From: a virus | IMG/VR virus record: IMGVR_UViG_3300031840_000439 | Span: 1-44,479 of that record | Reading direction: 5' to 3' (one strand) | DNA: 44,479 nucleotides | Notes under the pieces: model-generated | The model's database searches: none | Told to the model about the DNA's origin: nothing | The model's input: the letters and a program-made list of their open reading frames with translations, nothing else | Translations under genes and position numbers: made by a program | Shown: in pieces, positions 1 to 44,479 of the stretch | Layout of the letters: every line of letters starts with the position of its first letter | How positions within the stretch are numbered: position 1 is the stretch's first letter

Positions 1-2287
1 GATCACCACGACTTTCTCCATAAATCACACGATAAAATTCTGCCTTGTCAACCTGTGGACGGTCTCTCTTAAGCCTTTCCCATGCTGCTTGGAACTCAGG
101 ATCATTTTCAAAGTGTTCAATCATCTCTTTTTGACTTGGAAATGCAGTTCCGGCTACAACGGTGCCAGTTCTACCAACACGTCTTTCCGCTGGCGTGCGT
201 GAATCATTAGTAGTTTGTTCAGGATTACCTTGTTGAACAGACCTAGGCTCTTCATTGACACCACTAGGCAATGGACTTTCCATAGAGTCCTTCATCACCG
301 TCATTTGCATTTCATGTTTGCTATTAGCAAGTTTAAAGGTGTGTTCTATCTTTGTGACTAGAAAATTTCCCCTAAAATACCGATCTTTAGGATCTGCTTT
401 TTCTCCCTTATCTATCAACGGGCTTCTAAGATTTACGATGACAATATCACCGGCACTAACTTTGGTGTTTCCATTGACACGTAAATTCAAACCTATACCT
501 GAATGAAGATTCACCATAAATGAACGTCTACGTTGCAACCACTCATCTGTTTTGACTGGTTCATAAGACCCATCGCCCTCATGTAAGGCGTCTCTTTGTG
601 CGCTAGTTTGTTGGACAACAAATTCCTCTTCATTGTTTGCACCCGGCAATATATTTTGCGTTTGCGTTTGATCAGCAACTAACGGTTCAGTGGTTGGAAT
701 ATTTACCCCACCTTCATATTGCCAATGCCATGCTTCTCGTGGAATAGTTTTAAAACCAAATCTACCTGCGTTATTTACTAACCAATTATTTTCTGGTGTA
801 CCTTTTCTATTTGCGCCGCCTCCTAAGTCAACTGCTAGGCCCCAACCATGTTTACTTGTGCCAGGCCGTGCTGCTAGACCAACCTTATTACCGTCCGGGT
901 ATGTGCCATTGGGTGCTGACACGCCGTATAAACCTTTTTCTCTTGCTAATCTAACCTGTACATTATATGGTCTATAACTGTCTGTGATAGACCATTTAAT
1001 ATTATCTTTTGCTGCCGCAGCGACCATTGCAAGATATGCTCTACCAGCATCTGCTCGTAAGAAGTGATTCCTGCCTATTGGTAATAAATTTGTTGTACTA
1101 AGTTTACCATTTTCACCAGTTGATGAACCTGCTTCTGGGCCTAGGTATCCTTCATCAGCAGAAGGATTACTTCTGTTTTCACGTCTTTGCGCTGGTGTAG
1201 GTGTCCCAGTAATAGTTTGTCCAGAACCACCCCCATTAGGGATTGTTGCTGTAAAAGATAGAAAATCTACATGAACCGAATCTGAAATTCTTTTATTTTC
1301 ACTGGTTACTTCAGAATAGATAGGGTTATCTCCCGTTGACTCTTTATCAAAATCATTAATGTGTTTCTCATTCTTTCTGTCATCAAAATAGTTATATACA
1401 AATGGAGTCTCTGGACCATTACCGCCGTTAAACTGCTTGGTCACAACATCAAAAGTTGTGAGTTCAGATGATAGGGCACCTAATGACATGTTTACCAACG
1501 TGTCTTTCCGATTGATTATAGAGGCTGCCTGAATAGTTGACAACTCTCTCTCTAACCTTTTTTTAGGATTTTCTTGGTCCTTGTCTCCGAAATCAGCACC
1601 AAAACTAGACTCAAGGTAAGTCATCACTGGCTCTTGTCCATACATTTTTTCCAATGTCTTAAAGTGATACCCTCTAAAGTTTTCAAAAAACACGTATGTA
1701 GGACTGTTGGTGTCAGCAGACACAGCCTTTCTTCTAAAAATCTTAATAAGGTCAAATGGATTAGTGTTATTAGGAAGAACGTATTTTCTCACACCTTCTG
1801 TTCTCTCTATATCCAAATTTTTTGTACACTTCAGGTCATTTTCTAACAACGCCCTAACGAATTGATCATATGTCCCTTTCACACTTCTAGAAACTACAGC
1901 ACCTTGATTTCTGACAGCTTCAGAAGTTATGACATTCATCAATATGAGCTCGCCTTTATTACCCACTTGAGATACAGTTACGTTTGTTACGTGAAGAACG
2001 TTCTCTGTAAAATCAATTATGTTTTCTTCTTTCGTAAATGTTGGTGTTCTGATTTTGAGTTTCAGATACTCTTGACCGATAATAGGACCACGGTTGGATA
2101 ATCCATCTGTATTAACAAAAGAGACTGTTCCTGTTACAGAGGGAGTATCAATATCTTCATAGAGTTGCACCTCTAGTAAAACACCAGAAATGTCTAATTC
2201 TACACCACTTGAGAGCGTAAGTCTGCAATCATCTACGGTGAAATCACCAGCTCTTTTTAGGTCATTAGGTTTAACAACATTCGTCAT
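1..2287 (-). CDS. 5: Baseplate hub protein (gp27/gp5-like) with M15 peptidase domain, 3' part outside window
   Basis: An open frame runs from ATG 2287 off the left edge (at least 762 residues). The N-terminal ~330 residues look like a T4-like hub platform (start MTNVVKPNDLKRAGDF). A VanY/M15 D,D-peptidase-like domain follows, with the zinc pattern SKHGWGLAVD (His480, Asp487) and AWHWQYEG (His521). This domain would replace the T4 gp5 lysozyme and cut host peptidoglycan during entry. The last visible residues (FYRVIYGESRG) resemble the catalytic start of a lytic transglycosylase, so a second wall-cleaving domain may lie beyond the edge. The ATG overlaps the gp53 stop (ATGA). Hub call is from position and architecture; the peptidase call is from motif. 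Confidence 0.8.
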   Translation of the reverse strand, partial: MTNVVKPNDLKRAGDFTVDDCRLTLSSGVELDISGVLLEVQLYEDIDTPSVTGTVSFVNTDGLSNRGPIIGQEYLKLKIRTPTFTKEENIIDFTENVLHVTNVTVSQVGNKGELILMNVITSEAVRNQGAVVSRSVKGTYDQFVRALLENDLKCTKNLDIERTEGVRKYVLPNNTNPFDLIKIFRRKAVSADTNSPTYVFFENFRGYHFKTLEKMYGQEPVMTYLESSFGADFGDKDQENPKKRLERELSTIQAASIINRKDTLVNMSLGALSSELTTFDVVTKQFNGGNGPETPFVYNYFDDRKNEKHINDFDKESTGDNPIYSEVTSENKRISDSVHVDFLSFTATIPNGGGSGQTITGTPTPAQRRENRSNPSADEGYLGPEAGSSTGENGKLSTTNLLPIGRNHFLRADAGRAYLAMVAAAAKDNIKWSITDSYRPYNVQVRLAREKGLYGVSAPNGTYPDGNKVGLAARPGTSKHGWGLAVDLGGGANRKGTPENNWLVNNAGRFGFKTIPREAWHWQYEGGVNIPTTEPLVADQTQTQNILPGANNEEEFVVQQTSAQRDALHEGDGSYEPVKTDEWLQRRRSFMVNLHSGIGLNLRVNGNTKVSAGDIVIVNLRSPLIDKGEKADPKDRYFRGNFLVTKIEHTFKLANSKHEMQMTVMKDSMESPLPSGVNEEPRSVQQGNPEQTTNDSRTPAERRVGRTGTVVAGTAFPSQKEMIEHFENDPEFQAAWERLKRDRPQVDKAEFYRVIYGESRGD

Positions 2288-2817
2288 GTATTACGCAGTC
2301 CAGTTTTGTGTAAGGAAATGTACTCGGAAACAAATTGACCAACAAAACTTTCTCTCAAGAGTTTTATTTGTCTCAACTCATCTTGTCTATTGTCTTCATA
2401 TTCATAATTAGTCACAGACGTTGCAGTCGGATGATCCGTATTGTCCTGCCCAATGTCAATCTTGATTGTAGTGTCTCCAGAGGTTTGAGTTATTTCATAA
2501 TGATGCACAGCATTAACGTCCGTATACTTATCATTCACGAACGTAAGAAACTGATTATTATTCATGGGCCACTGATGATATCTATCATAAATGTCATTGG
2601 TCAGTAGAATAACCCAGTGAAGTTCTGCATCGTTATAGAGATCAAACGCAAGATTCTCTGGTGACTCGTTTCCTCTCACTCTATATTTGGTGAAAAATGT
2701 TGCGTTATTTTTGACTGCTTGTCTGGCGGATATTCTTTTAAGAATATCCGTAACGGTTTGTTTTTGTCCACCAAGGACATTAGTGTATTGTACCTTTGGG
2801 AATGATGTGAAATACAT
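2284..2817 (-). CDS. 53: Baseplate wedge protein gp53
   Basis: The 177-residue protein begins MYFTSFPKVQYTN and carries the gp53 pattern VRGNESPENLAFDLYND followed by HWVILLTNDIYD. In T4, gp53 joins the wedges in the last step of baseplate assembly. The in-frame upstream codon would add seven residues, but ATG 2817 is favoured because an AAGG-type ribosome site precedes it and it follows the gp48 stop directly. It lies between gp48 and the hub gene in one minus-strand operon and overlaps the hub start by four bases. Confidence 0.88.
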   Translation of the reverse strand: MYFTSFPKVQYTNVLGGQKQTVTDILKRISARQAVKNNATFFTKYRVRGNESPENLAFDLYNDAELHWVILLTNDIYDRYHQWPMNNNQFLTFVNDKYTDVNAVHHYEITQTSGDTTIKIDIGQDNTDHPTATSVTNYEYEDNRQDELRQIKLLRESFVGQFVSEYISLHKTGLRNT

Positions 2818-2818
2818 T

Positions 2819-3901
2819 TTAAAACCCTTTTCTTGCACGTTCTCTTGTTACAATTTCAACTTCTTGGAAGTTGAGAGTCACACTCGTATTTTGTGGTGGC
2901 GCACCAATATCGTCTGGCCTATACGCAGTATACCTATCGGAACCATACTTTACTGACATATCTGTAAGGTAACAGGTTGTTATTTTATTTAAATATTTAT
3001 TTCTTTTAGCTTTATAGTTCTCATCCAGATACATGTATTTAATATCAAACAGATCTGGTACAGTCAACGTTCTATCACTTATCGCATCAGTGACAATCCC
3101 TGATGTATACTCAGGTAACATTGCTAACTTAAATTCGTTAACGATATCATTAACCACTTTGCTATCTTCTGCACTAGTTGGTATAAAAGTAAACTCATAT
3201 TGAAATTCTCTTCTGTTTATACCTTTGAAGAAGAGCTCCATTTTATCAGTCACCACCTTATTGGTTTTCAACTCAGCGACTTTATCAGCACTTTCGCCTC
3301 CAGGAAGAAGACTGGCCAGCTTCAATATACCCCGAGTTGACAAGTCGGCTATAGGATTACCACCATCATCACCTACGCGTGGTGCCGACTGGTTTCCGCT
3401 GGCGGCCGCCAACGCCTTGCCTGCTCCGGCAACACCTTTTTCCCTGATTTTATCAGCAATAGTTGAACCTAATTCTGTACCTACACCAACCGCATCTGGT
3501 ACATAGTCAGCTTTATATGCAACATCAACCGAGGCTGGCATATAAAGAGATATTTGTGCAATAGAAGTTTTCGTTTTATTCTGCAACGTTATGCTTTTAT
3601 CACCCTCACTTCCTGTACCTGGCGAAAGTTTTATTCTGTCAAAAATGATATAGTGACTAGGAACGGATCTGCCACTCGGTACGTTCTGTGGAAACTGTAA
3701 CAGTCTTTTAGATAATCTTGAACGAGTTGGCTGTTCTTGAGTTGGAGACCCCTGAGCCCTCTGAAGTGCGTCCTCAGATGCAAGAAAAGAGTTTCGTATA
3801 GCTTCCCGTGCTTTTGCTGCGGCTGCGTCGTTGGCGACCACATCGACACCGTATGTTGGTTTAAGAGGAGGTTTGAGGGCTACAAATCTTTTTTGGGTCA
3901 T
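2819..3901 (-). CDS. 48: Baseplate tail-tube cap gp48-like
   Basis: This 360-residue protein has a variable N-terminus, an Ala/Gly-rich stretch (about 150-185) and a conserved C-terminal part with RREFQYEFTFIPTS, LAMLPEY and VTLNFQEVEIV, the tube-like fold of gp48/gp54/gp19. In T4, gp48 caps the hub and starts the tail tube. It is the first gene of the gp48-gp53-hub operon. AGGAAG precedes the ATG, and a perfect TATAAATA late motif lies 30 bases upstream. gp54 is an alternative name, but a better gp54 candidate lies at 4922-5653. Confidence 0.75.
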   Translation of the reverse strand: MTQKRFVALKPPLKPTYGVDVVANDAAAAKAREAIRNSFLASEDALQRAQGSPTQEQPTRSRLSKRLLQFPQNVPSGRSVPSHYIIFDRIKLSPGTGSEGDKSITLQNKTKTSIAQISLYMPASVDVAYKADYVPDAVGVGTELGSTIADKIREKGVAGAGKALAAASGNQSAPRVGDDGGNPIADLSTRGILKLASLLPGGESADKVAELKTNKVVTDKMELFFKGINRREFQYEFTFIPTSAEDSKVVNDIVNEFKLAMLPEYTSGIVTDAISDRTLTVPDLFDIKYMYLDENYKAKRNKYLNKITTCYLTDMSVKYGSDRYTAYRPDDIGAPPQNTSVTLNFQEVEIVTRERARKGF

Positions 3902-3930
3902 TTCTACTTCCTAAATAAGTTTACTACATA

Positions 3931-3938
3931 TATTTATA
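3931..3938 (-). promoter_or_regulatory. T4-type late promoter (TATAAATA) for gp48-gp53-hub
   Basis: The minus strand reads TATAAATA, the exact T4 late -10 element, in the 41-base gap between divergent gp48 and gp4. Transcription would start near 3924, leaving a leader that contains the AGGAAG ribosome site. No comparable motif faces gp4. Confidence 0.8.
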
Positions 3939-3942
3939 CGTT

Positions 3943-4389
3943 ATGTCATACAAAGGACGATACACACCACGAAATCCCAAGAAATATAGAGGCAATTACA
4001 ACAACATTGTATACCGTTCCTTGTGGGAACTGAAGTTTATGAAGTATTGTGACAGAAGTGCCTCTATCCTTGAATGGGGTAGTGAAGAAATTATCATACC
4101 CTATATATCACCTTGGGATAATAGAGTGCATCGTTATTTTCCTGACTTCTACATCAAGGTTCGTCAAGCAGATGGAAAAGTCAAGAAGATGATTATAGAA
4201 GTCAAGCCAAAGAAACAATGTAAACCACCGACTACCACGCCCAAAAGAAAAACACAGAGATGGTTCAATGAGGTCAAGACTTGGGGCGTCAATGAAGCAA
4301 AGTGGAAGGCGGCTGTGCCTTGGTGTGAGGACAAAGGAATGGAGTTCAAGATATTAACAGAGGATGATTTAGGTATTCGTTATAAATAG
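3943..4389 (+). CDS. 4: Head completion nuclease gp4 (gp50)
   Basis: At 148 residues it matches T4 gp4 (150). It shows a TnsA-like PD-(D/E)XK arrangement: Glu29 in SLWELKF, Asp68 in RYFPDFY, and Glu86-x-Lys88 in IIEVKPK. In T4, gp4 acts on packaged heads before tail joining, and virions lacking it are not infectious. It is the first gene of the plus-strand block and diverges from gp48. I see no clear ribosome site or plus-strand late promoter ahead of it, so its start is less certain than its identity. Confidence 0.88.
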   Translation: MSYKGRYTPRNPKKYRGNYNNIVYRSLWELKFMKYCDRSASILEWGSEEIIIPYISPWDNRVHRYFPDFYIKVRQADGKVKKMIIEVKPKKQCKPPTTTPKRKTQRWFNEVKTWGVNEAKWKAAVPWCEDKGMEFKILTEDDLGIRYK

Positions 4390-4394
4390 TTATT

Positions 4395-4922
4395 ATGGCA
4401 CAATCAGATTATATTCGTCAGGTATTAGATGCGGCCGAGGGTCAAGAATATTCAACACAATGGTATAGGGATAAGATAAAAGAGTTTGGAACTCCCCGTC
4501 GTCTAGATTTGCTTAGAGATGGTAGAAGAAGTGGTTCACCATCTTTTGGTAAATTGAATATGTTTGTCTATGGACCTAAAAATAAATTGACTTTGCCCTA
4601 TTACGATACCTTTCCACTGGTGATGCCAATAGGTGGAATTGGTGGTGGATTTTTAGGAATCAACTTTCATTACTTACCCATACCATTGAGAATGAGATTG
4701 CTAGATAAGGTAGTTAACTTTCCCAATGATGTAAACTATCAAGGATTAAAAAGGATTAGTCTTTTGAAGCCTACTATTAAAAAATACCTAAACGATTTTG
4801 TAAAATCAGAATTTCGTATTATTCAACCAGATGAATTTGTTGTCGCAGCACTACTACCTGTACAAAACTTCAAGAAAGCACAAGCAAGCCAAGTATGGGC
4901 AGACTCTAGGAGCATGGTCTAA
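4395..4922 (+). CDS. Conserved T4-like marine phage protein, function unknown
   Basis: The 175-residue protein contains LTLPYYDTFPLVMPIGG, FLGINFHYLPIPLRMRLLD and a C-terminal VWADSRSM. I recognise this pattern from other marine T4-like phages but cannot tie it to a T4 function. Its place between gp4 and a gp54-like gene suggests a head-tail or baseplate role, by position only. ATG follows gp4 by five bases with no visible ribosome site, and the stop overlaps the next start (TAATG), so translation is probably coupled. Confidence 0.8.
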   Translation: MAQSDYIRQVLDAAEGQEYSTQWYRDKIKEFGTPRRLDLLRDGRRSGSPSFGKLNMFVYGPKNKLTLPYYDTFPLVMPIGGIGGGFLGINFHYLPIPLRMRLLDKVVNFPNDVNYQGLKRISLLKPTIKKYLNDFVKSEFRIIQPDEFVVAALLPVQNFKKAQASQVWADSRSMV

Positions 4923-5653
4923 TGGCTAATCCAAATTTAACAAAAACCTTTGACGTTACGCCTGGCAAAAGAAATACTATTGTTGAGTTGCGAAACTCAA
5001 TCAATAAAGAAGGTATTGTTAGAGCCAATCAATTTGTGGTTCGTTTAAATTTCCCTTCAGGGCCGCCAAATAGACCTTTTAGTGCAGTAATGGAGGCACC
5101 AGACCTTTTGGTCAGAGCACAGACTGTTTTTATGCCAGGCACTAACTTCTCAACAGTAGAAGACACTAACATATATGGTCCAAATAGAAATATTGTTTCA
5201 GGTATAACTTTTGCTAATACTGTGGGAATTACTTTCTTACTTGATGAACAATTTAAACTGAAACAAACATTTGATGCCTGGCAGAGAACAGCGTATGATG
5301 AGCATACTTGGAACCTGAACTACTATGATGAATATAGGGGTTCAATAGAAATCTACAGTATGACTAATAGATCTAATAGTGGTTTAAATGACACTGGAAC
5401 AGATGTGCCAGGATATGGTCTTAAGTGTTGGGAAGCATATCCAATGACCATTGGTCAGGTTGACTTTGATGCAACTGCGACAACCAGTTTTGCAACAATC
5501 AGCATAGAGTTTGGATTCAGATACACCACAGACATATCTAGGTATGGGTCGGATACGCCATTTAATAAACCCCAACCTGAACCAGATACTTCACAGTCAT
5601 CTAGAAATCTTGCTGATACTTATATTAATCCAGCCAATGCCGGAGAAATCTAG
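4922..5653 (+). CDS. 54: Baseplate tail-tube initiator gp54-like (tube fold)
   Basis: This 243-residue protein follows the T4 gp54 plan: VRANQFVVRLNFP near the N-terminus, VFMPGTNFSTVED, a central FKLKQTFDAWQRTAYD helix, and a C-terminal GQVDFDATATTSFATISIEF strand pattern shared by tail-tube proteins. gp54 joins gp48 on the hub and starts tube polymerisation. The TAATG overlap couples it to the gene before. A gp19-like tube paralogue is the alternative; length and hub-gene context favour gp54. Confidence 0.62.
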   Translation: MANPNLTKTFDVTPGKRNTIVELRNSINKEGIVRANQFVVRLNFPSGPPNRPFSAVMEAPDLLVRAQTVFMPGTNFSTVEDTNIYGPNRNIVSGITFANTVGITFLLDEQFKLKQTFDAWQRTAYDEHTWNLNYYDEYRGSIEIYSMTNRSNSGLNDTGTDVPGYGLKCWEAYPMTIGQVDFDATATTSFATISIEFGFRYTTDISRYGSDTPFNKPQPEPDTSQSSRNLADTYINPANAGEI

Positions 5654-5704
5654 GTCTCATTGATTACATAAATTATAACAATTGAATTGATAGGAGAAAA
5701 TACT

Positions 5705-6412
5705 ATGGCCTTACCAAAACTTGAAGTGCCGAAATATATGATGACAGTACCATCTACAGGAGATGAAATAGAGTTCAGACCATTTCTTGTGAGAGAAGAA
5801 AAGATTCTTCTTCTGGCGATGGAAGAACAAACAGAGACTGCAACACACAATGCGGTTTTAGATTTAGTGCATTCATGCACATTTGGTAGTCTTGGTAAAA
5901 AGAATGACCCAATGTTTGACATTGAGTATGCATTCATCAAGATTAGATCGAAGTCTGTTTCAGAAACGATTGATGTTAGACTATTGTGTCCAGATGATAA
6001 AGAAACCTATGTTGAGAAATCTATTGACATAGAAGACATTCAGATTTTGGTGGATGAAGAACATTCAACTCATGTAGATCTGACAGATACATTGTCCATT
6101 GACTTCACATATCCAACAATGGACACAACTCTAAAATCAGCGAGTATCAAAAGTGACACAGAAAAAGTATTTTTCATTATCAAATCTTGTATTCAAACAA
6201 TTAATTTTGGAGAAGATACTTACAATATTGTTGACATCTCAAAGAAGGAACTCAATGAGTTCGTAGATAGTCTGACACAAGAAATGTTTGAGAAGTTACA
6301 AAACTTCTTTTCCACTATGCCTAAACTAAGACATGTATTAGATGTAGAAAACCCCAAAACGGGAGTGGTTTCTCAAGTTGCTCTAGAAGGGCTGGGAGAT
6401 TTTTTAACCTAA
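5705..6412 (+). CDS. 26: Baseplate hub protein gp26 / tail-assembly-chaperone-like
   Basis: The 235-residue protein has the T4 gp26 family signature: LPKLEVPKYMMTVPSTGDEI, FRPFLVREEKILLLAMEE, then FDIEYAFIKIRSKSVSE. It is thought to act in hub assembly. ATG 5705 is chosen over the in-frame TTG 5687 because ATAGGAG precedes it. The gene ends GDFLT-stop over a T TTT TTA slippery heptamer that would feed -1 into the gp51 frame. It lies just upstream of the tape measure slot, where siphophage and myophage tail chaperones with frameshifted extensions are found. Confidence 0.82.
   Translation: MALPKLEVPKYMMTVPSTGDEIEFRPFLVREEKILLLAMEEQTETATHNAVLDLVHSCTFGSLGKKNDPMFDIEYAFIKIRSKSVSETIDVRLLCPDDKETYVEKSIDIEDIQILVDEEHSTHVDLTDTLSIDFTYPTMDTTLKSASIKSDTEKVFFIIKSCIQTINFGEDTYNIVDISKKELNEFVDSLTQEMFEKLQNFFSTMPKLRHVLDVENPKTGVVSQVALEGLGDFLT
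6400..6406 (+). promoter_or_regulatory. Candidate -1 ribosomal frameshift site (T TTT TTA)
   Basis: The heptamer TTTTTTA has exactly the X XXY YYZ phase relative to gp26 (GAT TTT TTA ACC TAA). A -1 slip leaves gp26 two codons before its stop and enters the gp51 frame (AAC CTA ACT...). AGAAGG at 6385-6390, ten bases upstream, resembles the stimulatory Shine-Dalgarno element of dnaX. I see no obvious downstream hairpin. Confidence 0.7.
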
Positions 6413-6603
6413 CTCTTTCTCATAATACCCTAGTGAATTATTTTAAAACTAATTTTGGACTGATGCAACATCATAAATATAGTTTAACTGAGATTGAAAA
6501 TATGATGCCGTGGGAAAGAGACATTTATGTGGGATTATTGGTTGAATGGATAAAGGATGAAGAAGACAGAATAAAACAAGAACAACAAAGAAGAAGAGGA
6601 TAA
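6406..6603 (+). CDS. 51: gp51-like hub assembly catalyst, probably made as a -1 frameshift extension of gp26
   Basis: The frame encodes NLTLSHNTLVNYFKTNFGLM, then YSLTEIENMMPWERDIYVGL, then WIKDEEDRIKQEQQRRR. The MPWERDIY core marks gp51 and also resembles gpT-type tail chaperone extensions. No ATG occurs until 6463, inside the conserved part, and the only earlier start-like codon after the slip is GTG 6433 without a good ribosome site. The frame is open through the slippery heptamer at 6400-6406, giving a fused product of about 299 residues. Independent initiation at 6433 or 6463 is the alternative. Confidence 0.72.
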   Translation, partial: NLTLSHNTLVNYFKTNFGLMQHHKYSLTEIENMMPWERDIYVGLLVEWIKDEEDRIKQEQQRRRG

Positions 6604-6608
6604 TCAAA

Positions 6609-6929
6609 ATGAGTCCAAAAACATTGGAACCAACAAGTGATTATGCAAAGTATGATGTGGATGGAGATGGTATCGTGAGTGATGAAGAACTAACAGCAGT
6701 AGCAAAACTTGAAGAACTTGAAATGCAAGAAGAAAAGGCAGATGCTCAGCGTCATATGGCGTGGGTATCTCTTATTTCTATGCTGGTCTTCACTGGCTTT
6801 GTGTTTCTACCTATTTTCCCCGATTCAAGAATCCAAGCCCTTGCTGATCTTTTTGGTTTATTCTATATCGGCATGGCTGGCGTAGTGGGTGCCTACATGG
6901 GCATGACAGCATACATGAGTAAGAAGTAG
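6609..6929 (+). CDS. Small membrane protein with one EF-hand loop
   Basis: The 106-residue protein has a canonical 12-residue EF-hand loop, DVDGDGIVSDEE (16-27), with acidic ligands at loop positions 1, 3, 5 and 12. A charged helix and two membrane segments follow (about 49-69 and 75-103). It lies between gp51 and the tape measure with GAGGA before the ATG. Calcium binding and membrane location are predicted from sequence. A role in tail assembly or DNA entry is only suggested by position. Confidence 0.8.
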   Translation: MSPKTLEPTSDYAKYDVDGDGIVSDEELTAVAKLEELEMQEEKADAQRHMAWVSLISMLVFTGFVFLPIFPDSRIQALADLFGLFYIGMAGVVGAYMGMTAYMSKK

Positions 6930-6933
6930 AACG

Positions 6934-8976
6934 ATGTCTAGTTTTGAAGCAGTGGTTGATGCTGTTAAAGAAGAGGGAATTGCACTAAGACAGCAATTGA
7001 CGGCGCAAGCACCTGAGCAGGAAAGTCCGGCGGTGCGTGATGCTAAAGAATCCGCAGCAGTAAAGAGAGAAGAAAAGACAAACGATACTTTAGAAGAAAT
7101 ATTAAAAGCGTTAGGGTTTGGTGAAAAAATTGAAAAAGCACCAGATGAGAAAGGTGGTGGGATCTCAACGTTTTTGGGAGTGGGCACACTGGGTGCACTT
7201 ACTGCGGCAATTGCAACACTTACCGACACTGATGCTATCATAAAAGCATTTGGATTACCAAAAACATTTACGAATGTAGTGAATGCCCTTAAACTCCTTA
7301 AAACTATAGCATTGCTTCCATTCAAACTTACTGGAATGGCCATAAAGGGTATTTCTGCTGGAATAACAGGTTTGGTTAATCTCTTAACCAAACTTTCTGA
7401 TTTCAAATACACACCACCGAAGTGGCTTACGACGACAGGTTTTGGTAAATATTTGGACGAATTATTTACTAAATTTAAAACTGGCCTGACCATGGCATGG
7501 GATACGGGTGTAACTAAACTAACTCCAGCTGGAACTTTTATTTCAAATTTGTATACTACAATTAAAACAGCCATTAGTTCTAAAATCACAGCAGGCGTAA
7601 CTAAACTAAAAGCAGCTGGAACTTTTATTTCAAATTTGTATACTACAATTAAAACGGGTATTTTAAAACAAATACAAGGCATCGCACTTGGAACCGCTAT
7701 GACGGGCAAGTTAGCCCTGGATACTTTTGATGGTATAGGGACAACATTTTTAACTAAGATCAAAGAGGTTTTCGGAACATTCACATTTGGAGAGGATTTC
7801 AAAAAAACCATATCAGGAACATTTGAATCCATAATGAAACCAATAAAAGCAGTCATCGGCGTAGCGGGAACGGCGGACGCGCCTGGTAAAGGTCTTTTAG
7901 GATTTTTAAGTTCTATCAAAAATATACTTCCAATGGATACCATAAAAAAGTTAGGTTCATATGGAGGTAAAGCATTAAGGGCGGTATTTGGGCCTTTTGT
8001 TCAGTTCTTTATAACTCTCTTTGATTTTATTGGTGGTGCCATGGATGGTGCAGAGGAGGCAGAAAAAGAAAAAGTAAGTATAGGAGAAAAAATAAGACTT
8101 ATAGGTGTTAGAGGCGTAGAGGGTATTTTCCAAGGACTTGGCGAAGTTGTTGACCTTCTTCTTGTTGCTGCCAGTTGGACTTCAGAAAAGTTAGGATTCA
8201 AGGAATTTTCAGAATTTTTGAAGACAATAGACGTTGCTGCAAACATTAAAAAATCATTTGATTATATTTTCGGTATAGGTCAGTACAGAGAAAAAGGTGG
8301 ACTACCTTCTGATATCGGGAAACTTTTTGCAGAAACAATACCAAAAGCATTACAAAAAGGTAAAGATAAATTAACAGCCATTGGTGATACTATAGCAAAT
8401 CTGATTACATCAATTGGTGATTGGTTTAAAGAAACATTCAATTTAAAAAATATATTAGCAGACAGTCCAAGATTAATGGCTCTGGCTCAAAAGTTTGATA
8501 TTATTGCAGATCCTGAAGAAGTGAAGAAACTTCAAGCAGAACTTGCGACTGAGCAGAAAAGGTTAGCAAAACTAGAGGCGAAACCACTGTCTGAGTTTGG
8601 GTCAAGTGGTGTGTTAGGTTTTCTTGGCGGTAAGTCAGCTGAGGATGATAAAACTCGACGAGCATTAACTATTCAGAAATCGATTGAAGAAATTGAAGCA
8701 AAATTAGCAAGCTTACCGCAATTGCGTAGAGGTGGTATAACAACTCAAGAAGGTTTAGCAAACATTCATCCTCAAGAAGCAATTATTCCTTTAGAGAAAA
8801 TGAGTGAGGTTATCAACAAAATTAACACGGCTGCACTCAGTAAAACAGGAGGCGCAGCTGCTCCAGTTGTGGTCAACAATGTTACTAACGCACCTGTTGA
8901 TGCATCGTCATCCAGCGTCACTAACGCTGCGACTATGCCAATAAGTCCACCAACAAACTACAATGCCATATTATAA
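6934..8976 (+). CDS. 29: Tail tape measure protein (gp29-like)
   Basis: The 680-residue protein is Ala/Lys/Thr-rich, has several hydrophobic helices in its first two thirds, and ends with the usual tape-measure pattern RRGGITTQEGLANIHPQEAI then PLEKMSEV and a low-complexity tail. It follows the chaperone-like gp26/gp51 pair as tape measures normally do. T4 gp29 (590 residues) sets tail length and sits in the hub. Residues 193-250 contain an 87-base tandem duplication. The call rests on size, composition, end motif and position. Confidence 0.75.
   Translation: MSSFEAVVDAVKEEGIALRQQLTAQAPEQESPAVRDAKESAAVKREEKTNDTLEEILKALGFGEKIEKAPDEKGGGISTFLGVGTLGALTAAIATLTDTDAIIKAFGLPKTFTNVVNALKLLKTIALLPFKLTGMAIKGISAGITGLVNLLTKLSDFKYTPPKWLTTTGFGKYLDELFTKFKTGLTMAWDTGVTKLTPAGTFISNLYTTIKTAISSKITAGVTKLKAAGTFISNLYTTIKTGILKQIQGIALGTAMTGKLALDTFDGIGTTFLTKIKEVFGTFTFGEDFKKTISGTFESIMKPIKAVIGVAGTADAPGKGLLGFLSSIKNILPMDTIKKLGSYGGKALRAVFGPFVQFFITLFDFIGGAMDGAEEAEKEKVSIGEKIRLIGVRGVEGIFQGLGEVVDLLLVAASWTSEKLGFKEFSEFLKTIDVAANIKKSFDYIFGIGQYREKGGLPSDIGKLFAETIPKALQKGKDKLTAIGDTIANLITSIGDWFKETFNLKNILADSPRLMALAQKFDIIADPEEVKKLQAELATEQKRLAKLEAKPLSEFGSSGVLGFLGGKSAEDDKTRRALTIQKSIEEIEAKLASLPQLRRGGITTQEGLANIHPQEAIIPLEKMSEVINKINTAALSKTGGAAAPVVVNNVTNAPVDASSSSVTNAATMPISPPTNYNAIL
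7510..7683 (+). repeat. Tandem 87-bp duplication inside the tape measure gene
   Basis: GTAACTAAACTAA begins at 7510 and again at 7597. A block of 42 bases at 7527-7568 is identical to 7614-7655. The period is 87 bases (29 codons), so the frame is kept and the protein gains one repeat. The second parts of the two units have diverged. Confidence 0.85.
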
Positions 8977-9006
8977 AAAAACCCAAGTCAAGGACTGACT
9001 TGGGTT
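8974..9006 (-). terminator. Rho-independent terminator of gp32
   Basis: AACCCAAGTCA (8980-8990) pairs with TGACTTGGGTT (8996-9006), an 11-bp stem with a five-base loop. On the minus strand it is followed by a run of seven T (complement of the A run at 8975-8981). It ends gp32 transcripts inside the stop region of the convergent tape measure gene. The plus strand has no T run, so termination is mainly one-way. Confidence 0.9.
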
Positions 9007-9027
9007 GAATACCTGCACTAATGTCTT

Positions 9028-9933
9028 TTAGGCTTCTTCTGCCAGTTTCTCAAAGTAGGACATTACATCCTCACTCTCTGACCCATCACTCTTTGCGACT
9101 TGACTAACACGAGGCGGTTCCTCTGGTTTAGTCTCAACCCTTGGAGCCGCAACAGGTTCATTCTCCATAAGAGTCTCAACTGTGCGAGAAGGTGTAACAC
9201 CAGAAAGAACCAACTCAAAGCGAGTCTTCAGTTCTTCATAGGACTTGAAGTTTGACGGTGCAGTGAACTCTTCAAGAGAATACAACTTGTTGTAAATCCC
9301 TTCAAGTTCATCGTCATCATCCAACAAAGCAGATGGTGCAGAAAACTCTGACTTATCATAGTTCCAGTAACCATCAACCTTACGAAGCTTCAACTTGAAG
9401 TTCGCACCGTTCCAGAAATCAAACGGATTGATTGGAGTCTCATCCTCAAATGCCGGCGACATTGCCTCTGTGACCTTATCAAAGATCTTCTTACCAAATC
9501 GATAAAGAAATACTTTACCTTCGTTTTCAGGATGTGCACTATCAGACACAACATAGATGTTGGCATAATATTGCAGCTTCCTCTTCTGCTTGCGAGCAAT
9601 CTCTTTGTCGGACTCAATACCAGAGTTCCAAAGTTTGGAGTTATACTCAGAAACAGGATCGTTGTTCCCCAGAGTAGTCAGCGAGTTTTCAATATACCAC
9701 TGACCAGTTGGACCCTGAAATGCGTGATTCCAGAGTTTAGCCCAAGGTAGAGTTTCACCTTCGGGAGCAGGAAGAAAACGAATAACGGCATAACCGTTAC
9801 CAGTCTTATCCATAGACGGCTTCCACAGACGTTCATCTGCATAGGACTTTTTCTCTTGGGGTGCACTTTCTTTCTGGGCAGCACCCAGAAGATCATCAAG
9901 TGCGTTGTTTCGTTTCATTGATGCGAATGACAT
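9028..9933 (-). CDS. 32: Single-stranded DNA binding protein gp32
   Basis: At 301 residues it equals T4 gp32. An N-terminal cooperativity region (SFASMKRNNALDDLL) and OB-fold core (VIRFLPAPEGE, QWYIENSLTTLG, KVFLYRFGKKIFDKV) are followed by an acidic tail ending DVMSYFEKLAEEA. It coats ssDNA and organises replication and recombination. The protein has no cysteine, so the T4 zinc site is absent; the equivalent segment reads ENSLTTLGNNDPVSEYNSK. Its own terminator lies at 8974-9006, and a late-like motif and a TTGACA box lie upstream. Confidence 0.95.
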   Translation of the reverse strand: MSFASMKRNNALDDLLGAAQKESAPQEKKSYADERLWKPSMDKTGNGYAVIRFLPAPEGETLPWAKLWNHAFQGPTGQWYIENSLTTLGNNDPVSEYNSKLWNSGIESDKEIARKQKRKLQYYANIYVVSDSAHPENEGKVFLYRFGKKIFDKVTEAMSPAFEDETPINPFDFWNGANFKLKLRKVDGYWNYDKSEFSAPSALLDDDDELEGIYNKLYSLEEFTAPSNFKSYEELKTRFELVLSGVTPSRTVETLMENEPVAAPRVETKPEEPPRVSQVAKSDGSESEDVMSYFEKLAEEA

Positions 9934-10001
9934 ATTTGTCTCCTTATGTTTTCGTGTGTTAACGTATAGTGTTTATTAAAAGTATCATAACGAATGTGTG
10001 T

Positions 10002-10020
10002 TGTCAATAGTTTATTTATC
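10002..10020 (-). promoter_or_regulatory. Candidate gp32 promoter region: GATAAATA late-like motif and TTGACA box
   Basis: Within the 92-base gap upstream of gp32 the minus strand carries GATAAATA (10013-10020, one mismatch to the T4 late element) directly followed by TTGACA (10002-10007). At a 17-base spacing the -10 would be TACTTT, which is poor, and the better TATGAT sits only 12 bases away. The late-like element is the stronger reading. Confidence 0.4.
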
Positions 10021-10025
10021 CTCCT

Positions 10026-10835
10026 TTAAAATGTTCCTACTCTATCAAGAAACGTATTCTTATCAATGTGCCTTATATTAGGAGAGAAAAACTTATCTGA
10101 ATAGTCTTTCCATCTGTTATCTACCCAATAAAAAGTCACATCGCGATACTTCTTGAACACCGAGTTCATTTGAATAGTCCAGTTGACAGGATTAAATCCT
10201 CTGGCTGTCTCCGGCAAATAATTTTCTGTTCCTTTGTAAATGTTATTCAGTGGCTCGTCGTAATCACTCAAGTCAAAACCTAACATGTAAACTTCATTTG
10301 CACCGTTTTCTGCTGCAAGAAACAATCCAACATTTCCAGCAGACCAACCTTCAAGGTTTGAAATAGTCTGCACACGGTCCTCATCAAAAACTGGTGTAAT
10401 CCAAACACCCACATCCTTTTCCATTTTGAGTTTCAAATCTTCTGTGTCAAGATGTGGAAAGTCTTTCATCATCTCATCTATTCTTGTCTGCACCGTTGCA
10501 GGATCTTTGCCCGAAATAACACACTCATTAGATGCATTTGATTTTGGCCAATGAACAAAATCTTTTGGTATGGTTGTTCCCATCATCATCATTTCTGCAA
10601 CTTGTGTGGGAACCCGAGTCCAGTTTGCAAACCAACACTTATGGTTCAAAGGATATCCTGACATGTAGATTTCTTGCTGCATGGCATAATCCATTGATAC
10701 AAGGTTATCTACTACACCATCACGATATATTGCATTGCATCCCCACAACTCTAAATCTGCAATCGGATACTCTAAGTAGTCAGGACAAAACCAACTACGT
10801 GATTCACCATTACCTAGAACTACAGCAGATTTCAT
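10026..10835 (-). CDS. Conserved phage protein, possible DUF115/MAF-like Rossmann fold
   Basis: The 269-residue protein starts VVLGNGESRSWF, continues ELWGCNAIYRD and LVSMDYAM, and later has NVGLFLAAENGANEVYMLGF followed by DLS. This pattern of a nucleotide-sugar-like glycine loop, a conserved GCNA and a late GFD motif recalls DUF115 (MAF) and related glycan-linked proteins, and is seen in marine T4-like phages. A glycan or surface role is inference. It overlaps the preceding oxygenase by four bases. Confidence 0.6.
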   Translation of the reverse strand: MKSAVVLGNGESRSWFCPDYLEYPIADLELWGCNAIYRDGVVDNLVSMDYAMQQEIYMSGYPLNHKCWFANWTRVPTQVAEMMMMGTTIPKDFVHWPKSNASNECVISGKDPATVQTRIDEMMKDFPHLDTEDLKLKMEKDVGVWITPVFDEDRVQTISNLEGWSAGNVGLFLAAENGANEVYMLGFDLSDYDEPLNNIYKGTENYLPETARGFNPVNWTIQMNSVFKKYRDVTFYWVDNRWKDYSDKFFSPNIRHIDKNTFLDRVGTF

Positions 10836-11545
10836 TTGGACATGCGTCTTTGTATGGAACCCGATGAACCATCAGTGTCAACCGTGTAGTTAGTGGCATC
10901 CTCAGTATTCAGCCATCGTTCATTCTTTACGAAGTCAATGCGATATGCATCCTTTTCTGTAAGGTTTGCAAGAACGTTGAATGCTAGACTTACTCTTGAC
11001 TGGTCTGTCACATTTTGTCCAAACCCGTGGAATAGATACGAGTTGAACATAATCAAAGAACCTTGAGTGCAAGGCATGGCAAGCTTGTTTGTAAAGTTTG
11101 CGTTTGCCTTACTGTAGTGTTTTCTTAGTGAGAAGAACGGATCAGAATTTGATGGCATTTTCTCAAACACTAGTGGTGGATGTTGTGGTGTAGATGAAAC
11201 ATAATATACACCACTGATAAGAGAGTTGCCATGATTATGCATACTTTGAGAACTGCCAGGTGCAGCCTTGTTCAACCAGCTTTCATGAATCCAAAACTCT
11301 CGATAATCCAATGTCATTACATTATCAAGATAGTCTTTCACACACTCTTCAAACCACACTTTCAAATCTGCTAGACCATCGTGGTCAACAATGTTTGGTG
11401 TATCCAGAAACTGTGTAGTGTCTGGATTTGCGATGGCCTGTTGATTGAAGTTGAATTCCTCCATAGAAGGAATCTCAGGTGGATTGGGGTTATTATAAAT
11501 TTTCAATACGCCTGCCGGAAAGACAGGTATTTCAGTTGCACTCAT
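10832..11545 (-). CDS. Fe(II)/2-oxoglutarate-dependent oxygenase-like protein (1 of 4)
   Basis: The 237-residue protein carries SMHNHGNSLISGVYYV (iron-ligand His region) and a distal SYLFHGFGQN followed by SRVSLAFNV, giving the second His and the Arg that binds 2-oxoglutarate. This is the pattern of phage oxygenases of the TIGR02466 kind; the substrate is unknown. ATG 11545 is used rather than in-frame TTG 11557 because it follows the preceding stop by one base. Three further members of this broad superfamily lie in the window. Confidence 0.78.
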   Translation of the reverse strand: MSATEIPVFPAGVLKIYNNPNPPEIPSMEEFNFNQQAIANPDTTQFLDTPNIVDHDGLADLKVWFEECVKDYLDNVMTLDYREFWIHESWLNKAAPGSSQSMHNHGNSLISGVYYVSSTPQHPPLVFEKMPSNSDPFFSLRKHYSKANANFTNKLAMPCTQGSLIMFNSYLFHGFGQNVTDQSRVSLAFNVLANLTEKDAYRIDFVKNERWLNTEDATNYTVDTDGSSGSIQRRMSK

Positions 11546-11546
11546 A

Positions 11547-11849
11547 TTATCGTCCAATGTCTTTAATGTTATCTTTACCTATAACCTGATACGCACCCTT
11601 GTTATAGGCAGGAGCAATGGTATAGTTTTTGGACACTTCTAACTCATGGTTATTGTCCCTCTTGGTTGTGTTACCAATACCAGTGCTGTTACTAGGTATA
11701 TATGGTGTCTCACGCCTGTATATTGGAGATGAAATACTTATACCAGTGAGTTTACTTCGGTCTAATTTTTTTGCAACAACAACTTTCTTCTTTGACTTTT
11801 TTCGTTTACGAGTATTGTTTGTAGTATAATAAATTGGCATCAGAGCCAT
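11547..11849 (-). CDS. Small basic protein, unknown
   Basis: The 100-residue protein has a lysine/arginine block (RKRKKSKKKVVVAKK, about 14-28) and a conserved-looking C-terminus, KNYTIAPAYNKGAYQVI, seen in related marine phages. No domain recognised. ATG 11849 is preferred over TTG 11855; both lie at the thyX stop, and GAGG precedes. A nucleic-acid or tail-associated role cannot be judged from sequence. Confidence 0.65.
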   Translation of the reverse strand: MALMPIYYTTNNTRKRKKSKKKVVVAKKLDRSKLTGISISSPIYRRETPYIPSNSTGIGNTTKRDNNHELEVSKNYTIAPAYNKGAYQVIGKDNIKDIGR

Positions 11850-11851
11850 AA

Positions 11852-12520
11852 TCAAATAACCTCATTCAATAAAGGGAAAACCTTAGCAATCTCAAACGCA
11901 CAATCCTTTGCAATGTCCATATGTTCTTTCTGTGTTCCGTTTGCAGTACGAAGTTCGATGTAATGAACCCAACTACGAAGTGTGCCATTCATGTACATAC
12001 GGGACATAGTTAGTCCTTCAGGAAGAACTGCACGAGCCTGTTCTTTTGCAATACCATTATTGATAGCCCAATCATATGCCATCTTAGATTCATGAATAAT
12101 AAGTTCTTGTTTAGCCTTCCATGCATGATGCAATTCACTTTCATCATCAAGTTCAATACTATTTTGTCTGTTCTTTGAATCCTGTAACCTTGCTTCACGA
12201 GTCACAAATTGTAAGTCTTTTGTAGGATCAGCATATCGCTGACTGAACTCTTGAAACGAGAATGAACGGTGCCGCAATATCTGTCTTGCGATATCTCTTG
12301 TAGTCTCAATCTCCAAACAAACACTCACCATCTCAAGTGGTGACCAATGTTTGTTTTTTATGAGATACTTGATAAGTTTCTTAGACGTTTCTTCGTTGTT
12401 CTGATTACTTGGATTCGATACTCTTGCACAATAAGAAACTAGATTTGTAATGTCAGCACGGGAATCACTAGAAAAATAATCAGTTGCCGAACGAGAATAT
12501 GATATTAGTTTAACACTCAT
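11852..12520 (-). CDS. thyX: Flavin-dependent thymidylate synthase ThyX
   Basis: The 222-residue protein has the ThyX signature RHRSFSFQEFSQR (residues 83-95; consensus RHRxxSxxExSxR), which binds FAD and dUMP, and a C-terminal SRMYMNGTLRSWVHYIELR. It makes dTMP from dUMP with methylene-tetrahydrofolate and NADPH, replacing ThyA. Together with the class II ribonucleotide reductase at 30222 it supplies DNA precursors. It overlaps the next upstream ORF by one base. Confidence 0.97.
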   Translation of the reverse strand: MSVKLISYSRSATDYFSSDSRADITNLVSYCARVSNPSNQNNEETSKKLIKYLIKNKHWSPLEMVSVCLEIETTRDIARQILRHRSFSFQEFSQRYADPTKDLQFVTREARLQDSKNRQNSIELDDESELHHAWKAKQELIIHESKMAYDWAINNGIAKEQARAVLPEGLTMSRMYMNGTLRSWVHYIELRTANGTQKEHMDIAKDCAFEIAKVFPLLNEVI

Positions 12521-12738
12521 TATTCATAGTCTCCGGGTTCTACTCCATGACCAAAAACATCTTCCAAAGTTTTTTTCGACTTTTGACCGTATGGCCAATT
12601 TGGTGGATAAGGCGAGCGTTTGAATTTTGGATTCACATCCCAGCCCTCATCCTTAGATATAATTTCCTCAAGTTCATTTACCCTGGCCAGGGCAAGTTTT
12701 AGAAGGTTGATAAGATCGTCACGATCTAGTTCAATCAT
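12520..12738 (-). CDS. Small hypothetical protein
   Basis: The 72-residue protein has an N-terminal leucine-rich helix (MIELDRDDLINLLKLALARV) and a polar, proline-rich C-terminal half with SPYPPNWPYG. A similar SWPKGYRP element occurs in the small protein at 12925-13146, so the two may be distant relatives. It lies just downstream of the tRNA pair, and its stop overlaps the thyX start. Function unknown. Confidence 0.7.
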   Translation of the reverse strand: MIELDRDDLINLLKLALARVNELEEIISKDEGWDVNPKFKRSPYPPNWPYGQKSKKTLEDVFGHGVEPGDYE

Positions 12739-12760
12739 TATTGTAAACCTTTATTTTGAT

Positions 12761-12835
12761 TGGCTCCCCAGGATGGGCTCGAACCACCGACCGAGTGATT
12801 AACAGTCACTTGCTCTACCTCTGAGCTACTGAGGA
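12761..12835 (-). tRNA. tRNA-Asn (GTT)
   Basis: The minus strand folds as a 75-base cloverleaf: acceptor TCCTCAG/CTGGGGA, D arm GCTC/GAGC, anticodon stem AGTGA/TCACT with loop CTGTTAA (anticodon GTT), T arm GGTGG/CCATC with TTCGAGC, discriminator G and an encoded CCA. It lies four bases from tRNA-Thr. Confidence 0.93.
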
Positions 12836-12839
12836 ATAT

Positions 12840-12915
12840 TGGTGCCGGCGGTAGGAGTTGAACCCACGACCTTGGCATTACAAATGCCCTGCTCTACCAA
12901 CTGAGCTACACCGGC
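12840..12915 (-). tRNA. tRNA-Thr (TGT)
   Basis: A 76-base cloverleaf on the minus strand: acceptor GCCGGTG/CGCCGGC, D arm GCTC/GAGC, anticodon stem GGGCA/TGCCA (outer G-A mismatch) with loop TTTGTAA (anticodon TGT), T arm GTGGG/CCTAC with TTCAACT, discriminator A and encoded CCA. A one-base shift would read GTA (Tyr), but the stem register and discriminator favour Thr. Confidence 0.88.
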
Positions 12916-12924
12916 ATGATAAAA

Positions 12925-13146
12925 CTATCGTCGATGAGACTTTTCTCTTTGTGGACGATAACCCTTAGGCCAACTAGGTTGACGAGAACCGAGTTTCTTC
13001 ACTCGCTCACGAAACTCATCGTTCTCTTTTTTGAGATATGACATCTCAATTTGGTCCTCACGAGTCTCCCTACGAAGCTCGTCATACTTTGCCTGAAAGA
13101 AATTTTCAGACCGTTCTCGGTCAGTTACGTCAGTCACGTCAGTCAC
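12925..13146 (-). CDS. Small charged coiled-coil protein, unknown
   Basis: The 73-residue protein starts at GTG 13146 after GGAGAAAAGA and has three TDV/TDR units at the N-terminus (MTDVTDVTDRE), a charged helix likely to form a coiled coil (about 15-50), and a basic C-terminus with SWPKGYRPQREK. It is the first gene after the host-type promoter at 13178-13206, so it is probably made early. No family recognised. Confidence 0.7.
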   Translation of the reverse strand: MTDVTDVTDRERSENFFQAKYDELRRETREDQIEMSYLKKENDEFRERVKKLGSRQPSWPKGYRPQREKSHRR

Positions 13147-13177
13147 TCTTTTCTCCTATGTGAATGTAACAGTGTTA

Positions 13178-13206
13178 ATAATACTAAATTTAAGTGGGAA
13201 TGTCAA
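13178..13206 (-). promoter_or_regulatory. Host sigma70-type (early) promoter
   Basis: Minus strand: TTGACA (13201-13206), a 17-base spacer and TATTAT (13178-13183), one mismatch to the -10 consensus. The start would be near 13171, about 25 bases ahead of the GTG at 13146. It would drive the small coiled-coil protein, both tRNAs and probably thyX. Confidence 0.85.
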
Positions 13207-13212
13207 TACCTT

Positions 13213-13434
13213 TTAGATAGGTAATTGAGCGTGTTTTGGTAGGAAATTTAATTCCCTTGCATTTGCCTCAATCTTCTCTTTGAGAGATTTAGAAATAAGT
13301 CTTTTAATAGTATCTGGTTCAATATTCTCTTGTTCACAATACCAAAGAACTGCATCCATATGAGTAATATTTTTCTCTAAAACTATTTTCTCTATATTCA
13401 TAGAGAAAGTCTTTGCGGTTTTCAGTGGCATCAT
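13213..13434 (-). CDS. 33: Late transcription coactivator gp33-like
   Basis: The 73-residue protein aligns well with the middle and end of T4 gp33: IEKIVLEKNITHMDAVLWYC matches IEKMVEEFGMSYLEA, and SKSLKEKIEANARELNFL matches the T4 segment ending EKIQSEAIDENLL. T4 gp33 links RNA polymerase at TATAAATA promoters to the sliding clamp; such promoters are present here. It is shorter than T4 gp33 (112) and lacks the N-terminal extension. AGGA precedes ATG 13434. Two hairpins, the second with a T run, lie immediately upstream. Confidence 0.75.
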   Translation of the reverse strand: MMPLKTAKTFSMNIEKIVLEKNITHMDAVLWYCEQENIEPDTIKRLISKSLKEKIEANARELNFLPKHAQLPI

Positions 13435-13444
13435 TGTATCCTAT

Positions 13445-13513
13445 AAAAAAGGCCCGTTGGGTAAAGGTGGGCCATGCCTCATTGAGTTGGCTTGTTGGGT
13501 AAAGGTAAGCCAA
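13445..13513 (-). terminator. Tandem hairpins with identical loops; the distal one has a terminator-like T run
   Basis: Minus strand: hairpin 1 TTGGCTT/AAGCCAA (13507-13513 with 13487-13493) and hairpin 2 GGCCC/GGGCC (13469-13473 with 13451-13455) share the same 13-base loop ACCTTTACCCAAC. Hairpin 2 is followed by six T (13445-13450). They separate the winged-helix gene from gp33 and resemble the terminal hairpin of the tmRNA coding piece. They may act as attenuator, terminator or RNA processing/stability elements. Confidence 0.75.
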
Positions 13514-13526
13514 TCCTTATTAAGTT

Positions 13527-13784
13527 TTACGCAGCGCGCAGTGCGGCGTAACCAGCGGCTACAGTTGCACGAGTCGGCGTACCAAGACGATACTTCATAT
13601 ACGTCTCACCATCAAAAGAAGATACGCGTTTGTTGAGGAAAATAGCATAACCCTCTGAACGAAGTTTGCTGATAACTGCACGAACATTCTTCACACCATA
13701 ACGAGCAGTGATTTGCTTGGCAGTTAGTTCTGCACCGTTTTCCAGTGCATTGATGACACTCTGTGTCTGAGTCTTAGTAGTCAT
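13527..13784 (-). CDS. Small winged-helix/HTH protein
   Basis: The 85-residue protein (MTTKTQTQSVINALENGAEL) has a helix-turn-helix core, LTAKQITARYGVKNVRAVIS, and a wing-like YAIFLNKRVSSFDG. ATG 13784 is preferred over 13805 because AGGAG lies ten bases ahead of it. Similar proteins occur in cyanophages. It is a candidate regulator placed between the tmRNA and gp33. The C-terminus AALRAA resembles a ClpX-type degron and the end of the neighbouring tmRNA tag, so quick turnover is possible but unproven. Confidence 0.75.
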   Translation of the reverse strand: MTTKTQTQSVINALENGAELTAKQITARYGVKNVRAVISKLRSEGYAIFLNKRVSSFDGETYMKYRLGTPTRATVAAGYAALRAA

Positions 13785-13809
13785 AATAAATTTTCTCCTA
13801 TTCATGACA

Positions 13810-14080
13810 ATTTAAATGGGCCCGTTGAGTAACAAGGCGGTGCCCATGCCCCGTGAAGGTCTACGCAGCTAGCGCAAAGTCCTCAGTGTAGTAATCGTCA
13901 TTTGCGTTTACTTTAGTTTGCTAGTTTTACGACATTCGCCTGTCGAGTTGTCTGTTCCCCTTCTTTCACCACGTCGAAACCTTGTCAGCCCCCCAAAGAT
14001 ATCTCGTGAGAAATACCTTTGGTGGAGCTGGGGAGAATCGAACTCCCGTCCGCAATGCCTCCAGTTCACTTCTTACAACC
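13810..14080 (-). ncRNA. ssrA: Circularly permuted two-piece tmRNA (ssrA)
   Basis: On the minus strand the acceptor piece comes first: GGACGGGAGTTCGATTCTCC, then CCAGCTCCACCA ending at 14020, with T stem GGGAG/CTCCC. After an intervening segment of about 27 bases the coding piece begins GGGGCTGACAAGGTTTCGAC at 13992. GGGGCTG pairs with CAGCTCC to rebuild the alanine-type acceptor stem. A tag frame at 13905-13861 and a terminal hairpin near 13810-13850 complete it. This order (3' half before 5' half) is that of permuted alphaproteobacterial tmRNA. It rescues stalled ribosomes and tags their products for proteolysis. The outer ends are approximate. Confidence 0.92.
13861..13905 (-). other. tmRNA tag reading frame: ANDDYYTEDFALAA
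   Basis: Resume codon GCA at 13905, then fourteen codons in all to TAG at 13863-13861, giving ANDDYYTEDFALAA. With the charged alanine the tag is A plus this peptide. The AND start and the ALAA end match bacterial SsrA tags; the middle is acidic and aromatic. The sequence around the resume codon (AAACGCAAATGACGA) resembles that of E. coli ssrA. Confidence 0.92.
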
Positions 14081-14088
14081 ATAAATAC

Positions 14089-14117
14089 AGTATACTAGAA
14101 TCCTACCCCTCTGTCAA
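14089..14117 (-). promoter_or_regulatory. Host sigma70-type promoter of the tmRNA
   Basis: Minus strand: TTGACA (14112-14117), a 17-base spacer, TATACT (14089-14094). The start would be near 14082, directly ahead of the acceptor piece. This supports early expression by host RNA polymerase. Confidence 0.88.
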
Positions 14118-14127
14118 TAGTTTTTTC

Positions 14128-14568
14128 TCAAATAGCAGGTTTTATTTTACCTGAAACGATAGTATATCCTTCAATTATACCATTACCAGTATCTAATTCT
14201 ACTTTAGCGACAACACTATCAATCTTACTATGATCCACGTATTCAGAAACTAAATCTTTTACCACAAATGGCGCAGGCTGTGGCAACACAAGACAAACAC
14301 CCAAACCTATCATTTCTCTTAATGCCAATATGGTGCCCTGTTTAGATTCTTTATCAGCATAGACTAACTTTTCTATCGTTTCTTCATCTTTGCAAAGAAA
14401 AACAGTTCTAACTATTTCGCCAGGAGTCCATTCATGAACTTGTGGTTTTTGTGGTGTTTGTGGTGTTCCAGGCCAAGGTATAACATTACGTGGCACTGTT
14501 TGAGCATTTGCAATATCAGGCAGTAGCAACCCCAATATCATTGTCAATGTTAAAATTAGGTATTTCAT
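14128..14568 (-). CDS. Secreted or periplasmic protein, unknown
   Basis: The 146-residue protein has a clear signal peptide (MKYLILTLTMILGLLLPDIA, cut after ANA) and a mature domain starting QTVPRNVIPWPG with two cysteines (LCKDEET and GVCLVLP) that could form a disulfide. The C-terminal NGIIEGYTIVSGKIKPAI is strand-rich. No family recognised. It starts inside the end of the upstream PD-(D/E)XK nuclease gene (53-base overlap in another frame) and ends just before the tmRNA promoter. Confidence 0.7.
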   Translation of the reverse strand: MKYLILTLTMILGLLLPDIANAQTVPRNVIPWPGTPQTPQKPQVHEWTPGEIVRTVFLCKDEETIEKLVYADKESKQGTILALREMIGLGVCLVLPQPAPFVVKDLVSEYVDHSKIDSVVAKVELDTGNGIIEGYTIVSGKIKPAI

Positions 14569-15232
14569 TTTTCTCTTCCCATCTGTGTATAGATTCAGTA
14601 AGCATTGGAAGATAATCGTGTTTTTTCTTTATGAATTCTTGTGTTGTTCCATCTTCAGTAACTACAAGTATCACTACTTGATCAACGAGTATTCCCGCTC
14701 TCTCACCAAACATCTCAGCGTATGCAGCACCTTGAATGTAATAATTTTCATTCCATGAATCTGTGCGCTCACTAGTGGAAGTTTTAAAATCTATGATTGA
14801 TAGTTCACCATTGTATTCTGCAATACAATCTGTTCTACCAGCAACTCTGTACTTATCACTATACAAACCACATTCCTGTGCATGTATATTATTTATATTA
14901 CAAAGCAGTTTATCCTTCATTTCATTGAAGAGACACCAAGGTAGAAAATCTTTTTTATGATGTGAGATATCCTTGTTGTTCAGATAGTCCTCACACATAT
15001 GGTGAACCTTGGTGCCTCTTGAAGCTGCCTTTCTTGCAATATGATTTGCAACATCCTCACCCACTCTCTTACGCCACTCAAACAGTCCTTTCTTGTTACG
15101 GTCCGAGAGCACAGTCGTAATCGATGGATAGTATCCCTTTGGTGTTACATAGAATCTTCTACCATTGATATTTTTTGTCTTCAAATCTGCCGTAGGATAC
15201 CACGACATATCTACATGATCAAATTCATCCAT
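14516..15232 (-). CDS. PD-(D/E)XK (RecB-like) exonuclease
   Basis: The 238-residue protein has the nuclease core Asp135 in AGRTDCIAEY and Asp148-x-Lys150 in LSIIDFKTST, preceded by a RGTKVHHMCEDYL helix typical of phage RecB-like nucleases (lambda-exonuclease/Cas4-like group). It could process DNA ends in recombination or degrade host DNA. ATG directly follows the endolysin stop (TAAATG). Its last 53 bases overlap the next gene. Confidence 0.82.
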   Translation of the reverse strand: MDEFDHVDMSWYPTADLKTKNINGRRFYVTPKGYYPSITTVLSDRNKKGLFEWRKRVGEDVANHIARKAASRGTKVHHMCEDYLNNKDISHHKKDFLPWCLFNEMKDKLLCNINNIHAQECGLYSDKYRVAGRTDCIAEYNGELSIIDFKTSTSERTDSWNENYYIQGAAYAEMFGERAGILVDQVVILVVTEDGTTQEFIKKKHDYLPMLTESIHRWEEKNEIPNFNIDNDIGVATA

Positions 15233-15688
15233 TTACGAAATCAACTCAAAATGTGGTGCATCAATAAACGGACGGCGACCCTGTGACCTACGAAGGTCAA
15301 CGTAACTCAGCATAGCCTCTTCCATAGTGTCATCCCACTCACGAATGTCAGACACACTCCACGCAGCGCCCCAACGAACGCCAACGTCCAACTCAATCGC
15401 AGCAGCCTTCATCGCATCTGCAATTTCATCATACACGTTCAGTTCCCAAGAACCGCGACCATTGATGTATGCCATCAAATCCACAGCCTTACCTTCTAGG
15501 TGCTTTGACTTCATAGTTTTAGAAGCACCTTTAGCAACCAATGCTTCTTGTTCTTCTTTTGTTCTAAGTCCTTGAATCACACCAAAGTCAACTTCTGTCA
15601 ACTCGATAGCACGTTCAACAACTCTAACCAAATCTTCCTCTACGCCTTCTAGGCGACTTTTTGATCTTGACGATAAATTGTAAGCCAT
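15233..15688 (-). CDS. M15-family peptidoglycan peptidase (endolysin)
   Basis: The 151-residue single-domain protein has the zinc-ligand pattern SKHLEGKAVDL (His63, Asp70) and DAPHFEL (His146), as in L-Ala-D-Glu or D-Ala-D-Ala peptidases of phage T5 type. It would cut the wall for lysis. It has no signal peptide, so it needs a holin. It is coupled (TAATG) to a 47-residue ORF upstream. Two other wall hydrolases are present: the hub domain and a SleB-like protein at 18515. Confidence 0.9.
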   Translation of the reverse strand: MAYNLSSRSKSRLEGVEEDLVRVVERAIELTEVDFGVIQGLRTKEEQEALVAKGASKTMKSKHLEGKAVDLMAYINGRGSWELNVYDEIADAMKAAAIELDVGVRWGAAWSVSDIREWDDTMEEAMLSYVDLRRSQGRRPFIDAPHFELIS

Positions 15689-15831
15689 TAGTAAATCCTC
15701 TTTCTTGCTAATTTTTTCTGTCTATGTTCTAGATCTACCAAATCAACTGATTTTGATAGATACGCCGTTATTTCTTTCTGTCTCCGATAATTATAATTAA
15801 ATAAATTTCTCAAGTATCTTAATACTCGCAC
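15688..15831 (-). CDS. 47-residue basic helical protein
   Basis: GTG 15831 overlaps the TAG of the upstream oxygenase, and the TAA overlaps the endolysin ATG, so this short frame fills the gap exactly. It encodes MRVLRYLRNLFNYNYRRQKE, then ITAYLSKSVDLVDLEHRQKK and LARKRIY. I recall short phage proteins with the same EITAYLSxSxDLxDLE core. The perfect coupling and conserved-looking motif make it a real gene. Function unknown. Confidence 0.75.
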   Translation of the reverse strand: MRVLRYLRNLFNYNYRRQKEITAYLSKSVDLVDLEHRQKKLARKRIY

Positions 15832-16496
15832 TAGTTATTTTCTCCTTTTGGTGGTTGCGTTAGTTTATGTTCTGTAACTGGAATCACACTTTTTTCCCAG
15901 TCCACTGTTAAATTACCAACTGCCATTATTCTCTCATGATCACATTCTTGTTCAGGCACAGAGTGATATAACCACGCAGGCCAAAGAATTACTTGACCAG
16001 CATTTGGTGTTACCATGAATGGACGATCAACATCACCCCAGGAACCAGCATCATTAAAAACTAACGGAGCGCAACTGTCACAACCCTTTACACAATATGT
16101 AAAACTCCAGGTGTGTGGCCAATGTTGGTGTGATTTTGTAAATTGTCCTTTCTCATAAATGAGCCCCCAACTGTCTACAACTTCATAGTCATATTGTCTG
16201 GGGTCACCATTTTGATTTGTTGCATTTGCAAGTGGCACTGTCTTGGCAAGACTAATTACCAATTCACCTAATTTCTTAAAAGAATCATATTCTTGATGCA
16301 TATCCCATTGTGTCATATAACATTTTGCAGCAGTGGCACCTTGCAATCTATCACCAGAGTCTCTAATGTCATTCTCCAGTTCTTGATTGAATGCATCAAC
16401 ATTACTTCCCCGTAGATTTTTAATCTTTACGGGAGACTTCATGTGAAATATCGGCCAATCCTTCTGGGATGGCTTAATATAAATCTTATTCTCCAT
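15831..16496 (-). CDS. Fe(II)/2-oxoglutarate-dependent oxygenase-like protein (2 of 4)
   Basis: The 221-residue protein has SHQHWPHTWSFTYCV in the first metal-ligand region and LWPAWLYHSVPEQECDHERI in the second (His, then Arg for 2-oxoglutarate), with a double-stranded beta-helix spacing. Substrate unknown. It overlaps phoH by 11 bases and shares its stop with the GTG start of the 47-residue ORF. It differs strongly from the other oxygenases here, so these are separate acquisitions or old paralogues. Confidence 0.72.
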   Translation of the reverse strand: MENKIYIKPSQKDWPIFHMKSPVKIKNLRGSNVDAFNQELENDIRDSGDRLQGATAAKCYMTQWDMHQEYDSFKKLGELVISLAKTVPLANATNQNGDPRQYDYEVVDSWGLIYEKGQFTKSHQHWPHTWSFTYCVKGCDSCAPLVFNDAGSWGDVDRPFMVTPNAGQVILWPAWLYHSVPEQECDHERIMAVGNLTVDWEKSVIPVTEHKLTQPPKGENN

Positions 16497-17199
16497 GAAA
16501 TCCCATCTTTATTTTGTTGATAATGTAACTTCTTATGAACCCAGATCTAACAATGTCACCGATATCAAATTTCATGCAATTAAATTCTTCCATCTCTTGT
16601 AGAATGTGCAAGAAATTATATAGACCATTTTTCTCATTTGTTTTTTGTAAATCTGATTGATTGAAATCTCCACAGAAAACAATCCTTGAATCCTGTCCTA
16701 CTCTTGTAATAATAGTATCGAGCTCATGAAAATTTAAATTCTGACATTCATCTACTATAATAATACTATTGTCAAATGTCAACCCTCTAAGAAAAGAAGT
16801 TGACAAAAAGAACAAAGATCCCTGTGACTTCAGTTTGTCGTACAGATTGTTGAATGCCTGTTCATTTGGCATCTTGAACATCCAACGAACCATGTTCTGA
16901 TATGGCACCTGATACAGTGCAGCCTTATCTTCTTCATCTCCAGGCAGAAAACCAATCTCCCTGGTAGGTATCAAAGAACGGACCAGAATCACCTTGTCAT
17001 ATGGTGTCTTCAAATCCAACACATCTCTCAAACCAAGATACAAAGACACAAAGGTTTTGCCAGTTCCGGCCGCACCATACAAAAATTGATGTTTATCTTT
17101 CTTCCACGAATCAAAGACAATTTTTTGATTGTCAGTAATAGGTTTGATATCAACCAAACTAGATTGTACAATATCTTTAGCAACTTTTCTAGAAGACAT
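16486..17199 (-). CDS. phoH: PhoH-like P-loop ATPase
   Basis: The 237-residue protein has Walker A GAAGTGKT (42-49) and Walker B IIIVDECQN, followed by IVFCGDFNQSD, the PhoH core. PhoH-like ATPases are widespread in marine phages, and an RNA-helicase-type role is suggested; the old link to phosphate starvation is weak. It is one gene of a tightly overlapping minus-strand operon. Confidence 0.95.
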   Translation of the reverse strand: MSSRKVAKDIVQSSLVDIKPITDNQKIVFDSWKKDKHQFLYGAAGTGKTFVSLYLGLRDVLDLKTPYDKVILVRSLIPTREIGFLPGDEEDKAALYQVPYQNMVRWMFKMPNEQAFNNLYDKLKSQGSLFFLSTSFLRGLTFDNSIIIVDECQNLNFHELDTIITRVGQDSRIVFCGDFNQSDLQKTNEKNGLYNFLHILQEMEEFNCMKFDIGDIVRSGFIRSYIINKIKMGFHGE

Positions 17200-17513
17200 T
17201 ATTTTCTATTCCTGTGTTTATTGTAGATGTTTTCAGCTTGTAATCTTTTAGTGCTCTTACCACTACCATACTTATCTGCCATTGGTGAGTCAGGATGTTT
17301 GGAAGCAATACCTCTCATCACATCTTTAAATCCTTCATCATTCTTTGGACCCACGCCCATAAGATGATCTCCAGCCAAAGCAGGAGCACAATCAGGATTC
17401 CACACTCGTTTAACATGTGGGTTTTCCTTCATCATTTTTTCCATGTCAGAAATAGACATGAACTCATCATATTCTGTTCCTGATAATTCATTGAAAAATG
17501 TATATGTTGGCAT
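17199..17513 (-). CDS. Small conserved phage protein (FmdB-like start without cysteines)
   Basis: The 104-residue protein opens MPTYTFFNELSGTEYDEFMS, which resembles FmdB-type zinc-ribbon proteins, but the CxxC pairs are missing and only one Cys (NPDCAPA) remains. The C-terminal half is polar, with GIASKHPDSPMADKYGSG. Similar proteins lie next to phoH in other marine T4-like phages. Function unknown. Confidence 0.7.
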   Translation of the reverse strand: MPTYTFFNELSGTEYDEFMSISDMEKMMKENPHVKRVWNPDCAPALAGDHLMGVGPKNDEGFKDVMRGIASKHPDSPMADKYGSGKSTKRLQAENIYNKHRNRK

Positions 17514-17728
17514 TACTTTTTACCCTCTAATTCTTTGTTTAGTTCTTTTATCTTTCTATGCATATGACAAAAAACCAACTCCAACATCTTGAGTTGTCCC
17601 TTTAGTTTTTCAGTTTTATTTAGATCGTCAAAAGAATATTTTTTGTTTAGTTTATCTATGTATGACAGAATCTGTCTCTCTGTCTTCTCTATTCTCTTGG
17701 AAATAAAATCATGCGGCTGCTCCGACAT
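17513..17728 (-). CDS. Small coiled-coil protein, unknown
   Basis: The 71-residue protein (MSEQPHDFISKRIEKTERQI) is almost entirely helical and charged, with heptad-like leucines and isoleucines. ATG 17728 is preferred over the longer frame from 17782 because GGAGTGG precedes it and the overlap with the upstream gene is then only 20 bases. No family recognised. Confidence 0.65.
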   Translation of the reverse strand: MSEQPHDFISKRIEKTERQILSYIDKLNKKYSFDDLNKTEKLKGQLKMLELVFCHMHRKIKELNKELEGKK

Positions 17729-18203
17729 TAAACCACTCCGGTATTTTTGCATTCTTCCATTTTGCAAAACTTGCTTTCTCATTTATGTAGTAATGACGAT
17801 ACGCACTGACAGTATCTTCTGTCTTACAATAGTCTGGCATACATTGTGGTGGATCAAAAAAATCAACTACAGGAATATTAGTAGGAGTTTTTCTTAGAGG
17901 CGCGTTCAGTCGTTCTGATGCATGATGTTTATTATATCGACAAGTATATTCTTGCATCAAACCATTCATATGATTGTACAACCACATGTAATTATGCACA
18001 CTAGCACGAGTCCAGATGGTGCTAGGATGATTCTTGTGGGCTGTCTTGTACAAACCTACTGAGTCAGCATAGTCGTCACCATCAAGAACACGATGTGCAG
18101 TAGAGAGCAACTGTGCACTCTCCAATATCATCTTTATACAATGTTTATCACACATCATTTGTGCAGCAATCATAGGGTCTTTATCAACATAAAATATATT
18201 CAT
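17709..18203 (-). CDS. Conserved T4-like phage protein, unknown
   Basis: The 164-residue protein begins MNIFYVDKDPMIAAQMMCDK, continues HCIKMILESAQLLSTAHRVL, and ends KIPEWFNVG. This N-terminal pattern is common in marine T4-like phages, often annotated only as conserved. It holds several His and Cys residues (CDKHC, HKNH, PPQCMPDYC) that could bind metal. No function can be assigned. Confidence 0.75.
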   Translation of the reverse strand: MNIFYVDKDPMIAAQMMCDKHCIKMILESAQLLSTAHRVLDGDDYADSVGLYKTAHKNHPSTIWTRASVHNYMWLYNHMNGLMQEYTCRYNKHHASERLNAPLRKTPTNIPVVDFFDPPQCMPDYCKTEDTVSAYRHYYINEKASFAKWKNAKIPEWFNVGAAA

Positions 18204-18206
18204 TTG

Positions 18207-18284
18207 TTATCGGTCCAAAATCTCAATCAAAAACAGAAGGGAAAAAACAAACAAAGCAAAAATAACAGAATCTAATATAATCAT
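18207..18284 (-). CDS. 25-residue single-pass membrane peptide
   Basis: The ATG overlaps the stop of the 77-residue ORF (ATGA), and the frame ends four bases before the next ATG, so it fills the gap exactly. The peptide is MIILDSVIFALFVFSLLFLI then EILDR, a single hydrophobic helix with charged ends. Coupled position and composition support it; there is no independent ribosome site. Confidence 0.5.
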   Translation of the reverse strand: MIILDSVIFALFVFSLLFLIEILDR

Positions 18285-18514
18285 TTTCTTAACCAATAAA
18301 ACTCTTCAAAAATTGAAACCTCGTGACAATCAGCCTGTAAGAGTTTATCTACAAACTTATCAAACTGGTAAAGGTCTTTCTTGTTGACCACAATCAACTT
18401 TACATACTTGTCTTTGTATTGTGTCATGTCATCATTCATCTCTGCACTATCATCATAATATATTCTTTTCGTATTTGCAAATCTAGAAAGAAGGTGATAA
18501 TCAAACATTACCAT
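18281..18514 (-). CDS. Orphan gp47 C-terminal-like domain
   Basis: The 77-residue protein reads MVMFDYHLLSRFANTKRIYY, then KYVKLIVVNKKDLYQFDKFV and HEVSIFEEF. This resembles the C-terminal part of marine T4-like gp47 (Mre11-type recombination nuclease), without the phosphoesterase domain. It may be a detached remnant or a stand-alone partner for gp46. It overlaps the SleB gene stop and the 25-residue peptide start. No full gp47 gene lies in the window. The similarity is from memory. Confidence 0.55.
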   Translation of the reverse strand: MVMFDYHLLSRFANTKRIYYDDSAEMNDDMTQYKDKYVKLIVVNKKDLYQFDKFVDKLLQADCHEVSIFEEFYWLRK

Positions 18515-19003
18515 TTATTTTTTATTCCATCTATAAAAAATATGTTTATCAATTTCAGTTGTTCTTTTTAACCTCTTTCTCCAAGAGGGTCTAACATAAT
18601 TAGCGTGGTAGTTTGTTGCACCATCTGTGATGTCAACCCACTGTCTATCATTATCTAACAATTTACGAACAAAGTCAAGTTTTTCTTGATATATTTTTTT
18701 ATTTGGTGGAATATCGGATTTTCCATCACAATACCAACTAAATTGACAAACACCGCCTCTTTTTTGATGGATTACTTTACATATAGTGCTTGGAAATCTA
18801 TCGTCATTGATACGATTTATAACAACAGAAGACACAGCAAGCATTCCTGCTGTGCCTTGATTTCCAACCTCAAAGTACAAGTTTTTAGCAAGACACTCTA
18901 TCTGTTTTTCTTTGTCTTGTGTGTACCAAGAGGCACCTAATATACCACCAAGAGCCAGTAGACTTCCAGTTACCCAAACACCGACACCCACAACGCCTAT
19001 CAT
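18515..19003 (-). CDS. SleB-like cell wall hydrolase with N-terminal membrane anchor
   Basis: The 162-residue protein has a hydrophobic N-terminus (about 4-26) and then a Hydrolase_2/SleB domain: ECLAKNLYFEVGNQGTAGML (probable catalytic Glu45), SVVINRINDDRFPSTICKV, CQFSWYCDG and ATNYHANYV. Such proteins cleave peptidoglycan (amidase or transglycosylase). The anchor suggests export or a SAR-type lysin. It overlaps the next upstream gene by four bases. Confidence 0.88.
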   Translation of the reverse strand: MIGVVGVGVWVTGSLLALGGILGASWYTQDKEKQIECLAKNLYFEVGNQGTAGMLAVSSVVINRINDDRFPSTICKVIHQKRGGVCQFSWYCDGKSDIPPNKKIYQEKLDFVRKLLDNDRQWVDITDGATNYHANYVRPSWRKRLKRTTEIDKHIFYRWNKK

Positions 19004-19476
19004 GATCTTGCGTGTTCGCCTGGATAATCATCATCCGGTAGCATGTAATCTTCATTCCAACCAAATGCTTCTCTGACTACATTAGCAGACAAACCCTTAT
19101 ACTTCCTATGTAGAGCCTTGTCCTTTGCAGCAACCACAAGTTCTGCTTCATTTTGATGCAACCCTTCCAACATTTGAATAAACATGTTTTCTCTACGATT
19201 GCTTGTCAATTTAGGATTACCACCCCTGATATAATGAAACAAAGTTCTTGCCTCATGTACAAGCATGTTATGCTCTGTTCCTTCTGGAGCATCATTTGGT
19301 GTGTATGGAACATCACCTTCTGGCAAATCCCATTCAATATTGGGATCAAAAGACGACTTGAGAACCATTCTCAATGCGTCTGTATTGTGTTGTCTCAACA
19401 ACTCAACCTTCTTATCTTTACTCTTCGCTTTCGCAACTTTGTCCAAAACCTCAGACATTAATGGTGTATATGGCAT
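19000..19476 (-). CDS. Conserved T4-like marine phage protein, unknown
   Basis: The 158-residue protein contains MPYTPLMSEVLDKVAKAKSK, then IEWDLPEGDVPYTPNDAPEG, and ELVVAAKDKALHRKYKGLS. This set of motifs is common to marine T4-like phages next to rnh. It is soluble and helical, with no catalytic motif that I recognise. The stop overlaps the SleB start. Confidence 0.78.
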   Translation of the reverse strand: MPYTPLMSEVLDKVAKAKSKDKKVELLRQHNTDALRMVLKSSFDPNIEWDLPEGDVPYTPNDAPEGTEHNMLVHEARTLFHYIRGGNPKLTSNRRENMFIQMLEGLHQNEAELVVAAKDKALHRKYKGLSANVVREAFGWNEDYMLPDDDYPGEHARS

Positions 19477-19477
19477 A

Positions 19478-20335
19478 TTAAAAATCTCCTATGTTGTCCA
19501 TCAAATCTTTTAACTTATTATCTATAAAATAATTTAGTAGTTTACTACGGTCACCTTCTGGTGCTTTTTGATATGTCTCTATACATTCCAAAAACAACTC
19601 TTTAGGTGATTCTTTCAAATCAATCAGCTTCTGATTCCTCTGATAATTACGATACCAAGATGCTGCATAAAGCAATTCACCTTCATTCAGATCTTCTAAG
19701 ATATCAGCAATCTTTTTCTTACTCAATGGACGCTGACGCAACCCATCAACAAACGTATTGTCCGGCGATAACACATTTGGAACACCATCACTTACATCAC
19801 CCTTAAGAATATGTTCACAGAGATATTCATTAGGGTCAACACCATCCACAAACTTTTTCGTGATTGGGCTGTATTGTGTGACGTTACTATATTTCTGCAA
19901 CTGAACAAAATCTTTGTCGCCGGACAGAATCAATGTCTTACCGTTATCAAATTCAAGTTCAAGACACAGAGCAGCAATGATATCATCAGCCTCTGCACCG
20001 TATACCTCAAGAACCTTGTACGGAAAAAATTCTATAAGTTCATCTTTGACAGTATTCAGACATTCAAAGATGTCACTCCAATTGTGACCAGAAGTTTCTC
20101 TGGTTTTCTTTCTACTGGCTTTATACTCTGGAAAGAAATCACGTCTCCAATAGTGACGGGAATCATAACAGATAACCAACTCACCATATTCCTCACGAAA
20201 CATCTGACGATACATACGAAGAGAATTAAGAATCATATGACGCACCAAAGGCACATCAACACTATCACGTTTTGTGATGTTCAAGTGCATCATGACACTT
20301 GCAACACCAATTTGGTTCATATCAACTAAAATCAT
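19478..20335 (-). CDS. rnh: RNase H / 5'-3' exonuclease (T4 rnh)
   Basis: At 285 residues it is close to T4 RNase H (305). It shows the FEN-type metal-binding acidic motifs: LVDMNQI at the N-terminus, ICYDSRHYWRRDFFPEYKAS, YGAEADDIIAAL, LSGDKDFVQL and LKGDVSDGVPN. It removes RNA primers and flaps during lagging-strand synthesis with gp32. It follows the next upstream oxygenase by 18 bases. Confidence 0.94.
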   Translation of the reverse strand: MILVDMNQIGVASVMMHLNITKRDSVDVPLVRHMILNSLRMYRQMFREEYGELVICYDSRHYWRRDFFPEYKASRKKTRETSGHNWSDIFECLNTVKDELIEFFPYKVLEVYGAEADDIIAALCLELEFDNGKTLILSGDKDFVQLQKYSNVTQYSPITKKFVDGVDPNEYLCEHILKGDVSDGVPNVLSPDNTFVDGLRQRPLSKKKIADILEDLNEGELLYAASWYRNYQRNQKLIDLKESPKELFLECIETYQKAPEGDRSKLLNYFIDNKLKDLMDNIGDF

Positions 20336-20353
20336 TTTTTAATCTTTCTTCAA

Positions 20354-21034
20354 TTATACTTTCATGTGAGCATTGAAGCTCATACTTCTTCTTTCACCAT
20401 CACAGTAAAACGGGTAAACAAAATGTTTCAAATAAGAAGGAAACAACAATATAGTGCCTACCTCTGGTTTGAACTTAATATTGTCACTTCGCATGTCTTG
20501 ATTTTCACCATACATGAATTCAATCAATCCGTTTGAAGGATAATGATCTTCATATTCTTTCTTCAATTCTTCTTCCATACCATCAGGAATTTTTAGATAA
20601 ACCACAGCAGAAATATCACCGCCATGATGATGATAAGGATTATATTCGCCAGCATATTGACTGACAATCCAACTATGAACTAAATGAATGTTATCAATGG
20701 TGGGTTTTGTGTCACGTCCAGCCATCTTATACCAAAGATATGCTCGGTTCTTACTAATGATATAGTTTAGGTATTCAAGACATTTCTCACGCATGACTTT
20801 GAAAAGAAATTCTTTCTCATCTTTATCAGAGATAGGTATCTGAACTTCACTGGTTACTTTACCAACAAGCTTGTGTGACCAATCCCACTTGGCAATGTAC
20901 ATAGAATCACTTAACACACTGTCACCAACTCTATTGATGATATCAACAAATCTATCAGGCACTTGTGTTTCTAGTATTGTTGGACTAAACACCTCATGGA
21001 ATTTACTCTGTTTCTTTTTCATCTTCATCTTCAT
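20354..21034 (-). CDS. Fe(II)/2-oxoglutarate-dependent oxygenase-like protein (3 of 4)
   Basis: The 226-residue protein has a lysine-rich start (MKMKMKKKQSK; ATG 21028 or 21022 are also possible) and a beta-helix core with NPYHHHGGDISAVVYLKIP (HxHxGD ligands) and LFPSYLKHFVYPFYCDGERR (distal His and 2-oxoglutarate Arg). This is close to TIGR02466-type proteins in marine phages. Substrate unknown. It overlaps the next upstream gene by 32 bases. Confidence 0.82.
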   Translation of the reverse strand: MKMKMKKKQSKFHEVFSPTILETQVPDRFVDIINRVGDSVLSDSMYIAKWDWSHKLVGKVTSEVQIPISDKDEKEFLFKVMREKCLEYLNYIISKNRAYLWYKMAGRDTKPTIDNIHLVHSWIVSQYAGEYNPYHHHGGDISAVVYLKIPDGMEEELKKEYEDHYPSNGLIEFMYGENQDMRSDNIKFKPEVGTILLFPSYLKHFVYPFYCDGERRSMSFNAHMKV

Positions 21035-21467
21035 TCCGAAATTTTTTCAATATATCACCCATTCTATCTGCATCTAAAACAAACTGACGAACCTTTTTTT
21101 TCTCTTGCGGTTTTATTTCTACAGTGAGTGATTGCACCAAATCAGCCATTGGATGAAACAAACCCATCTCTTTATATAGACAACTCCGAATAGATTCAAT
21201 GACCCACCCTACATTTCTCAAAAATTCTTCATTTTCAATTTCAAATCCATTTTCATCTATGGCATTAATCATCTGAATAATTAATCCTTCAGTTAGAGAG
21301 TCACAGAACATTGCATTCTCTTGGTCTTCAATGAGTTTTTCATCTTGAAGAATGACTTCTCTTTTGGGTCTTGCCTTCCAGGGCCCGGCAATCACATTAT
21401 CCTCTTGAGCTGATTTTTCACACATTTGTATGTACGCGTCCAATATCTGGATACCAGACACCAACAT
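21003..21467 (-). CDS. Conserved acidic helical protein, unknown
   Basis: The 154-residue protein starts MLVSGIQILDAYIQMCEKSA, includes NAMFCDSLTEGLIIQMINAI and ends in a very acidic tail (RNEDEDEKETE). ATG 21467 lies 50 bases inside the end of the upstream gene; the frame stays open further upstream to 21581, so a longer form is possible. It is probably soluble. No family recognised. Confidence 0.6.
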   Translation of the reverse strand: MLVSGIQILDAYIQMCEKSAQEDNVIAGPWKARPKREVILQDEKLIEDQENAMFCDSLTEGLIIQMINAIDENGFEIENEEFLRNVGWVIESIRSCLYKEMGLFHPMADLVQSLTVEIKPQEKKKVRQFVLDADRMGDILKKFRNEDEDEKETE

Positions 21468-21957
21468 TTCTTTTTGGCATACCCTTGTTTGGTCCTTCAT
21501 GGTAATATGCCATGGCTGAACAAACAAACTCCATCTTGTATTCTTGTCTTTCACCATAAAACAAATCGTTCCACACTCCATCCTTTAGATATGTTTGCAT
21601 ATTTTTTACATATCCTTCATGACTGATTCTACGAGCAGTGGCACCTTTAACGTTTTTTCTTTCATTTCTCTTTTCAGTAGAAATGAGGTCTTTTTGTATC
21701 TTAATCCATTCCTTTACTTTATCAGGATGCAAACCATGTTCCTCATCCATATCATGTAGGGATGGATGAAGACCAGATTTACCATAATTGGGATTCTTTT
21801 TTGCACGAGCTTCTCGTGCCTTCTTGAGACGTTCAGCAGCTGCTTGCCGCTGTTCATCAGTCATGGGTTTACGTGGTTTACGAATCTTCTTTTTCTTAGA
21901 AGGATCAGACCAACCACTATTTTGTGTTCTTGCACGAATTTTTTTAGCCACCAACAT
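21418..21957 (-). CDS. Conserved basic protein, unknown
   Basis: The 179-residue protein has a strongly basic N-terminal 60 residues (KKKKIRKPRKP, AAAERLKKAREARAKKN), suited to nucleic-acid binding. A conserved-looking C-terminal part follows, with LFYGERQEYKMEF and MPKRNVGVWYPDIG, seen in other marine T4-like phages. No enzymatic motif seen. The start overlaps the membrane protein gene upstream by 14 bases. Confidence 0.7.
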   Translation of the reverse strand: MLVAKKIRARTQNSGWSDPSKKKKIRKPRKPMTDEQRQAAAERLKKAREARAKKNPNYGKSGLHPSLHDMDEEHGLHPDKVKEWIKIQKDLISTEKRNERKNVKGATARRISHEGYVKNMQTYLKDGVWNDLFYGERQEYKMEFVCSAMAYYHEGPNKGMPKRNVGVWYPDIGRVHTNV

Positions 21958-22270
21958 ATTCCTTCAAATAATGAGACAACAAACCATTCAAAAGCAAAGT
22001 AAGACCAACAGCGTTAACAATTAACAATGCACGATCATTCCAAAGAATCGAAACAATAAACCAACCAAAAAGACCTATGCCATGAAATGCAAGATTCCAA
22101 GGATATAAATTGTTTGCTGTCAAAAAAAGACCAACAATCAAAAATGCACTTGAAATCCACTTTAGATACCAACTTGGACCACTTGTAGGTGTAACTGTTT
22201 TTGTTGGTATTTCATGAGTCTTTAATTCAATCGTACTAGTTCTTACACTAGTATCAGTATCCGAGCTCAA
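21944..22270 (-). CDS. Small inner-membrane protein, unknown
   Basis: The 108-residue protein has a polar, Thr/Ser-rich N-terminus (1-33) and about three hydrophobic segments: YLKWISSAFLIVGLFL, FHGIGLFGWFIVSIL and LLIVNAVGLTLLLNGLL, with a conserved WNDRALLIVNAVG. Such membrane proteins recur in marine phages without known function. It begins 17 bases inside the end of rpsU, so the two are probably translated together. Confidence 0.75.
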   Translation of the reverse strand: MSSDTDTSVRTSTIELKTHEIPTKTVTPTSGPSWYLKWISSAFLIVGLFLTANNLYPWNLAFHGIGLFGWFIVSILWNDRALLIVNAVGLTLLLNGLLSHYLKEYVGG

Positions 22271-22457
22271 TTTTTCTTTTCTCCAAAGACTTTAAATAAC
22301 GTCTACGACCAGCAGCCTTTTCTAATCTTCGTTTCTCGCCCTTTGACCTGAAACGTTCACGTTCTCGTATTTCTGTATAAAAACCATCTTCTTGCAATTT
22401 CTTCTTCAAAATTCTAAGTGCAGCATCGACATTATCATTACGAACATCAACTTTCAT
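22254..22457 (-). CDS. rpsU: Ribosomal protein bS21
   Basis: The 67-residue protein is a full bS21: KVDVRNDNVDAALRILKKKL, then RERERFRSKGEKRRLEKAAG and RRRYLKSLEKRK. bS21 sits near the anti-Shine-Dalgarno end of 16S rRNA and helps mRNA selection. SAR11 phage HTVC008M and other phages carry it, and phage copies can enter host ribosomes. Here it may favour phage mRNAs. It lies downstream of the host-type promoter at 23008-23036. Confidence 0.97.
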   Translation of the reverse strand: MKVDVRNDNVDAALRILKKKLQEDGFYTEIRERERFRSKGEKRRLEKAAGRRRYLKSLEKRKIELGY

Positions 22458-22466
22458 ATTTCATCC

Positions 22467-22970
22467 TTATTGTTGTATACTATGATTGACTCTCAACTTG
22501 AGAGTATTACCATATGGTTTGAACGCAGTACGTGTTGTGTAGTTCAAACCATTAAATGTGTATGAAACCAAATAACCATCGATGAATGTTTTCTGTTGAA
22601 TACGGTACGTTGTATTACAAACCACACGATTTTCATAGTGGGTGTTAGGATTAGACTGGTTACCAGCAATCATAGCACCAACAACAGCACCGGCCGCAGT
22701 AGCAGCAGTGTTACCAGAACCCTTACCAATTTGATTTCCTATAATACCACCAATGACACCACCAACGATGTTGTTAGCAGTAAAACCACTACCATTCCTT
22801 TGAATAGGAACTAATTGTTGATTACAATTATTTACAGGAACACGAACCTCAGATACACTATAGTTCGGTTGAACGTTTGTGATAGGCACCTCTACGATAT
22901 CGTTAGCGTTAGCGTAAGCTGCAGGAACGAAAAGTGTTGCCATCACTCCCGCTAAAATTGTTTTTTTCAT
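22467..22970 (-). CDS. Glycine-zipper outer-membrane protein (17-kDa surface antigen type)
   Basis: The 167-residue protein has a signal peptide (MKKTILAGVMATLFVPAAYA) and a glycine-zipper 2TM segment, NIVGGVIGGIIGNQIGKGSG followed by AAGAVVGAMIAG. A C-terminal domain follows with single Cys residues (NNCNQQ, VVCNTT). It resembles 17-kDa antigen/SlyB-type envelope proteins of Alphaproteobacteria. It may coat or alter the infected cell surface, for example against superinfection; that is inference. It has its own host-type promoter. Confidence 0.85.
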   Translation of the reverse strand: MKKTILAGVMATLFVPAAYANANDIVEVPITNVQPNYSVSEVRVPVNNCNQQLVPIQRNGSGFTANNIVGGVIGGIIGNQIGKGSGNTAATAAGAVVGAMIAGNQSNPNTHYENRVVCNTTYRIQQKTFIDGYLVSYTFNGLNYTTRTAFKPYGNTLKLRVNHSIQQ

Positions 22971-23007
22971 CTGTTTTCTCTGTTTTTAAATTTCCTAACA
23001 CTTAACC

Positions 23008-23036
23008 ATTCTATCAAATTATAGGTGCGATGTCTA
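23008..23036 (-). promoter_or_regulatory. Host sigma70-type promoter for glycine-zipper gene and rpsU
   Basis: Minus strand: TAGACA (23031-23036), a 17-base spacer, TAGAAT (23008-23013), each one mismatch from consensus. The start near 23001 leaves a 30-base leader before ATG 22970. Confidence 0.75.
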
Positions 23037-23049
23037 TAGTTTTAAGTTA

Positions 23050-23235
23050 TTAATTTTCCTCAAATTTTACCAGACATTTATCGCCATCTTCATCAAGTTT
23101 GGTTTTAATATATCCATCACGTTCTAACAAATTCAACATATTTTCTATAATATCCTTTGTGGAAAAATAACGACCCCAAGCCCAACAAGCTCCCATAGAA
23201 GCGAGTGCAAGAACTGTGTGTGTAAATGTGTCCAT
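23050..23235 (-). CDS. Small membrane-anchored protein, unknown
   Basis: The 61-residue protein has one N-terminal hydrophobic helix (FTHTVLALASMGACWAWGRY) and a charged C-terminal part (LLERDGYIKTKLDEDGDKCL). It lies alone between two host-type promoters, the upstream one at 23257-23285, so it is probably an early gene. No family recognised. Confidence 0.65.
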   Translation of the reverse strand: MDTFTHTVLALASMGACWAWGRYFSTKDIIENMLNLLERDGYIKTKLDEDGDKCLVKFEEN

Positions 23236-23256
23236 TTTTCAATACCTCTTTTATAT

Positions 23257-23285
23257 ATGTTAACAAATTAAACACTCTTTGTCAA
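23257..23285 (-). promoter_or_regulatory. Host sigma70-type promoter at the 3' end of the curli-cyclase cassette
   Basis: Minus strand: TTGACA (23280-23285), a 17-base spacer, TAACAT (23257-23262). The TTGACA overlaps the stop codon of the last cassette gene. It would drive the 61-residue membrane protein and possibly genes beyond. Confidence 0.7.
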
Positions 23286-23422
23286 TAAAAAAGAGAGGTA
23301 AGACATAGAAATCCTAAAAGAACTCCAGCGCCTATTCCTATAACTAATGCCTTCAATAGATCCATATCAAACCATAAAGGTATGTTTCTTGTTGGTCCTT
23401 TAGTAAAATTGCGTGGTTTCAT
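23282..23422 (-). CDS. 46-residue single-pass membrane protein
   Basis: The ATG overlaps the TGA of the cyclase gene (ATGA). The product is MKPRNFTKGPTRNIPLWFDM, then a hydrophobic helix DLLKALVIGIGAGVLLGFL and CLTSLFY, so basic outside and one membrane span. The four-base coupling supports a real gene that ends the curli-cyclase cassette. It might assist the cyclase or secretion parts; no direct evidence. Confidence 0.65.
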   Translation of the reverse strand: MKPRNFTKGPTRNIPLWFDMDLLKALVIGIGAGVLLGFLCLTSLFY

Positions 23423-25473
23423 TTCGTCGTTGCCCTATAGACGCCATCCCAGTCTTCAGGGAGGCCTTCTTTTTGTAGATGTTCTATTCTATCTCCCATC
23501 ATGGCATAATAATCTTTCATCATACCATTAAACTCAAACTCTAGGTCATTGAGCCATCTTAGTGCTAACTCCCAAGCTTGTTTACGATAGAAGAACAAAA
23601 ACTTCTCATGTTGTCTTTGTGCCATATCATAGTTCATGATGTTTATAAGGTTTTCATGAGTCCCTAAAGATGTGTAAATATTAACACCTTCTGTTTTACC
23701 TTTAACCGCAATTTTATCTAATTCTAATATTACAAATTCATCCTCCATTTCTTTGGCGGTTTCCTCGCCAAGAATTATTTTCATGCCATATTCTTTACTT
23801 TGTCCTTCAAGTCTGGCTGCAAGATTAACTGCATCTCCCAAACAACTATAGTCAAATCTTTGATTACTACCCATGTTGCCCACGACTACATCTCCTGTAT
23901 TTAATCCAATACCGATGTTTATAGGAAGAGAATTCTCTTTCTTCAGCTCCACATTTAAACCCTCAAGATGTTTTAACATCTCATGAGAAGACTTAATTGC
24001 CAATCTACGTTGTTCTTTAACGTCAAGTGGAGCATTCCAAAATGCCATTATGCAGTCACCCATATATTTATCTATTGTACCATCATTAGTCATGATGATA
24101 TCTGTCATAGGAGTCAAAAACCTATTGATGAGCTTTGTTAATCCTTGTGGATCAGTTTTGAATTGCTCACTGATAGGTGTAAATCCTCGTATGTCACAAA
24201 ACAACAATGTTAGTTCTCTTGTCTCACCTCCTAATTTTAATAGGTCTGGATTCTTCTGTAACTTCTTAACCATTGCCGGTGCAAGATAATGTTCAAACTG
24301 TTTTTTGATTTCCATTCTCTTTTTGTGTTCTTCCATGAATCTTAAAAATGCTGCAATTGACCAAGCAAAGAACACTGTAATTACAGGATAACTCCAATCC
24401 ACTAAATAATCGTGTTTGGTGAAAAGATATGAACTTCCATAAAATAAACCCACAACTGTTGCGGGCATAAGTATCGCACCAAAGTACCAAGGTAACAATA
24501 ACACAACAACCATCAATAAGAGTGCAAGACCAAACGATGAACCTAATTCTGCAAGGTTGGTCCAATATGGTCTAGTGATGTTTCTGCCTGTCATCATTGT
24601 CGCAACAGAAGCACCAATAAGGTCATGTGAATAGATTACACCAACAGGCGTAGATACTGCACTGTCAAGGCCAGATGCTGTTATTGACACGATTACTATC
24701 TTGCCAGTCAGGTCTGGTAATTCCTCGTGCAATGCATGGACTGGAGTTTTCCATTTGAAGTCCAACCATATATTACCATGTGCGTCTGTATCAATCATCT
24801 TGAATTTAGGTATGCGTAGTTTCTCAACACCCGCCACACTTGTTTTCATTTGATACGATATGTCACCAGCGGCCATTCGTAATATTTCCATACTCATCGA
24901 TGGATACAATTTATCTTCTACTGCAACTACCAATGGCATACGGCGAACTACACCATCCTTCTCTGGTGCGATAATCATCATACCTACACCATGTGATTTT
25001 TCTGCCAATAAAGGTATAGGACCGATTGCGCCTGGATACTGATATACCCAACCATTCCATGGCTCACCCACTGTTGCAACACCTCGTGTGACACCACTAT
25101 TATCGTTCTGTGTGGTAGGTATTTGTCCTATGATAGTTGGAGTTTGACTAAGAACATCTGCCAGTATGTCATCTCCACCAAATCTATCAGGTTGTGCAAA
25201 GAGTATAGGAAGCACCACCATACCCGCACCAGCCTCATAGAGTCGTATTATTTCTTTAGATAGTTCTTCTCTGTTCCATGGCCATTGACCTTTTTTCTTT
25301 AGAGTTTCATTATTGATCTCTATTGTGACAAGATTATCTAAACTCTGTTCTGTCTGGTTTCTTTGATGTTGGTCTAATGCTTTGAGTCTTACCACATCAA
25401 GAAACCACGGATCCACAAAACGAACTGTGCATAGAATCAGAATTACTGCAAATGATATAATCCATTTCTTCAT
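23419..25473 (-). CDS. CHASE2-domain class III adenylate/guanylate cyclase
   Basis: The 684-residue protein has an N-terminal membrane segment, an extracytoplasmic CHASE2 sensor (about 30-290), three membrane helices (about 311-378), a linker helix and a class III cyclase domain (about 415-600). Catalytic features look intact: metal Asp427 (CDIRGF) and Asp473 (YMGDCIMAFW), Lys469, Ser543 in FDYSCLGDAVN at the adenine-contact position (usually Thr), Asn550 and Arg554. It should make cAMP, with cGMP less likely. The sensor would read a periplasmic signal. FecR, CsgG and curlin genes precede it. A cyclase is very unusual in a phage. Confidence 0.92.
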   Translation of the reverse strand: MKKWIISFAVILILCTVRFVDPWFLDVVRLKALDQHQRNQTEQSLDNLVTIEINNETLKKKGQWPWNREELSKEIIRLYEAGAGMVVLPILFAQPDRFGGDDILADVLSQTPTIIGQIPTTQNDNSGVTRGVATVGEPWNGWVYQYPGAIGPIPLLAEKSHGVGMMIIAPEKDGVVRRMPLVVAVEDKLYPSMSMEILRMAAGDISYQMKTSVAGVEKLRIPKFKMIDTDAHGNIWLDFKWKTPVHALHEELPDLTGKIVIVSITASGLDSAVSTPVGVIYSHDLIGASVATMMTGRNITRPYWTNLAELGSSFGLALLLMVVVLLLPWYFGAILMPATVVGLFYGSSYLFTKHDYLVDWSYPVITVFFAWSIAAFLRFMEEHKKRMEIKKQFEHYLAPAMVKKLQKNPDLLKLGGETRELTLLFCDIRGFTPISEQFKTDPQGLTKLINRFLTPMTDIIMTNDGTIDKYMGDCIMAFWNAPLDVKEQRRLAIKSSHEMLKHLEGLNVELKKENSLPINIGIGLNTGDVVVGNMGSNQRFDYSCLGDAVNLAARLEGQSKEYGMKIILGEETAKEMEDEFVILELDKIAVKGKTEGVNIYTSLGTHENLINIMNYDMAQRQHEKFLFFYRKQAWELALRWLNDLEFEFNGMMKDYYAMMGDRIEHLQKEGLPEDWDGVYRATTK

Positions 25474-25474
25474 G

Positions 25475-26260
25475 TCAGTTTCCTTGTGTCACCGAGAGAC
25501 TGCATCCTCCCACTGTCGCACAATTTTGCGTTAGACTATACGACTGTGCTGTGCCACCCTGTTGTTTTAAATCCAGAGTTGTTGAATAAGAACCCGATAT
25601 TGTTACGGTAGCACTGTGTGCAGCATTACCAGTTTGTACCATATCAATATTATTAGTATCGTTATTCACAGTCAAGTTCATTGTTTTACTCACGTTACTA
25701 TCTTGTCGCATGTAAATATCGTTACTATCTCCGTATATATAGGTCACCATGCTATGTTCATGTCCAGAGTTATTTGACCTTTGACTTCCTAAAAATGTAT
25801 TACTTGACCCGTGAATGTCAAGTATTATAGAGTGGCCACCATGCTCTACTGTATCAAACGAAGCAACACCGCCAGTTGTCACGGTATATCCCTGATAAAA
25901 CTTAACATCATTACTATCACCCTGTATGTGGAATTCAAACCTGTCTCCACCACAAGTTGATTGATTGCACAATTGTTTTACTAACAGTGAATTACTATCA
26001 CCGTCGAGATCACCACCCCATGATGCACCAGAGCCCCAAGCAGAAGTATACCCAACGTAACCGTCTTCACCCTCTTGTGTTATGTTAATGGTATTGTTTC
26101 CACCACCATGGCTCATATTAATTTCATTATTATTTCCATCTACATCCACAGTGATACTATTAGAATTACCACTGGTAACTTGAGTGATTATAACTGAATT
26201 ATTTGCAAAAGCAATATTACTCAGACTGATAGATAGTAATAGTGTTAGAAGCGTCTTCAT
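25475..26260 (-). CDS. Second curlin-like secreted repeat protein
   Basis: The 261-residue protein has a Sec signal (MKTLLTLLLSISLSNIAFAN) and irregular curlin-type repeats with Asn/Gln/Gly/Ser strands (GNSNSITVDVDGNNNEINMS, GDSNDVKF, GDSNDIYMRQDSN, LTVNNDTNNIDMVQTGN). Four cysteines occur as two pairs (LCNQSTCGG, NCATVGGCS). It is a candidate amyloid subunit or nucleator exported by the neighbouring CsgG. It starts 44 bases inside fecR and ends one base before the cyclase. More diverged than the first curlin-like protein. Confidence 0.78.
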   Translation of the reverse strand: MKTLLTLLLSISLSNIAFANNSVIITQVTSGNSNSITVDVDGNNNEINMSHGGGNNTINITQEGEDGYVGYTSAWGSGASWGGDLDGDSNSLLVKQLCNQSTCGGDRFEFHIQGDSNDVKFYQGYTVTTGGVASFDTVEHGGHSIILDIHGSSNTFLGSQRSNNSGHEHSMVTYIYGDSNDIYMRQDSNVSKTMNLTVNNDTNNIDMVQTGNAAHSATVTISGSYSTTLDLKQQGGTAQSYSLTQNCATVGGCSLSVTQGN

Positions 26261-27281
26261 CTCTTGTTGTTATCTCCGGCACAGGTATTCCACCCTGTGA
26301 TAAATTTATTGTATATCCATAGTCGTTTATCAAGTCTAGTTCTATTGTACTGTTACCCACTCTCCGTATTATGCGTGTTGTGTTACCGTCCACTATCGTA
26401 TTGACCTGTGTTGATCTGTTGAACCCGCTGGTTCGGCCATCTACCAATTCTGCCTGTGCTAAGGCAAGAGCAATCTGGTCAAGAATATTACCAAGTAACT
26501 CTACATCTAAATCATTAATGTCCAACTCGTTGAACTCAAAAAGGTCTTCCTCCAACTCGTTTTTATCCAACCCTGCAAACTCAAGAAAATCAATGTCTAG
26601 CAAATTCTTATTTTTCCTTGAATCACTAAGCAACACTATAATCTTCTTTTTTGGTGGCCTGATAATCAATAAGTTGTTAATCTGGTCCAGTGTTAAATCA
26701 AGTATCACTGGACTGGATGGTTTTGCCTCTCCTGTACCAACCATTGTTGACTGAAATGCTTGGTTCATTATAACCTGTCCTACATCAGTCTCCACAGATA
26801 TCTTACCCACTGAACCATCAGCGTTAGGTAACAAAATGATAAGAGACTTACCAACCTCATCCACAGTCATACTAAACGCTGTTCCCAACACACCAATCCT
26901 TGCTGTCGGTGTCCGAATGTCTACATTCTGATTGCTCAGCTTCGCAATATTACCACTCGCATAGCGCACTGTACCAAGTGCAATATTCATAACCAACTTC
27001 GATCCCTCTTTAGAATTGGGATCATAAACAAACTCATCAATAACCAAGGAACTGTGAGAGCTCACAGCTACATTAGTGTCATCTACAAACTTGATACCAA
27101 CATCACCTTTACCAGTTTTCACTGTGTCCTTAAATTCAATATCTGAGCCCTTTTGTAAAACAGATTTCTCACCTGACCTTTCTACAGAGGCATTACCCTT
27201 ATGTTTTACCACATTCCCAATAGCACCATAAGCACTGATGCTAAAGAGAATGAGACTAATCGTCCATAGTAACTGTAACAC
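26217..27281 (-). CDS. FecR-domain secreted protein
   Basis: The 354-residue protein starts at GTG 27281, has a signal peptide (ISLILFSISAYGA) and a FecR domain in the first half: KGNASVERSGEKSVLQKGSD, then FKDTVKTGKGDVGIKFVDDT, ALGTVRYASG and VDIRTPTARIGVLGTAFSM. The second half is acidic (NELEEDLFEFNELDINDLDV) and ends with a curlin-like strand. FecR-like proteins next to CHASE2 cyclases occur in bacteria, suggesting a sensor pair; a role in fibre attachment is also possible. It overlaps both neighbours in other frames. Confidence 0.85.
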   Translation of the reverse strand: MLQLLWTISLILFSISAYGAIGNVVKHKGNASVERSGEKSVLQKGSDIEFKDTVKTGKGDVGIKFVDDTNVAVSSHSSLVIDEFVYDPNSKEGSKLVMNIALGTVRYASGNIAKLSNQNVDIRTPTARIGVLGTAFSMTVDEVGKSLIILLPNADGSVGKISVETDVGQVIMNQAFQSTMVGTGEAKPSSPVILDLTLDQINNLLIIRPPKKKIIVLLSDSRKNKNLLDIDFLEFAGLDKNELEEDLFEFNELDINDLDVELLGNILDQIALALAQAELVDGRTSGFNRSTQVNTIVDGNTTRIIRRVGNSTIELDLINDYGYTINLSQGGIPVPEITTRDEDASNTITIYQSE

Positions 27282-27939
27282 TGTGATTTGACCCCACTGT
27301 TGTCACATCTACAGTTCCATCATAGGCACCACCCTGTGTAATTGAAAATGTGCTAGATGAACCAGTGTGATGAAGAGTTGTGTCTTGATCAGCAGCACCA
27401 GTGTGTGTTGATGTAATCGTATTACTCCCACCGATAGCTGTGATGTTCGTCACCTTCTTGTCACCAACACCCATTGTAGCGGTGCTGTTTTCATTTACTG
27501 TAATAGTATTGCTATCGCCTGTCGCAATGATATCAATATCAGCATCATCGGTTGCAGCATTATTACCCACGTTCACTGTTGTTGTATTTGAACTACCAGT
27601 GATTGTTTGAATAATACTATTGTCATCAGATGCAGAGTTAGCACCAACAGATACGTTAGACGTATTACTATTACCTGTCTGATTTATTGTCAATGTCTGT
27701 GTTGCACCGACAACAGATGCAGCAATGGTGTTAGTGTTACCAACCTGATCAATGTCTAACGTCTGGCTGTCACCTGTTAGGGTAGCATCAGTTGTATCAT
27801 CACCAAACTTGTTAGTTTGTCCATCTTGATTGATGTTTACAGTCAGGCTCGCACCAGACTGTGTTATATAAACGTCACTTGCATAACTCACACTACACAT
27901 AACGAAATAAGCGAGTATTGTAAGTATGCCCGTTCTCAT
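27256..27939 (-). CDS. Curlin-like (CsgA/CsgB-type) secreted repeat protein
   Basis: The 227-residue protein has a signal peptide (ILAYFVMCSVSYA) and regular strand repeats of the curlin kind: ITQSGASLTVNINQDGQTN, LDIDQVGNTNTIAAS, LTINQTGNSNTSNV, ITGSSNTTTVNVG and ITQGGAYDG. Asn, Gln, Thr and Gly dominate and no Cys remains after signal removal. It is the best candidate for the main amyloid subunit. It follows csgG with a four-base overlap. Confidence 0.85.
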   Translation of the reverse strand: MRTGILTILAYFVMCSVSYASDVYITQSGASLTVNINQDGQTNKFGDDTTDATLTGDSQTLDIDQVGNTNTIAASVVGATQTLTINQTGNSNTSNVSVGANSASDDNSIIQTITGSSNTTTVNVGNNAATDDADIDIIATGDSNTITVNENSTATMGVGDKKVTNITAIGGSNTITSTHTGAADQDTTLHHTGSSSTFSITQGGAYDGTVDVTTVGSNHSVTVTMDD

Positions 27940-28730
27940 TTTTCTTCCTCCTTTTTAAATTCCCATAATTGTTTTTTCTCGCCTTCCTTGATTATCTCAA
28001 TAACTGCTTGTTCAATTGCCTTTCTTACTGCATAGGTTATGGATTCATTGTCTGTTATTCCTGCTTCCGTTTCCAACAAATTAGTTCCCATGTCTAAAAA
28101 CTTAAAAACTGTAGCAGATAATTTTGTACTTAAAATAGTTTTCTGAGAACTAACTGCCAACAAAACTTCACCTGTCTGTACAGATATTAATCGTAGAGCT
28201 ACTGTTACCATATCCTTACGATATTCATCAGATGCACCTATACCCAGATATCTTACACCCATACCGCCTGTACTTGTATTGGTGTCATATCCGACTATGC
28301 CTCCTGTCAACAATACTCCAGCAAACAATAGAGGTTTAATTTTTTCTGCTTTATCTCCATCATAGCTTTTTCTTGTGTTTCGTATAATCTGTCTTTCTTT
28401 TAACAGACTTTCCAGTTCCATTCTTTCTATAACTTGAAACCACTCGCCCTTACCTGCTTTCTTTAGGGCTTGGATTAACCATATATCTCCACCTTGTGTC
28501 ACTGCACTACTTAGTAATGCAAGTGATGAGCTGGATTTTCTTTGTCCTGTTACGTCATTGAACTTATATACTGCCACCGGCACCTTACGTTCAGGTAGTG
28601 TTATGTTGTATAGTTCATCTACTAACGGTGCAGTGCTTGGTGCAGGTGCATCCTGTGGTTGGATGCTCGCACAGCTAGAAAGTAAAGTCGCCAACAGGAA
28701 CAGTGATATTAGTCGTACTACCATTTGCAT
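27936..28730 (-). CDS. csgG: CsgG-like curli secretion channel lipoprotein
   Basis: At 264 residues it is close to E. coli CsgG (277). A lipoprotein signal (LLATLLSSC, lipid Cys20) leads to the hallmark VPVAVYKFNDVTGQRKSSSS, then AVTQGGDIWLIQALKKAGKG, EWFQVIERMELESLLKERQI and TNTSTGGMGVRYLGIG. CsgG forms the nonameric outer-membrane export pore for curlin. The final 40 residues are highly charged. It starts 56 bases inside csgF, an unusual order (F then G) with strong overlap. Confidence 0.96.
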   Translation of the reverse strand: MQMVVRLISLFLLATLLSSCASIQPQDAPAPSTAPLVDELYNITLPERKVPVAVYKFNDVTGQRKSSSSLALLSSAVTQGGDIWLIQALKKAGKGEWFQVIERMELESLLKERQIIRNTRKSYDGDKAEKIKPLLFAGVLLTGGIVGYDTNTSTGGMGVRYLGIGASDEYRKDMVTVALRLISVQTGEVLLAVSSQKTILSTKLSATVFKFLDMGTNLLETEAGITDNESITYAVRKAIEQAVIEIIKEGEKKQLWEFKKEEEK

Positions 28731-29118
28731 CCATAATTGTTAAATCTACGGTATCGTCGCTTTTGGTATAACTGATTGTTGTTCCCTCAAAAGTAACGGT
28801 GCCTGATGTTGAAGCATCTTCTCCGAACATACTGTCAACCAACTGCTTAGATAGTTGGGCATATATTCTAGACTCTACGTTTTTCATAAATTTAGAAAGG
28901 TTTGTATTTGCCTCATCTCGTATTCTTTGACGTTCAGCAGCTGCCTTCTTTTCTAAAATTGCTGTCTTTCTGGAAAACTCTTGGTTCTCTATTGTCAACA
29001 TATGAGCACTATACCCATTTCCACTGAAAGCTGGTGATTTGAATGTGTGTGTCAATTGAATTGCGTGTGAGTTTACAGACAACAAACAAAGAAGAAAAAG
29101 TGAAACTCTAAACATCAT
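28675..29118 (-). CDS. csgF: CsgF-like curli assembly protein
   Basis: The 147-residue protein has a signal peptide (FLLCLLSVNSHA) and the CsgF start, LTHTFKSPAFSGNGYSAHML, matching the family pattern of a NPSFGG-like segment that plugs CsgG. A helix follows (KTAILEKKAAAERQRIRDEA), then a strand-rich C-terminus. CsgF couples secretion to nucleation at the cell surface. E. coli CsgF is 138 residues. The NPSFGG core is degenerate (SPAFSG). Confidence 0.88.
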   Translation of the reverse strand: MMFRVSLFLLCLLSVNSHAIQLTHTFKSPAFSGNGYSAHMLTIENQEFSRKTAILEKKAAAERQRIRDEANTNLSKFMKNVESRIYAQLSKQLVDSMFGEDASTSGTVTFEGTTISYTKSDDTVDLTIMDANGSTTNITVPVGDFTF

Positions 29119-29374
29119 CCTTCTCTGTCTGTTTTTTTGATTCTTGTATTTCTATGATAGTGTGTATTTTTTGGTCGAGTCGAATCATGTCGTTGTCCAA
29201 CATTCTTACTCGATCAATCAATCCTATCAAAGTTCCCAGAGCTTTATCTAAACTTGGAAGAATGTTATTTGTAACAAACTTCCAAATATAGAAAATAAAA
29301 TAACCCATGCCCATAGCAACAACTACGGGTATACCGTATTGATTTACTAATTCTACTACATTTGTTATATCCAT
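29108..29374 (-). CDS. Membrane/coiled-coil protein, paralogue of the next upstream gene
   Basis: The 88-residue protein has an N-terminal membrane helix (GIPVVVAMGMGYFIFYIWKF), a coiled coil (about 45-75, LGTLIGLIDRVRMLDNDMIR) and a charged tail. It shares layout and the NDMIRLD / NEIVRLD motif with the protein at 29380-29658. Such pairs resemble small phage holin-like or scaffold membrane proteins. Here they head the curli cassette, and this one overlaps csgF by 11 bases. Confidence 0.75.
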   Translation of the reverse strand: MDITNVVELVNQYGIPVVVAMGMGYFIFYIWKFVTNNILPSLDKALGTLIGLIDRVRMLDNDMIRLDQKIHTIIEIQESKKQTEKDDV

Positions 29375-29379
29375 AACTA

Positions 29380-29658
29380 TTAGTCTTTTCTAGAATCGTC
29401 TTTCCCATCGGCAGCAGACATTCTTCGTGTATCGGGTTTTACTCCTAGCACATGACATACTAGAGCGTCTAACCTCACGATTTCATTATTAATAGTTTTT
29501 ATACGGTTGTCTAAAGATGAAATCATACCATTTAAACTTTCAGCACTACTCACAACCGAATCAAGTATATACTTTAACAATAATATGATAAAAAACCCGC
29601 CGATAATGACGGCCGCGATAGAAAAGCCGAGGTCAGCGATTAAGCTAAACGCCTCCAT
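29380..29658 (-). CDS. Membrane/coiled-coil protein, first gene of the curli-cyclase cassette
   Basis: The 92-residue protein has an N-terminal membrane helix (LGFSIAAVIIGGFFIILLLK), then SSLDNRIKTINNEIVRLDAL (coiled coil) and a charged tail. GGAGAG precedes ATG 29658. The 33-base gap upstream holds no convincing promoter, so the cassette is probably read through from upstream or from a promoter I cannot recognise. It is a paralogue of the 29108 protein. Confidence 0.75.
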   Translation of the reverse strand: MEAFSLIADLGFSIAAVIIGGFFIILLLKYILDSVVSSAESLNGMISSLDNRIKTINNEIVRLDALVCHVLGVKPDTRRMSAADGKDDSRKD

Positions 29659-29691
29659 GAGCTCTCCATCTGTTATATTACTACGAACTAT

Positions 29692-30054
29692 TTAGGGGGA
29701 TTTGTCTTGTAGTTGATGTAGTCGAACAAAATAATCTGCATCGACTAAGACTAGGGGTTTGGTGTTATTACGTTTTAGGACTACAATTGGTTCATAATCA
29801 CCAGCATTTTCTTTTGCTTGTTCATACGATTTCCAAACGTTAACACTTTCTTGGTTTTTGCACTCGATTGATAGTGGGAACTTCTCTCTCGCAGCACGGG
29901 CCATGATGAGATCCTCACCACCCGCGCCCATGCTGCGAGATTCTATATCTTCTGGATGAATTTCTAATTTCTCAATAAGCAAATCACGAAACCATTGTTG
30001 AAGTCTACGTCCTTTTGCCTTCGCTGAGGAGGTTTTCACCACGAAACCCCCCAT
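29692..30054 (-). CDS. PD-(D/E)XK nuclease, Holliday-junction-resolvase-like
   Basis: The 120-residue protein has SSAKAKGRRLQQWFRDLL, then RSMGAGGEDLIMARAAREKF and PLSIECKNQESVNVWKSYEQ, ending LVLVDADYFVRL. GED...ECK fits the small PD-(D/E)XK nuclease core (Glu/Asp then Glu-x-Lys), and the layout resembles phage resolvase or VRR-type enzymes. It might process branched DNA before packaging. The ATG follows a small zinc-ribbon gene by nine bases. Confidence 0.7.
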   Translation of the reverse strand: MGGFVVKTSSAKAKGRRLQQWFRDLLIEKLEIHPEDIESRSMGAGGEDLIMARAAREKFPLSIECKNQESVNVWKSYEQAKENAGDYEPIVVLKRNNTKPLVLVDADYFVRLHQLQDKSP

Positions 30055-30063
30055 CTTTTTACA

Positions 30064-30225
30064 CTACTCGTCTTCATCTTCCCAGTCAATTATCTCATCT
30101 TCAAAATCTGGATCGTCAATATCACTTTTACAAAATGGACAATACATTATTCTATAGTGATAATCATCCATATTATGTTTAATAGCAAATTCAGCCTCAC
30201 AAGAGACACAGACTATGAGTTTCAT
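30064..30225 (-). CDS. 53-residue zinc-ribbon protein
   Basis: The ATG overlaps the TGA of nrdJ (ATGA), so translation is coupled. The product is MKLIVCVSCEAEFAIKHNMD, then YRIMYCPFCKSDIDDPDFED and an acidic end. Two CxxC pairs (Cys6/9 and Cys36/39) make a zinc ribbon. Similar short proteins occur in marine phages. It may bind nucleic acid or serve as an adaptor; function unknown. Confidence 0.8.
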   Translation of the reverse strand: MKLIVCVSCEAEFAIKHNMDDYHYRIMYCPFCKSDIDDPDFEDEIIDWEDEDE

Positions 30226-32141
30226 TGAATCTCGCAGAAACCCGCTGCACAGGCTAATTCTTGTGCACCAATTGTCATATCAGTTTGCTCATACTCTGCA
30301 AGTTTCTCCCATTCAACAAGTTCAGGCATACTCTTCAAAAGCACTTCGTATTCTTGTTTAGTGCAATCCTGATAAGGTGCTTGTTTATATGTATGCTCTG
30401 CAAATGGAAGGAAACTGACGCCACTCATATATTTAAAGTTATCGTATACCCACGACCCAACTTGCAACCATTCCTCTTCTTTGACAGAGATGGTAACAGA
30501 AGGCTTATGTTCGCACCAGTTTTCTTGATAAACTTTCCATAGTTTCAACTGTTCGATAGCAGACATGTCTGTGCGAAACACTGCACCAGATTCAACCTTC
30601 ATGGGAAAGGAAAACACTGATGTATGACTTGGATTCATCACATCATCTTCAACAGGAAATCCTTGGTCTACCATCATTTTTGTCAATGGGTCTTTCTTAT
30701 CACCACGCACTGTGCGAATATAATAAGGATTGTGTCTTGCATGAATACCAGAAGCAGAGTCAGTCAACTGACTTACTGTGCCAGATGGTTTTACACAAGT
30801 CACAGCAACAGATTGATTGATACCCATCTTTTCAGCATATTCCTTGTTTGTTTCTACAGCAACATCTCTTAGTTTTTGTAATCTAATTTCTAGGCCACGA
30901 ACCTTACCATTTGTGAGTTTACAATCCATAATACCTGTAAGGGAAACACCAAGCAATCTCTCTTCTTCACAGTTTCTTCTCCATGACTTAGAGACATACT
31001 TAAAGTTAACAAGTGTTGATTGGAATGTACCAAGAATAGTTGCAAGTCTTACCTTCTCCAAAAGAGTTTCCTCTGTATCGTGTGCACGTACCACAACCTC
31101 TGACAAATTACAGAACTGACGATTACGAAGAATAATTTCAGAACAAGGATTAGTGCCATATTCATGACCATCTACTTCACGCCTACCATTCTTTGATGCC
31201 ATCCAATTAGCAGACTCTCTATTAAAGATACCACGTTCACCAGACTTGGAATCATAAAGAGCTTTCCACTCATCCATAAAAAGACCAATGTTTGGTTTTT
31301 CACTATAACACGCAGAGTTGTTTGCAAGTGCCCGCTGACCGTTCTCATTCCACCACTGACCAGTCTTGGCATGACGCATAAGGTCATCAGATAGGTTAGA
31401 CAAACTAATCAGTGCAGAACGACGTACACCACCAACAACCACAACTTCTGCAATCTTACAGACTACATCGTGTGCTTCTATAGAATATAACTTACGTCCG
31501 CCTGCATTCTTAAAAATATTGACAGTAAAGTTAAATAGAGATTCAAGTGGTTCTGGACCACTAGCTCGTCCACCAAACGTCTTCAGCGGTGCACCAGCGG
31601 GTCTGATCTTACTTAAATCCCACCTTGGTATCTGTCCGACATATAACATACCAATAAGTTCTTTGAGTCCTTTAGCCCAACCCAACTTACTATCAGCCAC
31701 TACAATAGTAGTATCTGACATATGAAACTCATCAGCAATTACAGGAAGTTGAGAAACAAATTGTTTTTCAACACTAAATCCAACACCAGTACCATTCATA
31801 AGAACATAGAGAATTTCATCAAATGCCTGTGGACGATCAACTGCCACATAGGAACAGTTATAACCCGCAATGTTCTCACGTTTAAGAGCTTCACCAGCGG
31901 TCATCATACAACGCATGGACGGCATAACACGCTGACTAAGAACTGCATTTTCTAGTTCATCTCTCAACTTCTTTGTGAGGTCGAAGTTGGCTGTTTCCTT
32001 TAGGTGCCCGGTAAAAAAATCAAAATATCTAGCAACTGTCTCATCCCAAGTTTCGCGACGTTCTTTATCGGGCAACCATCTAGAATAACGGGACAAGTGA
32101 ATGAACTCTTGGTATGATGTTGGTAAATAATTACTAGGCAT
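30222..32141 (-). CDS. nrdJ: Adenosylcobalamin-dependent ribonucleotide reductase (class II, NrdJ)
   Basis: The 639-residue protein has AGYNCSYVAVD (active-site Cys), VLMNGTGVGFSVEKQ, the finger-loop NPCSEIILRNRQFCNLSE (thiyl Cys and partner) and a C-terminal CAAGFC redox pair. It reduces ribonucleotides using coenzyme B12, needing no oxygen and no second subunit. It feeds phage DNA synthesis, with ThyX. The host must supply or import cobalamin. It overlaps primase upstream by eight bases. Confidence 0.94.
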   Translation of the reverse strand: MPSNYLPTSYQEFIHLSRYSRWLPDKERRETWDETVARYFDFFTGHLKETANFDLTKKLRDELENAVLSQRVMPSMRCMMTAGEALKRENIAGYNCSYVAVDRPQAFDEILYVLMNGTGVGFSVEKQFVSQLPVIADEFHMSDTTIVVADSKLGWAKGLKELIGMLYVGQIPRWDLSKIRPAGAPLKTFGGRASGPEPLESLFNFTVNIFKNAGGRKLYSIEAHDVVCKIAEVVVVGGVRRSALISLSNLSDDLMRHAKTGQWWNENGQRALANNSACYSEKPNIGLFMDEWKALYDSKSGERGIFNRESANWMASKNGRREVDGHEYGTNPCSEIILRNRQFCNLSEVVVRAHDTEETLLEKVRLATILGTFQSTLVNFKYVSKSWRRNCEEERLLGVSLTGIMDCKLTNGKVRGLEIRLQKLRDVAVETNKEYAEKMGINQSVAVTCVKPSGTVSQLTDSASGIHARHNPYYIRTVRGDKKDPLTKMMVDQGFPVEDDVMNPSHTSVFSFPMKVESGAVFRTDMSAIEQLKLWKVYQENWCEHKPSVTISVKEEEWLQVGSWVYDNFKYMSGVSFLPFAEHTYKQAPYQDCTKQEYEVLLKSMPELVEWEKLAEYEQTDMTIGAQELACAAGFCEIQ

Positions 32142-33138
32142 TTATCTTTCTCCATTCTGCTAGTTTTAGTTGTGCCTCTGCACCACTAAATGTATTGTTT
32201 TTTATGATTGTTTCTAAGTCTTGTTTAGTATACCCTGCAATAATCATATCATTAATATCTTTTTGTTTCACATGGTTTGGCCAGATGACAATTTTCTGAC
32301 CTTGTTTTATTGTCTTCTCTATCTGTTTACAAATTTCTTTGTTTCGTGGTTCATTATCATATATGATAACTAACTCACCGTCTATCAATTTTTTAGAAAA
32401 GTCTGCCCCAGCAACTGCAATGCAATTGTCAAGGAACATACTATCTATCGGTCCTTCAACGACCAAGATTTTCTTAGTTTTATCTACTCTATTTAAACCA
32501 TAAATCTTGTCTGCATTTTCATCCAATTTGACGGTAATATATCTAGGTTGTTCAGAACCAAAGGCTCTACCTTGATATGCGAATACCTCACCATTCTCAT
32601 CCCTAAAAGGAATCAATAACCTTGGATGATCACAACTCGAAGGTGGAAATTTATTTTTTACTAAAAGGTTTGAAAATCCGTAAAAATCCGGGCATAAGAA
32701 CAGGTCTGCACATCTCTCTTGAGGAATATTTCTCTTCTCAACCAATCCTCTCGCCGGGTGAGACTTGGGTAGTTCTGAAATCGATTTGAGGTTTTTGAAA
32801 ATATTCTTCTTAGGAAAGACAGGTGCATTGAATTTAAACTCCGGTTCTGGATTGTTAGTTTTAACGCCTTTTCGGTAACGTTCCATTATATAGTCATCGT
32901 AAACTTTTGAGTTTACGTGTTTAATAAGATTTCCCAATGTTGCTCCAGCACCACAGTTGTGACATTTGAAAAACAAATCGTTCTTTTTACGGTAAACGAA
33001 TCCTCTGGCTTTTGTGCGAGACTTCTGTGAATCTCCACAATATGGACAACGAAAGTTCCACAAGTTCTCCCCTTTCTTTTTAAAAAGTGGAAGTTGTGTG
33101 CTTAGTATATTAAGGTATTTTGTATCGATATAAGACAT
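32134..33138 (-). CDS. 61: DNA primase gp61 (DnaG type)
   Basis: At 334 residues it is close to T4 gp61 (342). An N-terminal zinc ribbon (RCPYCGDSQ, Cys31/34; FKCHNCGAG, Cys59/62) is followed by a TOPRIM core (ILVVEGPIDSMFL and VIIYDNEPRN). It makes RNA primers with the gp41 helicase. The ATG coincides with the expected start of transcription from the host-type promoter at 33145-33173 and lacks a ribosome site, so a leaderless mRNA is possible. Confidence 0.93.
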   Translation of the reverse strand: MSYIDTKYLNILSTQLPLFKKKGENLWNFRCPYCGDSQKSRTKARGFVYRKKNDLFFKCHNCGAGATLGNLIKHVNSKVYDDYIMERYRKGVKTNNPEPEFKFNAPVFPKKNIFKNLKSISELPKSHPARGLVEKRNIPQERCADLFLCPDFYGFSNLLVKNKFPPSSCDHPRLLIPFRDENGEVFAYQGRAFGSEQPRYITVKLDENADKIYGLNRVDKTKKILVVEGPIDSMFLDNCIAVAGADFSKKLIDGELVIIYDNEPRNKEICKQIEKTIKQGQKIVIWPNHVKQKDINDMIIAGYTKQDLETIIKNNTFSGAEAQLKLAEWRKINA

Positions 33139-33144
33139 TCAGGT

Positions 33145-33173
33145 ATGATATCATATCTATCACAGAATGTCAA
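33145..33173 (-). promoter_or_regulatory. Host sigma70-type promoter for primase-nrdJ
   Basis: Minus strand: TTGACA (33168-33173), a 17-base spacer, TATCAT (33145-33150). The predicted start falls at about 33138, the A of the primase ATG. It lies within the last codons of the upstream coiled-coil gene. Confidence 0.8.
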
Positions 33174-33597
33174 GTTCTAAGATTTTGTTGAGCACAAACC
33201 CAGCAATAATTGAAGCGCCAATAAGAACGTGACGCCATCTTTCTAAAATACCAACTCTGTCTCTGAGTTCATCACGTATGGCCTGAATTTCTTTATTCTG
33301 TTCTGCGTGTTGTGCAGCTGCAGCCACCATGATTTCTTTGGTATTAGTAGTTACTCTTGAATGAAGTTCAGAGATTTGTTTCAATAACTCTGAACGACGT
33401 GTTTCTATTTGTTGCTCTGCCTCTACAATTGCTTCTTCTTGTCTTGCAAGTTTTTCTTCATGTACGGCAAGCATACGATGAATGGAATTAGATACATCAG
33501 TTAGTTTCTCTATAGCGACATCTAGTCTATCATGGATTTTTCTTTGATCTTCTAGTTCCTTTTTAAGAAGTTGAACCTGTGTTTCCAACTCAGCCAT
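33160..33597 (-). CDS. Coiled-coil protein with C-terminal membrane anchor
   Basis: The 145-residue protein is a long coiled coil (about 1-115, with RLDVAIEKLTDVSNSIHRML and HEEKLARQEEAI) ending in one membrane helix (RWRHVLIGASIIAGFVLNKI). It is conserved in marine T4-like phages near lysis genes. It could be a holin partner or membrane scaffold. Its 3' end carries the primase promoter. Its ATG follows the holin-like gene stop by one base. Confidence 0.75.
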   Translation of the reverse strand: MAELETQVQLLKKELEDQRKIHDRLDVAIEKLTDVSNSIHRMLAVHEEKLARQEEAIVEAEQQIETRRSELLKQISELHSRVTTNTKEIMVAAAAQHAEQNKEIQAIRDELRDRVGILERWRHVLIGASIIAGFVLNKILELDIL

Positions 33598-33598
33598 G

Positions 33599-33757
33599 TT
33601 AGTCTTTCTTAACGATTGAAATTAAACCCCAAACAATAGCGGCATACGCCAACCATTTTACAAAAGGGCCACCTAAAACTATAACAGCGCCTAACACGAT
33701 AAGACTTGCGCCTGACCATGAAGACATTTCTTTGACTCTATCTTTTAACCAGCTCAT
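33599..33757 (-). CDS. 52-residue holin-like membrane protein
   Basis: ATG 33757 directly follows the upstream stop (TAAATG) with GGAG ahead. The product is MSWLKDRVKEMSSWSGASLI, then a hydrophobic run VLGAVIVLGGPFVKWLAYAA and IVWGLISIVKKD, so two short membrane segments with charged ends. Size, topology and position near the spanin genes fit a small holin; this is inference. Confidence 0.68.
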   Translation of the reverse strand: MSWLKDRVKEMSSWSGASLIVLGAVIVLGGPFVKWLAYAAIVWGLISIVKKD

Positions 33758-34060
33758 TTAAATCTCCTCGTCTGTAACAGTGGATCTTGTTGTATTGTTA
33801 TCTATGCAATGTTGTGCAAAAACTGCACGATCTGCCACAATGACTGAATCAACAACAAATTCATTTTTATTTGCTTCTGTATCAAAAATTCTAGTTTTGA
33901 ACTTTGTTAACGTATCTTCAGACAGGGTTATTGAAAAACTAACAGATTTCCCTGTATCCTCATACGTTGTTTTAATGTGAGCAATAGTATCATCCGAAAC
34001 CACATAAAAATCTGTATCTGTATTCGGACGAACTTCTTTAGTAGTTCTTTGCCACGCCAT
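33758..34060 (-). CDS. Small protein, unknown (possible structural or late protein)
   Basis: The 100-residue protein (MAWQRTTKEVRPNTDTDFYV) is strand-rich, polar and lacks Cys except in QHCIDNN. ATG 34060 is preferred over the upstream in-frame start because it begins the conserved-looking MAWQRTTKEVRP. A GATAAATA late-like motif lies about 48 bases upstream. No family recognised. Confidence 0.65.
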   Translation of the reverse strand: MAWQRTTKEVRPNTDTDFYVVSDDTIAHIKTTYEDTGKSVSFSITLSEDTLTKFKTRIFDTEANKNEFVVDSVIVADRAVFAQHCIDNNTTRSTVTDEEI

Positions 34061-34106
34061 AATCGTTCCTCTCATTTACCGTCATTTTTTTCTCCATTAA
34101 CTTTAT

Positions 34107-34370
34107 TTATTTATCGTCTTGAGAATTTAAGTTTTCTAATTGTACCACTCTTTCTTCTAGGTTGTCCAGTTTTTTTGCAACATTTGGATACTTCTTTCTC
34201 CATGCCTCTTCTTCAGCAAGAATCTTTATATTTAATTTCTTTGCTGCCCATGTAGACAACCCATCAACTTTTGCATAAGTCCAAATTCCAAGTTTTGTAT
34301 CTGCAAACCAACTATTTGTAGCTTGCCCAAGTATGGCTCCTGCAATTGCTTGTACTGCCCAAAACCACAT
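34107..34370 (-). CDS. Small protein with hydrophobic N-terminus, unknown
   Basis: The 87-residue protein has MWFWAVQAIAGAILGQATNS then WFADTKLGIWTYAKVDGLST and a coiled-coil C-terminus (KKLDNLEERVVQLENLNSQD). Related proteins with the GQA-NSWF core occur in marine T4-like phages. It may be a membrane-associated lysis or late protein. The start abuts the stop of a cysteine-rich ORF upstream. Confidence 0.7.
   Translation of the reverse strand: MWFWAVQAIAGAILGQATNSWFADTKLGIWTYAKVDGLSTWAAKKLNIKILAEEEAWRKKYPNVAKKLDNLEERVVQLENLNSQDDK
34108..34115 (-). promoter_or_regulatory. Late promoter-like motif GATAAATA
   Basis: Minus strand GATAAATA, one mismatch from the T4 late element and the same variant as ahead of gp32. 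It lies at the stop of the upstream gene, 48 bases before ATG 34060. AATAAATA overlaps it. Confidence 0.45.
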
Positions 34371-34496
34371 TTAATCAGGTGTCCCCACACAACAAGGACA
34401 TTCATCATCTGGAGCACAAAGACAAGGATTGCATGTGCAATATGGATTTTCGCAAAGTTCATTTTCACAAATATGATAATCGGTTACCTTTTTCAT
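34371..34496 (-). CDS. 41-residue cysteine-rich metal-binding protein
   Basis: The product is MKKVTDYHICENELCENPYC then TCNPCLCAPDDECPCCVGTPD: ten cysteines in 41 residues in closely spaced CxxxxC, CxC, CxxC and CC units. AGGAG lies just upstream of ATG 34496, which is preferred over the longer frame from 34568. Similar CENPYC...CDPC peptides occur in marine phages. It probably binds zinc or another soft metal; function unknown. Confidence 0.72.
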   Translation of the reverse strand: MKKVTDYHICENELCENPYCTCNPCLCAPDDECPCCVGTPD

Positions 34497-34564
34497 TTTT
34501 GATCTCCTTTTAAATAATTTTGTGTTTGAAAACATTTGTAAATATGTTGTAATTATTATTCCTG

Positions 34565-35032
34565 TCATGATTCATCAGCAGAAGCAGGCCATCTCCCAAA
34601 TGCTCTTACCGCCCAATAGGCAGGATAGATTTTATATTTTCTTACAGAAGGTTGTGCACTCTGCATACCCCACAAAAAAATCTTATCTGAAAGTTTTCTT
34701 GCCTTTTTCCAAGTTTTTTTGTTCATGTTCTTAGAATGATAATAAGAACGCAAACTTGCATAAAGATGGTCATGAATAACCGCTGCACGAGCAACGTCCC
34801 AAGGAGAAATGATTCCCCACACTGCTCTAGGGACAGATGCCAAGTCAGTCTTCATTCCAACATCACAAGTTATTCTTCCTGTGTCTGCTATGTTGACACC
34901 AATCTCTTTGAGAATCTCTATATCATCTATTGACAATAGATGTGTTTTGAAAGATAATTGTTTTTCTAATTTCCATGTTTTGGGAGGTGTGAACTCTGCA
35001 CTAATTTTAGCATTAAAATTACCCATTGTCAT
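34565..35032 (-). CDS. DUF1353-family phage protein
   Basis: The 155-residue protein has the DUF1353 core: MKTDLASVPRAVWGIISPWD followed by VARAAVIHDHLYASLRSYYH, and a C-terminal IYPAYWAVRAFGRW. DUF1353 proteins lie in phage tail or lysis clusters and have no confirmed activity; the conserved Asp and His residues suggest metal binding. The start overlaps the spanin gene upstream by four bases. Confidence 0.82.
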   Translation of the reverse strand: MTMGNFNAKISAEFTPPKTWKLEKQLSFKTHLLSIDDIEILKEIGVNIADTGRITCDVGMKTDLASVPRAVWGIISPWDVARAAVIHDHLYASLRSYYHSKNMNKKTWKKARKLSDKIFLWGMQSAQPSVRKYKIYPAYWAVRAFGRWPASADES

Positions 35033-35436
35033 TCTTGATTTTCCTTTTCTTGATTAGGAGTCACAGCCTTCTCATAGTAAATAATTATCTCCTTCTGCTG
35101 TTGTAAATATCTTTTTATCTCTGCCATATTCAATGCCAGAGTTTCATAGTCTCTTACACTTAAAACATAACCAACCAAGTCTCCATTTTCTTTGATGAAT
35201 TTGTTTTTAAATTCTTCAAAGTTCTGCTCAGTAACAACATAAAAATGTATATCATTTAATCGAACAGGACTCGGCCGAGTCTGTAAAGGAATCTTTCTCT
35301 CAACCTCTACTGTTTTAACTTCTACAGGGAGAACAGATCTCCAACTACTACAACCACTACTGAGTAGAAGTGCTGGAATCAGGAGACTCAATAACAGTAA
35401 GTTCTTCCAACGATTTAAAAAGTTTGTTTGTTCCAT
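35029..35436 (-). CDS. Outer-membrane spanin lipoprotein (Rz1-like)
   Basis: The 135-residue protein has a lipoprotein signal with lipobox LLSSGC (after NLLLLSLLIPALL) and a periplasmic part ending in coiled coil (LALNMAEIKRYLQQQKEIII). It starts 80 bases inside the inner-membrane spanin gene in a different frame, the typical Rz/Rz1 arrangement. The pair would fuse inner and outer membranes at lysis. It is longer than classical Rz1. Confidence 0.78.
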   Translation of the reverse strand: MEQTNFLNRWKNLLLLSLLIPALLLSSGCSSWRSVLPVEVKTVEVERKIPLQTRPSPVRLNDIHFYVVTEQNFEEFKNKFIKENGDLVGYVLSVRDYETLALNMAEIKRYLQQQKEIIIYYEKAVTPNQEKENQE

Positions 35437-35764
35437 TGTTTATTCTTTTCTCTATTAGTCCTGGCTTTTGCATACTTAACTTGGCCAAATCATGTTTACG
35501 CAACTTACCAATGAGAACATCTTTATATTCATTTGCTTTGTCTAATTTAGACTGTAGTTCTATATTTAGTTCTTCAAACTTTTGTTGGTCTTTAACCAAC
35601 ACATTGATAGTATTGTCCTGTTCCTTCGTTACTGCCTCTAATCTTGCACTATTTTCTGTGAGAGTTTGAATTCGTGATTGTGTGTCTTTGTAGTAGTAAT
35701 AACCACCATACACAACACCACCAACTAAACCAACAACAATTATGAGAATATAAATTTTTAACAT
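35357..35764 (-). CDS. Inner-membrane spanin (Rz-like)
   Basis: The 135-residue protein has one N-terminal membrane anchor (YILIIVVGLVGGVVYGGYYY), a periplasmic coiled coil (SRIQTLTENSARLEAVTKEQ, NIELQSKLDKANEYKDVLIG) and a conserved KHDLAKLSMQKPGLIEKRIN. The overlap with a lipoprotein gene in another frame supports the i-spanin call. No endolysin is adjacent; the M15 and SleB enzymes lie about 17-20 kb away. Confidence 0.8.
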   Translation of the reverse strand: MLKIYILIIVVGLVGGVVYGGYYYYKDTQSRIQTLTENSARLEAVTKEQDNTINVLVKDQQKFEELNIELQSKLDKANEYKDVLIGKLRKHDLAKLSMQKPGLIEKRINNGTNKLFKSLEELTVIESPDSSTSTQ

Positions 35765-35772
35765 TGTATTTC

Positions 35773-37626
35773 CTATCCGTTATCAAACTGAAATGCGTTC
35801 CACCCCAGGCCAGAAAGAGTAATACCGTGAGATGCAAGAACTGCGATTGGATCTGAAGTAGCATCCTCATATAGAATATTATCATTTGCATCAGCTGCCG
35901 TATCAAGAACAAGATTGTCTCCAGCATTTGAACTAGAACCATCTGTGCCATTTAGTATGATCGCAATTTCAAGTTTTGATGATGTAGCAGCATTTCCAGT
36001 TGTATCTTGATTGCCCGAAGTATTGACGCCAGGCAAGTTAATGTTTGCACTACCATCAAATGAAACACCACCAATAGTTCTTGCTGTGGTCAGTGTTGCA
36101 GCACTGCCTGTTGTATTTTGATTACCAGCGGTATTTACACCCGGCAAGTTAATATTAGCTGTACCATCAAAAGACACACCACCAATAGTTCTTGCAGTCT
36201 CTAATGCGGTAGCGGTAGCAGCATTACCAGTTGTATCCTGATTGAGAGTTCCTACTACAAGATCAATGGTTCCGTCACTATCCTGATAAGTTACTGTGAT
36301 ACCTGTTTCTGTGTTAGAACCAAACATGGCTCCAACTGTGTCTTGAATAACCTCACTAAGATCAATGTTAGCAGTACCATCAAAAGATACACCATGAATA
36401 GTTCTAGCAGTTTCTAATGCGGTAGCAGTTGCTGCATTTCCTGTGGTATCCTGATTAAGAGTGCCAATTACAAAATCTAAAGTATTATCACTATCTTGAT
36501 AACTTACGGTTATTCCTGTTTCAGTGTTGGAACTAACCATTGCCCCAACGGTATCAGCAATAAATTCACCTAGAGCAGTTCCATCAACCGTAATTGCATC
36601 TGCTTCTAAAGTACCATCAATATCTGCATTACCAGAAATGTCTAACGTGACCGCATCTAATTCACCAGCCACAGTCAACACACCGTCAGCAACAGTCATC
36701 AGATCAGTATCATCACCGTGTCCTATTGTTGCACCATTGATAACAACATTATCAACAGTCAACGCAGTCAGTGTGCCAAGTGAAGTTATATTACCTTGTG
36801 CGGCAGTTGTGAGTGTAACATCTGCAATATATGTCTTAATTCTTGATGCTGCTGTTTTTCTATTTGTACCTCCTGCACCATCATCAACAATAAATAGGTC
36901 GGCATCAGCAATCGCAGCACCAATATCTGTGCCACCATCAATATCCAAGTCTGTTATTGCAGAAGAACCGCTACCAGAAGCAGCTGCACCTATCCATTTA
37001 CCAGCAGAGGAACTATATTTAAGAAACTTACCATCTACTTTTGCAGTAGAACTCTGAACATCATCTAAAAATTCTAAACGAACTTCACCAGAACCAGCAC
37101 CAGCAAACCCTTGTTTTGATATATGATTTTGAACGTGAGTTTTGAACTTATCAAACTCTATCTTCAACTCCAAGAAAGGATCGATTTGTTCTTTAACTTC
37201 AGAGGGACTGGTTTTCTTAATAATCTCAACACTATTGCTAACAATACTATGTTCTTCTATTTCTGGAACGGAAATTGTTTCAACAACAGGTTCTGGTTCC
37301 AGTTCAATTACAGGTTCTGGTTCTATTTCAACAACAGGTTCAGATTTGATTTCAGTGACAATCTTTGGTGGGCCTTCCTCAACAAAGGAAGTCATTAGTT
37401 CAGTTATAGAATCTACTTTTTTCTGTTGAACTACAGATGATTTTTTTGATTCTTCAAGAGTGTTAGATAACTGTGCAAACAAAGATGAGAGTTCATTAGT
37501 TGGATCTTCAATCTTTTCTTTAATATTTTGACGAGCAGCTTGTTCTTTTTTACGAGTTGCCTCTTTCTCTTCAGATAGAACACTAAAGAAGTCTTCTAGT
37601 TCAGATTTTTTATTTTTGTTTGACAT
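35773..37626 (-). CDS. Fibre-like virion structural protein with repeats
   Basis: The 617-residue protein has a charged coiled-coil N-terminus (about 1-75), a Glu/Pro stretch (VVEIEPEPVIELEPEPVVE) that may be a rod, and a long beta-rich part with repeated units GNAATATALETARTIGGVSF and DGTANINLPGVNT, as in phage tail-fibre or whisker repeats. The end carries IILNGTDGSSSNA, also found in the protein at 41656. A perfect late promoter lies 28 bases upstream. It is a candidate fibre or head/neck appendage; host receptor binding is possible. Confidence 0.78.
   Translation of the reverse strand: MSNKNKKSELEDFFSVLSEEKEATRKKEQAARQNIKEKIEDPTNELSSLFAQLSNTLEESKKSSVVQQKKVDSITELMTSFVEEGPPKIVTEIKSEPVVEIEPEPVIELEPEPVVETISVPEIEEHSIVSNSVEIIKKTSPSEVKEQIDPFLELKIEFDKFKTHVQNHISKQGFAGAGSGEVRLEFLDDVQSSTAKVDGKFLKYSSSAGKWIGAAASGSGSSAITDLDIDGGTDIGAAIADADLFIVDDGAGGTNRKTAASRIKTYIADVTLTTAAQGNITSLGTLTALTVDNVVINGATIGHGDDTDLMTVADGVLTVAGELDAVTLDISGNADIDGTLEADAITVDGTALGEFIADTVGAMVSSNTETGITVSYQDSDNTLDFVIGTLNQDTTGNAATATALETARTIHGVSFDGTANIDLSEVIQDTVGAMFGSNTETGITVTYQDSDGTIDLVVGTLNQDTTGNAATATALETARTIGGVSFDGTANINLPGVNTAGNQNTTGSAATLTTARTIGGVSFDGSANINLPGVNTSGNQDTTGNAATSSKLEIAIILNGTDGSSSNAGDNLVLDTAADANDNILYEDATSDPIAVLASHGITLSGLGWNAFQFDNG
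35985..36480 (-). repeat. Internal fibre repeats
   Basis: Units of the type TTGNAATATALETARTIxGV then SFDGTANI occur about four times, two of them preceded by a longer unit, SNTETGITVxYQDSDxTxD plus GTLNQ. Copies are similar at DNA level, suggesting recent expansion, as is usual in fibre genes. Confidence 0.8.
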
Positions 37627-37653
37627 TTCTCAACCACTGTTAGTTTATTACCA

Positions 37654-37661
37654 TATTTATA
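37654..37661 (-). promoter_or_regulatory. T4-type late promoter (TATAAATA) for the fibre-like gene
   Basis: The minus strand reads TATAAATA in the 50-base gap between the oxygenase at 37677 and ATG 37626. A TTGACA immediately upstream (37661-37666) has no suitable -10 and is probably chance. Confidence 0.8.
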
Positions 37662-37676
37662 TGTCAAACTAATCTA

Positions 37677-38216
37677 TCACATCAACCAGGACACCAAACT
37701 CCATCTCTCACCCTTTGTGACAGGTTTTACTTCATGAGGAAACATGAAGTTGGATGGAAATATAATACCAGAACCAGCCTTAGTTTCATAGGTAGTATCA
37801 GCAACAATAAATTCACCACCTTCGTAATCATCATTTATAAACAACAAAACTGTGACCTGTGGATATCCATATCGTTGGCCATGAGAATGATGAATATTAT
37901 CATGATGAAGAGACATGAAACCACCGACTCCATATCTATTAATACGAAAATCAGTATGATGAATACATGAAAACCTTTCATGCTCTAACGCATACAGTCG
38001 CATGATTTCCAGAACAGAATCTTTTATTCTAGGGTATGGACGATTTAAATCACTCATCCAAACCTCATCCATCACGACTCTGTTTTGACTATTTGAGTTT
38101 ACACCGTCATCATTGGAGTATGTTGATTCTTTCCAACTCCAAGGATATCTTAAAATCTCTTCACATAAATCAGCAGGTATTACGTTCTCATAATACCCAA
38201 TCCACTTATTCAACAT
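37677..38216 (-). CDS. Fe(II)/2-oxoglutarate oxygenase, prolyl-4-hydroxylase-like (4 of 4)
   Basis: The 179-residue protein has a complete P4H-type core: YGVGGFMSLHHDNIHHSHGQ (HxD ligands), VTVLLFINDDYEGGEFIVAD, SGIIFPSNFMFPHEVKPV (distal His) and KGERWSLVSWL (2-oxoglutarate Arg). It could hydroxylate a protein or other phage or host target. It lies among late structural genes, unlike the other three, so a virion protein such as the adjacent fibre is a possible substrate; this is inference. Confidence 0.88.
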   Translation of the reverse strand: MLNKWIGYYENVIPADLCEEILRYPWSWKESTYSNDDGVNSNSQNRVVMDEVWMSDLNRPYPRIKDSVLEIMRLYALEHERFSCIHHTDFRINRYGVGGFMSLHHDNIHHSHGQRYGYPQVTVLLFINDDYEGGEFIVADTTYETKAGSGIIFPSNFMFPHEVKPVTKGERWSLVSWLM

Positions 38217-38386
38217 TATTTCTTATCTTTAAATTTGGAAAAAGTTTCAACCTTCTTCTTTGTTTTCTTCTTCTTGTTTACCTGAGCATATAAACGACGA
38301 TAATCTGGAATATCACCCAAGTCTGCAACAGGAAAAATATGTCCAGCAGAAGGACCGACACCTACATATTCTTTAAAACGTTTCAT
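38216..38386 (-). CDS. Small basic protein with capsid-targeting-like N-terminus
   Basis: The 56-residue protein reads MKRFKEYVGVGPSAGHIFPV, then ADLGDIPDYRRLYAQV and a Lys-rich end (NKKKKTKKKVETFSKFKDKK). The MKxFKxF/Y start matches those of the genes at 38405 and 40104 and the T4 internal proteins. A short basic protein with this start would suit packaging with DNA in the head. ATG 38386 is chosen over 38401 for this shared start. Confidence 0.62.
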   Translation of the reverse strand: MKRFKEYVGVGPSAGHIFPVADLGDIPDYRRLYAQVNKKKKTKKKVETFSKFKDKK

Positions 38387-38404
38387 TCTACTCTCCGACA
38401 CCTG

Positions 38405-38857
38405 TTATGGTAACTTTTTTCTCAGGATTCCAAGAGTTTTGAATCCGTCTTCTTTGGCTAAAATTGAATCATAACCACACAATTCTAAGAACGTAGCAAA
38501 ATCTTTACTGTCATACCAAAACTTATCAACTGTTTGAACTTTATCTCCAAAAGTTTTTTTCAATCTCATATAAACTGGTTTCAATTTTTCTAAATCTGTG
38601 CTTTTAGACCTTTGTTTCATAATCAAGTTTAACAGTTCTGTTATTTTCATTCTCTTTTCTGAATTTCCTACATCAAAGGTATTAGTAGGATTATAATCAA
38701 TTGAATCTACTTTTGCATTTTTACGGTAATAGGCATAACCATCTGCGACCTTTTTATCGTATGAGAACCAAACTATTGGCTTCTTACCATAAAGAGTATC
38801 ATCCTTATCAAATCCTCTATACAATTTTTTTTCATAAAATTGTTTAAAGCGTTTCAT
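38405..38857 (-). CDS. Putative ADP-ribosyltransferase-like protein with capsid-targeting-like N-terminus
   Basis: The 150-residue protein starts MKRFKQFYEKK and then KLYRGFDKDDTLYGKKPIVW with FSYDKKVADGYAYYRK. The order LYRG (Arg), WFS...A..YA (Ser region) and a late LCGYDSILAKED (Gly-Tyr-Asp and Glu) resembles ADP-ribosyltransferase-fold toxins. T4 packages the ADP-ribosyltransferase Alt in its head and injects it. The call is from motif order only; the catalytic Glu is not certain. A structural role is the alternative. Confidence 0.5.
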   Translation of the reverse strand: MKRFKQFYEKKLYRGFDKDDTLYGKKPIVWFSYDKKVADGYAYYRKNAKVDSIDYNPTNTFDVGNSEKRMKITELLNLIMKQRSKSTDLEKLKPVYMRLKKTFGDKVQTVDKFWYDSKDFATFLELCGYDSILAKEDGFKTLGILRKKLP

Positions 38858-39117
38858 TATCGTGCTCTTTTTGCTCTCATCGCTTCTAAACGTTCACGAT
38901 GTTGTTTGTATGCTTTGGTTCTACCGTCAATAAGAGCCATCTTTTTCTTTTTCTTTTTGGGGTCAACACCGGGCTCTCCACTACCAGGATAATCAGGATG
39001 GTCCACACCTAGTCCAGCGATAGCACCACCACCGGCAGCATTGGCAGGAGCGTCTTCTTCGATTTCCTGTCCTGTGTAGACATTTACCTCTTTCCAGATT
39101 TGTTTAATTGTTTTCAT
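38857..39117 (-). CDS. Small virion-associated-type protein with NAxGGGxIAGLGV motif
   Basis: The 86-residue protein has a helical start (MKTIKQIWKEV), the segment APANAAGGGAIAGLGVDHPD typical of marine T4-like phage virion proteins, a Lys-rich linker and a C-terminal DGRTKAYKQHRERLEAMRAK. The last module recurs near the N-terminus of the protein at 42663 with 21 identical bases. The stop overlaps the ATG of the ART-like gene. Confidence 0.7.
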   Translation of the reverse strand: MKTIKQIWKEVNVYTGQEIEEDAPANAAGGGAIAGLGVDHPDYPGSGEPGVDPKKKKKKMALIDGRTKAYKQHRERLEAMRAKRAR

Positions 39118-39746
39118 TGTTCCAAATCCTCTAATCCTACATAGATTTTTTCTTGTGACTTTAAATGTATAACAGGAAAAATTTCAACACCCAACACGGT
39201 ATCCACTGGTGCCTCATCGTCATACACGACAACTTTGTCACCCTCCTTTGCAGTTAACTCTTCTTCTTCTGTGTTTAGAATGTCATTCGTTAAAGTGTAT
39301 TCACCTTTGGGAAGAACTTCACCAAAACCAACAACCTGTTCAGATATGTTGTTATCTACTTCGTAACCTTCCTCTGCTAAATACTTTATAAATTGTTTTT
39401 CAAAAATATCTGGGTCATCCACAGATTCTTTGAACGTGTCTTTGAGAAGAAATAGGGCAGCAGCATAGGTTCCCAACTTAGTTCTGAGACCAGGAACTTT
39501 TGCAAAAATTCTTTTGATGTTAAACACAAGTTTATGAAGAACAGTATATGCAGCCTTCTCCTCACTTGTCGAAAGAGGTTTAGGTCTTGTTCTTTGAACT
39601 ATGCCTACTCTTTTCGGTTCTGTGACCATCACACGATGGCCGTTTTCATCTATAATACCCAACCGATAGGCATCAGTTTTCTCAAATGGTGTAACCAATA
39701 GTTTTATAAAACGATATGTTACAAATAAGTCTATCGCTCTACCCAT
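39114..39746 (-). CDS. Conserved marine T4-like phage protein, unknown
   Basis: The 210-residue protein begins MGRAIDLFVTYRFIKLLVTP and has STSEEKAAYTVLHKLVFNIK then GTYAAALFLLKDTF, a pattern conserved in marine T4-like phages. A C-terminal part with EGDKVVVYDDEAPVDTV may be a small beta domain. It lies with other virion-type genes and overlaps both neighbours by a few bases. Probably structural or assembly; not proven. Confidence 0.75.
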   Translation of the reverse strand: MGRAIDLFVTYRFIKLLVTPFEKTDAYRLGIIDENGHRVMVTEPKRVGIVQRTRPKPLSTSEEKAAYTVLHKLVFNIKRIFAKVPGLRTKLGTYAAALFLLKDTFKESVDDPDIFEKQFIKYLAEEGYEVDNNISEQVVGFGEVLPKGEYTLTNDILNTEEEELTAKEGDKVVVYDDEAPVDTVLGVEIFPVIHLKSQEKIYVGLEDLEQ

Positions 39747-40104
39747 TTAATCTCTCCAGTGTCTCTGACACATAATTATCCTTAGAAACATTTATCTCAT
39801 CCTCTCTAGCCACGTTCAGGAACACTAAGAAGGATTTCAATGCACTCCAATATTCAGGCTGAATCTTAAATAGAAGCAGAGTAACAGATGCATCTGGTCC
39901 AAATAGATTGTTAATCACAATTATGTGATTTAGTAACAATCTCTCTTTAAGAACGCCAGTTTCATGATACTTTTTAAGTAGTCTCTTGATATACTTAAAA
40001 CGTTTCATGTCATCATGAAATTCATCTTCACTTTCACAGTGCGGATTGTCATAATGTTTAATCGCAAACATATTGACATTTGCACTCGTTATTTTCTCAT
40101 ACAT
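39739..40104 (-). CDS. Conserved marine phage protein, unknown
   Basis: The 121-residue protein carries EDEFHDDMKRFKYIKRLLKK and then LKERLLLNHIIVINNLFGPD and LLLFKIQPEYWSALKSFLVF, a well-conserved helical pattern in marine T4-like phages. No catalytic motif seen. It keeps the same neighbours in my memory of related genomes, which suggests a virion-assembly role. It overlaps both neighbours. Confidence 0.78.
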   Translation of the reverse strand: MYEKITSANVNMFAIKHYDNPHCESEDEFHDDMKRFKYIKRLLKKYHETGVLKERLLLNHIIVINNLFGPDASVTLLLFKIQPEYWSALKSFLVFLNVAREDEINVSKDNYVSETLERLNG

Positions 40105-40529
40105 TAGCTAATACGAGCACGGATCCTACATTGATTAGTCTCTGTCATTTCATAATTAACGTTTAGACTTAGACCGCCTTCAATGTTGTTACTGATTCCA
40201 TCATCCTGTAAAAATTCATCATGTGGTGTATCCACATCTTTACCAAATCTACCACCAAAAAGTGTAAGGGGCAAACTAAAGTCACCACTCATTTCATTCA
40301 TTGGTGGATATTTGTCAAAGGTCAAACCAATCTTCATCAAAGAATTACGCATCAACTCAAGTCTGTGATAAGGGTCGAATTGGTCATCTTCGAAGATTCT
40401 TCCAACAACAGCGTTGAGTTTTTTAATAACCTCATCATTGAGATATCCGTTTGAAGGATTTCTACCATAAGTAGGTTCATTAGGAATTTCAGGTTGGCCC
40501 TCAACAATAAATTTTTTAAACGGTTTCAT
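40104..40529 (-). CDS. Protein with capsid-targeting-like N-terminus and prohead-protease-type site
   Basis: The 141-residue protein begins MKPFKKFIVEGQPEIPNEPT. T4 internal head proteins begin similarly, and the T4 prohead protease cuts after (L/I)xE, here IVE before Gly. The rest includes RLELMRNSLMKIGLTFDKYP and SLPLTLFGGRFGKDVD, conserved-looking and not basic. ATG 40529 is preferred over 40544. It overlaps the upstream gene by 14 bases. Confidence 0.65.
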   Translation of the reverse strand: MKPFKKFIVEGQPEIPNEPTYGRNPSNGYLNDEVIKKLNAVVGRIFEDDQFDPYHRLELMRNSLMKIGLTFDKYPPMNEMSGDFSLPLTLFGGRFGKDVDTPHDEFLQDDGISNNIEGGLSLNVNYEMTETNQCRIRARIS

Positions 40530-40725
40530 TTTTTTCTCCATCAACTGGGATACTTTCTCTAATCTGTTCTTCTAGAAACATTGGTTCAACTTTTTCTGTT
40601 TTATGATTAACAATAAATACCTTTCCAGTATTCTCATCATTAACAACAGTCCTGTCACCGTGTGCCAAGAGTGTTTCATTATCACTACCAGATTGTATTT
40701 TATTAATTTCTTGTAAAGTTTGCAT
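40516..40725 (-). CDS. Small acidic protein, unknown
   Basis: The 69-residue protein (MQTLQEINKIQSGSDNETLL) is polar, with LAHGDRTVVNDENTGKVFIV as the only strand-like segment. It is the first gene of the 40725-37677 late block: a perfect late promoter lies 20 bases upstream and AGAGGGA precedes the ATG. No family recognised. Confidence 0.65.
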   Translation of the reverse strand: MQTLQEINKIQSGSDNETLLAHGDRTVVNDENTGKVFIVNHKTEKVEPMFLEEQIRESIPVDGEKNETV

Positions 40726-40745
40726 AACTGTCCCTCTTTAGATAC

Positions 40746-40753
40746 TATTTATA
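40746..40753 (-). promoter_or_regulatory. T4-type late promoter (TATAAATA) for the 40725-37677 block
   Basis: The minus strand reads TATAAATA just downstream of the terminator at 40772-40801. Transcription from about 40739 would cover the AGAGGGA ribosome site. The terminator-promoter pair divides two late units. Confidence 0.8.
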
Positions 40754-40771
40754 ATAACCAAAAATAAACAT

Positions 40772-40801
40772 AAAAAAAGGAGAGGAGCAAAACCCCTCTC
40801 C
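40772..40801 (-). terminator. Rho-independent terminator after the 40837-41313 gene
   Basis: Minus strand GGAGAGG (40795-40801) pairs with CCTCTCC (40779-40785), extended by an inner G-C, with a short T-rich loop and then seven T (40772-40778). Confidence 0.9.
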
Positions 40802-40836
40802 TTCCCGAGACATTACTGACTAATCAGTATTACCTA

Positions 40837-41313
40837 TTAGGCAACATCGATAAGGTCAGCAGGAATGTCAGCACCAACATCAGCAAAACCGATGATAGCC
40901 CAATGAGCACCCGTCCACATCAACATGGCGGTGTCGCCGTCGTCAACGAAGTTGAGGTCAGCATAACCCAGACGGTCAGCAGGTGTGCAAACTGTAGCAC
41001 CACCATCCGTATCGTGGATGATGATCTTGATCTGGCCCTGAACGGTGCCGTCAGCAAGAGTCGTGGCATTCGAGCCAGCAGTCTGAAGCAGAGTGACAGC
41101 AGTCGCAACCGAAATCGCAGTCTGTGTGCCATCAGAGATATCTTCAATCGAGTTAGAGAACCCAATGAAGGAAGGAAGGTTATTGATGAAGTTCGTCACC
41201 GAAACCTTTTTGTTGATAGGCGTACCTGTCGGATCGTCAACAACGTGAAGCAAATCCGCACCAGCAACACCAGTGGAAAGATCGGTCAAAGCCGTAATTT
41301 TCTTGTCAGCCAT
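40837..41313 (-). CDS. Structural/fibre-associated protein
   Basis: The 158-residue protein begins MADKKITALTDLSTGVAGAD then LLHVVDDPTGTPINKKVSVT, a start shared by many marine phage fibre and appendage proteins. A beta-rich C-terminal domain follows with GQIKIIIHDTDGGATVCTPA and MLMWTGAHWAIIGF. AGGAGC precedes the ATG and a strong terminator follows, so it is probably highly expressed. Likely a virion decoration or fibre part. Confidence 0.75.
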   Translation of the reverse strand: MADKKITALTDLSTGVAGADLLHVVDDPTGTPINKKVSVTNFINNLPSFIGFSNSIEDISDGTQTAISVATAVTLLQTAGSNATTLADGTVQGQIKIIIHDTDGGATVCTPADRLGYADLNFVDDGDTAMLMWTGAHWAIIGFADVGADIPADLIDVA

Positions 41314-41383
41314 TTTTTTAGCTCCTTATTTAAACCCCTTGCCAAATTGCATTTAGAGGAATGTTACTGAAGGTATGAACGCA

Positions 41384-41596
41384 TCATCCTTCATCACTTG
41401 AGACAGAAGATTCTGGCTCATCATCACTAATTCTTTGTAGAAAATCATCACACTGCTGTACTGCACCTGTAAGTGCATTCTGCAATGCGACGGTTTCCAA
41501 TTTTTGTTTTTCTAGTTCCATCAATTTTCCTTGAACTGTATTCAAATCAACCATCAACGCATCTCTGCGTTGCATAATATCGTCTTTTGTTAGCAT
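41384..41596 (-). CDS. Small coiled-coil protein, unknown
   Basis: The 70-residue protein (MLTKDDIMQRRDALMVDLNT) is a coiled coil, VQGKLMELEKQKLETVALQN, with an acidic serine-rich tail (DEPESSVSSDEG). Similar small proteins sit among virion genes of marine T4-like phages. GAGGTG precedes the ATG, and two late motifs lie upstream. Confidence 0.72.
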   Translation of the reverse strand: MLTKDDIMQRRDALMVDLNTVQGKLMELEKQKLETVALQNALTGAVQQCDDFLQRISDDEPESSVSSDEG

Positions 41597-41609
41597 GTAT
41601 TCACCTCAC

Positions 41610-41647
41610 TATTTATAAAAAACAACTAATATTTACATTTATTTATA
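41610..41647 (-). promoter_or_regulatory. Two T4-type late promoter motifs (TATAAATA) 30 bases apart
   Basis: The minus strand has TATAAATA at 41640-41647 and again at 41610-41617. The distal one gives a normal leader with the GAGGTG site. The proximal one is so close to ATG 41596 that its transcript would lack that site, so the distal one is the more likely functional element. Confidence 0.75.
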
Positions 41648-41655
41648 AAACTTTT

Positions 41656-42633
41656 TTAAGACGCAGCAACTGTTACTCCATTCAGTACGGAAGCAGAACC
41701 TGTCGAGGAACCAGCCTGACTGTACACAGCGATGTCACTGGTGTAATCTTCAGCAAGAACACCTTCGTTTGCATTTGTAGAAGACCCATCAGTTCCGTTA
41801 AGAATGATTTTGTCCTCACCTTGATCATCACTTGCACCGTCTTCCAACAGACCAACATAAACCTCAGAGTCACCACCCGTAAATGTCAGGTCAGTGATAT
41901 CAGCCGTTCCTGTCGCACCAGCAATTGTGAAGTTCACTGCTTCCATGTGAATTTCATCACCAGCGTTAGCAGCGGTATCCTGTACCAGTTTGTCGCCAGG
42001 TACATCTCTTGCACCCTCTTCGAGCATAAGTCCAAGCATTGAACCACCGTCCTCTTCAGCGATATCTGCTGTACCGTTAAACACGATTGCAGCTTGTCCC
42101 TCTGGCGCAGTATCACCAACACCGGCACCATTGAACGCAAGGAAACCAGCTGCAGCATTAGTCTGAACTGTTCCTCTAAAGGTGATTTGGTTAGTACCAG
42201 TGCCAGAGTAATATTGACATGCAACTGTGCTGTCCTCAACCATATCTGTTACACCCAAACGAGACAGTAGAATGTATGCCTTATTGGTGACAGTCTGGTT
42301 AGCAGACCATGCAGCAGATGTAACATCAACCGCTTCGTCAAATGTAATCGTAATATCGAATGTTCCTGTATCTGCAACCTCACCCTCGGTAAACCCGATA
42401 GAGATTGGCGTGGCAGAACCAAAAACATCAGCCAGATTTCGAATGCAAACTAGAACTTCTGGTTGTGCATTTGCATTATCATTGCCAGAGTTGGCATGGC
42501 CAGGCGAAAGGGCCCAACCCCCAGATGTGGCAATGGCGTCTTGTCGTGCACCGGATGATCCTTGAGCATTTGAATCAATTGGTAGGAACTTGGGACGACT
42601 TTCTGCCGTTGTGCTCTTTCCCCATAAACCCAT
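41656..42633 (-). CDS. Virion structural protein, beta-rich
   Basis: The 325-residue protein starts MGLWGKSTTAESRPKFLPID, a pattern shared by marine T4-like structural proteins, and continues with immunoglobulin-like strands (GTFDITITFDEAVDVTSAAW). The C-terminal part has IILNGTDGSSTNANEGVLAE, matching IILNGTDGSSSNA near the end of the fibre-like protein at 35773. AGGAG precedes the ATG. It could be a head decoration or neck protein. Confidence 0.75.
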   Translation of the reverse strand: MGLWGKSTTAESRPKFLPIDSNAQGSSGARQDAIATSGGWALSPGHANSGNDNANAQPEVLVCIRNLADVFGSATPISIGFTEGEVADTGTFDITITFDEAVDVTSAAWSANQTVTNKAYILLSRLGVTDMVEDSTVACQYYSGTGTNQITFRGTVQTNAAAGFLAFNGAGVGDTAPEGQAAIVFNGTADIAEEDGGSMLGLMLEEGARDVPGDKLVQDTAANAGDEIHMEAVNFTIAGATGTADITDLTFTGGDSEVYVGLLEDGASDDQGEDKIILNGTDGSSTNANEGVLAEDYTSDIAVYSQAGSSTGSASVLNGVTVAAS

Positions 42634-42654
42634 TTTATTTCTCCTGTTTATCTC

Positions 42655-42662
42655 TATTTATG
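42655..42662 (-). promoter_or_regulatory. Late promoter-like motif CATAAATA
   Basis: Minus strand CATAAATA, one mismatch from the T4 late element, 21 bases ahead of ATG 42633. A start near 42648 would include the AGGAG ribosome site. Spacing matches the perfect late motif at 40746. Confidence 0.55.
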
Positions 42663-43769
42663 TTATTTAGAATCTGTAGATGGTTTCAGATTGATAACAT
42701 CAGAAGTTTTTCCTGTCATCGTCTTACCACCCTTTCCAGTGTCTTTGTTTTCAGTCCTTCTCTTGTCACCTTCGGCAACTCTTCTACGCATACCTTCTTT
42801 TGTGACATACTCTTCCAACTCATCACCAGCTTTTCCCCACACTTTTGCAAGTGCTTCTCTCATGGACTCAACTTTGAAGTTCTGAAAATCTGTGACATCT
42901 TGGCCAGGGGTGATAGACTGAGTGTGTTTACGATACTCATCTGTACCCATCTCATAAGATTCTTCAAACTCTTCACCAGTTTGTGCAGCCTTTTTAACTC
43001 TGGCCCCAACTTTACTTGCTGTATCTTTTACCTTTTTCCCTACACTAATTGCTTTGGAAACTCCTGTCTTATCCATCACTTTTTGTCCTGCTTTTTTCGC
43101 AACAGATTTAGCGGCACGTCCAACAGCTTTAGCACCAGCTTTTGCCAGGTTACCAACTACATCTTCTTTTACTTTATCTTTTTTTTTATGATTGTGATGC
43201 ATTTCAGAATGTGTCACTTTGAGTTCATTGATAGCAACACCTTTTTCAAGACCATGCTCAAACATCACATCATACCAACCAATGTTTCCTTCTTCATCAG
43301 GTTCATCGTGCATTGTAGGGATACACTCGCCATTGCCCCATTCTTCATGCACAACATTCTTTGCACAAAGATGCTGAGAGTTTGCGGCATTCGGTGAATC
43401 TTCTAATCCCTCTTCTTGATCTCCTTTCCAGTTTTTATCAATGTAGTTATAAAATTCTTTTTCCTTGTCTCCCTTCAATTCTGCTGGAGAGCTCACACCA
43501 AATTTTTTCATAGCATCATTAAAGAATTTTTTGTATTCCTCTTTACCGCCAGACTTAGCCGAATCGGCATGAGGATCATCATCTTCATTCTGTATAGATT
43601 TCTTAATACCTTCTTTACGAAGACGTGCCGCTTCTAATCTTGCACGATGTTCTTTGTATGCTTTGGTTCTACCATCCATACGAAAATCTTCTTCAATAGC
43701 AGCCTCTTTCCAAATCTCCAAAACAGATTCTTCAAGGCTGCCTTGTTTTGTATTTAAATATTTATCCAC
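42663..43769 (-). CDS. Modular virion-type protein
   Basis: The 368-residue protein (GTG start after AGGAG) looks like a chain of modules: a helical start (LEESVLEIWKEAAIEED), DGRTKAYKEHRARLEAARLR (32-51, shared with 38857), EEYKKFFNDAMKKFGVSSPA, a His/Cys-rich EEWGNGECIPTMHDEP and YDVMFEHGLEKGV, a basic Ala/Lys stretch, and SMREALAKVWGKAGDELEEY. The MREAL element recurs at the start of the next upstream protein. Marine T4-like phages carry such mosaic proteins near head genes. Function unknown. Confidence 0.72.
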   Translation of the reverse strand: MDKYLNTKQGSLEESVLEIWKEAAIEEDFRMDGRTKAYKEHRARLEAARLRKEGIKKSIQNEDDDPHADSAKSGGKEEYKKFFNDAMKKFGVSSPAELKGDKEKEFYNYIDKNWKGDQEEGLEDSPNAANSQHLCAKNVVHEEWGNGECIPTMHDEPDEEGNIGWYDVMFEHGLEKGVAINELKVTHSEMHHNHKKKDKVKEDVVGNLAKAGAKAVGRAAKSVAKKAGQKVMDKTGVSKAISVGKKVKDTASKVGARVKKAAQTGEEFEESYEMGTDEYRKHTQSITPGQDVTDFQNFKVESMREALAKVWGKAGDELEEYVTKEGMRRRVAEGDKRRTENKDTGKGGKTMTGKTSDVINLKPSTDSK

Positions 43770-43780
43770 AATCTGTTCTC

Positions 43781-44179
43781 CTATTTTTTCTGTATCATCT
43801 TAAATGCTAGATTAGCAAGTTTGGTGATGGGTAAATTCTCCATCCTCTTCTTGTTTGCATCATTTACCTTGTCATAGATTTGCGAAATAGCAGATGCTGT
43901 AAACATATCAACTAAAACACCATCAATCTTCATTGCTTGTTTCTCGGAAGCAATCTTTTTTACTTTATCAATAACACTCTCATCAAGTTCAGTTTCTTCT
44001 GCTTGAACATAACCTTTCTTCTTGTACTTCGGCCAATCCTTTTCATCAATTTTAATTACCTCTTGAGTTTTTGGATCAGCCACTAAAATCTTCTTTTCAT
44101 CAAGTTCAACTTCTTCTTTGATTTTATAAGAAGATACTTCTTGCAGAGCCTCTCTCATTGTTTTTTTATACATTGTCAT
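43781..44179 (-). CDS. Conserved virion-type protein with MREAL start
   Basis: The 132-residue protein begins MTMYKKTMREALQEVSSYKI, has an acidic, Lys-rich middle (EEVELDEKKILVADPKTQEV) and a conserved C-terminal domain, DGVLVDMFTASAISQIYDKV then LPITKLANLAFKMI. The same C-terminal pattern recurs in marine T4-like phages. ATG 44173 is an alternative start. Function unknown. Confidence 0.72.
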   Translation of the reverse strand: MTMYKKTMREALQEVSSYKIKEEVELDEKKILVADPKTQEVIKIDEKDWPKYKKKGYVQAEETELDESVIDKVKKIASEKQAMKIDGVLVDMFTASAISQIYDKVNDANKKRMENLPITKLANLAFKMIQKK

Positions 44180-44183
44180 GAGT

Positions 44184-44479
44184 TTATCCTTTCATTAAGT
44201 CTGTGACACTTTTACCCTTTTCCCAAAATTTACAAGACCAATATCTTGCTTTCCACTTTGGGCCGGGATTGTCACAATTATGCCGGGCCCTGAAATTTTT
44301 TCTATTTTCGGGATCATCTCTTTTGATTTCCATATTAGGATCACCGAAATTAACCTTTACAATATTACCTTTATCATTCTTTACATATACGTGAAACTTA
44401 GATGCGGAACCTTTAGGTGACCGTGTAGGATTATTTAGTGTAACAGTTTTGCCTTGATACTCTGCTTCGCTTATTACCT
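44184..44479 (-). CDS. Conserved marine virus protein, 5' end outside window
   Basis: An open frame enters at the right edge and ends at TAA 44186-44184. It reads LNNPTRSPKGSASKFHVYVK, then VKVNFGDPNMEIKRDDPENR and FRARHNCDNPGPKWKARYWS, ending SVTDLMKG. This GDPNMEIKRDDP...ARYWSCKFW signature is widely conserved in marine T4-like phages, near structural genes. Two cysteines (HNC, WSC) and the aromatic end are invariant in my memory. Function unknown. Confidence 0.78.
   Translation of the reverse strand, partial: VISEAEYQGKTVTLNNPTRSPKGSASKFHVYVKNDKGNIVKVNFGDPNMEIKRDDPENRKNFRARHNCDNPGPKWKARYWSCKFWEKGKSVTDLMKG

Follow-up and report, generated by a model that had tools for sequence, protein, structure and literature searches.

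Curli-type gene cassettes occur in abundant ocean phages, and no function for them has gained acceptance since 2020, when a pelagiphage cassette was published (PMC7029224). Podo- and myophages were then reported to carry the order HK-CsgF-CsgG-CsgA/B-FecR-CsgA/B-cyclase, a cassette transcribed in the ocean and probably of alphaproteobacterial descent (PMC9599517, 2022). For the phage Melnitz, a lysis-timing pore was proposed from models of the phage CsgG and CsgF and from gene position; the same study counted csgA/B as absent and, on checking infected cells for clumping, observed none (PMC9004378). Bacterial curli operons (E. coli, Alphaproteobacteria) share CsgG, CsgF and curlin-repeat proteins with the phage cassette, which differs from them in lacking CsgE and in adding FecR, a CHASE2 cyclase and two small genes, here called tmA and tmB. 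Bacteria also hold pairs in which a periplasmic FecR adjoins a CHASE2 inner-membrane enzyme in a biofilm- or surface-related setting. In the Burkholderia BiofilmReg operon, FecR is paired with a CHASE2 kinase and linked to biofilm (PMC5192318), and the CHASE2 cyclases of Sinorhizobium (S. meliloti) respond via the outer-membrane barrel NsrA (PMC13001267).

The window analyzed here is the whole of IMG/VR record IMGVR_UViG_3300031840_000439, a 44.5-kb (44,479-nucleotide) linear virus sequence from a T4-like myophage. Its T4-like gene set comprises single-strand DNA binding protein, tail tube, tape measure, baseplate cap, PhoH, thymidylate synthase and ribonucleotide reductase. The single-strand binding protein shares 66% identity with its Melnitz counterpart, and the phage is related to Melnitz and HTVC008M; a megablast search against phage records returned no close DNA relative of the window. 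Nine minus-strand open reading frames run from 29658 to 23282, encoding tmA, tmB, CsgF, CsgG, curlin-like 1 (cur1), FecR, curlin-like 2 (cur2), the CHASE2 cyclase and a 46-aa peptide (Table 1). A first-pass annotation had described nine tightly packed genes on one strand, and we recovered all of them. Six of the eight junctions overlap (tmB-csgF, 11 nt; csgF-csgG, 56 nt; csgG-cur1, 4 nt; cur1-fecR, 26 nt, with a GTG start for fecR; fecR-cur2, 44 nt; cyclase-46-aa peptide, 4 nt), and the remaining two are gaps of 5 nt (tmA-tmB) and 1 nt (cur2-cyclase). The CsgG, CsgF, FecR, CHASE2 and cyclase domains all scored above Pfam cut-offs in the window, in agreement with the identities first assigned. 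The T4-like late promoter NATAAATA was not enriched and did not occur immediately 5' of the cassette; sigma-70-like sites were at chance level.

Table 1. Features of the curli-type cassette in the window
Feature	Coordinates	Strand	Description and evidence
tmA	29380..29658	-	92 aa, one-TM coiled-coil; phrog_18771 E=3e-24
tmB	29108..29374	-	88 aa, paralogue of tmA; phrog_18771 E=3e-31; alignment
CsgF	28675..29118	-	Secreted curli assembly factor; PF10614 E=1.3e-22, profile 3-132 of 132
CsgG	27936..28730	-	Outer-membrane lipoprotein pore, type VIII secretion; PF03783 E=1e-56; lipobox LSSC
Curlin-like 1 (cur1)	27256..27939	-	Secreted repeat protein, predicted beta-solenoid; weak Curlin_rpt; AF2 model
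FecR-domain protein	26217..27281	-	Periplasmic; PF04773 E=2e-6; AF2, Foldseek
Curlin-like C-terminal repeat of FecR	26220..26351	-	Last 44 residues; hhalign to cur1
Curlin-like 2 (cur2)	25475..26260	-	Hypervariable second fibre protein; Curlin_rpt below cut-off; locus comparison
CHASE2-class III adenylyl cyclase	23419..25473	-	Pfam CHASE2 9e-35, cyclase 1e-19; residue table
46-aa peptide	23282..23422	-	One TM; relative in 8/150 loci

We compared sequences from four viral scans, two cultured-phage records and the window, which gave 289 sequences and 198 non-redundant sets. Because the viral scans retain only the top hits to each query, and the loci share ancestry, the counts below describe non-independent events. 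Among the matches listed, the order tmA-tmB-csgF-csgG-cur-fecR-(cur)-cyclase was near-invariant across the 198 loci; 64 displayed it in full, and most others were cut by contig ends or were without tmA/tmB or cur2. When presence was counted only in listed loci that had been recruited by CsgG alone and had enough flanking sequence, csgF was found in 99/99, a curlin-like gene in 87/87, FecR in 74/74, the cyclase in 37/38 and tmA/tmB in 72/95. In about 25 loci FecR directly adjoins the cyclase, mostly with a 4-nt overlap and no space for cur2, which makes the second curlin an optional addition to a FecR-cyclase unit. Purifying selection acts on every gene whose rates were measurable, and fecR and the cyclase are among the most constrained (omega of about 0.07 to 0.08 against the closest relative). 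The genes are intact in relatives, contrary to the prospect, raised at first pass as grounds for doubt, that most copies might be degraded. Recurrence of the order in dozens of separate contigs, with purifying selection on its genes, puts the arrangement far beyond chance. The 46-aa frame, described earlier as a small membrane protein of the cassette, does exist; its membership is doubtful given its weak conservation, with relatives in the 8 loci of Table 1 among the matches listed.

The HTVC008M and Melnitz records carry a cassette identical in gene order to that of the window, and, as the first-pass annotation noted, curli clusters had been reported in pelagimyophages before (PMC7029224, PMC9599517). 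The published pelagiphage type VIII cassette likewise has two small genes, CsgF, CsgG, a CsgA/B-like protein, FecR, a second CsgA/B-like protein and a cyclase. A difference lies at its first position, published as "histidine kinase," where the window, HTVC008M and Melnitz have transmembrane/coiled-coil proteins of about 90 aa. A Pfam search found no kinase domain in tmA or tmB. Their family, phrog_18771, has no assigned function, and in these proteins, across relatives, a conserved polar, coiled-coil-like stretch comes after a hydrophobic segment. We rejected a histidine kinase identity, as proteins of 88 and 92 aa without kinase dimerization or ATPase domains, as read from their sequences, are not kinases in the window. 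This result questions the published annotation for the window, HTVC008M and Melnitz. The cassette itself, including its coupling of FecR to a cyclase, is already published. What is new relative to that work is the non-kinase nature of the first genes, together with a curlin-like FecR tail and a cyclase domain swap, neither of which a term search found in PMC9599517.

The exporter half of the cassette resembles type VIII secretion in having CsgG, CsgF and curlin-repeat substrates. CsgG matches the E. coli CsgG structures (E=2e-46), and the N-terminal segment of mature CsgF is conserved across relatives; a phmmer search of CsgF against the PDB returned no CsgF chain. CsgE was said at first pass to be missing along with CsgD and CsgC. 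PF10627 bore this out for CsgE in the window and in 13 long viral records, while for CsgD and CsgC the claim has behind it a general Pfam scan of the cassette that gave no match; no CsgB was recognised in the cassette. Since alphaproteobacterial curli systems without CsgE have been reported (PMC9599517), the absence of CsgE does not exclude membership in type VIII. Taken singly, both window curlin-like proteins fell below the Curlin_rpt cut-off (E=0.02 and 0.004); in the cur1 alignment, however, 26 of 33 proteins match this family (best, 1e-7). AlphaFold2 predicted a repetitive beta fold for cur1 (pLDDT 86.4, pTM 0.82); the model had no significant fold match in the PDB. From these sequences, secretion of curlin-like fibres would be the most economical function of the module, and both secretion and amyloid formation are likely.

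FecR links the exporter to the signaling genes. It has a signal peptide, a FecR domain (residues about 22 to 200), an acidic flexible linker of about 80 aa and a C-terminal beta domain with a curlin-like end. In the AlphaFold2 model (mean pLDDT 77.5) the FecR domain is confident, the linker (about 205 to 265; median 84 residues in relatives) has low confidence, and the beta domain spans about 280 to 354. A pentapeptide-like pattern in the linker exceeded shuffles in part of the relatives only and is unproven. A signal-peptide-like helix opens the protein and leads straight into the FecR domain, with no N-terminal cytoplasmic domain of the kind found in FecR-type anti-sigma proteins. Foldseek matched it to two anti-sigma sensors, PupR and BDI_1681, and also, at 40% identity across 62 columns, to 5ix9, a cell-surface anchoring domain of the Marinomonas primoryensis adhesin. 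The sequence profile also hit 5ix9, labelled there as antifreeze protein (E=0.003). Adhesin retention modules are periplasmic and keep the adhesin in its outer-membrane pore (PMC13090378). The matches therefore give two related readings, sensor or anchor.

The end of the protein is more distinctive. A strict C-terminal motif, [IVL]x[IVL]xQx0-3, occurs in 137 of 153 phage FecRs among the matches listed, against 3.1 on average and 11 at most when the last 40 residues were shuffled. Other cassette proteins rarely carry it at their C-termini (CsgF, 9/161; CsgG, 0/161; cyclase, 1/138), and the same type of ending is found in several bacterial curlins. A scoring matrix built from the strands of phage curlins scored highest within the final ~60 residues in 120/153 FecRs, compared to 28 after shuffling. 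With hhalign, the final 42 columns of the tail profile paired end to end with the last 43 residues of cur1, scoring 27.7, compared to at most 14.7 in 200 column shuffles and 15.6 for the reversed profile; the hhalign probability was a modest 40%, and the controls scored far lower. All 25 loci without cur2 kept the tail, whereas 1 of 13 bacterial FecRs beside CHASE2 cyclases passed even a looser motif. By sequence comparison, then, phage FecRs end in a curlin-like C-terminal repeat that the FecRs beside bacterial CHASE2 cyclases do not have. A scan of genome contigs for bacterial FecR relatives yielded matches that we rejected, as they were phage contigs binned into bacterial MAGs and one unrelated larger protein. 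The coupling of exporter to signaling pair proposed at first pass, though published in 2022 (PMC9599517), held up in the conserved FecR/CHASE2-cyclase linkage, and the curlin-like repeat makes it tighter than gene order alone would.

Bacterial loci bear on how the two halves may have met. Five alphaproteobacterial csg loci with curlins, CsgG and CsgF held no FecR, cyclase or tmA/tmB. A FecR gene lies within about 3.4 kb in 18 of 40 alphaproteobacterial CHASE2 loci, against a background of about 1.3 FecR genes per genome. The simplest account of these gene neighborhoods is that a csg operon may have joined a pre-existing FecR-CHASE2 pair, with FecR gaining or keeping a curlin repeat; none of the loci examined was an intermediate.

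We tentatively favor a curli exporter whose amyloid-linked FecR informs the cyclase of export or of the state of the fibre. An infected cell would build a type VIII exporter with CsgG and CsgF as its outer-membrane pore, and curlin-like 1 and 2 would cross this pore and polymerise outside. FecR would be a soluble periplasmic protein whose last repeat, imitating the C-terminal repeat of curlin, joins curlin either in the pore or on periplasmic subunits awaiting export. For the pore option, the folded FecR domain could not pass, and the ~80-aa linker would be long enough to thread the channel. The FecR domain would then signal this state to the cyclase in the inner membrane, via its CHASE2 domain, and so change cAMP. 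We hold contact between FecR and curlin with moderate confidence, and likewise, on the bacterial precedents, FecR-to-CHASE2 signaling. Such a tail is a concrete, testable link among fibre, pore and cyclase, and would account for FecR never being absent among the cassettes examined. A bolder version is possible, though somewhat unlikely: FecR would be an amyloid-coupled transenvelope sensor, its tail built into exported or exporting curlin while the tethered FecR domain drives the cyclase, so that a virus-encoded second-messenger circuit reads extracellular amyloid, with exchange of the cyclase domain and of cur2 tuning output and fibre type separately.

Several observations count against the exporter-sensor model. 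These are the lack of clumping in the Melnitz study (PMC9004378), the absent CsgE, the lack of a phage cAMP receptor and the 29/138 cyclases with a Ser variant, as well as the 40% hhalign probability, the low linker confidence and the missing PDB match for cur1.

A rather unlikely alternative is that FecR is only a structural anchor or nucleator, equivalent to CsgB, with a folded domain kept in the periplasm, as in the retention module of giant adhesins, and a tail that templates the fibre, and that the cyclase is regulated separately. Agreement of structure and profile on the adhesin anchoring domain 5ix9, the curlin-like tail on its long linker and the want of a recognised CsgB would suit such a role. 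It sits poorly with the inseparability of FecR and cyclase, down to their usual 4-nt overlap where cur2 is absent, with the existence of bacterial FecR-CHASE2 pairs without curli, and with the equally good match of FecR to anti-sigma sensor folds. Sensing would be the best explanation, although the sequence is compatible with either sensing or anchoring. More improbable is a pore without amyloid, in which CsgG would serve as a channel of the lysis-timing, pinholin-like or secretin-like kind put forward for Melnitz (PMC9004378), in keeping with the absence of CsgE. Curlin-like genes under purifying selection lie beside csgG in every locus with room, however, and CsgF retains its conserved N-terminal segment; moreover, the Melnitz record annotates curlin-associated repeat genes beside csgG, despite the count of csgA/B as absent. 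The FecR tail likewise ranks an amyloid reading above a bare pore. That the pore imports nutrients (iron complexes, cofactors) under an iron-type FecR regulator, as suggested in PMC9599517 and in line with the FecR family name and a pore open without CsgE, is very improbable, since FecR has a signal-peptide-like helix and no cytoplasmic anti-sigma part, the cassette showed no TonB-type receptor gene, and the curlin-like tail would go unexplained.

Returning to the favored exporter with a reporting FecR, its output would depend on the cyclase. Class III cyclases are defined by two metal Asp residues, a substrate Lys and Ser/Thr/Asp, and a transition-state Asn and Arg, and the window protein has all of them (D427, K469, D473, S543, N550, R554); it matches the CyaB structure 3r5g (E=1e-32). 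Among the matches listed, the core four catalytic residues are intact in 109/138 relatives. The transition-state Asn is Ser in 29/138, and Asp replaces Ser/Thr at the substrate position in 29/138, with the listed examples carrying both changes; judged by these residues, relatives with Ser may be weak enzymes. Neither the window nor any of 17 related phage records encodes a protein with the cAMP-binding domain PF00027, so that any cAMP effector would be a host protein.

The cyclase also shows signs of modular exchange of its output domain. In locus L008, whose CsgG is 94% identical to that of the window, cyclase identity averages ~75% over CHASE2 and falls to ~40% past residue ~390, and 176 cyclase pairs share at least 60% identity in CHASE2 and at most 50% in the catalytic domain. 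This contrast argues that the output domain is exchanged under a conserved sensor, and alignments place the swapped catalytic domains in three types. The second curlin is hypervariable as well, being exchanged between close relatives and missing from some loci. It swaps independently of the cyclase, with 43% identity where the cyclase is 95% identical and 93% where the cyclase is 59% identical.

Cassettes that are in other respects closely related differ by the exchange of the second curlin-like gene (cur2), a pattern that resembles the behaviour of a variable surface antigen. The cassette is adjoined by a gene for a secreted glycine-zipper protein, and a ribosomal protein S21-like gene lies immediately downstream.

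Features of the window at and outside the cassette.
Feature	Position	Strand	Remark
cur2, second curlin	25475-26260		also in relatives
Glycine-zipper protein, secreted, 17-kDa surface antigen type	22467-22970	-	
Ribosomal protein S21-like gene	22254-22457	-	phrog_21469
tRNA-Asn, tRNA-Thr, tmRNA gene	12761-14112	-	phage-encoded

The absence of csgA and csgB has been reported for the related phage Melnitz (PMC9004378); its record (MZ577097.1, locus L051) is at odds with this statement, as curlin-associated repeat proteins are annotated there (QZI94830.1 and QZI94832.1). Melnitz also shares an ssrA gene with the window phage, whose tmRNA gene encodes the tag ANDDYYTEDFALAA.

Viral contigs of jumbo-phage size carry the cassette as well (L089, 338,435 bases; L226, 306,714 bases). 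It was also found inside GTDB genomes labelled Rhodobacteraceae and Pirellulales, at loci L289 (FZLS01000092), L290 (JADHSL010000081) and L291 (FZLS01000023), which look like phage contigs misplaced by binning into bacterial MAGs.
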